49,834 nt of DNA from a virus. Positions 1 to 49,834 of this stretch are shown here, one piece after another (within the stretch, counting starts at the first letter, position 1; the number at the start of each line of letters is the position of its first letter). The notes below the pieces were generated by a model, which worked only from the letters and a program-made list of their open reading frames with translations, was not told the origin of the DNA and did not search any database. Position numbers and translations under genes: made by a program. The stretch covers positions 1-49,834 of IMG/VR virus record IMGVR_UViG_3300017917_002384; one strand, written 5' to 3'.

Positions 1-1
1 T

Positions 2-196
2 GCCATAGAATATGATGCATCTGATATGAAAGTGGATAGTTATGTGCAATTCAGCGCAAAACAAGATTTATATAGACTCAAGTGGATCATAGATGATGCA
101 CTTAAAAGATGCCCGACCTTTAGTATCGAATCAGATTGGCTAAAGGAAGAAGAACAGAAAAAAATTATAAAAATACTGTCAAATGATATTCAATAA
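2..196 (+). CDS. Conserved phage protein, 3' part only
   Basis: An open frame enters from the left edge with no start in the window and gives 64 residues before TAA. The peptide is charged and probably helical (Tyr/Gln/Lys-rich centre, Glu/Lys-rich end). It reminds me of a small protein common in marine T4-like phages, but I know no function for it. Its stop overlaps the next start by 14 nt, so the two are probably cotranscribed. Confidence 0.6.
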   Translation, partial: AIEYDASDMKVDSYVQFSAKQDLYRLKWIIDDALKRCPTFSIESDWLKEEEQKKIIKILSNDIQ

Positions 197-638
197 AATT
201 AAAGAACTACAAGAAAAAAGAGTTGGCATAGTATTTTCTTCTTTCGACTTGCTACACGCCGGACACATTGCTATGTTGTCTGAAGCAAAGAAGCACTGCG
301 ACTATCTTATTGCTGCACTACAAACAGATCCAACAATAGACCGTCCAGACACCAAGAACAAACCAGTTCAAAGTATTGTAGAACGCCAGATACAATTACA
401 AGCTGTTCGTTATGTGGACGAAATTGTTGTCTATGAAACTGAAAAAGATCTAGAAGATATCTTGCTCACACTTCCTATCAATGTGCGTATTCTAGGTGTT
501 GAATATCAAGACAAAGAATTTACGGGCAAAGAAATCTGCTACAAGAGAAACATTGACCTTGTCTATAACGGCCGGGATCATAGTTTCAGTTCTAGTAATC
601 TACGCAAAAGAGTTGCAGAAGCAGAGAAGAAGCGATAA
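183..638 (+). CDS. HxGH-family nucleotidyltransferase (cytidylyltransferase-like)
   Basis: A 151-aa single-domain protein. Residues 14-40 carry the family signature: a beta strand ending FSSFDLLHAGH, whose H-A-G-H binds the nucleotide triphosphate. Near the C-terminus SSSNLRKR matches the family's second nucleotide-binding motif (S-S/T-x-x-L-R). Members transfer CMP or AMP to small phosphorylated substrates such as glycerol 3-phosphate or sugar phosphates; the substrate cannot be read from the sequence. It could supply an activated precursor for surface or DNA modification. The start has no obvious Shine-Dalgarno but overlaps the preceding gene, which suggests coupling. Confidence 0.75.
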   Translation: MIFNKIKELQEKRVGIVFSSFDLLHAGHIAMLSEAKKHCDYLIAALQTDPTIDRPDTKNKPVQSIVERQIQLQAVRYVDEIVVYETEKDLEDILLTLPINVRILGVEYQDKEFTGKEICYKRNIDLVYNGRDHSFSSSNLRKRVAEAEKKR

Positions 639-641
639 ACT

Positions 642-791
642 ATGAAATGCAATATATGTAGACAACAAATACATCATTCTTGTGATTTTAATCAAGGAAG
701 ATGTCCGCACCGAGCACCATTGCTTGATGTTTACAAATTGTGGTCTCGGATTAAGAGATGGTTAAAATTTACGTTTATATTAAGGAAATAA
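642..791 (+). CDS. Small Cys/His-rich protein
   Basis: A 49-aa ORF three bases after the upstream stop. Its N-terminal half holds CxxC, HH, C and C-x-H (C3, C6, H11/H12, C14, C21, H23), a plausible zinc-binding knuckle, followed by a basic Trp-containing helix (KLWSRIKRWLKF). Similar tiny CxxC proteins are common in T4-like marine phages. Function unknown. Confidence 0.65.
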   Translation: MKCNICRQQIHHSCDFNQGRCPHRAPLLDVYKLWSRIKRWLKFTFILRK

Positions 792-792
792 C

Positions 793-921
793 ATGATTGG
801 TTTTATTGTAGGCCTATTCGTAGGATGCATGATCGGCGTTTTCGCCATGTGCATGTTTATGGTATCTGGCAAAGCAGACGAGAGAGCAGAAGAAATGCGT
901 AGAAAGGTAGAAACTGAATGA
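793..921 (+). CDS. Small single-pass membrane protein
   Basis: 42 aa: a Gly/Phe/Val/Met-rich transmembrane helix (about residues 2-24) followed by a charged cytoplasmic-type tail (KADERAEEMRRKVE). It sits one base after the upstream stop and overlaps the clamp-loader start by ATGA, so it belongs to the same operon. Unknown function; it resembles the many tiny membrane peptides phages make early. Confidence 0.6.
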   Translation: MIGFIVGLFVGCMIGVFAMCMFMVSGKADERAEEMRRKVETE

Positions 922-1841
922 AAGAATTGTGGACAGAAAAATATAGACCTAATAAAATTGAAGAATACGTATTCCGAGATTCTTCACAGCGCAAGCAAGT
1001 TGAATCTTGGGTAAAAGAGAAGAGCATTCCCCACTTGTTATTCAGTGGTGCTGCTGGCATCGGAAAAACTACACTTGCTAAAGTTCTACTGAACGAGATG
1101 GGTATTGAAAAATATGATATCCTAGAAATCAACGCAAGTAGAGAAAATAATGTTGAAACTGTGCGAGATAAAATTATCAATTTCGTACAAATGATTCCGT
1201 TTGGTCCGTTCAAAGTTGTTCTATTAGATGAGGCAGACTATTTGACTCCAAATGCTCAAGCAATCCTTCGTGGTGTTATGGAAACCTATTCTAGCACTAG
1301 CAGATTCATATTGACTTGTAACTATCCTAACAGAATCATTCCTGCCCTGCATAGTCGATGCCAAGGGTTTCATATTGAAAAAACTGATCAAACTGAATTT
1401 ACAGCCAGAGTAGCTACTATATTGGTAACAGAGAATGTAGAATTTGATTTAGACACCCTAGATACGTATGTCAAATCTACATACCCAGATTTAAGAAAAT
1501 GTATTAATCTGATTCAACAAAACGTTACTGAAGATCTCGCCCTTGCTCCCCCTGCTATCGGGGACAGCGACGGTGCCGACTATAAAATCTCAATGGTCGA
1601 ACTGTTTAAGAAAGGTAAGATCCAGGAAGCTAGAAAACTTTTATGTAGCAAAGCACGTCCTGAAGAAATGGAAGACATTTATAGATGGATGTATGATAAC
1701 CTCGATCTGTTCGGCGACACTGACGAAACAAAAGATCAAGCACTATTGATTATTAAACAGGGGCTTGTGGATCACGTTATCTGTGCAGACAGTGAAATAA
1801 ACTTAGCTGCTACACTTTGCAAATTAGCTAGATTAAAATAA
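918..1841 (+). CDS. 44: Clamp loader ATPase subunit (T4 gp44-like)
   Basis: A 307-aa AAA+ protein of the RFC small-subunit/T4 gp44 family (T4 gp44 is 319 aa). Walker A GAAGIGKT is at residues 44-51, Walker B VVLLDEAD at 100-107, and the SRC clamp-loader signature at 146-148. The N-terminal WTEKYRP box is also typical. In T4, gp44 with gp62 uses ATP to open gp45 and load it on primed DNA for gp43. The gp62 partner is not next to it or elsewhere in the window, whereas T4 has 45-44-62 together; clamp and polymerase lie 17-20 kb downstream. The gene ends at a strong bidirectional terminator. Confidence 0.93.
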   Translation: MKELWTEKYRPNKIEEYVFRDSSQRKQVESWVKEKSIPHLLFSGAAGIGKTTLAKVLLNEMGIEKYDILEINASRENNVETVRDKIINFVQMIPFGPFKVVLLDEADYLTPNAQAILRGVMETYSSTSRFILTCNYPNRIIPALHSRCQGFHIEKTDQTEFTARVATILVTENVEFDLDTLDTYVKSTYPDLRKCINLIQQNVTEDLALAPPAIGDSDGADYKISMVELFKKGKIQEARKLLCSKARPEEMEDIYRWMYDNLDLFGDTDETKDQALLIIKQGLVDHVICADSEINLAATLCKLARLK

Positions 1842-1842
1842 G

Positions 1843-1886
1843 TAAATCGGACAGCGGTGGAGCAGGTTGATCTGCTGTCCGATTTA
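1843..1886. terminator. Bidirectional intrinsic terminator between gp44 and phoH
   Basis: Perfect 13-bp inverted repeat TAAATCGGACAGC / GCTGTCCGATTTA (1843-1855 and 1874-1886) around an 18-nt loop. A-rich and T-rich flanks let it work on both strands, as expected between convergent genes. A smaller nested pairing AGCAG/CTGCT (1861-1865/1872-1876) could extend the hairpin. Confidence 0.85.
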
Positions 1887-1891
1887 TACCC

Positions 1892-2647
1892 TCAATCTTC
1901 TTCTTTATATATCTGCAGGACTTCCTTAACAACAGGATGACGTTCGATGTCCTTTGTACCGAACTCTGCCATAGCAATCATACGATAATCACCTCCTTGG
2001 CCGTATAAATTGCAGAATTCTAGCAACCCATTTTCTGTGGGTCTGTCAGCCTGATTCAAATCTCCAGTAACAACCATTCGGCTGTTATCTCCTATCCGCG
2101 TTAGCAGCATCTTCATCTGTGAGGGTGTGGCATTTTGCATTTCGTCAGCGACAATGAATGCATTCTTAAACGTGCGTCCTCGCATATATGCCAATGGACT
2201 GATCTCTATTGCTCCATCTTCTAGCATACTAGCAATTTCCCTTGGGTGATAGTATTCTTCAAAGACATCAAAAATAGGCCGTGTCCACGGAGCCATTTTG
2301 GCGTTTAAGTCTCCTGGAAGAAACCCGTGCTCTTCATCCACACTGACTGCTGGTCGAGTAACTACTATTTTCTTAATAGCACCCTCCTTAAATAGCTTTA
2401 TAGCCATTTTTACAGCCAGCATAGTTTTACCGGTTCCCGCGGGACCAATGGCAAAAACTATGCATTTTTTTGGGTTTTTAAGCAGTTCTAAATACTGCTC
2501 TTGAGACAAGTTCCTAGGAACTATGCTGACTTGCTGGTTTCGCTTCATGTATTGCTTGATTGGAATCAAGTTACTTTCAGCGTTTTTTTGGAATCTCGGG
2601 TCTTTTTCTACTGAAAAATCCCGCTCTCTTCTTTTGGCTCTAGGCAA
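1892..2647 (-). CDS. phoH: PhoH-like ATPase
   Basis: A PhoH-family P-loop protein, 251 aa from the preferred start. Walker A GPAGTGKT is at residues 68-75, Walker B-like FIVADEMQN at 164-172, and GDLNQ at 195-199. PhoH is widespread in marine phages; its biochemical role in infection is unsettled (predicted ATPase/helicase-like, phosphate-regulated in E. coli). It is the only leftward gene in the first 37 kb. I chose a TTG start at 2645-2647 because a perfect AGGAGGT Shine-Dalgarno (2652-2658, minus strand) lies 5 nt upstream. The frame opens 11 codons earlier at another TTG (2680) with no ribosome site. A 15-nt near-palindrome, TGATCAT-A-ATGATCA (2658-2672), abuts the Shine-Dalgarno and may be an operator or small hairpin. 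Confidence 0.9.
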   Translation of the reverse strand: MPRAKRRERDFSVEKDPRFQKNAESNLIPIKQYMKRNQQVSIVPRNLSQEQYLELLKNPKKCIVFAIGPAGTGKTMLAVKMAIKLFKEGAIKKIVVTRPAVSVDEEHGFLPGDLNAKMAPWTRPIFDVFEEYYHPREIASMLEDGAIEISPLAYMRGRTFKNAFIVADEMQNATPSQMKMLLTRIGDNSRMVVTGDLNQADRPTENGLLEFCNLYGQGGDYRMIAMAEFGTKDIERHPVVKEVLQIYKEED

Positions 2648-2756
2648 TTTTACCTCCTGATCATAATGATCAACCTGCAAAGTATTTAAGAGTAACTCAA
2701 AAATACCAGCTGAAATACACCGAAAATCCGTTCAACTGATTTAATTGCCCTGCAAG

Positions 2757-2764
2757 GATAAATA
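2757..2764 (+). promoter_or_regulatory. T4-type late promoter octamer GATAAATA
   Basis: Matches seven of eight bases of the T4 late promoter TATAAATA (read by host core polymerase with gp55/gp33 and the gp45 clamp). It sits 19 nt before the ATG at 2784, in the divergent gap next to phoH. It probably starts the late operon that includes lysis. Confidence 0.6.
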
Positions 2765-2783
2765 TTCTATAAAGAGAATACCT

Positions 2784-3317
2784 ATGCACGATATAGTCGA
2801 CGTTATTAAGAACTTACAAACACTCAGTGAAAATAACTCAGCATTCAAAGTATTGAAAGACTTTGAACGAGTCCTTGACGAGTTAGATATCTATGTGTTT
2901 AAGAACTGGGAAGATGGTGAAATCATAGAAGGTCCAGATGTTAATCGATACACTGTTACTGTCAAGTTAATGTGGGATCGAAAGAACATGCCAGATCCCA
3001 ACGGTGGTAAACGATTAGTAGATTACGGTTGCCAGGTCATTTACGAAAAAAGCGACATCCTTCTTCCTAGAAAAATTAAAGACCCAGACGACTTTAGACC
3101 TGGGACAAAGAAGGGAAAAATAGACGCACACCCAATTTGGACTGTAACTATCACTATGCCCAAAAAGCTAATGCAAGATGTCTATGTAGGTAAGGAAAAT
3201 AAAGAAAATAACCGAATGGCAGAATTGATGAAGTACAGCAAAAACGACATCGACGTAGAAAATGCAGCTCAGGAGGCTCCAGAAAATGCAGAAGAATTAC
3301 CAGGCACCGAAGCGTAA
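2784..3317 (+). CDS. Unknown phage protein, late operon
   Basis: 177 aa from the ATG at 2784. An in-frame ATG at 2745 is rejected because the late-promoter octamer (2757-2764) lies downstream of it; a purine-rich AAAGAGAA precedes 2784. The protein has a helical N-terminus, a mixed beta core with a Pro/Gly-rich loop around the middle, and an acidic Ala/Glu-rich C-terminal tail. I do not recognise a domain. Position at the head of a late, lysis-containing operon suggests a structural or assembly role, which is inference only. Confidence 0.7.
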   Translation: MHDIVDVIKNLQTLSENNSAFKVLKDFERVLDELDIYVFKNWEDGEIIEGPDVNRYTVTVKLMWDRKNMPDPNGGKRLVDYGCQVIYEKSDILLPRKIKDPDDFRPGTKKGKIDAHPIWTVTITMPKKLMQDVYVGKENKENNRMAELMKYSKNDIDVENAAQEAPENAEELPGTEA

Positions 3318-4050
3318 TATTTCTGAAGGATTACGATATGGTGATCTAGAAGATTACGTCTCGGAAGTTTTTACAGTAGATAGATACAAAAGCAAGATGG
3401 GGAACGACAGTGACGTTGTCGTACTTAGTTTCAAGGTTAAAGAAAGATACCCTGCAATAGATATGATGGAATTTATTGAAAAGGGCTACGACTTCATCCT
3501 CGATGCAGATATGAGTTCAGGTGAAGAAGCAGATGGTAAGTACCAAGTTTTTGTAGAAATCGAACGAACTCCCGAATTACCTAAACAACTATCAGAGTTA
3601 TTGGGCGGAGTCGGCCAACTATGCAAACTAAAAGATTGGAAGTTTCGTTATCAAAGTGATCCGGCAATTGTGGAGTTCAATGAAGAGACTGTATCTAAAA
3701 ATATCCCAATGACTGTCGAAGCGTACTCTGCCAAGCTAGTCTCAATTAAGGAAGCAGACATTAAAGAATTCTTTGATAAAGGTTCTGCAGATATCTCATT
3801 AGATGAAAATAACACCTTAACATTTAGCCGACCATACGCAAGCCCAGTACAGGCGAAATTTGTTGCAATCGGCGACTACGATAAGGTCAAGGAGCTAGTG
3901 CCAGGAAAACTAAGTTTAGACGAAGCTAGCCAAAGTCAAATGTTCTTCTTAACCAAATATTTAGGCGATTACGAAATTAATAAAATCGAAAATAAGTTTT
4001 TAATACGAAACGAAGATCGTGCAGTAATTATCGAAAAGGATAGGTGGTAA
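3286..4050 (+). CDS. Unknown phage protein
   Basis: 254 aa from the ATG at 3286, chosen because a perfect AGGAGG (3271-3276) lies 9 nt upstream; the earlier in-frame ATG at 3262 precedes that site. It overlaps the previous gene by 32 nt. The predicted product is soluble, alpha/beta and acidic, with no recognisable catalytic motif. Two similar-looking halves (about residues 20-110 and 140-230, each ending in a hydrophobic strand) hint at a repeated fold, but this is weak. The next gene starts one base after the stop. Confidence 0.7.
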   Translation: MQKNYQAPKRNISEGLRYGDLEDYVSEVFTVDRYKSKMGNDSDVVVLSFKVKERYPAIDMMEFIEKGYDFILDADMSSGEEADGKYQVFVEIERTPELPKQLSELLGGVGQLCKLKDWKFRYQSDPAIVEFNEETVSKNIPMTVEAYSAKLVSIKEADIKEFFDKGSADISLDENNTLTFSRPYASPVQAKFVAIGDYDKVKELVPGKLSLDEASQSQMFFLTKYLGDYEINKIENKFLIRNEDRAVIIEKDRW

Positions 4051-4051
4051 T

Positions 4052-4513
4052 ATGTGGCAAATTACTTGGATGTTGAGCTTCATTCCCGAATGGCTGTGGA
4101 TATTACTTTTAGTTGCCGGAGCTGTTTCATATTTGATATCTAGGTTCTTCGCAAGTTACGCTCTACCTATGAAAATAGCAGGTGTACTCCTTGTCGTACT
4201 AAGTCTTTGGTCACTTGGTGCTGCAAGCAACGAAGAAAAGTGGCAAGCTAGAATAACAGAACTAGAACAGAAACTTAAAGTAGCTGAAGAAGAAAGCAAA
4301 AAAATAAACTCTGATGTAGTCGAAAAAGTAGTCACAAAAACTAAAGTCATCCAAGGAAAGACTAAAACAATTGTGGAGTACGTTGATAAAGAGGTCGTTA
4401 AAGATAAAGAAGTAATAAAGTATATCGAACAATGTCCAGTCCCAACTGCAATTATAGATGCACACAACAGCGCCGCAACTCTAAATAAATCAGCAGAAGG
4501 AGCAGCCAAATGA
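4052..4513 (+). CDS. Putative inner-membrane spanin (Rz-like)
   Basis: 153 aa: two hydrophobic segments (about residues 7-31 and 38-57), then a long Lys/Glu-rich helical or coiled-coil stretch (about 60-130) and a short tail with one Cys. It overlaps a lipoprotein gene by ATGA, followed by an endolysin, the usual Rz/Rz1/lysin arrangement. I-spanins span the inner membrane and reach a lipoprotein partner to fuse the membranes at lysis. Classical Rz has one N-terminal segment; with two, the N-terminus must be periplasmic for the coil to face the periplasm. The call rests mostly on context. Confidence 0.65.
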   Translation: MWQITWMLSFIPEWLWILLLVAGAVSYLISRFFASYALPMKIAGVLLVVLSLWSLGAASNEEKWQARITELEQKLKVAEEESKKINSDVVEKVVTKTKVIQGKTKTIVEYVDKEVVKDKEVIKYIEQCPVPTAIIDAHNSAATLNKSAEGAAK

Positions 4514-4782
4514 GATACGTGGCACTAAGTCTCGCACTATTTTTATCTGCTTGCTCAACGGTTGTACCGGTTAAGCAAAAATTTCCAGATGCACCCGGGG
4601 AACTATTAGAGCAATGTCCACCACTACATACTATCGAGTCCGGAAAAACGTCAATTACTGACATGCTAAAAGTCGTAGTATCAAATTACGGATTATATTA
4701 CGAGTGTGCAGTCAAACAAGAAGGGTGGACTAACTGGTATGATCTTCAAAAAAAGAACTTTGATAAGGCTAATGAAAAATGA
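4510..4782 (+). CDS. Outer-membrane lipoprotein spanin (Rz1-like)
   Basis: 90 aa. A lipoprotein signal peptide ends in lipobox LSAC with the lipidated Cys at residue 15, then a Pro-containing linker and a short helix with two more Cys. It overlaps both the upstream i-spanin gene and the downstream endolysin gene by 4 nt (ATGA). O-spanins are tethered to the inner leaflet of the outer membrane and pair with the i-spanin. This gene is the best evidence that the host has an outer membrane. Confidence 0.75.
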   Translation: MRYVALSLALFLSACSTVVPVKQKFPDAPGELLEQCPPLHTIESGKTSITDMLKVVVSNYGLYYECAVKQEGWTNWYDLQKKNFDKANEK

Positions 4783-5414
4783 GTAAGTGTATCCTAACTA
4801 AAGAACAACTAGCAGAATTGCTGCCAGGAAACCCGTACATTGACTATTGGTACAGTGCACTAGAACAACTATTGCCAGATTATGATATCAATACCCCAAG
4901 GCGTGTTGCTGCATTTATTGCGCAGTGTGCACACGAAAGCGGAAACTTTAGGATCCTTAAAGAGAATCTAAATTATCGAGCAGCATCTCTTCGAAAAATA
5001 TTTCCCAAATATTTTCCAACAGATGCACTCGCTGCACAATATGCATCTTTACCTAACAAACAGCAAGCCATCGCTAACCGAGTATACGGTGGACGTATGG
5101 GCAATGGTCCAGAAGAATCTGGTGACGGTTATCGCTATTGTGGCCGTGGCCTAATTCAGCTAACTGGTAAAAATAACTACGAAGAGTTTGCAATGAGTAT
5201 TGAGACTCCTGTAGAAGAGATTCCTGAATATTTGGAAACCTTTGAAGGAGCCACACAAAGCGCCTGCTGGTTCTGGGAAACAAATAACCTAAACAAGTGG
5301 GCGGACGCCGGGGATATCAAAGAACTTACTCGTAGAATTAACGGCGGATACATTGGATTAGAAGATCGAATCAAGCACTACAATCATGCACTACATGTAT
5401 TAGGTGCACACTAA
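4779..5414 (+). CDS. GH19 chitinase-like endolysin
   Basis: 211 aa, one glycoside hydrolase family 19 domain. The signature is the catalytic Glu in CAHESGNFR (about residues 49-57), then the ANRVYGGRMGNG and GYRYCGRGLIQLTGKNNY motifs that line the cleft. Phage GH19 enzymes of this size cut peptidoglycan at lysis. No signal peptide is present, so export would depend on a holin; a holin-like gene follows. Confidence 0.9.
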   Translation: MSKCILTKEQLAELLPGNPYIDYWYSALEQLLPDYDINTPRRVAAFIAQCAHESGNFRILKENLNYRAASLRKIFPKYFPTDALAAQYASLPNKQQAIANRVYGGRMGNGPEESGDGYRYCGRGLIQLTGKNNYEEFAMSIETPVEEIPEYLETFEGATQSACWFWETNNLNKWADAGDIKELTRRINGGYIGLEDRIKHYNHALHVLGAH

Positions 5415-5433
5415 ATTACAACAAGGAGCGAAC

Positions 5434-5970
5434 ATGACATCAGCAAAAGACTATGCTAAAATGAGCGATAGTGAAAAGAAAAAAGAAGACTGGATGAATA
5501 GTAAATGGCGTCCAATGATGGGGTGGACATACATGCTAACCTGCATTGCAGACTTTGTTATATTCCCGATTTTATGGAGTTTAGTGCAAGCTCTAGGAAA
5601 TGGGGGGCAAGTCAATATGCAATGGCAACCTATTACATTACAAGGTGCAGGCCTATTCCATATTGCTATGGGTGCTGTGCTAGGTATTGCTGCTTATGGA
5701 CGCACACAAGAAAAGATGAATGGAGCAAACAATGGCGGACTACAATTGCCAGCAAACGTCGGAACAACATATACACCACCAGCAGCAGTCGCACAGCCTG
5801 CACCGTCTAATTTTGGCGCACCAGCTGCCACACCCGCTGCCCAGACATTCGGACAGCCGGCAGCAATGGGAGGCGGATTTAGCGGTGGAAGCTCATTTGG
5901 TGCAGCACCGACATTTACATCGAAAAGCGGAAAGCCTGGACCAGTACAACCAGAGCAACCAGAAATTTAA
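5434..5970 (+). CDS. Holin-like membrane protein with Ala/Gly/Pro/Gln-rich tail
   Basis: 178 aa from the ATG at 5434 (AAGGAG at 5423-5428). An earlier in-frame start at 5404 lies inside the endolysin gene and lacks a ribosome site. The basic N-terminus and W-R-P-M-M-G-W lead into a hydrophobic helix (about 30-50); a second helix follows near 70-90. This resembles the three-TM holin family used for endolysin or gene-transfer-agent release. The remaining 80 residues are low-complexity Ala/Gly/Pro/Gln/Phe repeats, unusual for a holin. Context (directly after the endolysin) supports the lysis role. Confidence 0.65.
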   Translation: MTSAKDYAKMSDSEKKKEDWMNSKWRPMMGWTYMLTCIADFVIFPILWSLVQALGNGGQVNMQWQPITLQGAGLFHIAMGAVLGIAAYGRTQEKMNGANNGGLQLPANVGTTYTPPAAVAQPAPSNFGAPAATPAAQTFGQPAAMGGGFSGGSSFGAAPTFTSKSGKPGPVQPEQPEI

Positions 5971-6000
5971 TATTAAGTAACACATTTCAAAGGAATTAAT

Positions 6001-6207
6001 ATGAAAAAATTAGTAGCATTAGTAACACTTTTTGCTGCATCTGCTGCATTTGCTGAACCGGAAATCAAGGAAGTTTGCAAAGATAAAACCGACAAAGCTG
6101 GCAAGGTAGTCATGAATAAAGAAGGCAAGCCAGTACAGGTATGTAAGAAGATCAAAGTTCACAAAAAACTAGAGGGAACTAAGATTGAAGATGCCAAGAA
6201 AAAGTAA
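6001..6207 (+). CDS. Small secreted basic protein
   Basis: 68 aa with a clear Sec signal peptide: a KK start, hydrophobic core and predicted cleavage after A-F-A (about residue 18). The mature part is about 50 residues, Lys-rich, with two Cys about 20 residues apart that could form a disulfide in the periplasm. AAGGA lies just upstream of the ATG. It is the last gene of the lysis operon and is followed by the 6225-6257 terminator. I do not recognise a family; a periplasmic helper of lysis or superinfection control is only a guess. Confidence 0.65.
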   Translation: MKKLVALVTLFAASAAFAEPEIKEVCKDKTDKAGKVVMNKEGKPVQVCKKIKVHKKLEGTKIEDAKKK

Positions 6208-6213
6208 TATCAT

Positions 6214-6242
6214 TTGACATACACAAAAAGGTATAGTATAAT
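6214..6242 (+). promoter_or_regulatory. Perfect sigma70 promoter for the DnaJ-PDF-ClpA operon
   Basis: TTGACA (6214-6219), exactly 17 bp, then TATAAT (6237-6242): full consensus at both boxes. Transcription should start near 6249, only about 14 nt before the ATG at 6263, giving a very short leader without a Shine-Dalgarno. The -10 box lies in the loop and inner stem of the 6225-6257 terminator hairpin. Confidence 0.9.
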
Positions 6243-6257
6243 CTACTATACCTTTTT
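6225..6257. terminator. Terminator hairpin overlapping the dnaJ promoter
   Basis: Perfect 14-bp inverted repeat AAAAAGGTATAGTA / TACTATACCTTTTT (6225-6238 and 6244-6257) with a 5-nt loop TAATC; the right arm ends in five T. It would end readthrough from the lysis operon. RNA started at the overlapping promoter lacks the left arm and cannot form it. Confidence 0.75.
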
Positions 6258-6262
6258 CTATT

Positions 6263-7093
6263 ATGACAGACCATTACACTACACTAGGTGTTGCAAAAAA
6301 TGCAACGGCAGACGAGATCAAAAAAGCATACCGAAAGCTAGCCAGTCAACACCATCCAGATAAGGGCGGAAATAAGGAAAAGTTTCAAGAAATACAGGCA
6401 GCGTATGCTGTACTGTCTGACGAACAAAAACGTGCAGAATACGATAATCCAAGTCCAAAATTTAATTTTGGTGGACAATATGACGGAATGCCACCAAACT
6501 TCGAAGATATTTTTTCGCAAGCATTTGGTAACGGATTCGGTGATATTTTTGGAAGGGCACGGCCGCAACCTGTTCGCAACAGAGCTATTAGTCTGCAAAC
6601 TGACATAACTCTTGAAGAAGCATTTTCTGGCAAAGAGTTAATCGCAAATATCCACCTCCCATCTGGAAGAGAACAAATTCTTGAAATAAAAATACCACCA
6701 GGTGTTAGGGATGGTACAGTACTTCGATTATCAGGAATGGGCGATGACCGCATAACATCTGCTCCAAGAGGTGATATACATTTAACTATTAGAATCATAC
6801 CACATGCCGTGTATCAAAGAAACGGTGATGATTTAATTAGACAATTGGACATTACTTGTCTGGAAGCAATGATAGGATGCACAAAACAATTCGACACTAT
6901 AGATGGAAAAACTCTTGAAATTAATATACCTGCCGGAACACAACATTCTCAAATAATGAATGTTCATGGTTACGGTATGGTACGACAGGAGGACCCTAGA
7001 ATGAGAGGACGACTATTACTAAGCATCAATATTTCTATACCAACGAACTTAACTGAAGAACAAAAAAATACTATTCGAAGTCTTATTTCTTAA
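6263..7093 (+). CDS. DnaJ/CbpA-like J-domain co-chaperone
   Basis: 276 aa. The J domain is residues 1-62 with the HPD loop at 31-33, needed to stimulate DnaK ATPase. A short Gly/Phe-rich linker follows (about 68-100), then two DnaJ C-terminal substrate-binding domains. There is no CxxCxGxG zinc-finger region, so it is a class B (CbpA-type) J-protein. It probably recruits host DnaK. It heads an operon with peptide deformylase and a ClpA-like unfoldase. The leader from the consensus promoter has no ribosome site, so initiation may be leaderless-like. Confidence 0.9.
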
Positions 7094-7101
7094 ATATCAT
7101 T

Positions 7102-7596
7102 ATGAAACTTATTAAATTCCCAGACCCAATCTTAAAAGAGCAAATGCCCGATTTTGATTTCGAAAATCCATTAATGGATCCAAAAGAGCTAGAGAAAGCC
7201 ATGCTAGAAGCAATGTACGAGCATAATGGCATAGGACTATCAGCAAACCAAGTGGGCATCAGAGCCCGAGTATTTGTAATTGGACATAAAGACAGTCCGG
7301 AAGCAAGCAGAGCATTTTTTAACCCAATCATTGTAGCAAGTACTGATAAAGTACACGATTTAGAGGAGGGCTGCTTGAGCTTTCCTGGAATCTATGTTAA
7401 AATAAAACGTCCTAGTGCAATTAAGGCACGTTGGCAAAATAGTTCCGGTGAATGGGAAGAATCTGAATTCGAAGGTTATGCATGTAAGTGCTTTCTACAC
7501 GAGTTCGATCACTTGGAAGGTATTACTTACCAAGACAGGGTTAGCCCACTTAAATGGTCACTATCTATCAAAAAAGCAAAAAGAGGAAAACATTAA
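7102..7596 (+). CDS. def: Peptide deformylase
   Basis: 164 aa with all three PDF motifs: GIGLSANQ (residues 43-50), EGCLS (89-93; metal ligand C91) and HEFDHLEG (133-140; ligands H133 and H137, catalytic E134). It removes the N-formyl group from nascent proteins in a metal-dependent reaction. Phage PDFs, known from cyanophages, are often shorter than bacterial ones; this one is near full length. Its stop overlaps the ClpA start (TAATG). Confidence 0.95.
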   Translation: MKLIKFPDPILKEQMPDFDFENPLMDPKELEKAMLEAMYEHNGIGLSANQVGIRARVFVIGHKDSPEASRAFFNPIIVASTDKVHDLEEGCLSFPGIYVKIKRPSAIKARWQNSSGEWEESEFEGYACKCFLHEFDHLEGITYQDRVSPLKWSLSIKKAKRGKH

Positions 7597-9881
7597 TGCT
7601 TCAACCAAATAAAGATCTAGAGCAAATTTTTGAATCGGCAGTGATTCTAGCAAATCAACATAATCATGAATACGTAACATTGGAACACTTCTTACACGGT
7701 TTGGTGACCAACGAATCGTTTTCAAAGTTGCTCATTGATTTTGGAACAGATACCAGTAGTCTTGTTAAAAGTATCGAAAAATACATTTCTGAAGAATTGA
7801 CCGACATCGTAAATAAGAACGTTGATCGCCCTAGAAAAACAAATACAGTCGACAGAGTTCTAAATCGAGCATTTACACAAGTATTGTTTACAGGCAGGAC
7901 TGTAATCGAGCCAGTCGATTGCTTTATTAGCATGTTTGCGGAAAAGAAGAGCTATGCAGCATTCCTTGTCAAACAAGCAAACATCGATAAAGACAAATTT
8001 CTAGCATTTTTAGAAAAAGAATACGCCAAAGAAGATGACGATAGAGACACTGACGGACCGAGAGGAAGTGTCCAATCTGAAAAACTAATTAATCAATTCT
8101 GTACTAATCTCAGTGCAAGGGCAAAGGCTAAAAAGATTGATCCAGTTATTGGTAGAGAAAAAGAGATTGAAGAAGTGCAACTTGCACTAGCTCGTCGAAC
8201 AAAATCAAATGTAATGCTGATCGGGGACCCGGGTGTAGGTAAGACTGCAATTGCAGAAGGTCTTGCTAAAAAGATTATTGACGGCAGCGTTCCAAAGTTC
8301 ATTCAAGATCACACCGTCTATAATCTAGAAATTAGCACATTACTCGCTGGCAGCAAGTATCGTGGTGATTTTGAAGAACGGCTAAAGTCAGTTATCAGCG
8401 CCCTGGAAAAGAAAAAGAACTGTATTTTGTTCATTGACGAAGCCCATATGATGAATGGTGCCGGGTCTGCAAACGGCAATAGCAACGATATGGCAAATAT
8501 GCTCAAACCTGCACTAAGCAGAGGAACACTAAAAGTCATTGCATCGACTACATGGGAAGAGTATCGTAAGCACTTTGAAAAGGACCGTGCAATGATGCGG
8601 AGATTTCAAAGAGTCACTGTAGACGAGCCTAGTGAAGCAGTAGCGATCAAGATTCTTAAAGGGCTCAAAAAGTATTACGAAAAACATCACAATGTCAAAA
8701 TTACAAATCAAGCAATTGTGGATGCAGTAACATACTCAGTAAAATACATGAGTGATAAAAAATTGCCCGATAAAGCAATTGACTTGATTGACTGCGCCTG
8801 TGCTAGATTCAAGGTCAAAGATGAAGAAAACGGCGTAGTAGATCATGACGAAATTATGTTCGAAGTTGCAAAACTGGCAAACCTTCCAGTAGAGAGCATT
8901 AATGCAAAAGAAGGTTCAAATCTAGCAGGACTAGAAAAAGGTCTTCGAAGCAAGGTATTTGGCCAAGAAAAAGCAATCGAAAGCCTCCTCGATAAGATCT
9001 TCATTGCACAGGCTGGACTAAAAGCAATTAACAAGCCAGTTGGTAACTTCTTATTCGTTGGACCTACAGGTGTTGGTAAAACAGAAGTGGCCAAACAATT
9101 GGCACTTGGAATGGGAGTTAAGCTCGTACGATTTGATATGAGTGAGTATCAAGAAGCACACAGCGTAGCAAAATTTATTGGTAGCCCTCCGGGGTATGTT
9201 GGATTCGAAGATAATGCTGGACAGTTAATTACTAATCTACAAGAAACTCCAAACTGCGTTCTTTTGTTGGATGAAGTGGAAAAAGCACATCCTAGCGTGT
9301 TGACTGTACTGTTGCAGCTAATGGATAACGGATTTGTAACTGGTAGCAATGGTAAAAAGGCAGATGGTCGAAATGCCATTATCATTATGACATCTAATCT
9401 CGGGGCAGCAGATGCTGAGAAAAATGCTGTTGGGTTCGGTAGCTTAGAACGTGACGGTGATCCCAAAGACGCAGTTAACAGATTCTTTGCCCCAGAATTC
9501 CGCAATCGTCTGGATGGTATTGTTAAATTCGGCAAGCTAGACAAGACTAATATGGTCAAGATCGTTAAGAAGTTCATTGACGAACTCAACTCATTAATCA
9601 AAGATAAAAACGTTCATGTAAAGCCAAACGCAGAAGCAATCGAATTCCTAATTGCAAAAGGATTCAATAGCAAAATGGGTGCTCGACCGCTACAACGGAC
9701 AATAGACGACATGATTAAAAGGCCCCTAAGTAAGGAAATTTTATTCGGTAAACTGACCAACGGTGGGATAGTCGAAGTCAGTGTTGCGAATGAATCGCTA
9801 GTGCTCAGGGTAGTGGAAGTACTTCCAGTTGAAAATAAAATAACCGATGAAAACGAAGATCAGCAAGCTACCATCGAGTAA
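7596..9881 (+). CDS. clpA: ClpA-like AAA+ unfoldase
   Basis: 761 aa from the ATG at 7596, which overlaps the deformylase stop with AGAGGA upstream. Domain order matches E. coli ClpA (758 aa): Clp N domain (about 1-140), D1 with Walker A GDPGVGKT (210-217) and Walker B ILFIDEAH, pore loop KYRG (254-257), then D2 with Walker A GPTGVGKT (489-496) and pore loop GYVG (533-536). There is no ClpB middle domain. Residues 612-614 are V-G-F where ClpA has the IGL/IGF loop that docks on ClpP, so it could redirect host ClpP. No clpP or clpS is in the window. Confidence 0.93.
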   Translation: MLQPNKDLEQIFESAVILANQHNHEYVTLEHFLHGLVTNESFSKLLIDFGTDTSSLVKSIEKYISEELTDIVNKNVDRPRKTNTVDRVLNRAFTQVLFTGRTVIEPVDCFISMFAEKKSYAAFLVKQANIDKDKFLAFLEKEYAKEDDDRDTDGPRGSVQSEKLINQFCTNLSARAKAKKIDPVIGREKEIEEVQLALARRTKSNVMLIGDPGVGKTAIAEGLAKKIIDGSVPKFIQDHTVYNLEISTLLAGSKYRGDFEERLKSVISALEKKKNCILFIDEAHMMNGAGSANGNSNDMANMLKPALSRGTLKVIASTTWEEYRKHFEKDRAMMRRFQRVTVDEPSEAVAIKILKGLKKYYEKHHNVKITNQAIVDAVTYSVKYMSDKKLPDKAIDLIDCACARFKVKDEENGVVDHDEIMFEVAKLANLPVESINAKEGSNLAGLEKGLRSKVFGQEKAIESLLDKIFIAQAGLKAINKPVGNFLFVGPTGVGKTEVAKQLALGMGVKLVRFDMSEYQEAHSVAKFIGSPPGYVGFEDNAGQLITNLQETPNCVLLLDEVEKAHPSVLTVLLQLMDNGFVTGSNGKKADGRNAIIIMTSNLGAADAEKNAVGFGSLERDGDPKDAVNRFFAPEFRNRLDGIVKFGKLDKTNMVKIVKKFIDELNSLIKDKNVHVKPNAEAIEFLIAKGFNSKMGARPLQRTIDDMIKRPLSKEILFGKLTNGGIVEVSVANESLVLRVVEVLPVENKITDENEDQQATIE

Positions 9882-10533
9882 ACTGTTCTACAATAAATGG
9901 CCTTATAAAGTGGAGTGCCGTATATACGGCGCTTCACGAATCTCTAGGGACAACATTGACAGCTTAATTGAATGGTGTAACACAGGTGTTGGTATGCCTA
10001 TGTTATCATATCATAGCAAGAACATCAATAAAGATGAACTTCTTGAATTCATCGACATCGCCAGGCCGTTCCTAGAGAGACAAACGGACATGCAAATTCG
10101 TACAGAATACAATCATTTTAATTTATTCTGCAAAGATCCAAAGGTATTAGAAGAAATAGATTCTGCTCTTCATAAATGGATCTTTAAGATTAGTGGTCCA
10201 ACGACCGACGAAGAACTGAATTTCCTTTTGGAAGCTGGACAAAAGAAAATTCTAAGGGATTCTTTACCTAAAAACGGGTTCAAGTTCAAAGTATACTTGA
10301 AAACGTCAGTGCCAGTAGGTGTTAAAGAATCATTTGTAAAGTGGTGTGAACTGAGAACTGACAGCGTACAATTAGCTAAGACTACTAAAAGGTGGCTAGA
10401 GAACGGCGTTGGATACGTGCAAAGTCCATTCATAAACGTCAAAGATGAAAAATCATTAAGTATGGTTAGCTTGTTCTTGTCGGGATATATAAGAAAAGTA
10501 CAAGAAATGGTACTCAGAGAGGACGTTATATAG
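9847..10533 (+). CDS. Unknown phage protein
   Basis: 228 aa, starting 35 nt inside the end of the ClpA-like gene, so probably coupled to it. Mixed alpha/beta and basic, with several Trp-Cys pairs (residues near 44 and 164: E/K-WC) that suggest two related halves of about 110 residues, each beginning with a beta strand of the type KVxxRIYG / KFKVYLKT. I do not recognise the family. It is the last gene before a late-promoter-like octamer. Confidence 0.7.
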   Translation: MKTKISKLPSSKLFYNKWPYKVECRIYGASRISRDNIDSLIEWCNTGVGMPMLSYHSKNINKDELLEFIDIARPFLERQTDMQIRTEYNHFNLFCKDPKVLEEIDSALHKWIFKISGPTTDEELNFLLEAGQKKILRDSLPKNGFKFKVYLKTSVPVGVKESFVKWCELRTDSVQLAKTTKRWLENGVGYVQSPFINVKDEKSLSMVSLFLSGYIRKVQEMVLREDVI

Positions 10534-10534
10534 G

Positions 10535-10542
10535 CATAAATA
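10535..10542 (+). promoter_or_regulatory. T4-type late promoter octamer CATAAATA
   Basis: Seven of eight bases match TATAAATA. It lies two bases after the upstream stop and only 5 nt before the ATG at 10548, so transcription would begin at or next to the start codon, giving a leaderless or near-leaderless mRNA. Confidence 0.55.
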
Positions 10543-10547
10543 ATACT

Positions 10548-10940
10548 ATGCCAGCATTAAGTCAAAGCCTCGAATTTACAGTAGACACTGGGAAGAGCGT
10601 AGTAGTAGACTATCCAAATACAGGAACTACTACGTTAGTATATATTAGTGATCCAGTTAAGGGTGACGGTTACTTTACGGGAAGTGACGGTTTTCACACG
10701 GTAATGTATACCTTAAATCCAGATTTTGTAGGCACTGTGACAATGCAAGCAACGTTAGCAACTAATCCAATTGAATCGGATTGGTTTAATATATCGAACA
10801 CATCTGTAAACTTCAAGTATAATACCTCGAGAACAGAGCCAACAGTGAGTTTGTTCAATTTCATAGGCAACTTTGTTTGGGTTAGAGGACATATTACAAT
10901 CGAACAAGGTGTTGTAAGCAGTATTCGATATAATCACTAA
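10548..10940 (+). CDS. Probable virion-associated beta-rich protein
   Basis: 130 aa, Thr/Val/Ser/Gly-rich with alternating hydrophobic strands, no catalytic motif and no Cys, as in small immunoglobulin-like or head-decoration proteins. Preceded by a late promoter octamer. Comparable small proteins are common in marine T4-like phages. The function call is from composition and promoter type only. Confidence 0.6.
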   Translation: MPALSQSLEFTVDTGKSVVVDYPNTGTTTLVYISDPVKGDGYFTGSDGFHTVMYTLNPDFVGTVTMQATLATNPIESDWFNISNTSVNFKYNTSRTEPTVSLFNFIGNFVWVRGHITIEQGVVSSIRYNH

Positions 10941-10951
10941 GAAGATCCATT

Positions 10952-11317
10952 ATGTTACTAAACGAGTTTTTTGGTAAATCAATGAATGTCAAAACAGAGC
11001 TTGACAACGATGCCGATAAGAATGTAAAATTAGACAACTTGTTCTGGTACATCATAGACCATAATAAACTGCACAAGGATTACTTTTTCCCAATTGCTAG
11101 GAAAATCAAAAAACTTCCGGAGGTTACTCCAGAAATGGCAATTGAATTGTACATGCCGATGGTCAAAAAGGGTTGCAAAGAGTATTACGAGTCTCAAAAG
11201 CTTCAGGGAAAGTTAGGCAAGCTATTTGATAAAGAAATGCGCGAAGAGCTCTGCCAAAAATTACACGATCATTTCTATGACGATGTCGTTAAGGACAAGT
11301 ACAAACTAGGTGAATGA
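10952..11317 (+). CDS. Unknown helical phage protein
   Basis: 121 aa, mostly helical and Lys/Glu/Asp-rich. The N-terminus (MLLNEFFGKSM) looks like the short hydrophobic peptides that open several proteins in this operon and T4 internal head proteins. A conserved-looking core contains paired Trp-Tyr and His residues. No known domain. Confidence 0.6.
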   Translation: MLLNEFFGKSMNVKTELDNDADKNVKLDNLFWYIIDHNKLHKDYFFPIARKIKKLPEVTPEMAIELYMPMVKKGCKEYYESQKLQGKLGKLFDKEMREELCQKLHDHFYDDVVKDKYKLGE

Positions 11318-11332
11318 TCTAATCATTCTTTT
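11312..11332 (+). terminator. Weak terminator-like hairpin
   Basis: GAATGAT / ATCATTC (7 bp, 3-nt loop) followed by TTTT, spanning the stop codon of the 10952 gene. The stem is short and AT-rich, so it may only attenuate. Just downstream, ACCTC (11338-11342) can pair with GAGGT (11353-11357), which is the Shine-Dalgarno of the next gene. Confidence 0.35.
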
Positions 11333-11361
11333 CATCAACCTCTAATCTAAATGAGGTGCCC

Positions 11362-12291
11362 ATGGGTGGCAATGTTTTTGCAGGAAAAACAAGTAAGATT
11401 GCTCGAGAGCATATTACCCCGACACTTAGTCGATACTTTGAAGAACTATCTTCAATATTTCCCAACAAATCTGATATATTCAACGAACGAGCATTTTGCA
11501 CACTAGGGTCAGTGCGCAAAAAAGATTTCTCCAACGATATCGACTTGGGTATTGATGCGGCAGTCCTGTTGGGCGATAATGAAATTCAAGAATGGGGTTT
11601 AGAAGTTTCCGATGTCAACAATACATTTGACACCCTTAAAAGGCGTGCAAGAACTGCTACTGATAGCGACTTAAGAATGAAAGCATTCTTAAAATGTTTA
11701 GCCGAGCATATAAATGCCAATGCGCCTATTCTGCACTGCGACGAAAAGAAAGTAACAAACGGAAACCTATTTGGTCTATACAAACAATTCGACAGCGATT
11801 ATGCTGACTTGGGCAAAGGTGTACAAATCGACTGGATGGTCGGTAATATCGAATGGCTTAAATTTTCCTATTACTCTGCAGAGTACATACCTGCATCAAA
11901 TGTTAAAGGGTTGCATAGAACTCAACTATTGCTATCTGCATTTCAAGTTGCGAACTTATCGTTTAACCATGTAAATGGAGTCAAGGATAAGGAAACGGGA
12001 ATAATTGTTGCTACCGAACCAAGCTCCGCACTTGCAACTCTTAGTGATAGATTAGGATTTGAAATAGATGAATCAGTTGCACAACACTATTACAACTTAC
12101 ACAACTTACTGAAACAATCTTTGAAGAAATCTGATTATCAGAAATTATTGGCCATCTACCTTAAAATTCTCGATAGTACCAGAGCAGACATACCAGATGA
12201 TCTGCAACAATATTGGATTGCTAATAAAGAAAGACTGGGGCTAACTGGAAAGTTCTTGCCAGATAATTCAACATTGAAGGAGCATGTATGA
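11362..12291 (+). CDS. Pol-beta-fold nucleotidyltransferase (first of a tandem pair)
   Basis: 309 aa from the ATG at 11362, preceded by GAGGTG; an in-frame GTG at 11356 is part of that ribosome site. Residues near 48-65 give the nucleotidyltransferase signature LGSVRKK...NDIDLGID: the G-S helix and the D-x-D metal ligands. A third carboxylate sits in GVQIDWMVG (about 155-163). Such enzymes add AMP, CMP or other nucleotides to proteins, RNA or small molecules; the substrate is unknown. The next gene has the same layout, suggesting duplication. Confidence 0.75.
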   Translation: MGGNVFAGKTSKIAREHITPTLSRYFEELSSIFPNKSDIFNERAFCTLGSVRKKDFSNDIDLGIDAAVLLGDNEIQEWGLEVSDVNNTFDTLKRRARTATDSDLRMKAFLKCLAEHINANAPILHCDEKKVTNGNLFGLYKQFDSDYADLGKGVQIDWMVGNIEWLKFSYYSAEYIPASNVKGLHRTQLLLSAFQVANLSFNHVNGVKDKETGIIVATEPSSALATLSDRLGFEIDESVAQHYYNLHNLLKQSLKKSDYQKLLAIYLKILDSTRADIPDDLQQYWIANKERLGLTGKFLPDNSTLKEHV

Positions 12292-13154
12292 GTGGGGTAA
12301 CCGGTGCGCTGCGTGTAAAAAACAGAGCCGATTTCAAAAAATTTATCGAATCTTACTCCAAGGTAATAGAAACGTTTCCTAACGTAGTGAACTTGCGCCC
12401 ATCGGGCAGTTACATATCTGATCCAGAGAAACAAGATTTTGGAGATATCGATTTAATTGTTTTGATGGACTCGAAGCAAAATAAGTCAGTTATCAAAAAA
12501 GAGATGCAATCTTTCTTTGCTAAGATGCCCGATACTGTAATCGTCCCGTTTACATCTACGAAACATGCCGGAAAAAAAACGTACAATGCCGGAGAACTAG
12601 TAACTGTTAGGTACCACGATAGTACTCTAGGGTACAGCGTACAAATAGACAATATTGTTGCACTCAGTGAAGAAGAGGCAGCGTTCAAACAGCAATTTCT
12701 AAATATGCCAGCAGAAAAACAAGGCCTTATATTGGGCCTTGTTAAAATTGCAACATTAGAGACACTCCCAGAATTGCTATTCTCTAACTTAAAAATCACC
12801 AATTTTTCAACAGTGCTACCAAATCAAGAATACGAATTTAACCTAAGTAGTGCAGAATTGCAGCTTCGGAAAGTCACATATAAACCCGACACATTCGAGC
12901 AGGTGTCCAGAGACATTCTCTGGAGAAGTCAAAACTTCGACGATGTATCTAAGTTGTTACATCAATACCATTTAGAAAACGACTTCAAGGATCTTCTAAC
13001 TGATTGTAAAAGAATTATAAAAAATCCTAGAAGTAATATCAGAATTCGCGGTATATTCGAATCTATGGTTTCTGTAAAATCTGGAGAAATAGGAACTCCA
13101 AAAGGTATTAACAAAACTCAATCAATAAACATGGTGAAAGAACTGATTGTATGA
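12288..13154 (+). CDS. Pol-beta-fold nucleotidyltransferase (second of a tandem pair)
   Basis: 288 aa, overlapping the first enzyme by ATGA. Residues about 42-62 read PSGSYxxDPEKQDFGDIDLIV, the G-S plus D-x-D signature, and a third Asp lies in YSVQIDNIV (about residue 122), as in the upstream gene. The C-terminal half is helical. It is probably a diverged paralogue of the upstream gene; the pair may act together or on related substrates. No neighbouring HEPN or antitoxin-like gene suggests a toxin system. Confidence 0.72.
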   Translation: MSGVTGALRVKNRADFKKFIESYSKVIETFPNVVNLRPSGSYISDPEKQDFGDIDLIVLMDSKQNKSVIKKEMQSFFAKMPDTVIVPFTSTKHAGKKTYNAGELVTVRYHDSTLGYSVQIDNIVALSEEEAAFKQQFLNMPAEKQGLILGLVKIATLETLPELLFSNLKITNFSTVLPNQEYEFNLSSAELQLRKVTYKPDTFEQVSRDILWRSQNFDDVSKLLHQYHLENDFKDLLTDCKRIIKNPRSNIRIRGIFESMVSVKSGEIGTPKGINKTQSINMVKELIV

Positions 13155-13753
13155 ATAAAGTCGTCTTTGCATTTGGAAGATTCCAACCCCCGACCATAGG
13201 CCATGCACTATTAGTAGAAAAGACCCAGTCTATTGCCTCAGATATCGGGGCAGATCATGTAATTTATGTGTCAAAAACATGTGATTCTAAAAAGAATCCG
13301 TTAACTATTGAACAAAAAATGAAGTACTTATCATTAATGTTCCCGTATACAAACTTTGCAGCATGTAACAACGAGATAAGAACATTCGTAGAAACTGCTA
13401 AATATTTGAATAATCGGTATGACGAATTAATTATGGTAGCTGGATCTGATCGAGTTGCTGTTTTTGATAAAATTCTGCAAGACTGTAACGGTAAAGACTT
13501 TAATTATCGAAGCATTCGAGTAGTATCGTCGGGGATTAGAGACGATGATGAAAATAGTGCATCGGGAATGAGTGGAACTAAAATGAGGGCGTTAGCAATG
13601 GCTAACGAATTTGACAAGTTTTATCGAGGACTCCCTTGCACTATAAGTATAGAAGATGCAATGAATTTAATGTACGATATACGATTAAGTTCTTTGCTAC
13701 CTGCAAGGAAAAAACGTAATGCTATTAAGACAGTTGACCGGTGCAATTTATGA
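13151..13753 (+). CDS. NadM/NadR-like HxGH nucleotidyltransferase
   Basis: 200 aa. The N-terminus FAFGRFQPPTIGHALLVEK holds the adenylyl- or cytidylyltransferase motif, with T-I-G-H in place of H-x-G-H. The C-terminal MSGTKMR is the second nucleotide-binding motif. F-G-R-F-Q-P-P is typical of NMN adenylyltransferases of the NadM/NadR type, so NAD metabolism is possible, but other substrates are common in this family. It overlaps both neighbours. Loss of the first His of the HxGH pair is worth noting for activity. Confidence 0.75.
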   Translation: MNKVVFAFGRFQPPTIGHALLVEKTQSIASDIGADHVIYVSKTCDSKKNPLTIEQKMKYLSLMFPYTNFAACNNEIRTFVETAKYLNNRYDELIMVAGSDRVAVFDKILQDCNGKDFNYRSIRVVSSGIRDDDENSASGMSGTKMRALAMANEFDKFYRGLPCTISIEDAMNLMYDIRLSSLLPARKKRNAIKTVDRCNL

Positions 13754-14696
13754 AAATTCTACTAAAAGTAGCCTAGATGTAGTTAGATTTCATATTGACA
13801 GCGAGAGAGCGTACAATAACGTAATGAATCAGTTCGGACACGTTATTGATTGGGACGATGATGTTATGACTGTCCCTCGCAAATTTTGGGGTAGTGTTCA
13901 AGAACTTGCGTATGCATCCGGTGGCGAAGCCATTGAAGACGAATACGATAGCAGAGAAGAAGATATCCCAGTCGAAGCCCAGGGATACATATACAATAAC
14001 CGAGATCAAAGAGACATCTGGACTAAAACTTTCAAAAACGAAGGCGAAGCTAGAGAGTGGGCAGATAAAAGAAATGCGACCATCACAAGCATAACACCGT
14101 TAGATGTCTCAGAGAATACAGCTGATACAAAGATTGGAGGGAGATACGATCCTGTAGAGTTTGATGCAAAACTAACAAGAATGAAAGCACAACATCAAAA
14201 AAATCCTGCAGATTTTAAGAAGCTTGCTGATAGAATGCAAGCTGCATATAAAAAAGACGATCAGCAAAAATCAAAGAGTGTGGCGGAAGATGGCAGCAAG
14301 GCAATAGCGCACACTGCTAAGAGTCTTGAAAATCCACCTCGAGTAATGCAGCATCGTGCCAAGCGTGATCAAGAGCGTGAACAGCAACTAAAGTACAGAG
14401 ATATTGCCAAGCGTAACGACGAAGCAATGCTCCCGAAAAGTGCATTTGCGGGCAGTGCTAAAAATAAACTAGGTTCTGCTGCACACTTAAAAGGCAAAAT
14501 GAAACGACCGGCGCGCCAAGGTGATCTCGTAGGCGGTATGGAAGAAAATAAAATCAAAGGTGCCGACGGTAAAGCCTGCTGGAAGGGATATCGATACAAT
14601 GGTACTGAAAAAGGTAAAGACAAGTGCGTTAAAGTAAGTGAAGATGTCGAAAGCATTATGGCTAGCCTAATAGAGCAAATTATCAAAAATAAATAA
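13719..14696 (+). CDS. Modular phage protein with protease-site-like motifs
   Basis: 325 aa, overlapping the upstream gene by 35 nt. It is built of short segments separated by hydrophobic-x-Glu motifs: AIYE-N near residue 12, DVSE-N near 130, SVAE-D near 190, GGMEE-N near 274 and KVSE-D near 308. These resemble cleavage sites of the T4 prohead protease gp21 (L/I-x-E). The middle is a Lys/Arg/Gln-rich helical stretch. The C-terminal ACWKGYRYNG module is one I associate with many marine-phage proteins of unknown role. I infer a virion or internal head protein. Confidence 0.6.
   Translation: MLLRQLTGAIYENSTKSSLDVVRFHIDSERAYNNVMNQFGHVIDWDDDVMTVPRKFWGSVQELAYASGGEAIEDEYDSREEDIPVEAQGYIYNNRDQRDIWTKTFKNEGEAREWADKRNATITSITPLDVSENTADTKIGGRYDPVEFDAKLTRMKAQHQKNPADFKKLADRMQAAYKKDDQQKSKSVAEDGSKAIAHTAKSLENPPRVMQHRAKRDQEREQQLKYRDIAKRNDEAMLPKSAFAGSAKNKLGSAAHLKGKMKRPARQGDLVGGMEENKIKGADGKACWKGYRYNGTEKGKDKCVKVSEDVESIMASLIEQIIKNK
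14688..14695 (+). promoter_or_regulatory. Possible late promoter octamer AATAAATA
   Basis: Seven of eight bases match TATAAATA, placed 7 nt before the dps-like start at 14703 and overlapping the upstream stop region. In AT-rich DNA this could be chance, but position and spacing match 10535-10542 and the minus-strand copy at 42566-42573. Confidence 0.35.
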
Positions 14697-14702
14697 TAAA
14701 CT

Positions 14703-15137
14703 ATGGAACAACTACATCAACTTGCTAAAATTGCATTTGCTAGTGAATTCAGCTTTTATCTAAAAGCACATCAATTTCACTGGAACGTCGAAGGCATGTT
14801 CTTTAAGCAATTTCACGATTTATTCGGTGATATTTACGAAGAAGTATTTGACAGCATAGACGTATTTGCCGAGCAAATACGTAGTCTAGGTTCGTACATG
14901 CCAGGCAGCTACACACGCTTTAACATGTTATCTGAAATCGAAGATGAAACTCAAATGCTTGAAGGAAAGCAAATGGTAGCTGAATTACTTAAAGATAATG
15001 AAAAAATGATAGTTATCTTAAAAAAGCTATTTGAAGCCAGTGAAGCAGCAAGAGAGCCAGGATTCAGCGATTTTGTTGCATCGAGAATTGATGCACACGC
15101 CAAACACGGGTGGATGCTAAGATCCATTCTCAAGTAA
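14703..15137 (+). CDS. dps: Dps-like mini-ferritin
   Basis: 144 aa, a four-helix ferritin-like protein. HQFHWNVEG (23-31) matches the Dps HWN-x-x-G signature. Spacing places the intersubunit ferroxidase ligands at H26, H38, D53 and E57, corresponding to H51, H63, D78 and E82 of E. coli Dps; the position of D67 is Gly42 with Asp43 beside it. Dps dodecamers oxidise Fe(II) with H2O2 and protect DNA. The Lys-rich DNA-binding N-tail of E. coli Dps is missing, so iron/peroxide detoxification is more likely than DNA binding. It sits among probable virion genes. Confidence 0.8.
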   Translation: MEQLHQLAKIAFASEFSFYLKAHQFHWNVEGMFFKQFHDLFGDIYEEVFDSIDVFAEQIRSLGSYMPGSYTRFNMLSEIEDETQMLEGKQMVAELLKDNEKMIVILKKLFEASEAAREPGFSDFVASRIDAHAKHGWMLRSILK

Positions 15138-15142
15138 TCGAT

Positions 15143-15415
15143 ATGAAGCAGTACTATATCACCCATGAAAATATGGTAAAGGATAGTCCAGACGACTGCT
15201 ATCTTTCTCCTGACGACCCAATACACGAATTAAAAATAGTCAGCTACATGGGAGGTTTGAATGCTCAGGAAAGGCTTCACGAGTATAACGCTTCGGTAAG
15301 AGAAGCAAACAGGGTAAAATCGGGCGCTGTAGACAAAGCAAAATACATGAAAGAATACAACATCAAGCCCGGAACTCCTGCTTGGTTTGAGTTATGGTAC
15401 GGTAGGGCTAAATAA
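15143..15415 (+). CDS. Unknown small phage protein
   Basis: 90 aa from the ATG at 15143, 5 nt after the dps-like stop; the frame opens earlier (15110) but inside the dps-like gene. The N-terminus is acidic (Asp-Asp, Pro-rich), the C-terminus basic and Trp/Tyr-containing (PAWFELWYGRAK). No recognised domain. Confidence 0.55.
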   Translation: MKQYYITHENMVKDSPDDCYLSPDDPIHELKIVSYMGGLNAQERLHEYNASVREANRVKSGAVDKAKYMKEYNIKPGTPAWFELWYGRAK

Positions 15416-15420
15416 CAGTT

Positions 15421-15786
15421 ATGCGTATAAAAGAACTTATTTTCGAAAAAAAGCAAACTAAAATTTCGAAAAGACAACAAAACTCGACCCGCGGTCTCAA
15501 TACATACTCGGACGGCGAGAGATGGAACAGCGACTACGTAGCATACCGCCTGGGGTTAGCTGCTGCAATGTCAGACGGAAAAACTCCACCCGATATCGAT
15601 GCAAAAAGTTGGATCGGAAAAAGCAAATCTACGCACCCATACACTCAAGAAGAACAAGAAATGCTCAAACATGCATATAAGGCTGTTGGGGCAAAATACC
15701 AAGATGTGAATAAAGGTGATATGCGCAGTCAAGAGCTAGATAGCACATATACAGTAAGCCCGGTGGCAAATTGGATGAAAAAATGA
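15421..15786 (+). CDS. Unknown phage protein with capsid-targeting-like N-terminus
   Basis: 121 aa. It begins MRIKELIFE-K, similar in length and pattern to capsid-targeting peptides of T4 internal proteins (about 10 residues ending hydrophobic-x-Glu). The body contains a small module (YSDGERWNSDYVAYRLGLAA then AKSWIGKSKS) that I associate with modular proteins of marine phages. It overlaps the next gene by ATGA. Function unknown; internal virion protein is an inference. Confidence 0.6.
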   Translation: MRIKELIFEKKQTKISKRQQNSTRGLNTYSDGERWNSDYVAYRLGLAAAMSDGKTPPDIDAKSWIGKSKSTHPYTQEEQEMLKHAYKAVGAKYQDVNKGDMRSQELDSTYTVSPVANWMKK

Positions 15787-17741
15787 GTAAAGAATTCAAA
15801 AAAATAACTAAAGCAAGCGAAACTCGATATGTTTTGGAAACTGTAACAGCAGGTGCAACAGGAGCAGGCGCTATTGCAACTGCTGAAAAGGACCTAGGTG
15901 AAGTGCAGCGTAGAAACCCTGAACCCCCAAAGCCCCGTAACTTCGTTGCTAAGAATGCCAAGATGGGCGGCGCAGGCGCTCACAAGGATAAGAAGAAAGC
16001 ACAAAAACAAGGCGATGTCAAGCATAAGAAGCCATATGCTGAGAATATCGAAATCCTAAAAAACAGATTAGGCCAGTTAAAAGAAAGCATGGCACAATTA
16101 GCTGACGAATCGAGATCGCCTGAGACCCATCAAGCCATCCAACAGGGAAGAATTGAGAGAAAAAAATCCCAGTCTAAGATAAAAGCTATAGCAAGAGATA
16201 GACAAGAAAATCCAAACAAAGCCAAAGATGCATTTGCAGGAATGTTTGGTGGCGACAAGGCAGGTGTTGACAAACTTTCTATTCGAAAAGGTGTGGCGGA
16301 AGGGTTTGATGACGACGAAGATGATTACAGAGAAACTGGCGTTACCCCTGCTGGCCACAAATATACTTGGGTAGCTAAAAAAGATAGTGATGATGTCTAT
16401 ATTCTATATCCGTTAGGGTATCTAAAGTTATATTACGATTATAATTTACGTGGTTTTAATCCAGACATGTCAACCGCGTCGAACTCAATGATCAACGATT
16501 TCTTAAAAAATCATGATGAGGTGATCTCAAAGGACGAAGATTCCATAGAAGAGTTTATCGACTTTATTATGCAAGTAACTGGACCAAATGGTAATCGTAA
16601 AGGTGAGAGAGGTATGTCGGAAGGCTACGATCAAGTCGGTTTCCTAAAACAAATTGTAGCTGACATTTATCCACGCGGGGGCGATAAAGAAGCTTATTTT
16701 CAAATTGCCAAAAAGCAAGTACCTTCAGACTATGCTAACTCTCCTGAATTCAAGAGAGATTTTAGTAAAGCATATGACGACTTTTTCGGTATCGAAGACG
16801 ACGAAGAAGATGATTTCGATTACACTGATTACTCTATGCGTAAAGGTGAAAAGGGTCTAGAAGAAAATAGCGGAATGCGCCTCGTAATGAAAGACGACAA
16901 CGGTCCAAAAGCATTCAAAATTTATAGAGATGTCGAATGGAATGAATTTGTCGTAAAGTTCTTTGTTAACGGACAACATCAAGTTGACGCAGACTACCAC
17001 ACTGACGATAAGAACGATGCGGTAGATACTGCACAGCGATTTATTTCAGACGAGATGGAAGAAGGCTATCATGTAATGCCCGGTATTGATAAAGATCGAT
17101 ATCAAGAAAGACCGGGTCTCGAGGGCCCGTTTACTGCAAAAAATGGAAAAGTAGTGTACTACGATCCGAAAGAAGGACAATATTACGATCCAGATAGCGA
17201 CTTCTATATTTCACACGACGAGTGGGAAGATATGAATCGCATGGCTTCGGAAGGCTTTGACCCAGAGTACGATGATGAAGCAGGGATGGCAGATAATAAC
17301 TTAGAAACTCTCGAGAGAGCAGTTCAAGGCATTGACGAGTTAATCAATGATGGTGATAATTTACCAGAGTGGTGTCAGGAAAAAATTGCCGTGGCAAAGT
17401 CCATGCTAGTCACAGTATGGGATTATATGAAATCTGAAGAGACTGTGAGTGAAGATGCACTTGACGAAAAAGCACCTCCAGGAATGGAAAAAGAAGTGCT
17501 ACGTTTGAAGAAGCAATATCCAAAACAGCCAGAAAAAGCATATGCAACGGCATGGAGTATCTATAATAAGAAGCATGGAAAAAATGAAGAGAAGGATCAA
17601 TATTTCGAATCATTGGAAACCATGTTAGAAAGACAATTGGAACCAGAGATGGGACTAAACGTGTGGAAGCAAAATTTCCTAAATGCCAACCCGTATAGAT
17701 ACCCTCAGTTCAAAAATAAAACGGCTGAAAAAAAAAGATGA
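15783..17741 (+). CDS. Large modular, polyprotein-like phage protein
   Basis: 652 aa from the ATG at 15783 (ATGA overlap); an in-frame ATG four codons earlier is equally open. The protein is a string of short acidic modules separated by repeated G-[VML]-x-E-[GN]-like motifs: GVAE-G (E173), GMSE-G (E280), GLEE-N (E361), EMEE-G (E427), MASE-G (E490) and TVSE-D (E557). These resemble T4 prohead-protease sites (hydrophobic-x-E then a small residue). Modules are 60-170 residues; the last (GMEKEVLRLKKQYPKQPEKAY...) is basic and helical. No catalytic motif is recognised. It ends the operon 80 nt before the 17819 terminator. I infer a processed, packaged internal protein. Confidence 0.6.
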   Translation: MSKEFKKITKASETRYVLETVTAGATGAGAIATAEKDLGEVQRRNPEPPKPRNFVAKNAKMGGAGAHKDKKKAQKQGDVKHKKPYAENIEILKNRLGQLKESMAQLADESRSPETHQAIQQGRIERKKSQSKIKAIARDRQENPNKAKDAFAGMFGGDKAGVDKLSIRKGVAEGFDDDEDDYRETGVTPAGHKYTWVAKKDSDDVYILYPLGYLKLYYDYNLRGFNPDMSTASNSMINDFLKNHDEVISKDEDSIEEFIDFIMQVTGPNGNRKGERGMSEGYDQVGFLKQIVADIYPRGGDKEAYFQIAKKQVPSDYANSPEFKRDFSKAYDDFFGIEDDEEDDFDYTDYSMRKGEKGLEENSGMRLVMKDDNGPKAFKIYRDVEWNEFVVKFFVNGQHQVDADYHTDDKNDAVDTAQRFISDEMEEGYHVMPGIDKDRYQERPGLEGPFTAKNGKVVYYDPKEGQYYDPDSDFYISHDEWEDMNRMASEGFDPEYDDEAGMADNNLETLERAVQGIDELINDGDNLPEWCQEKIAVAKSMLVTVWDYMKSEETVSEDALDEKAPPGMEKEVLRLKKQYPKQPEKAYATAWSIYNKKHGKNEEKDQYFESLETMLERQLEPEMGLNVWKQNFLNANPYRYPQFKNKTAEKKR

Positions 17742-17815
17742 TGGCAACAGCGGCTCATTATAAAGCCCGCCAACCTAAAAAGACAAAATAAGATACTCAA
17801 ATCTTTATTAAATCA
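17742..17815. other. Intergenic stretch before the dsbA promoter
   Basis: A 17-codon ATG frame (17738-17791) overlaps the upstream stop, but it is too short and unsupported to call a gene. Nothing else is recognised before the -35 box at 17816. Confidence 0.4.
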
Positions 17816-17844
17816 TTGATCTCCTTATGCACAACATTTATAAT
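17816..17844 (+). promoter_or_regulatory. Sigma70 promoter for the dsbA-polymerase operon
   Basis: TTGATC (17816-17821), 17 bp, then TATAAT (17839-17844). The -10 lies wholly in the 13-nt loop of the 17819-17859 hairpin. Transcripts should begin near 17851 and keep a clean leader TAAGGAG plus ATG. Confidence 0.75.
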
Positions 17845-17864
17845 AGTGCATAAGGAGATTTTTT
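17819..17864 (+). terminator. Terminator hairpin with the next promoter's -10 in its loop
   Basis: Perfect 14-bp inverted repeat ATCTCCTTATGCAC / GTGCATAAGGAGAT (17819-17832 and 17846-17859), 13-nt loop, then a run of six T (17859-17864). The right arm contains the AAGGAG ribosome site of the 17865 gene, so readthrough RNA would both terminate and hide the ribosome site. Confidence 0.85.
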
Positions 17865-18134
17865 ATGGGTAAAGTATTCGGTGCACCGGAACAAGCAAAA
17901 ATCAAACAGATCATTTCAGAAGGTATGACTGTTATGCAAGAGATCCAAGATTTAACTGAAGGTCTCAATGAAACGATTAAAGCTGTAGCAGAAGAACTAG
18001 AAGTAAAACCAAGTGTTATTCGCAAAGCAATTCGTATCGCTCAAAAGGATCAATGGGACCAAGTGTTCCGAGAATTCGATGATCTAGAAACAATTGTAGA
18101 TATTAGCGGGCATGCCAATAGGCGAGAAGATTGA
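17865..18134 (+). CDS. dsbA: DsbA-like dsDNA-binding late transcription regulator
   Basis: 89 aa, the same length as T4 DsbA, with a comparable helical layout: a central helix, then a K-x-x-A-EELEVKPSVIRKAIRIAQKD segment matching T4's K-DELGVDGKMFNRLLALYHKD in spacing, and an acidic C-terminal helix. T4 DsbA binds double-stranded DNA near late promoters and aids late transcription. Identification is from pattern memory at low identity. It heads the operon leading to DNA polymerase, under the promoter-in-hairpin element. Confidence 0.65.
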   Translation: MGKVFGAPEQAKIKQIISEGMTVMQEIQDLTEGLNETIKAVAEELEVKPSVIRKAIRIAQKDQWDQVFREFDDLETIVDISGHANRRED

Positions 18135-18421
18135 TGAACACGTTGCTAAGTATCTTCAACTGGGCACGCCGAGATTTTCAAGAATGGCCTACTAGGTTTG
18201 TTCTAGAAATCTCAGCATGGCTGATGAGTTTGGGATGCTCTTTAGTTCTAGCAGCAAGTGTTACTGATCCACTGTTCTATTACCTATATCCGATATTCAT
18301 TTTACAATGCGCAATATTCGGTTGGGCGGCGTGGACTCGTAGAAGTACGGGGATGGTTGCAAATTATCTGTTGCTAGTCACAATTGATTGCATCGGTTAC
18401 ATTAGACTACTAAATAGCTAA
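18134..18421 (+). CDS. Small multi-pass membrane protein
   Basis: 95 aa from the ATG at 18134, which overlaps the upstream stop (TGATG). Three hydrophobic segments (about 24-44, 47-66 and 73-92) with a short basic loop (WTRRST) between the second and third. No transporter signature is recognised. Confidence 0.6.
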   Translation: MNTLLSIFNWARRDFQEWPTRFVLEISAWLMSLGCSLVLAASVTDPLFYYLYPIFILQCAIFGWAAWTRRSTGMVANYLLLVTIDCIGYIRLLNS

Positions 18422-18432
18422 GAGAAGGGTTC

Positions 18433-18450
18433 AATCAGCCATAAATGATT
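18433..18450 (+). promoter_or_regulatory. DNA polymerase leader hairpin 1 (loop GCCATAAA)
   Basis: AATCA - GCCATAAA - TGATT: a 5-bp stem with an 8-nt loop, starting 12 nt after the upstream stop. The loop is identical to that of the hairpin 25 nt downstream while the stem sequence differs, the pattern expected of a repeated RNA-protein recognition site. Confidence 0.65.
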
Positions 18451-18459
18451 ATTAGACGG

Positions 18460-18483
18460 TTGCCGGCCATAAACGGTAAGGAG
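18460..18483 (+). promoter_or_regulatory. DNA polymerase leader hairpin 2 overlapping the Shine-Dalgarno
   Basis: TTGCCG - GCCATAAA - CGGTAA (18460-18479): a 6-bp stem with one G-U pair and an 8-nt loop. The AAGGAG ribosome site (18478-18483) begins inside the 3' arm, 5 nt before the ATG. T4 gene 43 has a similar operator, a short stem with an 8-nt loop next to the Shine-Dalgarno, bound by gp43 to repress its own translation. The loop sequence here differs from the T4 one. Confidence 0.7.
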
Positions 18484-18488
18484 AATAA

Positions 18489-21158
18489 ATGAGTTATGTA
18501 GATGCCATTTGGGATCGAGACAAAGATGCGGTTCTTGTTGTCGAAAGAGATCCTAAAAAAGGTAGAATTTATCAAGAGTATCCAGCTAGATACACATTTT
18601 ACTACCCCGATCCAAAGGGAAAGTACAAGTCGATTTACAACGAATCGTTAACTAAAGTTGTTACTAGATCATATAAAGACTTCCAAAAAGAATTAAGAAT
18701 TCACTCTAGTCACAAGCTATACGAATCTGACATCAATCCAGTATTCAAAACTTTAGAAGAAAATTATCTCGGTGCAGAAGCGCCAAAGCTCAACGTAGCG
18801 TTTTGGGACATTGAGGTGGACTTCGATCCAGAACGTGGCTATGCATCTCCCGACGATGCATTTATGCCAATTACTGCGATTGCTGTTCACCTACAATGGT
18901 TAGACACGCTAGTCTGCTTGGCAGTTCCCCCAAAGACTTTGACAATGGAGCAGGCACTCGAGCAAGTAAAAGATTTTCCGAACACGCACTTGTTTGAAAC
19001 AGAAGCAGAAATGCTTGAGATGTTCTTACAACTGATTGAGGATGCCGATGTACTAAGCGGGTGGAACAGTGAGGGCTTTGATATGCCATATACTGTTAAT
19101 CGAATAACGAAGGCACTGAGCAAAGAAGATACCCGCAGACTATGCTTGTGGGGGCAAATGCCAAAAAAACGAGAGTACGAGAAGTATGGAAAAAAGGCTA
19201 CTACTTATGACCTGGTTGGTCGTGTTCATTTGGACAGTCTCGAGCTGTACCGCAAATACACATACGAAGAGCGTCACTCATACAGACTGGACGCAATCGG
19301 AGAAATGGAAGTAGGCGAAAGCAAGACAGTTTACGAGGGCACACTTGACCAGCTGTATAACAATGACTTTAAGAAGTTTATTGAATATAACAGACAAGAT
19401 ACTGCACTGTTGGATAAACTAGACAAGAAGCTAAAGTTCCTAGATCTTGCTAATACGCTGGCTCACGAATGTACTGTGTTGTTACAGACTACAATGGGCG
19501 CAGTAGCTGTTACTGAGCAAGCAATTGTAAACGAAGCACATCATCGTGGTCTAATTGTACCTAGCCGACCAAAAAGAGACGACTCTGAAAGCAATCAAGC
19601 TGCTGGTGCATATGTTGCGTACCCTAAAAAAGGACTACACGATTGGATTGGATCAATCGATATTAACTCACTGTATCCAAGTACAATTCGTGCGTTAAAC
19701 ATGGGTCCGGAAACCATTGTAGGACAGCTACGCCAAGATAAGACTGACCAATACATTCAAGAACAAATGATTATGCACAAAAAGTCATTTGCAGCAGCTT
19801 GGGAAGGCATGTTCGGGTCTTTGGAATACGAAGCAGTGATGCGCAAAGACAAAGCGTTTGAGATCACCGTAGATTGGGAAAACGGAGAAAGTACTGTGTT
19901 AAGTGCGGCCGAAGTTTACAACTTGATTTATGAAAGCAATCAACCATGGATGCTAAGTGCTAATGGTACTATATTCACACACGAAATTGAAGGAATCATT
20001 CCAGGACTGCTAAAGCGTTGGTATGCTGAACGTAAAGACATGCAGAAAAAACTCAAGGCAGCTATTGATGCAGGGAATAAGATTGAAGAAGAATATTGGG
20101 ACAAGCGTCAGTTGGTTAAGAAGATTAACTTGAACAGCTTGTACGGCGCTATTCTTAACCCAGGTTGTAGATTCTTCGATAAGCGTATTGGACAATCAAC
20201 TACTCTCACTGGGCGACAAATTGCCAAGCATATGGCAGGAAAAGTCAATGAGATGATTACTGGTGAATTTAACCATGTCGGCAAAGCTGTAATTTACGGG
20301 GATACTGACTCCTGTTATTTTTCTGCATATACTACGTTAAAGAACGACATCAACAAGAATCTCATTCCATGGAATAGAGATATTGTTGTCCAGCTGTATG
20401 ATCAAATAGCAGAAGGTGTTAATGCTACATTCCCCGATTTTATGTTGGATGCTTTTCACTGTCCGAAGAGTCGTGGTGAAGTTATCAAAGGTGGTCGAGA
20501 AATCGTTGCAGTCAAAGGCTTGTTTATTACTAAGAAGAGATATGCAGTGCTTTACTACGATAAGGACGGCAAAAGATATGACACCGACGGAAAGCCAGGA
20601 AAGATTAAAGCAATGGGCTTAGACCTTAAGCGAAGCGATACTCCTGAATTCATGCAGAAGTTCCTCGAAGAGATCCTAACCAAAGTACTTAATGGTGCTG
20701 AAGAACAAGAAGTTCTTGATATGATTAGTGAGTTTAGAACTGCCTTCAAAGCTAGACCTGGTTGGGAAAAAGGTAGTCCAAAACGTGCTAACAATATTAC
20801 CGAATATCAAGCTAAGGAACAAAAGCAAGGTAAGGCAAATATGCCAGGTCACGTTAGAGCTGCAATCAACTGGAATACATTGAAACGTATGAATGGCGAC
20901 AAATACTCGATGCAAATCGTTGACGGTATGAAAGTCATCGTATGCAAACTCAAAGATAACCCACTAGGGTATACATCAGTAGCTTATCCAGTTGACGAAA
21001 TGCGACTACCAAAATGGTTCCAGGATTTACCGTTCGATCATAATGAAATGGAAAGTACTATTATCGACAACAAGTTAGATAACTTAATCGGTGTACTCGA
21101 GTGGGACATAACAAGTACCGAAACTAAAAATACGTTCAATAGTTTATTTGATTTTTGA
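18489..21158 (+). CDS. 43: Family B DNA polymerase (T4 gp43-like)
   Basis: 889 aa (T4 gp43 is 898). The 3'-5' exonuclease motifs are FWDIEVDF (D107, E109), WNSEGFDMPY and YNRQDTALLDKL. The polymerase motifs are A, DINSLYPS (D391), B, KKINLNSLYG (about 544), and C, YGDTDSCYF (D605). The C-terminus ends SLFDF, matching the clamp-binding tail of T4 gp43. It replicates the phage genome with gp45, gp44/62 and helicase. The clamp gene follows directly. Translation is probably autoregulated through the two leader hairpins. Confidence 0.97.
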   Translation: MSYVDAIWDRDKDAVLVVERDPKKGRIYQEYPARYTFYYPDPKGKYKSIYNESLTKVVTRSYKDFQKELRIHSSHKLYESDINPVFKTLEENYLGAEAPKLNVAFWDIEVDFDPERGYASPDDAFMPITAIAVHLQWLDTLVCLAVPPKTLTMEQALEQVKDFPNTHLFETEAEMLEMFLQLIEDADVLSGWNSEGFDMPYTVNRITKALSKEDTRRLCLWGQMPKKREYEKYGKKATTYDLVGRVHLDSLELYRKYTYEERHSYRLDAIGEMEVGESKTVYEGTLDQLYNNDFKKFIEYNRQDTALLDKLDKKLKFLDLANTLAHECTVLLQTTMGAVAVTEQAIVNEAHHRGLIVPSRPKRDDSESNQAAGAYVAYPKKGLHDWIGSIDINSLYPSTIRALNMGPETIVGQLRQDKTDQYIQEQMIMHKKSFAAAWEGMFGSLEYEAVMRKDKAFEITVDWENGESTVLSAAEVYNLIYESNQPWMLSANGTIFTHEIEGIIPGLLKRWYAERKDMQKKLKAAIDAGNKIEEEYWDKRQLVKKINLNSLYGAILNPGCRFFDKRIGQSTTLTGRQIAKHMAGKVNEMITGEFNHVGKAVIYGDTDSCYFSAYTTLKNDINKNLIPWNRDIVVQLYDQIAEGVNATFPDFMLDAFHCPKSRGEVIKGGREIVAVKGLFITKKRYAVLYYDKDGKRYDTDGKPGKIKAMGLDLKRSDTPEFMQKFLEEILTKVLNGAEEQEVLDMISEFRTAFKARPGWEKGSPKRANNITEYQAKEQKQGKANMPGHVRAAINWNTLKRMNGDKYSMQIVDGMKVIVCKLKDNPLGYTSVAYPVDEMRLPKWFQDLPFDHNEMESTIIDNKLDNLIGVLEWDITSTETKNTFNSLFDF

Positions 21159-21169
21159 TAATATTTCTG

Positions 21170-21198
21170 TTGACTATTTAATAAGGCCTAAATACAAT
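21170..21198 (+). promoter_or_regulatory. Sigma70 promoter for the sliding clamp gene
   Basis: TTGACT (21170-21175), 17 bp, TACAAT (21193-21198). It lies in the 60-bp gap between polymerase and clamp, with the start expected near 21205 and an AAAGGA ribosome site downstream. This gives the clamp its own transcript in addition to polymerase readthrough. Confidence 0.7.
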
Positions 21199-21218
21199 TT
21201 ATACAAAGGAAAATTATA

Positions 21219-21950
21219 ATGAAAGACATTCTTACAGATATCGTAGCACATACACATAGCCTAGGCATTTTGCCTCTAGTCAAAGTAACCGGTGAAAACG
21301 GAACTACAATGATCGAGTCAATGGCAGAAGATCGAAGTGTTGTATTAAGTGCTAAAACAAAAACGCAAGTATCAGAGTTCGATGGTGTTTTTGGCATGCC
21401 AAACTTGGATAAACTGAGTTTCCATTTGCGAAACCCAGAATACAAGGAAAACGCAAAGATCGACGTTGTCAAAGCTCAAAGAAACGGTGTCGACATGCCA
21501 GTGGGACTACATTTTGAAAATGCAGCAAAAGACTTCGTTAATGATTATCGCTTTATGAGTACAGAAATCATTAACGAAAAACTACGCACTGTTAAATTCA
21601 GAGGTGCGGTTTGGGATATCGAATTTGAACCTACTATTGCTAGTATTGCCAAACTAAAACTACAGGCAGGTGCACATACTGAAGAAAATGTTTTCCAAGT
21701 TAAAGTGGACAACGGCAATTTAATTTTCTTCTTCGGTGATGCAAGCACACACGCAGGTAGCTTTACTTTCCAAGCTGGTGTTACTGGAAAGTTAAAACAA
21801 GTATGGGCATGGCCAGTCACTCATGTATTAAGTATCCTTAACTTAGACGGTGACAAGACTATGCGAATTGCAGACGCAGGTGTTATGCAAATTACCGTAG
21901 ACTCTGGCTTAGCCGAATACAACTACATTCTGCCAGCACAAAGCAAGTAA
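21219..21950 (+). CDS. 45: Sliding clamp (T4 gp45-like)
   Basis: 243 aa (T4 gp45 is 228). It has the two-domain clamp organisation with a VFGMPNLDKL strand-helix near residue 50 and a C-terminal repeat ending AEYNYILPAQSK. The identification rests on size, position directly after gp43 and pattern similarity to phage clamps. The trimeric clamp gives gp43 processivity and in T4 is also the mobile activator of late promoters. Its stop overlaps the next ATG (TAATG). Confidence 0.88.
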   Translation: MKDILTDIVAHTHSLGILPLVKVTGENGTTMIESMAEDRSVVLSAKTKTQVSEFDGVFGMPNLDKLSFHLRNPEYKENAKIDVVKAQRNGVDMPVGLHFENAAKDFVNDYRFMSTEIINEKLRTVKFRGAVWDIEFEPTIASIAKLKLQAGAHTEENVFQVKVDNGNLIFFFGDASTHAGSFTFQAGVTGKLKQVWAWPVTHVLSILNLDGDKTMRIADAGVMQITVDSGLAEYNYILPAQSK

Positions 21951-23515
21951 TGAACACTAACTTAACTGCAACTCAGAAAGACTATGCGTATTTCCTGCCA
22001 GCAACGTCGGGATTTTACTCATCGTTCATAGGGTATCAAAGACATAGATACCCTCATGTGGACCCTAGCCGGATACCTCAAAATTTCGTTAACGACGTAG
22101 AAAGTCTTAACTTTTTAGAGCCCGGCAAAGGGTTATTCGAATACGACCACTGTTTATACAGTGCAGGCCACGCCAATCTAGATTTAACTAAAAATGATGA
22201 TAAAGAATCTCTTTTTAGAAATCGAAAGAGAGATGGGTCAAGTTGGGTACTAGGTGACTCTGGCGGATTCCAAATTGGTAAGGGCAAGTGGGCCGCTGAT
22301 TGGAAAGATCCTAATTGTCCAGCTGCTATGAAGAAGAGAAAGCAAGTCCTTAATTGGATGGATACACTTATGGACTACGGGATGTGTTTAGATATCCCAG
22401 CTTGGGTAGCTAAAAATCCAGAAGGATCTGCTGCAAGCAAAATATCTTCTTATGCAGAAGCCGTACGAGGTACTGACATTAACAATGAGTACTTCATTAA
22501 CAATCGAAATGGAAACTGCAAGTTCTTAAACGTACTGCAAGGCGAAAATCACACGCAAGCCGATGATTGGTATGATCGCATGAAGAAATATTGCGATACT
22601 AAAATATACGGTGACCGTGCATTTAATGGTTGGGGTATGGGAGGACAAAACATGTGTGATGTCCACTTAGTACTCAAAAGGTTAGTAGCATTGAGATTCG
22701 ATGGCTTACTAGAAAAAGGCCAACACGATTGGATGCACTTTCTCGGAACTAGTAGACTTGAATGGGCACTTCTGTTAACTGATATTCAACGAGCTGTAAG
22801 GAAATATCACAATGAAAACTTTACCATATCTTTTGATTGCGCATCGCCGTTTCTTGCAACAGCAAACGGACAAATTTATGTCCAAACAGAAATCGAAGAT
22901 CGCAAAAAGTGGACATACCGGATGCTTCCTAGTGTCGACAACAAAAACTATGCAACCGACACTAGATTATTCAAAGATGTTGTAATTCAAGACGGTCACT
23001 TCAAGAACTTCGAAAACAGTCCTATCATCGACGGTGTTAAGATGAATGAAATATGCGTCTATGCACCAGGCAACCTAAATAAGCTAGGTAAAGAAAACAA
23101 GACATCATGGGATAGTTTTACCTATGCTATTATGATGGGACACAATGTATGGATGCACATCAATGCCGTACAGGAAGCAAACCGACAGTACGATGCTGGA
23201 CTCTGTCCGCAGAAGCTAGTAGATGAAAGATTTGAAAGAGTGTATTTTAGAGATGTAGTCAATGAAATCTTTGCAACTAGTGATAAAGGAAAAGCAGAAT
23301 CTATTATAGAACAATATAATAAATTTTGGCAATCTATACCAGGAACTCGAGGAGCAACTGGGAAAAAAGCTATTAATGCAAGTGCCACATATAACAAGTT
23401 CTTCGACGAAGTCACTGAACCAGTTGTACAATCTTCTGAGGACGGTGAGTTTTCGGAAGAAGTTGAAAATAAACTAAATCATCTTGAAGAAGATTTGGAT
23501 AACGACACAATCTAA
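21950..23515 (+). CDS. TGT-like transglycosylase, probable DpdA-type DNA 7-deazaguanine transferase
   Basis: 521 aa. GDSGGFQIGKGKW (about residues 102-114) matches the tRNA-guanine transglycosylase DSGGFQ motif with its catalytic Asp. HFLGTSRLEWALLLTDI and SFDCASPFLATANGQ (about 263-308) match the later G-x-G helix and the nucleophile D-C-x-P region. The usual CxCxxC...H zinc site of tRNA TGT is not evident. DpdA proteins are TGT relatives that exchange guanine for preQ0-type bases in DNA and protect phages from restriction. QueD-like and QueE-like genes follow within 7 kb, supporting a DNA-modification role. The target (DNA or tRNA) is inferred. Confidence 0.75.
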   Translation: MNTNLTATQKDYAYFLPATSGFYSSFIGYQRHRYPHVDPSRIPQNFVNDVESLNFLEPGKGLFEYDHCLYSAGHANLDLTKNDDKESLFRNRKRDGSSWVLGDSGGFQIGKGKWAADWKDPNCPAAMKKRKQVLNWMDTLMDYGMCLDIPAWVAKNPEGSAASKISSYAEAVRGTDINNEYFINNRNGNCKFLNVLQGENHTQADDWYDRMKKYCDTKIYGDRAFNGWGMGGQNMCDVHLVLKRLVALRFDGLLEKGQHDWMHFLGTSRLEWALLLTDIQRAVRKYHNENFTISFDCASPFLATANGQIYVQTEIEDRKKWTYRMLPSVDNKNYATDTRLFKDVVIQDGHFKNFENSPIIDGVKMNEICVYAPGNLNKLGKENKTSWDSFTYAIMMGHNVWMHINAVQEANRQYDAGLCPQKLVDERFERVYFRDVVNEIFATSDKGKAESIIEQYNKFWQSIPGTRGATGKKAINASATYNKFFDEVTEPVVQSSEDGEFSEEVENKLNHLEEDLDNDTI

Positions 23516-23519
23516 CATC

Positions 23520-23536
23520 GGGGGCCCAGTGCCCCC
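23520..23536 (+). terminator. GC-rich hairpin
   Basis: GGGGGC - CCAGT - GCCCCC: a 6-bp all-GC stem right after the TGT-like gene, followed by TCTATT rather than a pure T run. It may be a weak terminator or an RNA 3'-end stabiliser; its GC content stands out strongly from the flanks. Confidence 0.5.
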
Positions 23537-23551
23537 TCTATTAATCAAAAA

Positions 23552-24424
23552 ATGAAAGCATTAATTATAGGAATGGGTATTGGGCAGCTATACCATTCTG
23601 TTTTTTCAAGCCTAGGATACTCTATTGATACTGTAGATTCGAACCTATCAAAGAATGCAACATTTACTAGCATCGATAATATCTCAGATAGCTATGATAT
23701 TGCAGTAATTTGTACCCCGAACTTCACTCACGAATCTGTAGCAAGATCGATTGCAAACAATTGCAAAATTGTGTTAATTGAAAAACCAGGTGTTAAAGAC
23801 TCATCTGCTTGGGAACAATTAGTAATCGACTTCCCGAACACTCGATTTATGATGGTCAAGAACAATCAATATCGAGATGAAATTAAAGAATTTCAAAGAC
23901 TAGCAGATTCTAGTTCGCATGTGTATGTAGTATGGAATAATAAAAATAGAATTCCTAATCCCGGTAGTTGGTTTACAGATAAAGATCTAGCATTTGGCGG
24001 TGTTAGTAGAGACTTGCTACCGCATATGCTAAGTTATTACACGCAATTAACTGATTACCGTACAGGATCGAAATTATTTTCTGTATCAGATCAACGGCAT
24101 ACGCTAGCCACTGTCGACTCTACAGATTACGGAACCGTCAATAAAAATGGTGTTTACAATGTGGACGATTATGCCTCGATTACATTTACTAATTCTAACA
24201 AGAGTTGGAGTTTAAGTGCAGACTGGAAAAATGACAAGGACGACGATGTTTATATTAGTTTTGCCAATACTTATAGTGCAATAAAACATAAACTAGGATT
24301 ATGTCCAGAATCTGCTTATAAAAAAATGATCGAGACTGCGATAGAAAACCTAAATAACAATGAGTTCTGGAAGAATCAATATGAGCAGGATTTGTGGATA
24401 CATCAACAAATAGAGAAAATATGA
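23552..24424 (+). CDS. Gfo/Idh/MocA-family oxidoreductase
   Basis: 290 aa. The N-terminal Rossmann fold has the dinucleotide loop IIGMGIGQLY (residues 4-13), then VICTPNFTHE (about 51-60) and IEKPG (about 75-79), the E-K-P motif of Gfo/Idh/MocA enzymes. These NAD(P)-dependent enzymes usually oxidise or reduce sugars or cyclitols. The catalytic His/Asp region is less clear (SRDLLPHMLSYY near 150-160 fits). It overlaps the next dehydrogenase by ATGA, so the two are probably a pathway unit. Confidence 0.8.
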   Translation: MKALIIGMGIGQLYHSVFSSLGYSIDTVDSNLSKNATFTSIDNISDSYDIAVICTPNFTHESVARSIANNCKIVLIEKPGVKDSSAWEQLVIDFPNTRFMMVKNNQYRDEIKEFQRLADSSSHVYVVWNNKNRIPNPGSWFTDKDLAFGGVSRDLLPHMLSYYTQLTDYRTGSKLFSVSDQRHTLATVDSTDYGTVNKNGVYNVDDYASITFTNSNKSWSLSADWKNDKDDDVYISFANTYSAIKHKLGLCPESAYKKMIETAIENLNNNEFWKNQYEQDLWIHQQIEKI

Positions 24425-25317
24425 GAACTAGACTATTAGCAACTGAAGGCAAGGGAGAATTTGTTGAAACTTTGTGGGAAAAGCCTAATATAACAGATGA
24501 TGAGATTTCTGTTAAGGCAGTTCTTACAGGAGTGTGTCGTAGCGATATAGATATGATGCAAGGCAATTTTGGACCCTTACCATTGCACATGCAAGGCCAT
24601 GAAGGGCTTGCACAGGTTATCGAAGTTGGCAAAAACATTACAAACGTGAAGCCCGGGGACTTTGTAGCAACTAGAGGCGAACCTGCTTATGCAGATTTTT
24701 ATAACGTAAGAAAAGATGAATATGTTCCTATAGAATCTGCAGATCCTAAATACATTTTGGAGCCAGTAGCCTGCGGAGTTAACTTGATCGAACAAGACTT
24801 CTATGCTATTAAAGATAGATCTGGTCCAGGAAAAAGATTGCTTATCCTAGGTAGCGGATTCTTAGCGTGGGTTGCATATCACACAATAAAGTTTCACGAA
24901 CTAGAATTTGAAATTACTGTCAAAGGAAAAAGTAATAAGGACATGTGGAATGATCTACTTTCTGACGATTACGAAGGTACCTTCGATGTGATAATCGATT
25001 TGAATAGCGGAGACGACGTGTTTTCCAAAAATATTGTCAATTCAAACGCATTGGTTATTTTTGGAACTCAAAAGACCGTTACAACTGATTTTGGTAACTT
25101 ACTTTGGAAGGCTTGTACTATAGTTTTCCCAAGTCCCAGAGATTCAAAATTTATTGAGTGCATGTATGCAGCAGAATTTTATGTCCGAAAAAATTATATA
25201 AATGTTGACAAGTTTTGGACAAACTGCTACAATAGAAACACGGAGTGGCAAAAGGCATTCCAAGATGGTATAAACAGACCTGTAGGTTATAGTAGAGGTT
25301 ATATTAAATGGGATTGA
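24421..25317 (+). CDS. Medium-chain (zinc-type) alcohol dehydrogenase-like protein
   Basis: 298 aa from the ATG at 24421 (ATGA overlap). GVCRSDIDMMQG (about 38-49) and MQGHEGLAQVIEVG (about 57-70) match the catalytic-zinc Cys and the GHE motif of MDR dehydrogenases; LLILGSGFLAWVAY gives a Rossmann G-x-G-x-x-x. It is shorter than the usual 340-380 residues, mainly lacking the structural-zinc lobe. Together with the upstream enzyme it may make or modify a sugar or side chain for DNA or surface modification; the substrate is unknown. Confidence 0.78.
   Translation: MRTRLLATEGKGEFVETLWEKPNITDDEISVKAVLTGVCRSDIDMMQGNFGPLPLHMQGHEGLAQVIEVGKNITNVKPGDFVATRGEPAYADFYNVRKDEYVPIESADPKYILEPVACGVNLIEQDFYAIKDRSGPGKRLLILGSGFLAWVAYHTIKFHELEFEITVKGKSNKDMWNDLLSDDYEGTFDVIIDLNSGDDVFSKNIVNSNALVIFGTQKTVTTDFGNLLWKACTIVFPSPRDSKFIECMYAAEFYVRKNYINVDKFWTNCYNRNTEWQKAFQDGINRPVGYSRGYIKWD
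25205..25233 (+). promoter_or_regulatory. Possible internal sigma70 promoter
   Basis: TTGACA (25205-25210), 17 bp, TACAAT (25228-25233) inside the end of the dehydrogenase gene, about 75 nt before the next start. It has the same box quality and spacing as the intergenic promoters, so it may boost the QueD-like section, though it lies in coding sequence. Confidence 0.5.
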
Positions 25318-25820
25318 ATACTGAAGAACGGCAGAACGTAGTCTACTTTACTGGCTACGAAGTAGAACACACTGTTTGTTATGGTATGAAAACATTATTT
25401 GTTGTAGGTACTCCCCCTTTGGAAGAAATCCTACAACAGGCCAATCGAGACATCGATATTAAACAAATTTACTTCGGCACAAGTCAAAGTTTTAATCCAA
25501 GTACACCAGAAGACTGGAAAATCTGGGATAATCGAATTATGGGCTGTCTAAAGGAAGGTTACTGGGTGACCCTAGACTTCGATGTAAAATATGCAGAAGA
25601 AATTCACGAAGACGGTTGGTGCGAGAATCATAAGTTTGTACCTATGATTAGTGTTAAGCTACCCTATATTAGCCTATACAACTACAATGCCACTCTAAAA
25701 CTCGACGACCGCACCTGGGGCGCAACAAACCCAGGAGTTTGGACGCATCACTTGCCCAAACTTATGACTAAAGAGAATTACACGCATTGGGATCAATATA
25801 CCCAAGATACCACAGCATGA
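25308..25820 (+). CDS. Unknown protein in the deazaguanine region
   Basis: 170 aa, overlapping the dehydrogenase by 10 nt and the QueD-like gene by ATGA. Alpha/beta, with a Val/Phe-rich strand (KTLFVVG), a Trp-rich middle and a C-terminal G-x-W-THHLPKLM segment. I do not recognise it. Tight coupling to the QueD-like gene suggests a shared pathway. Confidence 0.65.
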   Translation: MGLNTEERQNVVYFTGYEVEHTVCYGMKTLFVVGTPPLEEILQQANRDIDIKQIYFGTSQSFNPSTPEDWKIWDNRIMGCLKEGYWVTLDFDVKYAEEIHEDGWCENHKFVPMISVKLPYISLYNYNATLKLDDRTWGATNPGVWTHHLPKLMTKENYTHWDQYTQDTTA

Positions 25821-26194
25821 ACAATACACAAACTATAAATTCAAAAACAAACTCCTTCATCAAAGTTCGAACTGAATTTGAAGGGTTTCACTTCTACCCC
25901 AACGCAGGATCAATTGATCCGAAAATTAAATTTCTCGAAAATGAACATCGCCATATGTTCAAAGTAGAAGTAAAGATTTCAGTGACTCATTTGGACAGAG
26001 AATTAGAATTCTTCTTAGTCAAGTGGGCACTAAATGAGTTTATCCAAGGCGGAAATCAAAATCACAAAAGTTGTGAAATGATCGCAATGGATATTCTAGA
26101 GAATCACCTATTACCAAAATATGGTGAGAGATACTACGAGATTGTCGTCTCCGAAGACGGTGAATCAGATGGTATCATTGTTTATAACCCTTAA
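25817..26194 (+). CDS. QueD/PTPS-like 6-carboxytetrahydropterin synthase homologue
   Basis: 125 aa from the ATG at 25817 (ATGA overlap). The T-fold pattern of QueD/6-pyruvoyltetrahydropterin synthase is visible: F-E-G-F-H (first zinc His, about residue 24), E-H-R-H (two more zinc His, about 44-46), then K-SCEMIAMDIL (counterpart of P-T-x-E-N-x-A) and VSEDGESDGIIVY (counterpart of the substrate-binding V-x-E-T segment). QueD makes 6-carboxytetrahydropterin, the precursor QueE turns into 7-carboxy-7-deazaguanine. The usual LDH-LN middle segment is reduced, so a modified activity is possible. Confidence 0.62.
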   Translation: MNNTQTINSKTNSFIKVRTEFEGFHFYPNAGSIDPKIKFLENEHRHMFKVEVKISVTHLDRELEFFLVKWALNEFIQGGNQNHKSCEMIAMDILENHLLPKYGERYYEIVVSEDGESDGIIVYNP

Positions 26195-26215
26195 CTTAAC
26201 AAAAGGTAACATAAA

Positions 26216-26473
26216 ATGGCAAAACAAAAAGGCGCTTCTTATTTCGAATCTCGTCCGGATATCGTCAAGATTTTTGACGATTTGGAGAAGTTTCATGACT
26301 TCTGCAGATTTGAAATGGTAGAGTTTAATGAGGCCAATCTTTATAATAGGGAAAGCCCTATTTGGAATCAATACTTCCAAGCAAATCGACCACGTAAAGA
26401 ATGGAAGCCGCGGGGCGAATATAACCGCAGCGGGGCAAACCGTAGTGGACAAGCACGTAACTTCACGCGATGA
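26216..26473 (+). CDS. Small unknown protein with Arg/Asn/Gly-rich tail
   Basis: 85 aa. The N-terminal 50 residues are helical and acidic with aromatic residues; the C-terminal 30 are basic and rich in Arg, Gly, Asn and Ser, like nucleic-acid-binding RG tails. AAAAGGTAAC precedes the ATG. It overlaps the glycosyltransferase by ATGA. Confidence 0.6.
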   Translation: MAKQKGASYFESRPDIVKIFDDLEKFHDFCRFEMVEFNEANLYNRESPIWNQYFQANRPRKEWKPRGEYNRSGANRSGQARNFTR

Positions 26474-27564
26474 TCTATATCGTTGATTTAGAGCCGGTAG
26501 AAACTCGATACACTGCACAGTGGAAAGAGCATGTGCCGGCTCTTTTTAGAAAGGCTGGACATGACGCTCAAGTTATATCTGGCCCCACAGATATTCCTAG
26601 TGCTACTACTCCTGGTGCTTTTCTTAATTTTGGCGGCACTAATATCTACAAAGCCAAACAGGTGGAACAGCTAGGCCGTTTATTTTGCGCCGGAGCAGTT
26701 AAGCCTGGCGATCATTTTCTTTTTACTGATGCTTGGCACCCTGGTATCATTAATCTAAAGTACATGAGCGAGCTTCTTAACATTCCTGTTAAGATTCACG
26801 CACTATGGCACGCCGGTAGCTATGATCCTCAGGACTTTCTTGGGCGTTTAATTGGCGATGCTCCTTGGGTACGTCATAGCGAGAAAGCATTCTTCCACGC
26901 TATCGATCATAACTACTTTGCTACAGATTTTCACATTGGCATGTTTTTTACAAACCTGCTTAACAATAGTATTCAATCTAGCACTCCTGTACTAGAACGA
27001 GCCGATGTTAAAGAATGGTTGTCAACTGGTAAGATTGTACGTACAGGCTGGCCCATGGAGTATATGTTAGATACCCTAGAGCCTTATAAGAATCTAGAGA
27101 AAAGAAACTTGATTCTTTTCCCTCATCGTATTGCTCCGGAAAAGCAGTTGAACATCTTTAAGGATTTAGCACACTACTTGCCTCAATACGAATTTGTTGT
27201 TTGCCAAGAACAACAACTTACCAAGCACGAGTATCACACACTGCTAGGTCAAGCAAAGATGGTGTTTAGTGCTAACTTGCAAGAAACACTTGGCATTAGT
27301 TGGTATGAAGGTGCAGTAGTAGGTGCTGTTCCTATAGTACCGGATAGATTAAGTTACAGTGAAATGGCTATGGATATCTTTAAGTATCCTAGTAAATGGA
27401 CTGAAAGCTATAACAGCTACACTATCTATCGTCCAGAGGTTATGCGTATGATTCAAACTCATATGGATAATTACGAATCAAGAATTCCTCTAATCCAGCA
27501 GCAAGTAGAGATGTTAAATGACAGATTCTTCTCAGCAAAAGATCTCATCAATCAATTTAGTTGA
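26470..27564 (+). CDS. GT-B glycosyltransferase
   Basis: 364 aa. The C-terminal Rossmann half has NLILFPHRIAPEKQLNIF (about 213-230) and the donor-site motif NLQETLGISWYEGAVVGAVPIVPD (about 275-298), with the E-x-x-G-x-S-x-x-E pattern of GT4-type enzymes; the N-terminal half binds the acceptor. T4 glucosylates hydroxymethylcytosine in DNA with GT-B enzymes, so base glycosylation is possible here next to deazaguanine genes. Action on host or phage polysaccharide is the alternative. Codon use looks somewhat richer in G/C than the preceding genes. Confidence 0.78.
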   Translation: MIYIVDLEPVETRYTAQWKEHVPALFRKAGHDAQVISGPTDIPSATTPGAFLNFGGTNIYKAKQVEQLGRLFCAGAVKPGDHFLFTDAWHPGIINLKYMSELLNIPVKIHALWHAGSYDPQDFLGRLIGDAPWVRHSEKAFFHAIDHNYFATDFHIGMFFTNLLNNSIQSSTPVLERADVKEWLSTGKIVRTGWPMEYMLDTLEPYKNLEKRNLILFPHRIAPEKQLNIFKDLAHYLPQYEFVVCQEQQLTKHEYHTLLGQAKMVFSANLQETLGISWYEGAVVGAVPIVPDRLSYSEMAMDIFKYPSKWTESYNSYTIYRPEVMRMIQTHMDNYESRIPLIQQQVEMLNDRFFSAKDLINQFS

Positions 27565-27598
27565 TGCGCTTTGCTACTCACTCTTATAAAGGATGATT

Positions 27599-28096
27599 AT
27601 GATAGTCCAAAAGATGAAAGCTAAATTTTTCGAATGGATGGAACGACATGGAAGGAAACGAATCGTACTTGACCGCCAATCTAACGAGCCCTATCTCGAG
27701 CGTTACTACCTGTTTCTTAAAGATAGAAAGCGTTTCCCCTTTAATGTCTTTCTGCACAAGTTCCTTAAATCAGACCCCGATGATGTGCATGATCATCCAT
27801 GGCCTTACGCTACTCTAATCCTTAAAGGTGGATATTATGAATGGATTCCGCAGTTTAACAGCAAGGGCGAAAAAGTTGGCGAGATTGCAAAGTGGCGAGC
27901 TCCTGGTCATTTCCGTGTTTGTAGTGCTACTAGTTATCACAGGATTGAACTAGATCCCGATGTCGAATGTTGGACACTGTTTATGCCAGGTCCACAACAA
28001 CGAGATTGGGGGTTCTTGGTCCGCAAAGGTCGAGAATTAAAATGGATACAACATGAGCAATACATTGCTGAAAAAGCAGAGCAGTCTGCAAATTAA
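27599..28096 (+). CDS. Cupin-fold protein
   Basis: 165 aa from the ATG at 27599, spaced 5 nt from AAAGGA (27588-27593); an in-frame ATG at 27593 overlaps that site. D-D-V-H-D-H-P-W-P-Y (about 60-69) followed by ILKGGYYEW, then later YHRIEL, is a two-motif cupin with probable metal ligands H63, H65 and the later His. Cupins include dioxygenases and sugar epimerases or isomerases. In this context it may act on a sugar or a base side chain, which is inference. Confidence 0.65.
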   Translation: MIVQKMKAKFFEWMERHGRKRIVLDRQSNEPYLERYYLFLKDRKRFPFNVFLHKFLKSDPDDVHDHPWPYATLILKGGYYEWIPQFNSKGEKVGEIAKWRAPGHFRVCSATSYHRIELDPDVECWTLFMPGPQQRDWGFLVRKGRELKWIQHEQYIAEKAEQSAN

Positions 28097-28105
28097 AAAT
28101 AAGAG

Positions 28106-28134
28106 TTGCAAGTCCCATTTCATTAAAGTATAAT
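28106..28134 (+). promoter_or_regulatory. Sigma70 promoter upstream of the queE segment
   Basis: TTGCAA (28106-28111), 17 bp, TATAAT (28129-28134) in a 67-bp intergenic gap. The leader carries CAGGAG before the ATG at 28164. It separates the glycosyltransferase/cupin genes from the QueE segment. Confidence 0.75.
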
Positions 28135-28163
28135 ATATTAAATACTCATATACAGGAGTAACA

Positions 28164-28466
28164 ATGAAAAAATTAAAAACAGTACAAAAAACAGTAGCTG
28201 GTGAAGTAATTGAACGAACAAAAGCAGAGACAGTTTCGGCAAAACTTCTGCCAACTGTTACTAAAGGTAGCCACTTGACAGTATATACATATCAAGATGG
28301 TAGAACTACTTTGGAATGGGACGACGAGCAACTTCTAAAAGAAGTCCGTGAAGCAATTGCTAGTGTAAATTCTCAAAATCAAGAACCGACAAAAAAAGCA
28401 AAGTCTTCAACAAAAAAGGCACCTGCAAAAAAGACAGTTGCCAAAAAGAAAGGTAAAAATGAGTAA
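28164..28466 (+). CDS. Small protein with histone-like Lys/Ala-rich tail
   Basis: 100 aa. The N-terminal 70 residues form a small beta-rich part (TVYTYQDGRTTLEWD) and a helix; the last 30 are Lys/Ala/Thr/Pro repeats (KKAPAKKTVAKKK) like H1-type DNA-binding tails. It is the first gene after a strong promoter and overlaps queE by 8 nt. Nonspecific nucleic-acid binding is likely; its specific role is unknown. Confidence 0.65.
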   Translation: MKKLKTVQKTVAGEVIERTKAETVSAKLLPTVTKGSHLTVYTYQDGRTTLEWDDEQLLKEVREAIASVNSQNQEPTKKAKSSTKKAPAKKTVAKKKGKNE

Positions 28467-29331
28467 AATTAAGGTTGCAGAGCTTTTCTACTCTATCCAG
28501 GGCGAAGGTAGATACATGGGTGTACCAAGCATCTTCTTACGCACGTTTGGATGCAACTTCACGTGTGATGGCTTTGGAATGCCAAGAGGAGAAAAGACAA
28601 ATGAACGACATATTATTGCAGAGCGTATTGCAGAGTTTAAGGACTACAGAGATCTTCCACTTGTTCATACCGGTTGTGATTCTTATGCTAGTTGGGATCC
28701 TAGGTTCAAAGACCTTTCACCTGTTGTTGAAACGGATGGTCTTGCGGAGAGTATCATCAACCTCCTGCCGCACAAAGAATGGAAAGATGAGCATCTAGTC
28801 ATTACAGGTGGTGAGCCTTTACTAGGTTGGCAACGTGCTTATCCCGACTTGCTTAATCATCCCAAAATGGAGGGTTTGAAAGAAATTACTTTCGAAACAA
28901 ATGGCACACAGCCATTAAGCCCTGAGTTTAGACACTACTTACTTGATTGGACTTTGAACCCTCGTGGAGTACCGGGCGGCAAAAGAGGCAGAGAATCATT
29001 GACGTTCAGCGTAAGTGCAAAATTACCGTGCAGTGGTGAAGCGTGGGAAGATGCTATCAAACCAGACATTGTGATGCAATACGAAGAAGTCGGCCACACT
29101 TATCTAAAATTTGTTATTGCAACCGAGCAGGACTTTGCTGATGCAGAGTGTGCAATCGGTGCATATAGAGCAGCAGGTTTCAAAGGTCATGTCTATTTGA
29201 TGCCAGTCGGTGGTGTAGAATCAGTTTATGAAATGAACAATCGAAAAGTTGCAGATTTAGCTATGAAACACGGTCTACGATACAGTGATAGATTGCAAGT
29301 GCCTCTCTTTAAGAACGAGTGGGGAACTTGA
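28459..29331 (+). CDS. queE: QueE-like 7-carboxy-7-deazaguanine synthase (radical SAM)
   Basis: 290 aa. FYSIQGEGRYMGVPSIFLR (10-28) and GCNFTC (31-36), ITGGEP (115-120) and FETNGT (145-150) are QueE hallmarks. The Fe-S motif is unusual: C32-x3-C36 is followed not by C-D-T two residues later but, after about 36 residues, by T-G-C73-D-S-Y-A-S-W-D, which looks like the displaced third ligand with its normal C-D-x-x-x-x-W context. QueE converts 6-carboxytetrahydropterin to CDG for preQ0/deazaguanine synthesis. The start at 28459 replaces an earlier in-frame start inside the upstream gene. Confidence 0.85.
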   Translation: MSKIKVAELFYSIQGEGRYMGVPSIFLRTFGCNFTCDGFGMPRGEKTNERHIIAERIAEFKDYRDLPLVHTGCDSYASWDPRFKDLSPVVETDGLAESIINLLPHKEWKDEHLVITGGEPLLGWQRAYPDLLNHPKMEGLKEITFETNGTQPLSPEFRHYLLDWTLNPRGVPGGKRGRESLTFSVSAKLPCSGEAWEDAIKPDIVMQYEEVGHTYLKFVIATEQDFADAECAIGAYRAAGFKGHVYLMPVGGVESVYEMNNRKVADLAMKHGLRYSDRLQVPLFKNEWGT

Positions 29332-29879
29332 TGGCTAGAATTTTAGTTCTAGGGTGCGGAAGAAAATCCGTGCTTTGCTCTCCAGATGATACATTAGTTA
29401 CAGTGGACATCAATCCAGCTGTCGGTGCAGATGTCGTGCATAACTTAGACGTTTATCCGTGGCCATTTAGTGACAACGAGTTTGATATAATACATTTAGA
29501 CAACGTATTAGAGCATCTGGATGATGTTGTAAAGGCAATGGAGGAGATACATCGCGTATCTAAAAACTGTGCAAAGATTAAAATAATAGTACCGTACTTT
29601 CGTAGCAAGTGGGCGTGTGTTGATCCAACACACAAACATTTCTTCACAATGGATACACTAAGTTACTTTGTAAAGGGCCACAATTACCACGAGCGTTACT
29701 CGTATAGTAAAGCTACGTTTAAGATGGTACAGAAAGCGTTTAACGAAAATCTAGATCAAACGTGGTTTCAAAAAATATTAATTCCAATTGCAGAAAACTA
29801 TCCTACGTTTTATGAAAACAAACTAAGTCCAATATTTCCTTTAGAAATATTGACGTATCACATGGAAACTATCAAATGA
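29331..29879 (+). CDS. SAM-dependent methyltransferase (type 11-like)
   Basis: 182 aa from the ATG at 29331 (TGATG overlap with queE). The N-terminus has the SAM-binding loop LVLGCGRKS (4-12), an acidic VDINP after strand 2, and FDIIHLDNVLEHLDD (about 45-59), the strand-4 motif of class I methyltransferases. The C-terminal part is short, and the target is unknown. Translational coupling to queE suggests it could methylate a deazaguanine-pathway product, but small-molecule or surface targets are equally possible. Confidence 0.78.
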   Translation: MARILVLGCGRKSVLCSPDDTLVTVDINPAVGADVVHNLDVYPWPFSDNEFDIIHLDNVLEHLDDVVKAMEEIHRVSKNCAKIKIIVPYFRSKWACVDPTHKHFFTMDTLSYFVKGHNYHERYSYSKATFKMVQKAFNENLDQTWFQKILIPIAENYPTFYENKLSPIFPLEILTYHMETIK

Positions 29880-30322
29880 ACAAGTTTATCAAAAAAATAT
29901 TCGGAATTGATAAGATTGAGCAAGAAACTAAAAGAGCAATTGAAGAATCCGAACGGGCTGCTCGCGCTGCTGAAGAAGCGACTAAACAAGCAGAATTAGC
30001 AAAGGAAGCAGAACGGCTCGCTAAATTAAGTCCAAAAGAACTTGCAACTGAAAAGAAAGAACCGTGGGTAGCTGTTTTAGATACGCATGTAAACAAGGAT
30101 AATATTCGAAACGGATTCTTTGAACTTGACTGGAACGAGTACTTTGTGCTACAATTGCGAGAAGCCGGTTATAAAGGCGATACAGAAGAAGCTGTTGTAG
30201 ATCAATGGTTCCAGGAACTATGCCGCGGTGTTGGTCAAGACACGGGTGTAGATATGGAGCGAAGGGGCAGCGGTTACATCAATGTGAATAATTTAGGTGA
30301 CGGTAAATCGGAAGTTTATTGA
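29876..30322 (+). CDS. Unknown protein with N-terminal coiled coil
   Basis: 148 aa, ATGA overlap upstream. Residues 14-55 form an Ala/Glu/Lys coiled coil (EESERAARAAEEATKQAELAKEAE pattern), followed by an acidic alpha/beta domain with WVAVLD and WFQELCRGVGQD segments. No known domain. It is coupled to the RNase H-like nuclease downstream. Confidence 0.65.
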   Translation: MNKFIKKIFGIDKIEQETKRAIEESERAARAAEEATKQAELAKEAERLAKLSPKELATEKKEPWVAVLDTHVNKDNIRNGFFELDWNEYFVLQLREAGYKGDTEEAVVDQWFQELCRGVGQDTGVDMERRGSGYINVNNLGDGKSEVY

Positions 30323-31314
30323 TGGGAAAAACATACATTCTAGTTGACATGGCAAATCTTTTCTTTCGAGCTAGACATGTAGTTCGTGGTAGTCTCGAAG
30401 ATAAGGTTGGAATGAGCCTTGCAACCGTATTAATGAGCGTTAGGAAAGCATGGCGTGATTTCAAAGGAGATCATGTTATCTTCTGTTTAGAAGGCCGCAG
30501 TTGGCGTAAAGATCACTATGCTCCTTACAAACGTCAACGAGCCGAAGCCAGGGCAGCACACAGCCCTAGAGAAATGGAAGAGGAAAAGCTCTTCTGGGAA
30601 ACCTTCGACAACTTCAAGGACTTTGTCACTAATAAAACTAATGCAACAGTACTTCATCATCCCCAATTAGAAGCGGATGATTTGATTGCAGGGTGGATTC
30701 AGAATCATCCTAACGATACTCATATTATTATCAGCACTGATGGCGATTTTGCACAACTAATTGCACCAAATGTAAAACAATATAACGGTGTAATGCAAAC
30801 TACAATTACGCACGAAGGGTACTTCGACGAAAAAGGCAAGCCAATTAAAGATAAAAAAACCGGAGAAGTGAAACCTCCAATAGACCCGGAATGGATGCTT
30901 TTTGAGAAATGTATGCGTGGTGACACAAGCGATAATATCTTTAGCGCATATCCCGGTGTCAGAGAAAAGGGCACAAAGAATAAAGTTGGTCTCCGAGAAG
31001 CGTTTGCTGATCGTAACACTAAAGGTTGGGCGTGGAACAACCTAATGCTACAAAGATGGACAGATCACGAGGGTATCGAACATCGTGTGTTAGACGATTA
31101 TAATCGGAATCGATTATTGTGTGATCTATCTGCACAACCTCAAGAAATCAAACAAATAATTAACGAAACAATTACATCTAAAGAACACAAGGTTAAACAG
31201 ATACCACAGGTCGGCTTTAGATTAATGAAGTTTTGTGCAGAATACGATTTGAAAAAAATCAGTGAACAAGTGGAAAGCTATGCTGAACCGCTGAATGCGA
31301 GGTACGCTGAATGA
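30322..31314 (+). CDS. rnh: T4 RNase H-like 5'-3' exonuclease (FEN family)
   Basis: 330 aa (T4 RNase H is 305) from the ATG at 30322 overlapping the previous stop. PIN/FEN-fold acids are visible in LVDMANLFFRAR (D9 region), LEADDLIAGW (about 116-125), ISTDGDFAQL (about 137-146) and MRGDTSDNI (about 197-205). The enzyme removes RNA primers and short DNA flaps from Okazaki fragments. The C-terminus contains the helix-hairpin region of FEN nucleases. Confidence 0.88.
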   Translation: MGKTYILVDMANLFFRARHVVRGSLEDKVGMSLATVLMSVRKAWRDFKGDHVIFCLEGRSWRKDHYAPYKRQRAEARAAHSPREMEEEKLFWETFDNFKDFVTNKTNATVLHHPQLEADDLIAGWIQNHPNDTHIIISTDGDFAQLIAPNVKQYNGVMQTTITHEGYFDEKGKPIKDKKTGEVKPPIDPEWMLFEKCMRGDTSDNIFSAYPGVREKGTKNKVGLREAFADRNTKGWAWNNLMLQRWTDHEGIEHRVLDDYNRNRLLCDLSAQPQEIKQIINETITSKEHKVKQIPQVGFRLMKFCAEYDLKKISEQVESYAEPLNARYAE

Positions 31315-31781
31315 CACCTATTTCAAAAACTATAGTCCCAAATAAAGAATGGATTATTAAAGAAGACCAACGAAAGATAGGCTCAATATCCAAAGATAAA
31401 AAAGGTTATACTTTTCTAAAAAATGGATTGCGATTTGAATTTAAGAGTTTGAAAGAGATCAAAGAAGAGCTAGGTATTAAGGAACTAAGTAAAGAAGTTC
31501 TCTTGAATCCTACAAAGGACTCAAGTAATTCAATATACGGATATCCGTGCAGTGCAGTACCGTTTGATCCAGTATATAACGTTAAGAAAAAACTACCGTT
31601 ATTTGCTAAAAGTGAAAAAAGCAAAAGTCAATATTGTGCAGGGCACTATGTAATGTTGCGAAAAAACTGGATCAAAACATTCTGTCCAAAGCTAATTACT
31701 CTGGAGAGATATCCATTTTATGGCCCATTTAAGACTGAACAAGAAGCAAAAGAGCTATTAAACAAACTCAACAAATTATGA
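31311..31781 (+). CDS. Unknown basic phage protein
   Basis: 156 aa, Lys-rich with a YGYPCSAVPFDPVYNVKKKLPLF segment and three Cys in the second half (one in SQYCAGHY, one in FCPKL). ATGA overlap on both sides ties it to the nuclease and the next small gene. No domain recognised; possible nucleic-acid binder from composition. Confidence 0.6.
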   Translation: MTPISKTIVPNKEWIIKEDQRKIGSISKDKKGYTFLKNGLRFEFKSLKEIKEELGIKELSKEVLLNPTKDSSNSIYGYPCSAVPFDPVYNVKKKLPLFAKSEKSKSQYCAGHYVMLRKNWIKTFCPKLITLERYPFYGPFKTEQEAKELLNKLNKL

Positions 31782-31996
31782 AAAAATTAAACACGTTACC
31801 AATTGAGGATTTTTTAGAAAAAGCTAGAATTGCAATCAAGAGCAATCAAAAATCAGTAGTCTTGACTATAAAGGAAGCAACTGACTTACAAAACAGTCTC
31901 AGTGTAGTAATGACACGATTAGCAGGCGAAGCTGATCAATCAACTAACACTGGCCCCGAAGTAATTACTATTAAAATGGACGGTGGAAAATTTTAA
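31778..31996 (+). CDS. Small unknown protein
   Basis: 72 aa, amphipathic helices with a Thr/Gly-rich acidic end. Overlaps the previous stop by ATGA. Nothing recognised; kept as a gene because of coupling and codon-like composition. Confidence 0.55.
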   Translation: MKKLNTLPIEDFLEKARIAIKSNQKSVVLTIKEATDLQNSLSVVMTRLAGEADQSTNTGPEVITIKMDGGKF

Positions 31997-32009
31997 CCAA
32001 TCTGCTAAA

Positions 32010-32038
32010 TATATACGCACTTTTCGGAGACGTATATA
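32010..32038 (+). promoter_or_regulatory. Leader hairpin holding the Shine-Dalgarno in its loop
   Basis: TATATACG (32010-32017) pairs with CGTATATA (32031-32038) around a 13-nt loop that carries CGGAGA; the ATG of the next gene follows immediately. A stem between ribosome site and start would change the effective spacing. The stem is AT-rich, so temperature or protein could modulate it. Confidence 0.4.
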
Positions 32039-32338
32039 ATGAGCAGACCTAAGCCAAAAGTTTTACTAGAAGTAACAAATAAGAAAAATTATAAAACTGA
32101 GCAAGTACTAGAAGCTGAGGCAATCTGGGCTGTTTTCTACCAAGATAAGCCAATTAATCTAAAAACTAGCAGTATCATTGCTCAGGAAATAGGCCCAAAA
32201 TATAAAAAAGTTAGTTTTTCAAATAGCGGACATGCGTTTAATCTTGCCGAAAAGTTAAATAGCACCTTCAATACCACCGAGTTTTCAGTTTACAAACTAA
32301 CCACTGGCCAAAAAATAGCCAATGAATCCGAAATATAA
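32039..32338 (+). CDS. Small unknown protein
   Basis: 99 aa, Lys-rich, alternating strands and helices, no Cys. It overlaps the next gene by 17 nt. No recognised family. Confidence 0.55.
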   Translation: MSRPKPKVLLEVTNKKNYKTEQVLEAEAIWAVFYQDKPINLKTSSIIAQEIGPKYKKVSFSNSGHAFNLAEKLNSTFNTTEFSVYKLTTGQKIANESEI

Positions 32339-32711
32339 CATAACAAAGGCAGTACTGGAATCTCTCGGACTTCCCGCAGACGACGAGCGAATTAAGAAAA
32401 CAATACCAATTTGGTGGCACAACACTAGAAATAAACCTACAGGCGGTTTAAGGCTCACTGATCAAGGTTTCGAAGCACTAAAGACGGCAAATATCAAATA
32501 TTACGAACTCAGGCCAGACGAACCAATCGACTTTACTAACGAGCTAGCAATCTGGATCGACCAAAACATAGATTGCCCATTCTATCTAACTAGAAAGAGA
32601 ATTTGGGTATTTGGTGAAAGAATGGCTGTACAACTAGTGTTGTTTTCAGGCAACATTGCAAAGTTCCATAGAGCTAGAAAAAGATCCGCAGAAAAAGACC
32701 AATCAGCTTGA
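32322..32711 (+). CDS. Conserved-looking phage protein
   Basis: 129 aa. Contains IPIWWHNTRNKPTGGLRLTDQGFE (about 28-51), which resembles a small domain I associate with many marine T4-like phages, then an aromatic beta part (CPFYLTRKRIWVFGERMAVQLVLF) and a basic tail. Function unknown. It ends just before the next promoter. Confidence 0.65.
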   Translation: MNPKYNITKAVLESLGLPADDERIKKTIPIWWHNTRNKPTGGLRLTDQGFEALKTANIKYYELRPDEPIDFTNELAIWIDQNIDCPFYLTRKRIWVFGERMAVQLVLFSGNIAKFHRARKRSAEKDQSA

Positions 32712-32736
32712 CACCCAAGCAAATCTTTGCTACAAT
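32708..32736 (+). promoter_or_regulatory. Sigma70 promoter for the MoxR-like gene
   Basis: TTGACA (32708-32713), 17 bp, TACAAT (32731-32736): full -35 and five of six -10 bases. The leader of about 45 nt has only a weak AAGAAAG ribosome site before the ATG at 32787. Confidence 0.85.
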
Positions 32737-32786
32737 AGTGGCACAACAAAACATTTTCCTTCCACATTTTTTAAGAAAGTGAATCC

Positions 32787-33869
32787 ATGGCAAAAGATAT
32801 GACTATCAATCGCACCGTTACGCCCAACGAAGCCAAGCGTAGCATTCGCAAGTGCATTAAGATCAAGCGACCAGTTTTTATGTGGGGCCCTCCAGGTATT
32901 GGTAAGTCCGATATTGTAAAACAGATCGGTGACGAACAAGGTCGAGAAGTTATTGACGTTCGACTGTCACTTTGGGAACCTACTGACATCAAAGGTATCC
33001 CTTACTTTGATTCTAACGCAAATACTATGACGTGGGCGCCGCCTGCTGAATTGCCAACTGATCCAGAATCGACCGCTATCCTATTCCTGGACGAACTAAA
33101 CTCAGCAGCGCCTGCAACACAGGCAGCAGCATTCCAGCTGGTCCTTAATCGTCGCGTTGGTACGTATGTTCTGCCAAAAGGTGTAAGCATTGTTGCAGCA
33201 GGCAACCGTGAAGCCGACAAAGGCGTCACTTATCGTATGCCTGCTCCGCTGGCTAACCGTTTCGTTCACTTGGAGCTAAAATCCAGCTACGATGACTGGA
33301 TTGAATGGGCCGTTAACAACCGTGTACACGAGCAAGTGGTCGGCTACATTGGCTTTGCCAAGCAGGATTTGTACGATTTTGATCCCAAGTCCTCGAGCCG
33401 CGCTTTTGCTACACCACGTTCTTGGTCCTTTGTAAGCGACTTGCTGACAGACGACGACCTAGATGAAGGTACGCTAACTGACCTCGTGTCAGGTGCTATC
33501 GGTGAAGGTCTTGCTGTTAAGTTTATGGCTCACCGCAAGGTTGCCAAGCAAATGCCTCGCTCGGAAGACATCCTTAGCGGTAAGGTCAAGAAGTGTGATA
33601 TCAAAGAAATCTCAGCAATGTACTCTTTGACTATTAGCCTGTGCTACGAGCTTCAAGAAAATGACCGTAAAAAGGTCAAAGATTGGGACGAGCAAGCAGA
33701 CAACTTCTTCGGGTTCATGATGGATAATTTCCCGACCGAACTTGTTGTTATGGGTGCAAAAGTTGCGCTTACTAACTATCAACTGCCGTTTGATGCGAGT
33801 AAGCTCAAGAACTTCGATAAGTTCCACGACAAATACGGCAAGTTCATTATCCAAGCAATGGAAGGTTAA
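32787..33869 (+). CDS. MoxR-type AAA+ ATPase
   Basis: 360 aa. Walker A GPPGIGKS (34-41), Walker B ILFLDELN (98-105), sensor 1 in SIVAAGNRE and an arginine-containing APLANRFVHLEL segment place it in the MoxR group. MoxR ATPases usually work with VWA-domain partners as chaperone-like remodelling machines. Here the next gene is a VWA protein, although a terminator and second promoter lie between. Third positions are visibly richer in G and C than in most neighbours, consistent with high expression or a different origin. Confidence 0.88.
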   Translation: MAKDMTINRTVTPNEAKRSIRKCIKIKRPVFMWGPPGIGKSDIVKQIGDEQGREVIDVRLSLWEPTDIKGIPYFDSNANTMTWAPPAELPTDPESTAILFLDELNSAAPATQAAAFQLVLNRRVGTYVLPKGVSIVAAGNREADKGVTYRMPAPLANRFVHLELKSSYDDWIEWAVNNRVHEQVVGYIGFAKQDLYDFDPKSSSRAFATPRSWSFVSDLLTDDDLDEGTLTDLVSGAIGEGLAVKFMAHRKVAKQMPRSEDILSGKVKKCDIKEISAMYSLTISLCYELQENDRKKVKDWDEQADNFFGFMMDNFPTELVVMGAKVALTNYQLPFDASKLKNFDKFHDKYGKFIIQAMEG

Positions 33870-33870
33870 T

Positions 33871-33892
33871 AAAAGGGCCGAAAGGCCCTTTT
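33871..33892 (+). terminator. Intrinsic terminator with GNRA tetraloop
   Basis: AAAAGGGCC - GAAA - GGCCCTTTT: a 9-bp perfect stem, GAAA tetraloop and T tail immediately after the MoxR-like gene. The A/T symmetry allows both orientations. Confidence 0.92.
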
Positions 33893-33896
33893 ATAC

Positions 33897-33925
33897 TTGT
33901 TCTTTGCCAAGAATGAGTGTATAAT
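33897..33925 (+). promoter_or_regulatory. Sigma70 promoter for the VWA/metallopeptidase gene
   Basis: TTGTTC (33897-33902), 17 bp, TATAAT (33920-33925), directly after the terminator. The leader holds AAGGAG 7 nt before the ATG at 33949. Separate promoters would let the pair be made in unequal amounts. Confidence 0.75.
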
Positions 33926-33948
33926 AAAGCAACTACTAAGGAGTACCA

Positions 33949-35202
33949 ATGTCTTCTGTAATGAAATCTGAAAAAACAAAGTCACAAGACTGGGCTAATA
34001 AGACGTTTACCCCACAAGAACAAACAAAGATTGTGGAAAAGCTGATTACTGCGCGAGTCGGTCTGCTGCTACGCCACCCATTCTTTGGCAATCTTGCAAC
34101 CCGTTTGAAATTAGTCGAAGCTAGCGAATGGTGTTCTACACTTGCGACTGATGGCCGTAACTTTTATTACAATAACGGGTTTGTCAACAAACTGACTACC
34201 AAAGAAGCAGAGTTCGGTTTTGCCCACGAAGTGTTGCATAATGTGTTCGACCACATGGGCCGGCGTGAAGGCAGAGATCCTCAACTTTCCAATATTGCAG
34301 CTGACTACGCAACAAACCAAATCCTTAAAGATGAGAAAATTGGTAGTGTTCCTAGTTTTATCAAAATTTTCCAAGATGACAAGTATCGGGGAAAAAGTTT
34401 CGAAGAGATCTACAACGAGCTGTACGAAAAAGCTGAAAAAATCAGCGTTAGTTCACTAGGTGAGTTGTTTGATGAACACCTCGACGACGAAGGCAATAGT
34501 GGTGAGGATGGGGACGACGACGGAGACGGCAAAGGTCGTCCGAAACTAACTGCTGAAGAAAAGAAACAAATTCGTGACGAGATCAAAGAAGCAATGATCG
34601 CCGCGGCACAGTCTGCAGGAGCAGGAAAAGTACCAGCAGCAGTTGCTCGTATGATCAAAGACTTTACAGAGCCTAAGATGGACTGGCGACAACTGTTGCG
34701 TCAGAGCATCCAAAGTATCTTTAAGAGTAACTTTAGTTTTGCTCGTCCCAACCGTAAGAGTCAACACTGTGGTGCTATTCTACCCGGAATGTTAAATGAG
34801 GAAACTATTGATGTATCAGTAGCAATTGACATGTCAGGTAGTATCTCTAACGCACAGGCAATGGACTTCTTAAGTGAAGTTAAGGGAATCATGGACGAGT
34901 ACGTCGACTTCAAACTCGACTTATGGTGTTTTGATACTGACGTATATAATTACCAGCAATTCACCGGCGACTGCGCAGATGATATCATGAGCTATAAGGT
35001 CAAGGGCGGTGGCGGAACTGACTTCGACGCTAACTTCGAATTCATGAAAAATAACGACATCCGTCCTAAGAAATTCATCATGTTCACTGACGGTTATCCA
35101 TGTGGTAGCTGGGGAGATGAGGACTACTGCGATACGCTATTCGTCATCCACGGTAACGACAGTATCATTGCACCGTACGGTCAAACCGCTCATTACAAAT
35201 GA
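33949..35202 (+). CDS. Metallopeptidase-like plus VWA-domain protein (MoxR partner)
   Basis: 417 aa. The N-terminal region has HEVLH (93-97) and a nearby DH, a zinc HExxH signature as in DUF2201-type predicted metallopeptidases. An Asp/Gly-rich acidic linker follows (176-194), then a C-terminal VWA-like domain with MIDAS residues D-M-S-G-S (294-298), the GGGGTDF threonine and FTDGYP. HExxH plus VWA next to a MoxR ATPase is a known gene pairing in bacteria. Its role in the phage cycle is unknown; head or complex remodelling and counter-defence are possibilities. Confidence 0.85.
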   Translation: MSSVMKSEKTKSQDWANKTFTPQEQTKIVEKLITARVGLLLRHPFFGNLATRLKLVEASEWCSTLATDGRNFYYNNGFVNKLTTKEAEFGFAHEVLHNVFDHMGRREGRDPQLSNIAADYATNQILKDEKIGSVPSFIKIFQDDKYRGKSFEEIYNELYEKAEKISVSSLGELFDEHLDDEGNSGEDGDDDGDGKGRPKLTAEEKKQIRDEIKEAMIAAAQSAGAGKVPAAVARMIKDFTEPKMDWRQLLRQSIQSIFKSNFSFARPNRKSQHCGAILPGMLNEETIDVSVAIDMSGSISNAQAMDFLSEVKGIMDEYVDFKLDLWCFDTDVYNYQQFTGDCADDIMSYKVKGGGGTDFDANFEFMKNNDIRPKKFIMFTDGYPCGSWGDEDYCDTLFVIHGNDSIIAPYGQTAHYK

Positions 35203-35417
35203 AACAATGGAACACAGAGTTGTGGCTCTTCACTCCAGAAGAGTTCCACAAACTGCCCGACGGTATCGAGCTAGTATCCATCAATGGAAATAAAGCCATT
35301 AAAGGCAAAGATTACATTGATCAGGATACTAGATTCGGTTATCTAGCATACGGTGTCATGTTCCCTTGGGATCACGAATTAAAAGATACATTTTTAATTT
35401 TCAGTTTATCTAACTAA
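35199..35417 (+). CDS. Small unknown protein
   Basis: 72 aa, ATGA overlap with the VWA gene. Aromatic-rich (WNTELWLFTPEEF, YGVMFPWDH), compact alpha/beta. I associate similar short proteins with marine T4-like phages but know no function. Confidence 0.6.
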   Translation: MKQWNTELWLFTPEEFHKLPDGIELVSINGNKAIKGKDYIDQDTRFGYLAYGVMFPWDHELKDTFLIFSLSN

Positions 35418-35425
35418 CATAAATA
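35418..35425 (+). promoter_or_regulatory. T4-type late promoter octamer CATAAATA
   Basis: Identical to the octamer at 10535-10542, placed 13 nt before the ATG at 35439 right after the upstream stop. Possible late transcription of the small genes that follow. Confidence 0.45.
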
Positions 35426-35438
35426 AAGTAGGTATTTT

Positions 35439-35720
35439 ATGTCGCTTAATAGAGGTGAAGTTAATGCATTGAATGCGCTGGGGTTCAGAAAACTCTCGTT
35501 TATACCTAATCATTTTTCTAGAATCTCTATAAATTACAAGTTCGATACCAAATTAGTTGAACACTGGATAGAGTATAACTTAAATAGCAGATATGCTGTT
35601 CAGACAATTCACAAACTTGATGGCAATAAGCAAATTACCAAAGTTACAGAAATAGGATTAGAAGACCCTAGCGAACTTTCGATGTTGACAATAGGATGCC
35701 AACACTTACATAAAAATTAA
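35439..35720 (+). CDS. Small unknown protein
   Basis: 93 aa with mixed strands and helices and a His-rich end (GCQHLHKN). No recognised domain. It follows a late-promoter-like octamer. Confidence 0.55.
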   Translation: MSLNRGEVNALNALGFRKLSFIPNHFSRISINYKFDTKLVEHWIEYNLNSRYAVQTIHKLDGNKQITKVTEIGLEDPSELSMLTIGCQHLHKN

Positions 35721-35731
35721 GGAATTGAATT

Positions 35732-35977
35732 ATGGAAAACACCCAAACACAAACAGAAACTCAAGAACCACGTCCGGCTGAACTTTCAGTTAAAGATTTA
35801 GTAAACATTCGAGCAATTGTCGATACTGCTATCCGTAGAGGTGCATTCGGTGGAGAAGAAATCTCTGCTGTTGGTGCAGTATATGACAAACTAAATGCAT
35901 TCCTAAATGCTGTACAAGCGGCTAATGCAGCTAATGCCGAGAATTCAACAACTGAAGAACAACCGGCTAAAGAATAA
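35732..35977 (+). CDS. Small acidic phage protein
   Basis: 81 aa: a Gln/Thr/Glu-rich disordered start, then a conserved-looking helical core (LSVKDLVNIRAIVDTAIRRGAF, then AVGAVYDKLNAFL) and an Asn/Ala/Glu tail. I associate this core with many T4-like marine phages; the function is unknown to me. Confidence 0.65.
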   Translation: MENTQTQTETQEPRPAELSVKDLVNIRAIVDTAIRRGAFGGEEISAVGAVYDKLNAFLNAVQAANAANAENSTTEEQPAKE

Positions 35978-35991
35978 ATAAGGAGACACAC

Positions 35992-36597
35992 ATGAAACAT
36001 GTGGGAAAAATGAAAAACAACTCTGCAAGAGTTGCTGTAGTTTATAGGACACTTCCGGGCGAACCACTAAGTGCATTAGTAGTAGGCACTAACGGATTAC
36101 CCGATGCGTATCACGACGCGCTAATGGGCGTCATTGAAAGTGATGCAGGGCAACAAGCAAACGAGCTAGCTGATATTTTAGCAGCAAGACATTTCCCTGA
36201 CGGGGAAATAATGCTAAATTGGTTGCATACTAGGGGTCACTTGAAAAAAGTTCCCACAAATCTTGTATTCATGACTCCGAACAATCATACTCAAATCCTT
36301 TTGAACGAACTCAATCAAGTCATTGCTGATCAAAAAGGTGTCAGGGTAGAAGATCTTGCAGTAACTGATGGTAAGAAGTCAGAAAACACATCTTCTAGAC
36401 CAAAAGAAGAAATCATTACTACGGAGGAAGTGGAGCATTCGCCCTCTGTAGAGGAATCTAAACCTGCCGTAGTAACTCCCGGAGATCTACGATCAATGGC
36501 AGACAAACTGTTCAAAGAAGCCCAAGCTCTACGCAAAAAGGCAGATGAACTAGATCCGCCTAAACCAAAAGCAAAAACTGTAAAAGCAGGGGCTTAA
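35992..36597 (+). CDS. Conserved-looking phage protein of unknown function
   Basis: 201 aa. The N-terminal 110 residues (KHVGKMKNNSARVAVVYRTLPGEP, GLPDAYHDALM, ARHFPDGEIMLNWLH) look like a soluble domain I associate with marine T4-like phages. The rest is a Glu/Ser/Pro-rich linker and a Lys-rich helical tail. AGGAG precedes the start. Its stop overlaps the DHFR start (TAATG), so it is coupled to nucleotide-metabolism genes. Confidence 0.65.
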   Translation: MKHVGKMKNNSARVAVVYRTLPGEPLSALVVGTNGLPDAYHDALMGVIESDAGQQANELADILAARHFPDGEIMLNWLHTRGHLKKVPTNLVFMTPNNHTQILLNELNQVIADQKGVRVEDLAVTDGKKSENTSSRPKEEIITTEEVEHSPSVEESKPAVVTPGDLRSMADKLFKEAQALRKKADELDPPKPKAKTVKAGA

Positions 36598-37091
36598 TGG
36601 TTAACTGTTTAGTGGCAGTTGATAAGAACCAGGGCATTGGATTTAATGGTCAAATGCCCTGGCCGCATCTTAAAGGTGACATGAGTTGGTTCAAAAATAT
36701 GACCTCAGGTCATGTTGTTATTATGGGGTCAACTACATGGAAGAGCATAGGCGCAAAGCCGTTGCCTAACAGAGTAAATGTTGTCCTATCTAAAACAACT
36801 GACTATTCCGGTGATACCAGGGCAGATCACACATTTAGCGATCCAGATACTGCATTAGTATTCTGTAGCAATGAATACCCTGACAAAGAAATCTTTATCA
36901 TTGGTGGAAGCACTGTTTATACAACATATTTAGATATCATAGATAGATTTTATATTACAGAAATTGAAGAAAGTTATCAATGCGATACGTTCTTTGATTT
37001 AGAATATGTTCAAAAAAACTTTACAAAAGTTCAAGAACTTGCTAAATTTAATGATCCAATCAAATATACAATAAAAGAATACAATCTATGA
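36597..37091 (+). CDS. frd: Dihydrofolate reductase
   Basis: 164 aa. AVDKNQGIGFNGQMPWPHLKGDMSWF (7-32) is the DHFR active-site strand and helix, including the Asp that protonates substrate; VVIMGSTTWKSIG (about 41-53) and IFIIGGSTVY (about 100-109) bind NADPH. It regenerates tetrahydrofolate used up by thymidylate synthase, encoded next (ATGA overlap), as with T4 frd and td. Confidence 0.93.
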   Translation: MVNCLVAVDKNQGIGFNGQMPWPHLKGDMSWFKNMTSGHVVIMGSTTWKSIGAKPLPNRVNVVLSKTTDYSGDTRADHTFSDPDTALVFCSNEYPDKEIFIIGGSTVYTTYLDIIDRFYITEIEESYQCDTFFDLEYVQKNFTKVQELAKFNDPIKYTIKEYNL

Positions 37092-37972
37092 CACATCCAG
37101 AATACGCATACCTTAACGCACTCAAAGATATATTAGAAACTGGTGAACACAGACCTGATAGAACTGGAGTAGGCACTATCAGCAAATTTGGTGTCCAAAT
37201 GCGATTTGATCTATCTAAAGGATTCCCTGCTGTAACAACTAAAAAACTTGCCTGGAAGGCTTGCAAAAGCGAACTTCTATGGTTTATAGAGGGCAGTGGT
37301 GACGAAAACAGGCTTAAAGAAATTCTGTACGGTGAACGATATACTGATAAAAAGACTATTTGGTCCGACAACGCATCTGCTCCATATTGGGTCAACAAAA
37401 GACTGCAAAGACATGCAGGTGACTTAGGAAGGGTTTATGGTGTACAATGGCGAAAATGGAGAAAGCCGTTGATTAGAATCAATAAAGTAGTCTTACAAAA
37501 TCATGATCAACTTGCAGAATTAATTGAAGGAATTAAGAAAGATCCTTACGGCAGGCGTCATATTATTACTGCATGGAATCCAGGCGAACTTGAGCTAATG
37601 GCATTGCCTCCTTGTCATATGATGAGCCAATTCTACGTTAGCAACGGAAAACTAAGTTGTCAAATGTATCAGAGAAGTGCTGATATGTTCCTGGGCGTCC
37701 CATTCAATATTGCATCATATGCACTGTTTACTCACATGATTGCACAAGTTTGTAATTTAGAAGTAGGCGAATTAATCATTACATTGGGCGATGCACACAT
37801 CTACAGCAACCATGTAGAGCAAGTCAAAGAGCAGCTAACTAGAGAACCGCTACCTCTTCCAGAACTAAAATTAAATCCAGGAATTACAGATATTAACAAG
37901 TTTTCAATGGATGATATTGACTTAATAGGCTACACAAGCCACGATGCCATCAAGGCACCGATGGCTGTTTAG
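37088..37972 (+). CDS. td: Thymidylate synthase
   Basis: 294 aa. The catalytic Cys is in ALPPCHMMSQFYV (about residue 179), followed by the phosphate-binding/dUMP region YQRSADMFLGVPFNIASYA and the N-terminal RPDRTGVGTISKFG. It makes dTMP from dUMP and methylene-tetrahydrofolate. The frame is uninterrupted, unlike T4 td, which carries a group I intron. Its stop overlaps the stop of the convergent tail gene (TTAG). Confidence 0.96.
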   Translation: MTHPEYAYLNALKDILETGEHRPDRTGVGTISKFGVQMRFDLSKGFPAVTTKKLAWKACKSELLWFIEGSGDENRLKEILYGERYTDKKTIWSDNASAPYWVNKRLQRHAGDLGRVYGVQWRKWRKPLIRINKVVLQNHDQLAELIEGIKKDPYGRRHIITAWNPGELELMALPPCHMMSQFYVSNGKLSCQMYQRSADMFLGVPFNIASYALFTHMIAQVCNLEVGELIITLGDAHIYSNHVEQVKEQLTREPLPLPELKLNPGITDINKFSMDDIDLIGYTSHDAIKAPMAV

Positions 37973-39210
37973 ATTTTAATCTCAATTACTCCGTAAGAGC
38001 CTTTGAAATCCTCAAGAGCTCTTCCTATAACTGCGTTCGGACTATCATCAGGTCTCATTGCTTCTGCATATCCGTCTCTGGTTGATGTAACCAATAGTTC
38101 GCCCTTCTTGACGGGTCCTGATACTTTACATGGCACTCTACCTTTTAGAGCAACATAAGGGTGTGTTAAGTCAGAACCAGCATCTGAATTCATTTTAACA
38201 CCTGGATTTTCACTAATTACACCCGCAATTGCAGTATTTGCACGTTTCGAGGTCACTGTTATTTCAGCCGATCCGCCAACTATAACAACTGTTCCAGGTT
38301 CATAAACTGCATCTGCTTCATATCTTTCTGCCAAATCAGCAAACCTAGCAGATGTTGCCACACCTTGAAACACGCCAGCAGTTAGCGTATTTGACAAAGG
38401 ATTATACTTGAATGCCGAATCGGTGTGAACTGTTCCTGAATTAGCTCTAAAAATAGGTAAATGATCTTCATTAGAAGAATCGGCAGGTGTCGCAGCAATT
38501 CCTGAAGAATTTAATGCGGTATTTGCAACTAATGCATGTGCAGCAGTGCCCCAAAGTAGTGCCCCAGTAGATGTACTCGTAGCTGATACACCAGTGGCGG
38601 GATTGGCGCCAACCAATGTTATACCTCGTTTAATTACATTACCAGTGAACGGTCTATCATCAGACTGCCCGACTCCTTTCTGTACCGTAAATGAAGCGTC
38701 TGCTACTACTGCAATTACTTCGTTATTTGTACCTACGACTGCCTTAATTGTAAACTTTTTATCGAGTTCTATACTGTTCTCATAAGAACCGAACCACTGC
38801 CCCAATGTTGCTGCGCCAGACAACGGCCCAACTAATCGGTACGAAGATCCACTGAATACATACAACTGCTGTTCATTCGTCTCATACCATAAATCACCAG
38901 GTCTAGGATTTTTAGAAGATGAAGGGTTAGTAGAGCTTACTTCTAAATTAGCAATACCCTTCCAACCCGTGCTATCAAAGAGATTTAGACTTTTACTCGA
39001 GGTGTTATACCAAAGTTGTCCTTCAATTGGTCGAGGCGGTGGTGAAAATCTCGCAAAATTTTCTAAGAGCTTTAAGAAATTCTCGTTTTGTACTTCACCA
39101 TATCCTGCGTAGTTTCTTCCTACAAAAATTAAATCAGTAGTTCTATCTAAACTAGCATCCTGCACTGTAGCAACAATAGTGCCGTTTGTGTTATTAATAA
39201 TATATGGCAT
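37969..39210 (-). CDS. Tail-fibre-like structural protein A
   Basis: 413 aa, the last gene of the leftward late block. The N-terminal ~90 residues share a module with the next two genes: I-x-N-N-T-N-G, TDLIFVGRNYAGYGE, NFLKLLENFA and GQLWYNT; a second G-D-L-W-Y-E-T repeat follows at about 105. The C-terminal ~120 residues (DLAERYEADAVYEPGTVVIVGG ... VALKGRVPCKVSGPVKKGELLV) resemble C-terminal domains of T4-like phage fibre proteins. AAGGAAA precedes the start. The exact place in the virion is unknown. Confidence 0.75.
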   Translation of the reverse strand: MPYIINNTNGTIVATVQDASLDRTTDLIFVGRNYAGYGEVQNENFLKLLENFARFSPPPRPIEGQLWYNTSSKSLNLFDSTGWKGIANLEVSSTNPSSSKNPRPGDLWYETNEQQLYVFSGSSYRLVGPLSGAATLGQWFGSYENSIELDKKFTIKAVVGTNNEVIAVVADASFTVQKGVGQSDDRPFTGNVIKRGITLVGANPATGVSATSTSTGALLWGTAAHALVANTALNSSGIAATPADSSNEDHLPIFRANSGTVHTDSAFKYNPLSNTLTAGVFQGVATSARFADLAERYEADAVYEPGTVVIVGGSAEITVTSKRANTAIAGVISENPGVKMNSDAGSDLTHPYVALKGRVPCKVSGPVKKGELLVTSTRDGYAEAMRPDDSPNAVIGRALEDFKGSYGVIEIKI

Positions 39211-39219
39211 CGATTTTCC

Positions 39220-40119
39220 TTAATTTACTATGTTTGTGCCGGAGTACAGATTATACGGAATCCACATAGGTCCAAGACCAACATTATCTATCTTAAATCG
39301 TCGAACATTTCCATCATTTGTAGAATATACACGAGCTTCTGACCCAACAGTGTAACCCAATTGATCTTGTCCTGGATCCGAAACTATTGGAAACATTTTA
39401 TCTAATATAAATGCAATTTCTGTATTATCACTGGTCCCAACTGTTAAAGATAACGTTTTATTTGGAGGTATCTGACGATCTCCCCTAACAAAAATATCAC
39501 CGTATATATCAACGCCACCAATAATAGTCATACCCTCATTAATAGCAGACTGCAAACCGACGCCAAAGAATCGATCTGCATCCCCCGCACTTATTTGTAC
39601 CGTCGATGAAGTAATAAAACCCATGCCAGTACCATAAGAATATATTGAACTAACTTGTGCAGGTAATCCAGTAGAAACATCATCGATATCTACTGGTTCT
39701 ATACCAAACTTACCGTACAATGCAGATGTATTAGGTGCAATTGTTTTATAATTATTTCCATTCCAAATCTTTAACTGACTGTTAATCGTATCATACCATA
39801 AGTCACCAGTACTAGTCGTTAGAGGCGCAGTGCTACTAACAGTTGCACCATACGTTGGCTTAAAGGATGACCCGTCGTACACGCATAGTCTTTTTGTAGT
39901 CCTGTTAAACCATAACTGCCCAACTTGCGGACTTCTAGGTTGCTGATTTTCCGGTGAAGCAAAACTAGTCAAGAGTTTGACTAGATTAGTATTGTGAAAT
40001 TCACCATAATTGTTTCTGTTCTTTCCGATCAAGTCTAAACTAGTCGCAGAACTATCAACGTCCCCGTCTGCTATTGTTACTACCACTTCACCAGAATTAT
40101 TGTAGATAATGTATGCCAT
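39220..40119 (-). CDS. Tail-fibre-like structural protein B
   Basis: 299 aa with the shared N-terminal module: YNNSGEVVVTI, TSLDLIGKNRNNYGEFHNTNLVKLLTSFA, GQLWFNR, then G-D-L-W-Y-D-T. The rest is beta-rich with no catalytic motif. It lacks the C-terminal domain of protein A and the collar domain of protein C, so the three look like one duplicated fibre base with different ends. Confidence 0.72.
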   Translation of the reverse strand: MAYIIYNNSGEVVVTIADGDVDSSATSLDLIGKNRNNYGEFHNTNLVKLLTSFASPENQQPRSPQVGQLWFNRTTKRLCVYDGSSFKPTYGATVSSTAPLTTSTGDLWYDTINSQLKIWNGNNYKTIAPNTSALYGKFGIEPVDIDDVSTGLPAQVSSIYSYGTGMGFITSSTVQISAGDADRFFGVGLQSAINEGMTIIGGVDIYGDIFVRGDRQIPPNKTLSLTVGTSDNTEIAFILDKMFPIVSDPGQDQLGYTVGSEARVYSTNDGNVRRFKIDNVGLGPMWIPYNLYSGTNIVN

Positions 40120-40122
40120 AGT

Positions 40123-41898
40123 TTATGTCTTTATATAATAGTTAATTGCAATTGGTGTTGGAGACGAATCTGTAGAGTTACTATACATTTGAGTAGTCAA
40201 ATCTGGAACATTAAAGTTTCCGGCCACTCCACCATACGTAGTGCCTATTACATCAAACAGCGGTTTGTACTCTCCAATTGTACTATAGCTGCTCCCATCA
40301 CACTTCAAAAATCCAGATACCGGTCCTGGACCTGCAAATGGCATGATCATTCCTGTAGGTACAAGGAATGGTAGCACATCTTTTAAGAAGTTTGCCCTAG
40401 AAATTTGTCTTAAATCTTGAGTCGGTACTGCGGAATCTGCCACCAATAACATATGCGTAGGGGAAGGCTCAGTGATTGCCGTTTGCGCAGTAATTGCTGA
40501 CCTTCTCAACGATGCCGACAAATTAACGTCGTCAGTTCCATCGAAATTTATAGAAGATGCAGAGACTTGTCCAGATATACTAAATTTCTTTTGGGTCGCC
40601 AAAGATGTTGCTTGACCCTCTAAAGTTCCAAGAAATCTAGTTACACCTTCGACACCGACTTCTTTGGCATAGATTTTTCTGAACTTCTTAGTATCAGTGC
40701 CGATATCATAAGTCTCGTCAGTTTCAACACCTATAATTGCACCGTCTGCATTAGGAATACTGAGGTTAATTGCATTAGTAACTGTCATTACTCCATTCAC
40801 AGTCATCCCTGCTGACTGAACATTCCCACTAAAAGATGCGTTTCCTGATACTGTTAACCCTGCGCCAACAGCAAGACTGCCATTAAATCGTCCAGTACCA
40901 TTAACATGTAAGGTTGCCAGGGATGTAGCAGTATTAACTCCAATATTTCCATTAGAGTTCATAAGAATGTAGGAGTTTTCCTTAATGCCTATCTTGAATG
41001 AGGAGTTAGTTTGTAGATTAGAAAAATCTATAAAAGCCTTTGTAACACCATTAACACTAGTAGTACTAAGTTTCAGAGACTCAATTGCATTACTATGTCT
41101 TACTATCAATCCAGTGTTTGATTCAACAGTGAACGTGCCTGTATGAACTTGGCTTGTTGCTCGATTTTTTAATACTTCAGATGCTCTTATTGTTAAACCA
41201 GGTGATAGTTCCAAAGAAGATGCACGATCTGCTAGACCGTTGTACTTCACTGGAATCCTTGAAGTTAAGTTAGATCCTGGTAAAATAGTAGAAAACCCCT
41301 CAATTACTGTCCTAGGAGTAAATTCAAAATAAGAAATTATCTCAACTACTTTGCCGTTTACCCAATTAAAAATAACTGGATATGGTGTTCCCGATACATC
41401 TTCAATAAACTTAGCTTCTTGTCCAGTCTGCTCTTCACCAGCAGAAAAATTCGGACCTACAACCAACCACCTAGATGAATATCGAATCTTTAACTGGCTT
41501 GCACTTGTATCGACCCAAATGTCCCCTTCTCGAATAGATTGAGGATATTCAATCGCTGGATCATTAGGTTGTTGATAAGTTCCGCTAACACTAGGCCATC
41601 TATTTGTAGAAAGAGTACCATTGTTTACTCTAAGTACAAATCTTCCAGGTTCACTTGTATCATACCACAACTGTCCCTTGACAGGATTAACAGGTGGTGT
41701 AGGACTTGCAAAATTTTCTAATAATTTCAAAAAGTTTTGGGCAGTTGCTTGTCCAAAATTGGGATATCCAGGTCCAATTAAGTCCAAACTAGTATCATAA
41801 TTGTTTTTCCCGGTACTAATCTTAGTACCTTCGACTACGATAACATCAGAATTGTTAGGATCTGAAAATTTTAATGTGTATGATGATGTTGTCGTCAT
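40123..41898 (-). CDS. Tail-fibre-like structural protein C with tail-collar domain
   Basis: 591 aa. It opens with the shared module (TSLDLIGPGYPNFGQATAQNFLKLLENFA, GQLWYDT, GDIWVDT). The middle has many Asn/Gly/Val strand repeats (NGTGRFNGSLAVGAGLTVSGNASF) typical of trimeric beta-helical fibres. The end has a phage tail collar domain: PTGMIMPFAGPGP...FLKCDGSSY...YGGVAGNFNVPDL (about 520-575). Probably a receptor-proximal fibre or baseplate-attached fibre. Confidence 0.8.
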   Translation of the reverse strand: MTTTSSYTLKFSDPNNSDVIVVEGTKISTGKNNYDTSLDLIGPGYPNFGQATAQNFLKLLENFASPTPPVNPVKGQLWYDTSEPGRFVLRVNNGTLSTNRWPSVSGTYQQPNDPAIEYPQSIREGDIWVDTSASQLKIRYSSRWLVVGPNFSAGEEQTGQEAKFIEDVSGTPYPVIFNWVNGKVVEIISYFEFTPRTVIEGFSTILPGSNLTSRIPVKYNGLADRASSLELSPGLTIRASEVLKNRATSQVHTGTFTVESNTGLIVRHSNAIESLKLSTTSVNGVTKAFIDFSNLQTNSSFKIGIKENSYILMNSNGNIGVNTATSLATLHVNGTGRFNGSLAVGAGLTVSGNASFSGNVQSAGMTVNGVMTVTNAINLSIPNADGAIIGVETDETYDIGTDTKKFRKIYAKEVGVEGVTRFLGTLEGQATSLATQKKFSISGQVSASSINFDGTDDVNLSASLRRSAITAQTAITEPSPTHMLLVADSAVPTQDLRQISRANFLKDVLPFLVPTGMIMPFAGPGPVSGFLKCDGSSYSTIGEYKPLFDVIGTTYGGVAGNFNVPDLTTQMYSNSTDSSPTPIAINYYIKT

Positions 41899-41900
41899 TT

Positions 41901-42560
41901 TTAATTCCCAGTAAGACTTTGTATTCTGACAGTGTAATCAATTTGAATCATTCGGTTCAATGACTTTTGAACAGGATGGAAAATAACGTGGGTTAATAGT
42001 AAACCAGTGTTAGGACCGTCTGGACTGTAAGATCGCAAGCCTAATTCATCAAATACAAAAGCGCCGTCCGCATTCGTGCTATTATCAAACGCAGCTTGAC
42101 CAGCCGGTTCTCCAAAATCTAGCAAGCAACTAACTAAAATATCTGTGTAAGGTACACCAGCAACATGTCGTGTTTCCATAAAATTTCTTGCCGGGTCTCT
42201 AGAACTCATTTGCCTAGCATCAACAGTTGTATAGTATGTTTGGTCGTACAATGCAGCGCCGCTGCCAACAGTATTAGGAGTTAGATACGTAATAATTCCT
42301 GTCGCGTCTACCCTTGTTCCGCCACGACCAAATACCATCTCGGCAATGGTGCCTTCTCCTTGATTTGCCAAGCTCTGTGCCAATGCAATGCTGAAATTCT
42401 CATAATGTATTGCATTCCTTTTATCTATAAAGACTTCCTTACTAACTGGATCAAAAATCTTTATATGTCCTTGTATACTAACATTGCTTGCTTCGTTTGG
42501 CTTAGATTGAGGCAAACTGTTATGGTTTGACGGTGGGGTGCTCATAGTTTTATTGTCCAT
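41901..42560 (-). CDS. Virion structural protein
   Basis: 219 aa: a polar Pro/Ser/Asn-rich start, then a domain with GHIKIFDPVSKEVFIDKRNAIHYENFSIALAQSLAN (about 31-66) and GTIAEMVFGRGGT. I associate this domain with structural proteins of marine T4-like phages. No catalytic residues are evident. Its start lies 5 nt after a late promoter octamer and has no ribosome site, so a leaderless message is possible; another ATG lies five codons in. Confidence 0.7.
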   Translation of the reverse strand: MDNKTMSTPPSNHNSLPQSKPNEASNVSIQGHIKIFDPVSKEVFIDKRNAIHYENFSIALAQSLANQGEGTIAEMVFGRGGTRVDATGIITYLTPNTVGSGAALYDQTYYTTVDARQMSSRDPARNFMETRHVAGVPYTDILVSCLLDFGEPAGQAAFDNSTNADGAFVFDELGLRSYSPDGPNTGLLLTHVIFHPVQKSLNRMIQIDYTVRIQSLTGN

Positions 42561-42565
42561 AATGA

Positions 42566-42573
42566 TATTTATC
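42566..42573 (-). promoter_or_regulatory. T4-type late promoter octamer GATAAATA (minus strand)
   Basis: Reading leftward, GATAAATA-TCATT-ATG precedes the structural gene starting at 42560. It is in an intergenic gap of 30 bp with no ribosome site. The spacing of 5 nt to the ATG equals that at 10535-10542. Confidence 0.6.
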
Positions 42574-42590
42574 TATCTATTTTTCTTAGA

Positions 42591-44210
42591 TTATTTTCCA
42601 TATCTATATATCTTAGTTCTAGGCCAAGTTTGCCCAGACGAGGGTCTAAGGCCTTGACTTGCAATAGGGTATAGATTACCCTCTTTCGGGCGGCGGCTAT
42701 AGTACTTCAAATACAAATTTTCGCTATCTGTAAATCGATAATCATCACTTTCCGGAAAATCAACAATCTGACCTTTACTACCGTATTCTTTTAGATAAGC
42801 AAGCGCTGAAGCAGGTGTAATATCTAAATCTTGTTCGGCAATACATGCAAGCACTCCAGTTACTTGCGGAGCTGCCATACTAGTCCCTGACTTTTTTCCT
42901 ATTCGATAATTAGCATTTCTATAATCGGCGCCCAGTCCAATGGAATTATCAGAACTTAAAATACTCGACCCAGGCGCATAAATGTCAACCCTAGGGCCAT
43001 AATTGCTATAAAATCCTTTTCTTTCTACTACAGTCCTATCTATTCCGCCTACACTAATTACGCCAGTAATTGCACCGATGCCGCCTCGATTATAGTAGTC
43101 AGTTTGATTACTAAAAACTATATAATTGTTATAATCATTTGCAGGATCAGTGCTGGGTTCAGAAATATATGAATTCTCGTTACCGGAGGAGGCAACCATT
43201 ATAATACCTTCTTCTACTGCATCCTTAAAGTCTTCACCTAAATAGATAGCTTCACCAACTCTATATCGAACAGAATTACCATCACCGCTGAGAATAAAGC
43301 CAAAAGATACTAACTGTTGATTGGTATAAGGGGGTGCATATGCAGTTCCCCTGAACACTATCGATGTAATTATAGATATCGGAACAGTTCTGATAAACCC
43401 ATAACTATTATTGACTACCGTAGGCCTTCTTTTACCAATAACAGGATCTATAGGTTTTTTTCTGTGCCATAAACGAACATAATCAATAAAGTACTGATTA
43501 AAGTCTGGATGGTCACCGTATGGTGATATATTATAGATGGTTGAATCCCGGGCCCATCCTTGAGAATTGCCTGCTGCTGTACCTGCAACGTGATTCCCGT
43601 GAGAATCCTCTGAGATGGACTCATGATTCAAATACCTATAAGTGCCATTATTTCCGATTCCAAGTTCTTGATTCAATGAAAACCAATTGTACCGAACTAC
43701 CCTAGATCCGCCGGTGCCGTCGGCATTCACAGAGAACTCTGGATGATCTGGTATCAAGTGCCCGTCAACTATTACAACATCTACATATTTTCCACTAGAT
43801 GTGGTGCGAACAGTATCATTAATAGTACTAGTACCATCACTGCCCCAGTTTGAACGAGTTTGTCCTTCGACACATCTTAACAGGCCCCAATTTCTTTGCT
43901 GAGAAGTAGGAGCATTTGGACTCTTGTCCCATTCTCCAGACTCAACCCATAATGGGACTGCACGAATACCCATATCTTCTAAAGTTGGACTAACACTAAG
44001 AACCCTGGGGTCATTCTTAACAGTCTCTGCCTCTTCAGCAGTTAACATGTAGTGTGTACTTCGACTAACTGATCTACGGCAACAGACTCCCACTGCTCTA
44101 TCTGGAATGTATAAGTTCCCTCCCGGAGTTTCCATATCTTCATAGAACTCTTCTAGGTCTTCATACCTGTGAAGCGTAACAACGTATTCTTTTAGGTTTT
44201 CATCTTGCAT
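42591..44210 (-). CDS. Subtilisin-like serine protease (S8) in the tail operon
   Basis: 539 aa. The catalytic triad is complete: D149 in VVIVDGHLIPDHPEF, H204 in DSHGNHVAGTAAG and S444 in SGTSMAAPQVTGV; the oxyanion Asn is in VVNNSYG. Residues 1-80 (YVVTLHRYEDLEEFYEDM, then TLTAEEAETVKNDPRVLSVSP-like) resemble an I9 inhibitor propeptide, so it may be made as a zymogen and self-process. GAGGTG precedes the start. Lying between fibre genes, it may be a virion-bound protease that processes tail proteins or degrades host surface proteins. Confidence 0.9.
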   Translation of the reverse strand: MQDENLKEYVVTLHRYEDLEEFYEDMETPGGNLYIPDRAVGVCCRRSVSRSTHYMLTAEEAETVKNDPRVLSVSPTLEDMGIRAVPLWVESGEWDKSPNAPTSQQRNWGLLRCVEGQTRSNWGSDGTSTINDTVRTTSSGKYVDVVIVDGHLIPDHPEFSVNADGTGGSRVVRYNWFSLNQELGIGNNGTYRYLNHESISEDSHGNHVAGTAAGNSQGWARDSTIYNISPYGDHPDFNQYFIDYVRLWHRKKPIDPVIGKRRPTVVNNSYGFIRTVPISIITSIVFRGTAYAPPYTNQQLVSFGFILSGDGNSVRYRVGEAIYLGEDFKDAVEEGIIMVASSGNENSYISEPSTDPANDYNNYIVFSNQTDYYNRGGIGAITGVISVGGIDRTVVERKGFYSNYGPRVDIYAPGSSILSSDNSIGLGADYRNANYRIGKKSGTSMAAPQVTGVLACIAEQDLDITPASALAYLKEYGSKGQIVDFPESDDYRFTDSENLYLKYYSRRPKEGNLYPIASQGLRPSSGQTWPRTKIYRYGK

Positions 44211-44212
44211 AA

Positions 44213-45613
44213 TTACACCTCTATAGGAACTAATGTTAAAATAACTGCAATTGGTGCTGTAGAACCTGACTTATTAGTGACTGCCAGGTATAAATTATTC
44301 GAAACAATAGTGTCAGTATTAAATCCAATTGCACCAGGAGTTATTATTTGCGATAAAGCTGAGACCGAAGTTAGCACTTCTGCAATAACTCCACTGCCAG
44401 GAACGGGATCATTATCAATACTTCGACTAGCATCAGTAGATCGTTTGCTAGCATCAGTATACACCCTAACCCACGCAGGAGCAGATGTTGAAATTTTAGA
44501 AAGCATATAAGCCTTACTACCTATCACTGTAATATTACCTGTTGAATTATTTTCTAAAGATGCAGTTGTTTGCCCAACCTCTACCCTCGTGGATGTAACG
44601 ATAGATGCTAGACCAGACAAACTTAATAAAGTCAAATTAATTGTTATCGACCTCGATTGTCCAGAGTTATTCTTTACAGACAAGTACATGTTATTGTTAG
44701 GGATAGTATCAAAGTTCATACCAACTATACCAGGTGTAATTAACTGGGTAAGAAATCCCTCGTTGGTGACTACTTCTGCAATAATTCCTTTTCCTGGTGC
44801 CGGGTCAGCACCCTGGGCCCTAGTGCTGTCTGCTGTTCGACTTGCTTGATCCGAATATAATCTTACCCAAGCAGGGTGAGACGTTTCTATCTTCAAAACT
44901 ACATAATTTTCATAAGATGGTAACGTAATATTAGCTACTGCACCGTCAGAAATAACTGCGGTAGATGTAGAAAATATCCGCCTACTAGATATTTCAGACG
45001 GTTCCGGATCGACCCATCCGATATCTCGATCAGTGTTAGACAACTTTGCCAAAACTTGTCCACTAGTCCCACCTAGCGGAACACTAATTGATTCGCCCCA
45101 TGTTGCATCATAATTTGCGTTTGAAGACTTTAACAATACTTGGCCAGTGGTACCGCCTGCAGGTAAAGGTGCGTTAGTGACCCAACCTGCTGTATAGTCA
45201 GTTGACGATGTCTTTGCAAGTATTTGACCAGTAGTTCCACCAGGGGGCAATGATGTACTGTTTACCCATCCTACTGAATAATCAGCAGACGATGTCTTTG
45301 CAAGCAACTGTCCACTAGAACCTCCCCTCGGAATACCAGAAGTAGGATCTCTCCATTCGACCGCGTAGTTAGTAGATGTAGTCTTTACAAGAATTTGACC
45401 AGCAGTCCCACCAATAGGTATTGGGCCACCTGCTGGGCCCGGAACTCCTTGAGGTCCAGTAGGTCCTACTAATAATCTATCAGAGACTTGAGCAGTAAAA
45501 CTATTGAATAGAGTAGTATAATCCAACCGTTTAGTCAGCTTGTTATCGACTACGACAAAACTTGTAGCAGTCGATGCAAAAGGAATAAGCGGAAGTTGCG
45601 TGGTTTTTGGCAT
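44213..45613 (-). CDS. Repeat-containing tail fibre protein
   Basis: 466 aa. After a short N-terminal domain comes a collagen-like GPTGPQGVPGPAGGP (50-64), then five tandem 28-residue repeats beginning GG[TS]xGQ[ILV]L (starts at 68, 97, 125, 153 and 181). The C-terminal 250 residues are a duplicated domain: AWVRLYSDQASRTADSTRA ... VGMNFDTIPNNNMYLSV and AWVRVYTDASKRSTDASRS ... IGFNTDTIVSNNLYLAV. This is a trimeric-fibre architecture with probable receptor-binding ends. AAGGAT precedes the ATG. Confidence 0.8.
   Translation of the reverse strand: MPKTTQLPLIPFASTATSFVVVDNKLTKRLDYTTLFNSFTAQVSDRLLVGPTGPQGVPGPAGGPIPIGGTAGQILVKTTSTNYAVEWRDPTSGIPRGGSSGQLLAKTSSADYSVGWVNSTSLPPGGTTGQILAKTSSTDYTAGWVTNAPLPAGGTTGQVLLKSSNANYDATWGESISVPLGGTSGQVLAKLSNTDRDIGWVDPEPSEISSRRIFSTSTAVISDGAVANITLPSYENYVVLKIETSHPAWVRLYSDQASRTADSTRAQGADPAPGKGIIAEVVTNEGFLTQLITPGIVGMNFDTIPNNNMYLSVKNNSGQSRSITINLTLLSLSGLASIVTSTRVEVGQTTASLENNSTGNITVIGSKAYMLSKISTSAPAWVRVYTDASKRSTDASRSIDNDPVPGSGVIAEVLTSVSALSQIITPGAIGFNTDTIVSNNLYLAVTNKSGSTAPIAVILTLVPIEV
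45014..45412 (-). repeat. Five 28-codon tandem repeats in the fibre gene
   Basis: Direct repeats of about 84 nt encode GGTxGQxLAKTSSxDYxxGWV units. Copies differ at many third positions, so they are old or kept by selection on protein rather than recent slippage. Repeat-number change could alter fibre length. Confidence 0.75.
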
Positions 45614-45617
45614 TTTA

Positions 45618-48600
45618 TTAATATCCTTCTAATGGGTTGTTCTCTTCATCGGTTATAGGTGAATAACTCTCATCTAGCAACGTAGCGTCACCGCCATAAT
45701 AGTATATATCAGGCAATGTTGCTTCTTTATCTCTTAAGAACTGAGCCTGAATAACGTTACTTGTGATTAACGATTCCGTACCTGTCCACACATAACCCCT
45801 CTTTTGAGAAACTACAAGTTCAACACCTGATGTAACACCTCCAGAAATATTTAACAATAATTCATTTGTAGAAGTGTTTACAGTAAATTCTGGTGGTAGT
45901 TTGACAATACTCTGAGGCGTAGTATCAAAAGATACCAATGAATTATGAACTGAAATCTCAGATTTTCTTAACTGTCTGCCACCGTAAAATACAGAAATCT
46001 GGTCAACTACGTTAGTCAATGTTGATAGAACAATTGTTGATGTATCAATTACATATGATGTTGCAGTAGTAGTAATTGTAGTCTGTGCAACAACAGAATC
46101 CGAATATGGCATAGTCTGTTGAACGCTCTGATCGATGACTTTAGTACCAACTTCTGAATAGAAAGCAGGAGAAGTTCCTAAAGTTCCTCTACGCAATTGA
46201 GAAAGTACATTTCCGTCTTTGACAAAGAACTCAATCCGTTCACCATCAATTATAATAATACCAGGCTTATTTCTTGCAGCGTTGGGCGTAGTTAACTTAG
46301 CAGAATCTGCTACATGAATCTCAGTATCAGTTATCGTTAACGGCTTAGTAAGAGTAGTGCTATGGTACTGCGCAATCCTCTTATAATGAGTTCTTCCCAA
46401 TATATCATTAAATTGTCTGTAAGCAACAATCCTATCACCGATGTATGGAGGATTGACTGTAGTGACCATCAGAACGTCCTCAGGCTTTAGATTTACAAGT
46501 GATAGCTGAATAGTTCTTCTATCATCCAGTATATCGTAATCGTACCGTGCTATTAACGGCTTGCCGTTTAGGTATGCCCAAACGTAATTGTCGTTAATTG
46601 CAGGTTTGCTTAATTTGAATATATAATTAGTTCCAATTTTGAAAGTCTCAGTTCTTAAAAGCATGTCGTCATGATTCGTAAATGTTATTACTTTCAAAAC
46701 CTGTGGTTCAGTATTAGTGCCAACTAGGTCAGTTGTTAGTTTCAAAATATTCCCAGTGATAACGTAATCGTATTCACCATCTACTAATCCTACGATTGCA
46801 ACTACATCGCCATTTTTGAATCTATTAGATACTAATGTAATTTGTCCGAGTGTTTCATCTAACGTGTAATCATAGATAGATACCATCTCAACACCGTTCA
46901 CAAACACTTCAACATTATCATAGCTATAAGTATTTGCAGGTCTCGCGAGATCACTATCTACCTTAAAGACTCTCTGCCCGTTCGTAATTTCATAATAACT
47001 GACTCCTGGCGGGGTTAATCTCTTTCTAGCATTTGGATCTCCGTCAATGCTAATTTCAACTATTGCCTGAGGGCTCATAGGTTCTGACTTTCCAGGAGGA
47101 TACATTAACGTAAATGTATCAAGAGACTCTCTTACATCGAACTTCTGCTCACGCACACTATTAAATTCAGCATAGGTAGTCTTAAAGAACCACGCTTCGA
47201 TAGTATGTTCACCTAACGGAATATTGTATACTTTGACACACGCACGTTTATTCTTTTCATTTGTATAAGTCAATATATATCCCACTCCTGCAAACTGCGA
47301 AGGATCACCAGTTATTTCAGGAATTTCAATACCGTCAAATAAGACATAAGCCTTCTTTATATCGTAATAACTAGCTAAACTAGTGATATTTGCTTCTGTT
47401 TGATCCACAACTGTAACGACGTTTGTGTCGAGTTCTTGGTCACCACCAATTGTAATTACAGTGTATGATAGCACTGCATCTCTAGGTTGAGGAGCGACAA
47501 TGATACTATCTTCATTAATTGTAAACTGACTGTAAGTGGTAAAATCAGTGCCAGATATCCTATCAAACATTACACCGTTCACATGCACTAAAATGCCTGC
47601 TACTTCATTCAAAGACATTCCTACTCTAACCCTAGTTACTTCGTCAGCTTTAACTGATATAACATTTGATATAGATAATGGGTACGACTTAACTGCTTTG
47701 GTATAAACATTAATTCCCAAACTTTCAGTAACATACCCTGGCAAACATTCTTCAGGTGCATGGCTAGAATTAGGATTTAAGAATGTATCACCGTCAATTA
47801 TTATATCATCAGGAGACAAACCAAGTGCACCAACTAAAGCGCCTTGAGCATTCCAAGTACCTGCAGAAAGCGCAGTGTCTAGACTCGATTCGTCATGAGA
47901 ATATCTCCAAAACTCAACTTGCGGCCCAGGTTCAATAGTTTCTAAAATATTAAACACTTTAACTTGGGAGTTAGTTGAGTATGTTCCCACTGTAGTTGTC
48001 GATAACTCGTTTACTACTTTGATAGAAAACTTGTTATTATCTAGAATACTATCAACAACATACTCACCATTGAATCCAAGTACAGTTTCAGTGTCAACGT
48101 TGTTAATAGACACCACATCGTTGACTCGAATATCTCCGTGTCTACTATCACCGTTAAATTCTTCAGATGTCCAAACTGTAATTGTAGATCCTACAACTAC
48201 ATCAGATGCCCTCATCTTTTTAATTCTATAAGTAGGTGTCCTTAGAGTTACAGAATTATTTGCTTTGTTGACTACTTCTACTGTAGTGCCAGTACGGACT
48301 CTTCTTGTAGAAGAATTCATAACATTAACTATTTGGCCAGGCACAACTCCTTCTACAGTATCTAAGTACAATATACTGTCCTGTATCGATGCAGTGCTTA
48401 CAAGTTTTGCACTAGCAAAGTCAGTTATCTGATCTTCCCACGAGTTATTCAACCAGTCTTGTCCAACTTCTGTGAAAGGCGATGCATAGCTAAACGGCAG
48501 TCCTTGTAGTTGAGTTCGAGGATACTCAACACCGGACATTAACAATGCTAACTCTTTTCCTGGCATTACATCAGATGGTTGATATAGTGTGTTGATCCTG

Positions 48601-49834
48601 TCAACCGCAGTATACAAGTTGATATTCTTGTTATAAGTTATCTTAAATATTTGTCCGCTTGTTGGAACGACCTTCAAGAACACAAATCTAGACTTCTTTC
48701 GGTTATACCCTTTTTCTAAAGCTTCATAATGTTCAATCCTATAATCAGGAGCAAACACTAATTTACCATCAAGTAACGGTGTCACTGTAGACTTATCGTC
48801 ATCAGCATACCATGTTAATTCAATTGAATTCTTATTGCCTTCGCAAATAAAAGTTTCAGTAACTTGATCAGATGCTGTGTCAGACGTTACACTTACCCGA
48901 TCAAATCTAATACCAATTGTATTCTTTCTTATAGGGTTATTACCTAGTATTGCAGTAGCACGTGCCTTTTCAGTTACAAAGTCGCCGCCACCGACAATCT
49001 CAACTATTGGGGGGATAACATAACCATTACCTGGATTTGTAACTTCAACTTTGTAAAGAGCACCGTTTCTTATATGCGCCTCAGCAGTTGCGCCCGTGCC
49101 TGTATCACCAGTAGCGGTTGTTATAGTAACAATGGGCCTAGAAGTGTATCCTTCACCACCATCACCCACTACAATTTCACTTACTTGATACTTGTAATTA
49201 TTGGCCCAGGCATTCCACGGATGTTCAGCAAGAAGAGGGCTTCCTAGCTCAACAGTTTTGAACTCCCGAGTATCATAATCAAAGTAGGAAGGTAAATCAA
49301 AATCTGTAACATTAACTATAGAAGAGTCAACAGTTTCATTTGTATACTTTGAAATAAAGTTTCTAATTTTAGTACGATATGGCTTTGTTTCCATAACGTA
49401 CTTTTCAAAGTATGATTCATTATCTAGTCGTCGGACTGGTCGCTGATCTAAATTACCTGCAAGGGTAGTTACATTGATGAATGATGTCTTAAATGCCCAA
49501 TCTAATAATTTTTGTTCAGACATCGCGTACCTTACTGCCTTAAAGAATAAGGTGCTCCAATTTGATCTCAACTCGCCTATAAAAATATCATTCTTTAATG
49601 CAGTTAGTATATAAAATACTTCCAAGTCGGGCACTTGATCATACAAAGTTTCAGAAAAAGTTGCATCATCGTAACCGTAGTTGCTTCTTCCGTAATCCCA
49701 AATGGAATCAAGAATTTTAACAGTACCTTTTTCACTAAAAACGATATTATATTCTTTGTTAAAATTGCCAAAAGTATTGATTGGCGATTTCTCTAAAATA
49801 GCATATCTTCCGGCACCTGCGTTATTAACCTTAA
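45618..49834 (-). CDS. Giant virion structural protein, 5' end outside the window
   Basis: At least 1404 residues. The reading frame stays open to the right edge (first full codon at 49832-49830), so the TTG at 49646 is internal and the true start lies outside the window. Residues rich in Asp/Asn/Val/Thr form repeated beta domains; one block (GGEGYTSRPIVTITTATG ... GNGYVIPPIVEIVGGG, near 49000-49200) is a duplicated G-x-GY-x-x-P-P-V element. Other segments repeat DDKSTVTPLLDGKLVF-like hairpins. Size and position fit the long baseplate or fibre proteins of marine T4-like phages. The exact role is not identifiable. Confidence 0.8.
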   Translation of the reverse strand, partial: KVNNAGAGRYAILEKSPINTFGNFNKEYNIVFSEKGTVKILDSIWDYGRSNYGYDDATFSETLYDQVPDLEVFYILTALKNDIFIGELRSNWSTLFFKAVRYAMSEQKLLDWAFKTSFINVTTLAGNLDQRPVRRLDNESYFEKYVMETKPYRTKIRNFISKYTNETVDSSIVNVTDFDLPSYFDYDTREFKTVELGSPLLAEHPWNAWANNYKYQVSEIVVGDGGEGYTSRPIVTITTATGDTGTGATAEAHIRNGALYKVEVTNPGNGYVIPPIVEIVGGGDFVTEKARATAILGNNPIRKNTIGIRFDRVSVTSDTASDQVTETFICEGNKNSIELTWYADDDKSTVTPLLDGKLVFAPDYRIEHYEALEKGYNRKKSRFVFLKVVPTSGQIFKITYNKNINLYTAVDRINTLYQPSDVMPGKELALLMSGVEYPRTQLQGLPFSYASPFTEVGQDWLNNSWEDQITDFASAKLVSTASIQDSILYLDTVEGVVPGQIVNVMNSSTRRVRTGTTVEVVNKANNSVTLRTPTYRIKKMRASDVVVGSTITVWTSEEFNGDSRHGDIRVNDVVSINNVDTETVLGFNGEYVVDSILDNNKFSIKVVNELSTTTVGTYSTNSQVKVFNILETIEPGPQVEFWRYSHDESSLDTALSAGTWNAQGALVGALGLSPDDIIIDGDTFLNPNSSHAPEECLPGYVTESLGINVYTKAVKSYPLSISNVISVKADEVTRVRVGMSLNEVAGILVHVNGVMFDRISGTDFTTYSQFTINEDSIIVAPQPRDAVLSYTVITIGGDQELDTNVVTVVDQTEANITSLASYYDIKKAYVLFDGIEIPEITGDPSQFAGVGYILTYTNEKNKRACVKVYNIPLGEHTIEAWFFKTTYAEFNSVREQKFDVRESLDTFTLMYPPGKSEPMSPQAIVEISIDGDPNARKRLTPPGVSYYEITNGQRVFKVDSDLARPANTYSYDNVEVFVNGVEMVSIYDYTLDETLGQITLVSNRFKNGDVVAIVGLVDGEYDYVITGNILKLTTDLVGTNTEPQVLKVITFTNHDDMLLRTETFKIGTNYIFKLSKPAINDNYVWAYLNGKPLIARYDYDILDDRRTIQLSLVNLKPEDVLMVTTVNPPYIGDRIVAYRQFNDILGRTHYKRIAQYHSTTLTKPLTITDTEIHVADSAKLTTPNAARNKPGIIIIDGERIEFFVKDGNVLSQLRRGTLGTSPAFYSEVGTKVIDQSVQQTMPYSDSVVAQTTITTTATSYVIDTSTIVLSTLTNVVDQISVFYGGRQLRKSEISVHNSLVSFDTTPQSIVKLPPEFTVNTSTNELLLNISGGVTSGVELVVSQKRGYVWTGTESLITSNVIQAQFLRDKEATLPDIYYYGGDATLLDESYSPITDEENNPLEGY

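Follow-up and report, generated by a model that had tools for sequence, protein, structure and literature searches.

The leader of the DNA polymerase gene in the window, a virus record of 49,834 bases analyzed at its full length, contains two tandem H-type pseudoknots, the second of which abuts the Shine-Dalgarno sequence. Sequence comparison demonstrates how the leader is folded, including the pseudoknot pairing; it also shows that the element sits at the ribosome-binding site and is restricted to the polymerase gene or to a coupled gene preceding it. We favor, with moderate confidence, the interpretation that the pair forms a translational operator for which the polymerase would be the most likely binder. 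The element very probably switches polymerase output, and the polymerase gene is probably the gene under its control.

Each Unit Is an H-Type Pseudoknot

The polymerase leader, as read from the sequence, is 67 nt long and holds both hairpins (Table 1). The initial annotation described two hairpins with identical GCCATAAA loops at window 18433–18479, and the sequence is as described there; with its outer pair, hairpin 2 comprises (T)TGCCG at 18460–18465 and CGGTA(A) at 18474–18479. These are not plain hairpins. A GGY triplet located 0–4 nt upstream of each stem complements the RCC that opens the loop, which makes each unit an H-type pseudoknot. This GGY:RCC half had been overlooked, and the coordinates given for the structure were too short, as they left out the GGT of unit 1.

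Alignment of relatives yields the unit formula GGY, 0–4 nt, stem, RCC, NNAAN, stem. The stem measures 4–7 bp (3 bp in some units of a sister clade), and no base separates its 5′ strand from RCC. The five-base NNAAN strand spans the short helix and has a near-invariant AA. A fixed GCCATAAA loop was not borne out, because the relatives read RC[C/U]-NN-AA-N and the first three loop bases are paired. Unit 1 keeps AYAAN in the loop and unit 2 tolerates NNAAN.

Table 1. Coordinates of the Leader Elements and the Polymerase Gene
Feature	Position	Strand	Description
TAAATA promoter-like element	18411–18416	+	Similar to the -10 box of T4 late promoters; 17 nt before unit 1
Pseudoknot unit 1	18428–18450	+	GGT at 18428–18430, linker TC, GGT:GCC pairing
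Unit 1 stem AATCA/TGATT	18433–18437 / 18446–18450	+	Loop GCCATAAA (GCC-ATAAA) at 18438–18445
Pseudoknot unit 2	18458–18479	+	GGT at 18458–18460; 3′ end against the Shine-Dalgarno
Unit 2 stem TGCCG/CGGTA	18461–18465 / 18474–18478	+	Loop GCCATAAA (GCC-ATAAA) at 18466–18473
Shine-Dalgarno GGAG	18480–18483	+	Immediately 3′ of unit 2 (sequence)
DNA polymerase, family B, gp43-like, 889 aa	18489–21158	+	phrog_262, E 2.5e-204; PF00136 and PF03104; ATG start codon at 18489

A promoter-like box precedes the units. Of 123 distinct leaders, 90 have TAAATA or a close variant at positions -17 to -12 relative to GGY, followed by GAG at -6 to -4. Transcription may start near 18422, just before unit 1. TAAATA occurs 24 times on the + strand of the window and 7 times on the other, and 7 copies touch short intergenic gaps just before genes (18410–18416, 21188–21194, 32005–32011, and others), which suggests that TAAATA is a phage promoter box. 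A few genes upstream of the polymerase, the window encodes a ferritin/Dps-like protein (14703–15137; PF00210, E 8.9e-20).

Covariation in Both Helices

A covariation check of both stems in related leaders, which had been proposed at the outset, uncovered extensive matched changes. When 166 distinct units were tabulated without requiring pairing, GG[U/C] occurred with [G/A]CC 152 times and AGU with GCU 10 times; the other four combinations were revealed by inspection to be spurious chance hairpins at other places. Neither GGC with ACC nor GGY with GCU was ever seen among the 166, and no genuine unit had a crossed triplet:partner combination. On the polymerase tree, the switch from GGU:GCC to AGU:GCU took place approximately eight separate times, a count made on units already filtered for pairing (the 166-unit table was unfiltered). 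Parsimony for unit 1 gave seven G>A changes matched by seven C>U changes, with 6/6 independent pairs in agreement, and one further such switch was found for unit 2 in a separate clade.

Pair counts in ungapped alignments gave the same result. For unit 1 (40 sequences), 96.9% of cells were paired, with 78 double-sided changes; for unit 2 (36 relatives with the longer-linker form), the values were 98.3% and 44. The pseudoknot helix was 100% paired in both. None of 500 shuffles scored as high in cells paired, double-change cells, or covariation score for either unit, and the pairing signal was lost when the partner was slid out of register. The last pseudoknot pair (Y:R) is U-G in 31/40 sequences for unit 1 and 30/36 for unit 2, which argues for a structure in RNA rather than DNA.

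Folding energy was uninformative. The energy of the leader is unremarkable (z = 0.04 relative to shuffles), and the minimum-energy structure, which breaks unit 1, was rejected as evidence because it is no better than those of shuffles. The 3-bp pseudoknot helix is weak and is not predicted by energy folding. As folding energy is not distinctive, the case rests on comparison. We also considered GGY:RCC as an alternative hairpin that replaces the stem. Of 232 distinct units, 111 could extend this helix by a fourth pair, compared with a mean of 99.5 and a maximum of 110 in shuffles, so that the extension is marginal. A 3-bp hairpin alone would be weak, and the pseudoknot is therefore preferred; bistability between the GGY:RCC hairpin and the stem is possible.

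Tandem leaders whose unit 1 starts with GGC instead of GGU tend to end the unit 1 loop in G. The third GGY base and the final loop base might form a base triple; the correlation holds for 7/9 independent pairs in unit 1 (Fisher p = 0.005), is absent in unit 2 (p = 1), and was left as a lead.

The Element Marks the Polymerase Gene

Both units are found in all 80 close relatives (IMG/VR records whose polymerases are 80%–90% identical in amino acid sequence), and none of the 80 has lost both loop and pairing. The hairpin pair is not a chance occurrence: two 5-bp hairpins with identical 8-nt loops 18–40 nt apart were present in 0/60 shuffled windows. At locus L076, unit 2 is mismatched at the stem top and was missed by the parser. 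More widely, hundreds of uncultured relatives keep the element with letters swapped in matched pairs.

The initial annotation correctly assigned a duplicated RNA structure to the leader of a gp43-like family B polymerase, and the structure is tied to that gene. The unit occurs nowhere else in the window. A sequence-only scan with one stem form returned 120 sites, 117 of them 57–68 nt upstream of a polymerase gene. Two further stem forms returned 229 sites, with 220 located within 120 nt upstream of a polymerase start; the remaining nine comprise two contig ends with the same leader, four sites with an interposed gene, and three chance matches. The GC-rich matches at L458, L569, and L600 were discarded as chance; a site at L099 near a pattern match was also rejected, as it lies inside an open reading frame. 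Four long records (331, 238, 349, and 230 kb) have recognizable units only at the polymerase; elsewhere in them, matches did not exceed those in shuffles and none preceded a Shine-Dalgarno and start codon. The commonest stem form had no matches in 257 Gb of bacterial genomes, and inspection by eye identified no unit in the leaders of ten cultured jumbo-phage relatives or in those of T4, S-BM3, P-HM2, RHph_N34, and nt-1.

Among 325 loci with long polymerase reads, 170 have tandem units, 77 a single unit, 4 only the far unit, and 74 no leader unit. In a lineage that accounts for many of these 74, the polymerase gene directly follows or overlaps the upstream gene. Any autogenous control is therefore not universal.

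Another gene separates the element from the polymerase at 12 loci (L128, L176, L210, L213, L217, L240, L363, L365, L498, L499, L595, and L638). In 11/12, the stop codon of this gene overlaps the start of the polymerase, so the element still leads a translationally coupled unit, as a translational operator must. The interposed products include an HNH protein (PF13392) and proteins judged by eye to be sulfotransferase-like or esterase-like; the remaining ones had no Pfam match. The gap between element and polymerase is an insertion hot spot at which coupling is nearly always preserved. At another locus (L153), the polymerase gene itself is interrupted after residue 114 by ∼920 bases (about 1007–1929), which may represent an intron or a homing-gene insertion.

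The proposal of two sites stands for the window and all 80 close relatives and fails in a sister clade (polymerases ∼65%–70% identical to the window polymerase), which has one pseudoknot and a different hairpin. This clade keeps the Shine-Dalgarno-proximal unit, which overlaps the Shine-Dalgarno itself, with the 3′ stem strand running into GGAG (CCGGCCAYAAACGGAG). Unit 1 is replaced by a different covarying hairpin and then ATGWA. The Shine-Dalgarno-proximal unit therefore seems to form the core, with unit 1 as an add-on or partner. The replacement hairpin is present in L212, L264, L297, and about 50 other sister-clade leaders, ∼30–60 nt upstream of the polymerase (for example, GTC-GCTC-ACGTTAC-GAGC-ATGAA); its stems vary in matched pairs, and the CATGWA after the hairpin is kept.

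Comparison with Known Operators

Autogenous control by gp43 and gp32 is a founding example of translational repression. In T4, each of these proteins recognizes its own leader, gp43 through a hairpin and gp32 through a pseudoknot (PMC3014915, PMC535899). The gene 43 operators of T4 and RB69 resemble the window element in gene class and in having a 5-bp stem and an 8-nt loop upstream of the Shine-Dalgarno (AATAACTC in the T4 leader). Their loop has UAAN (AAUAACUC in T4), similar to the AUAAN seen here, and UAAA is reported for the RB49 loop (PMC3014915). However, the T4 operator is one hairpin, farther from the Shine-Dalgarno, and a 2010 review found no evidence of a pseudoknot in gene 43 operators (PMC3014915). 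In the window element the unit is duplicated, GGY pairs with RCC, and the loop is in another register. The element shares the location of gene 43 operators, close to the ribosome-binding site in a family B gp43-like polymerase leader, and lacks their structure (a single hairpin, a UAAC/UAAA 8-nt loop, and no pseudoknot): its 8-nt loop has UAAA, but is pseudoknotted and present twice. The element probably works like a gene 43 operator, yet it lies outside the structural definition of that family.

The gene 32 leaders of T4, T2, and RB69 offer a structural parallel: there too an H-type pseudoknot occupies the leader of a replication gene, and it serves in the autogenous repression of translation (PMC535899, PMC3014915). 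In the window, the same fold is identified by compensatory changes in the two helices. Gene 32 differs in gene and sequence, and its single copy lies upstream of UUAAA repeats that recruit the single-stranded DNA-binding protein (SSB) cooperatively; the window has two copies, one of them on the Shine-Dalgarno, and they precede a polymerase rather than an SSB gene. The 2010 review considered the gene 32 pseudoknot perhaps the only case of viral autoregulation by such a fold (PMC3014915).

The STAXI pseudoknot (RF01728) also recurs, in two or three copies, near genes whose products handle DNA (PMC2864571), but it is enterobacterial with frequent UUCG tetraloops. Rfam, STAXI included, gave no leader match up to E = 5 and none at gathering level in the window, with covariance models that do not score pseudoknots. 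The RegA-type operator is an unstructured A+U-rich site at the start codon in phages with regA; the window element is structured, and RegA (PF01818) was absent from nine records, which may be incomplete (the T4 control was positive). A literature search, which covered subscription papers only in part, found no description of the element.

Probable Control of Polymerase Synthesis

The second unit adjoins the Shine-Dalgarno, as expected of a translational operator. We infer repression, polymerase binding, and two-site cooperation, and control is probably autogenous, in the manner of T4 gene 43 but built from pseudoknots. Free polymerase, when in excess over DNA ends, would bind unit 2 and block the ribosome (30S) at the Shine-Dalgarno; unit 1 would provide a second contact site and make the response steeper or tighter. 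Among candidate binders the polymerase is the simplest, because the element is confined to that gene, the polymerases and SSBs of T4 and RB69 regulate themselves through a hairpin and a pseudoknot, respectively (PMC3014915, PMC535899), and RegA was not found. T4-type polymerases are only ∼26% identical to the window polymerase, so RNA binding is not transferable by homology. More tentatively, the tandem pseudoknots could be a phage-specific RNA family to which two polymerases, or a polymerase and a nucleotide ligand, bind cooperatively, a proposal that we regard as possible but doubtful.

An operator for some other phage protein (a clamp, SSB, or RNA-binding protein of another kind) controlling only the polymerase would have the same anatomy, and the T4 pseudoknot operator does belong to the SSB gene 32 (PMC535899). 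The gene 3′ of the polymerase (21219–21950; phrog_12062, function unknown) is possibly clamp-like, and in Phosso a gene annotated as a sliding clamp lies directly downstream of the polymerase. This reading is unlikely, as a general regulator should mark other genes, whereas the unit occurs only at the polymerase; the known general repressor, RegA, went undetected. A small tandem riboswitch, in which a metabolite such as a nucleotide exposes or hides the Shine-Dalgarno, would fit the compact pseudoknot, its A-containing third strand, and the Shine-Dalgarno contact, and tandem aptamers exist (tandem glnA RNAs, PMC2864571). We think it improbable: riboswitches usually serve several genes and this element serves one, very few single-stranded positions (AA) are conserved, no Rfam family matches, and one stem form is absent from the bacterial genomes searched. 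There is similarly little likelihood of a ligand-free structure that shields the 5′ end of the mRNA or sets how efficiently it is translated. The conserved TAAATA suggests that transcripts start a few bases before unit 1, which would put the knots at the 5′ end, but the conserved RCC and AA and the exact GGY:RCC match exceed the needs of a stability element, and the unit is tightly confined to one gene. A DNA element such as a protein site or an origin would suit near-palindromic stems such as GATCA/TGATC, but is highly improbable given that the U-G last pair of most units works in RNA and not in DNA and that the units always lie on the coding strand at the ribosome-binding site.

The many natural variants pinpoint bases to test. 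With units of about 22 nt, the element offers a compact RNA part that might be used to control replication. A large, metagenome-only phage group appears to have pseudoknots, usually paired, at its polymerase gene. If cooperative binding is true, polymerase synthesis in these phages would switch sharply with the amount of free polymerase relative to DNA, or with the supply of nucleotides.
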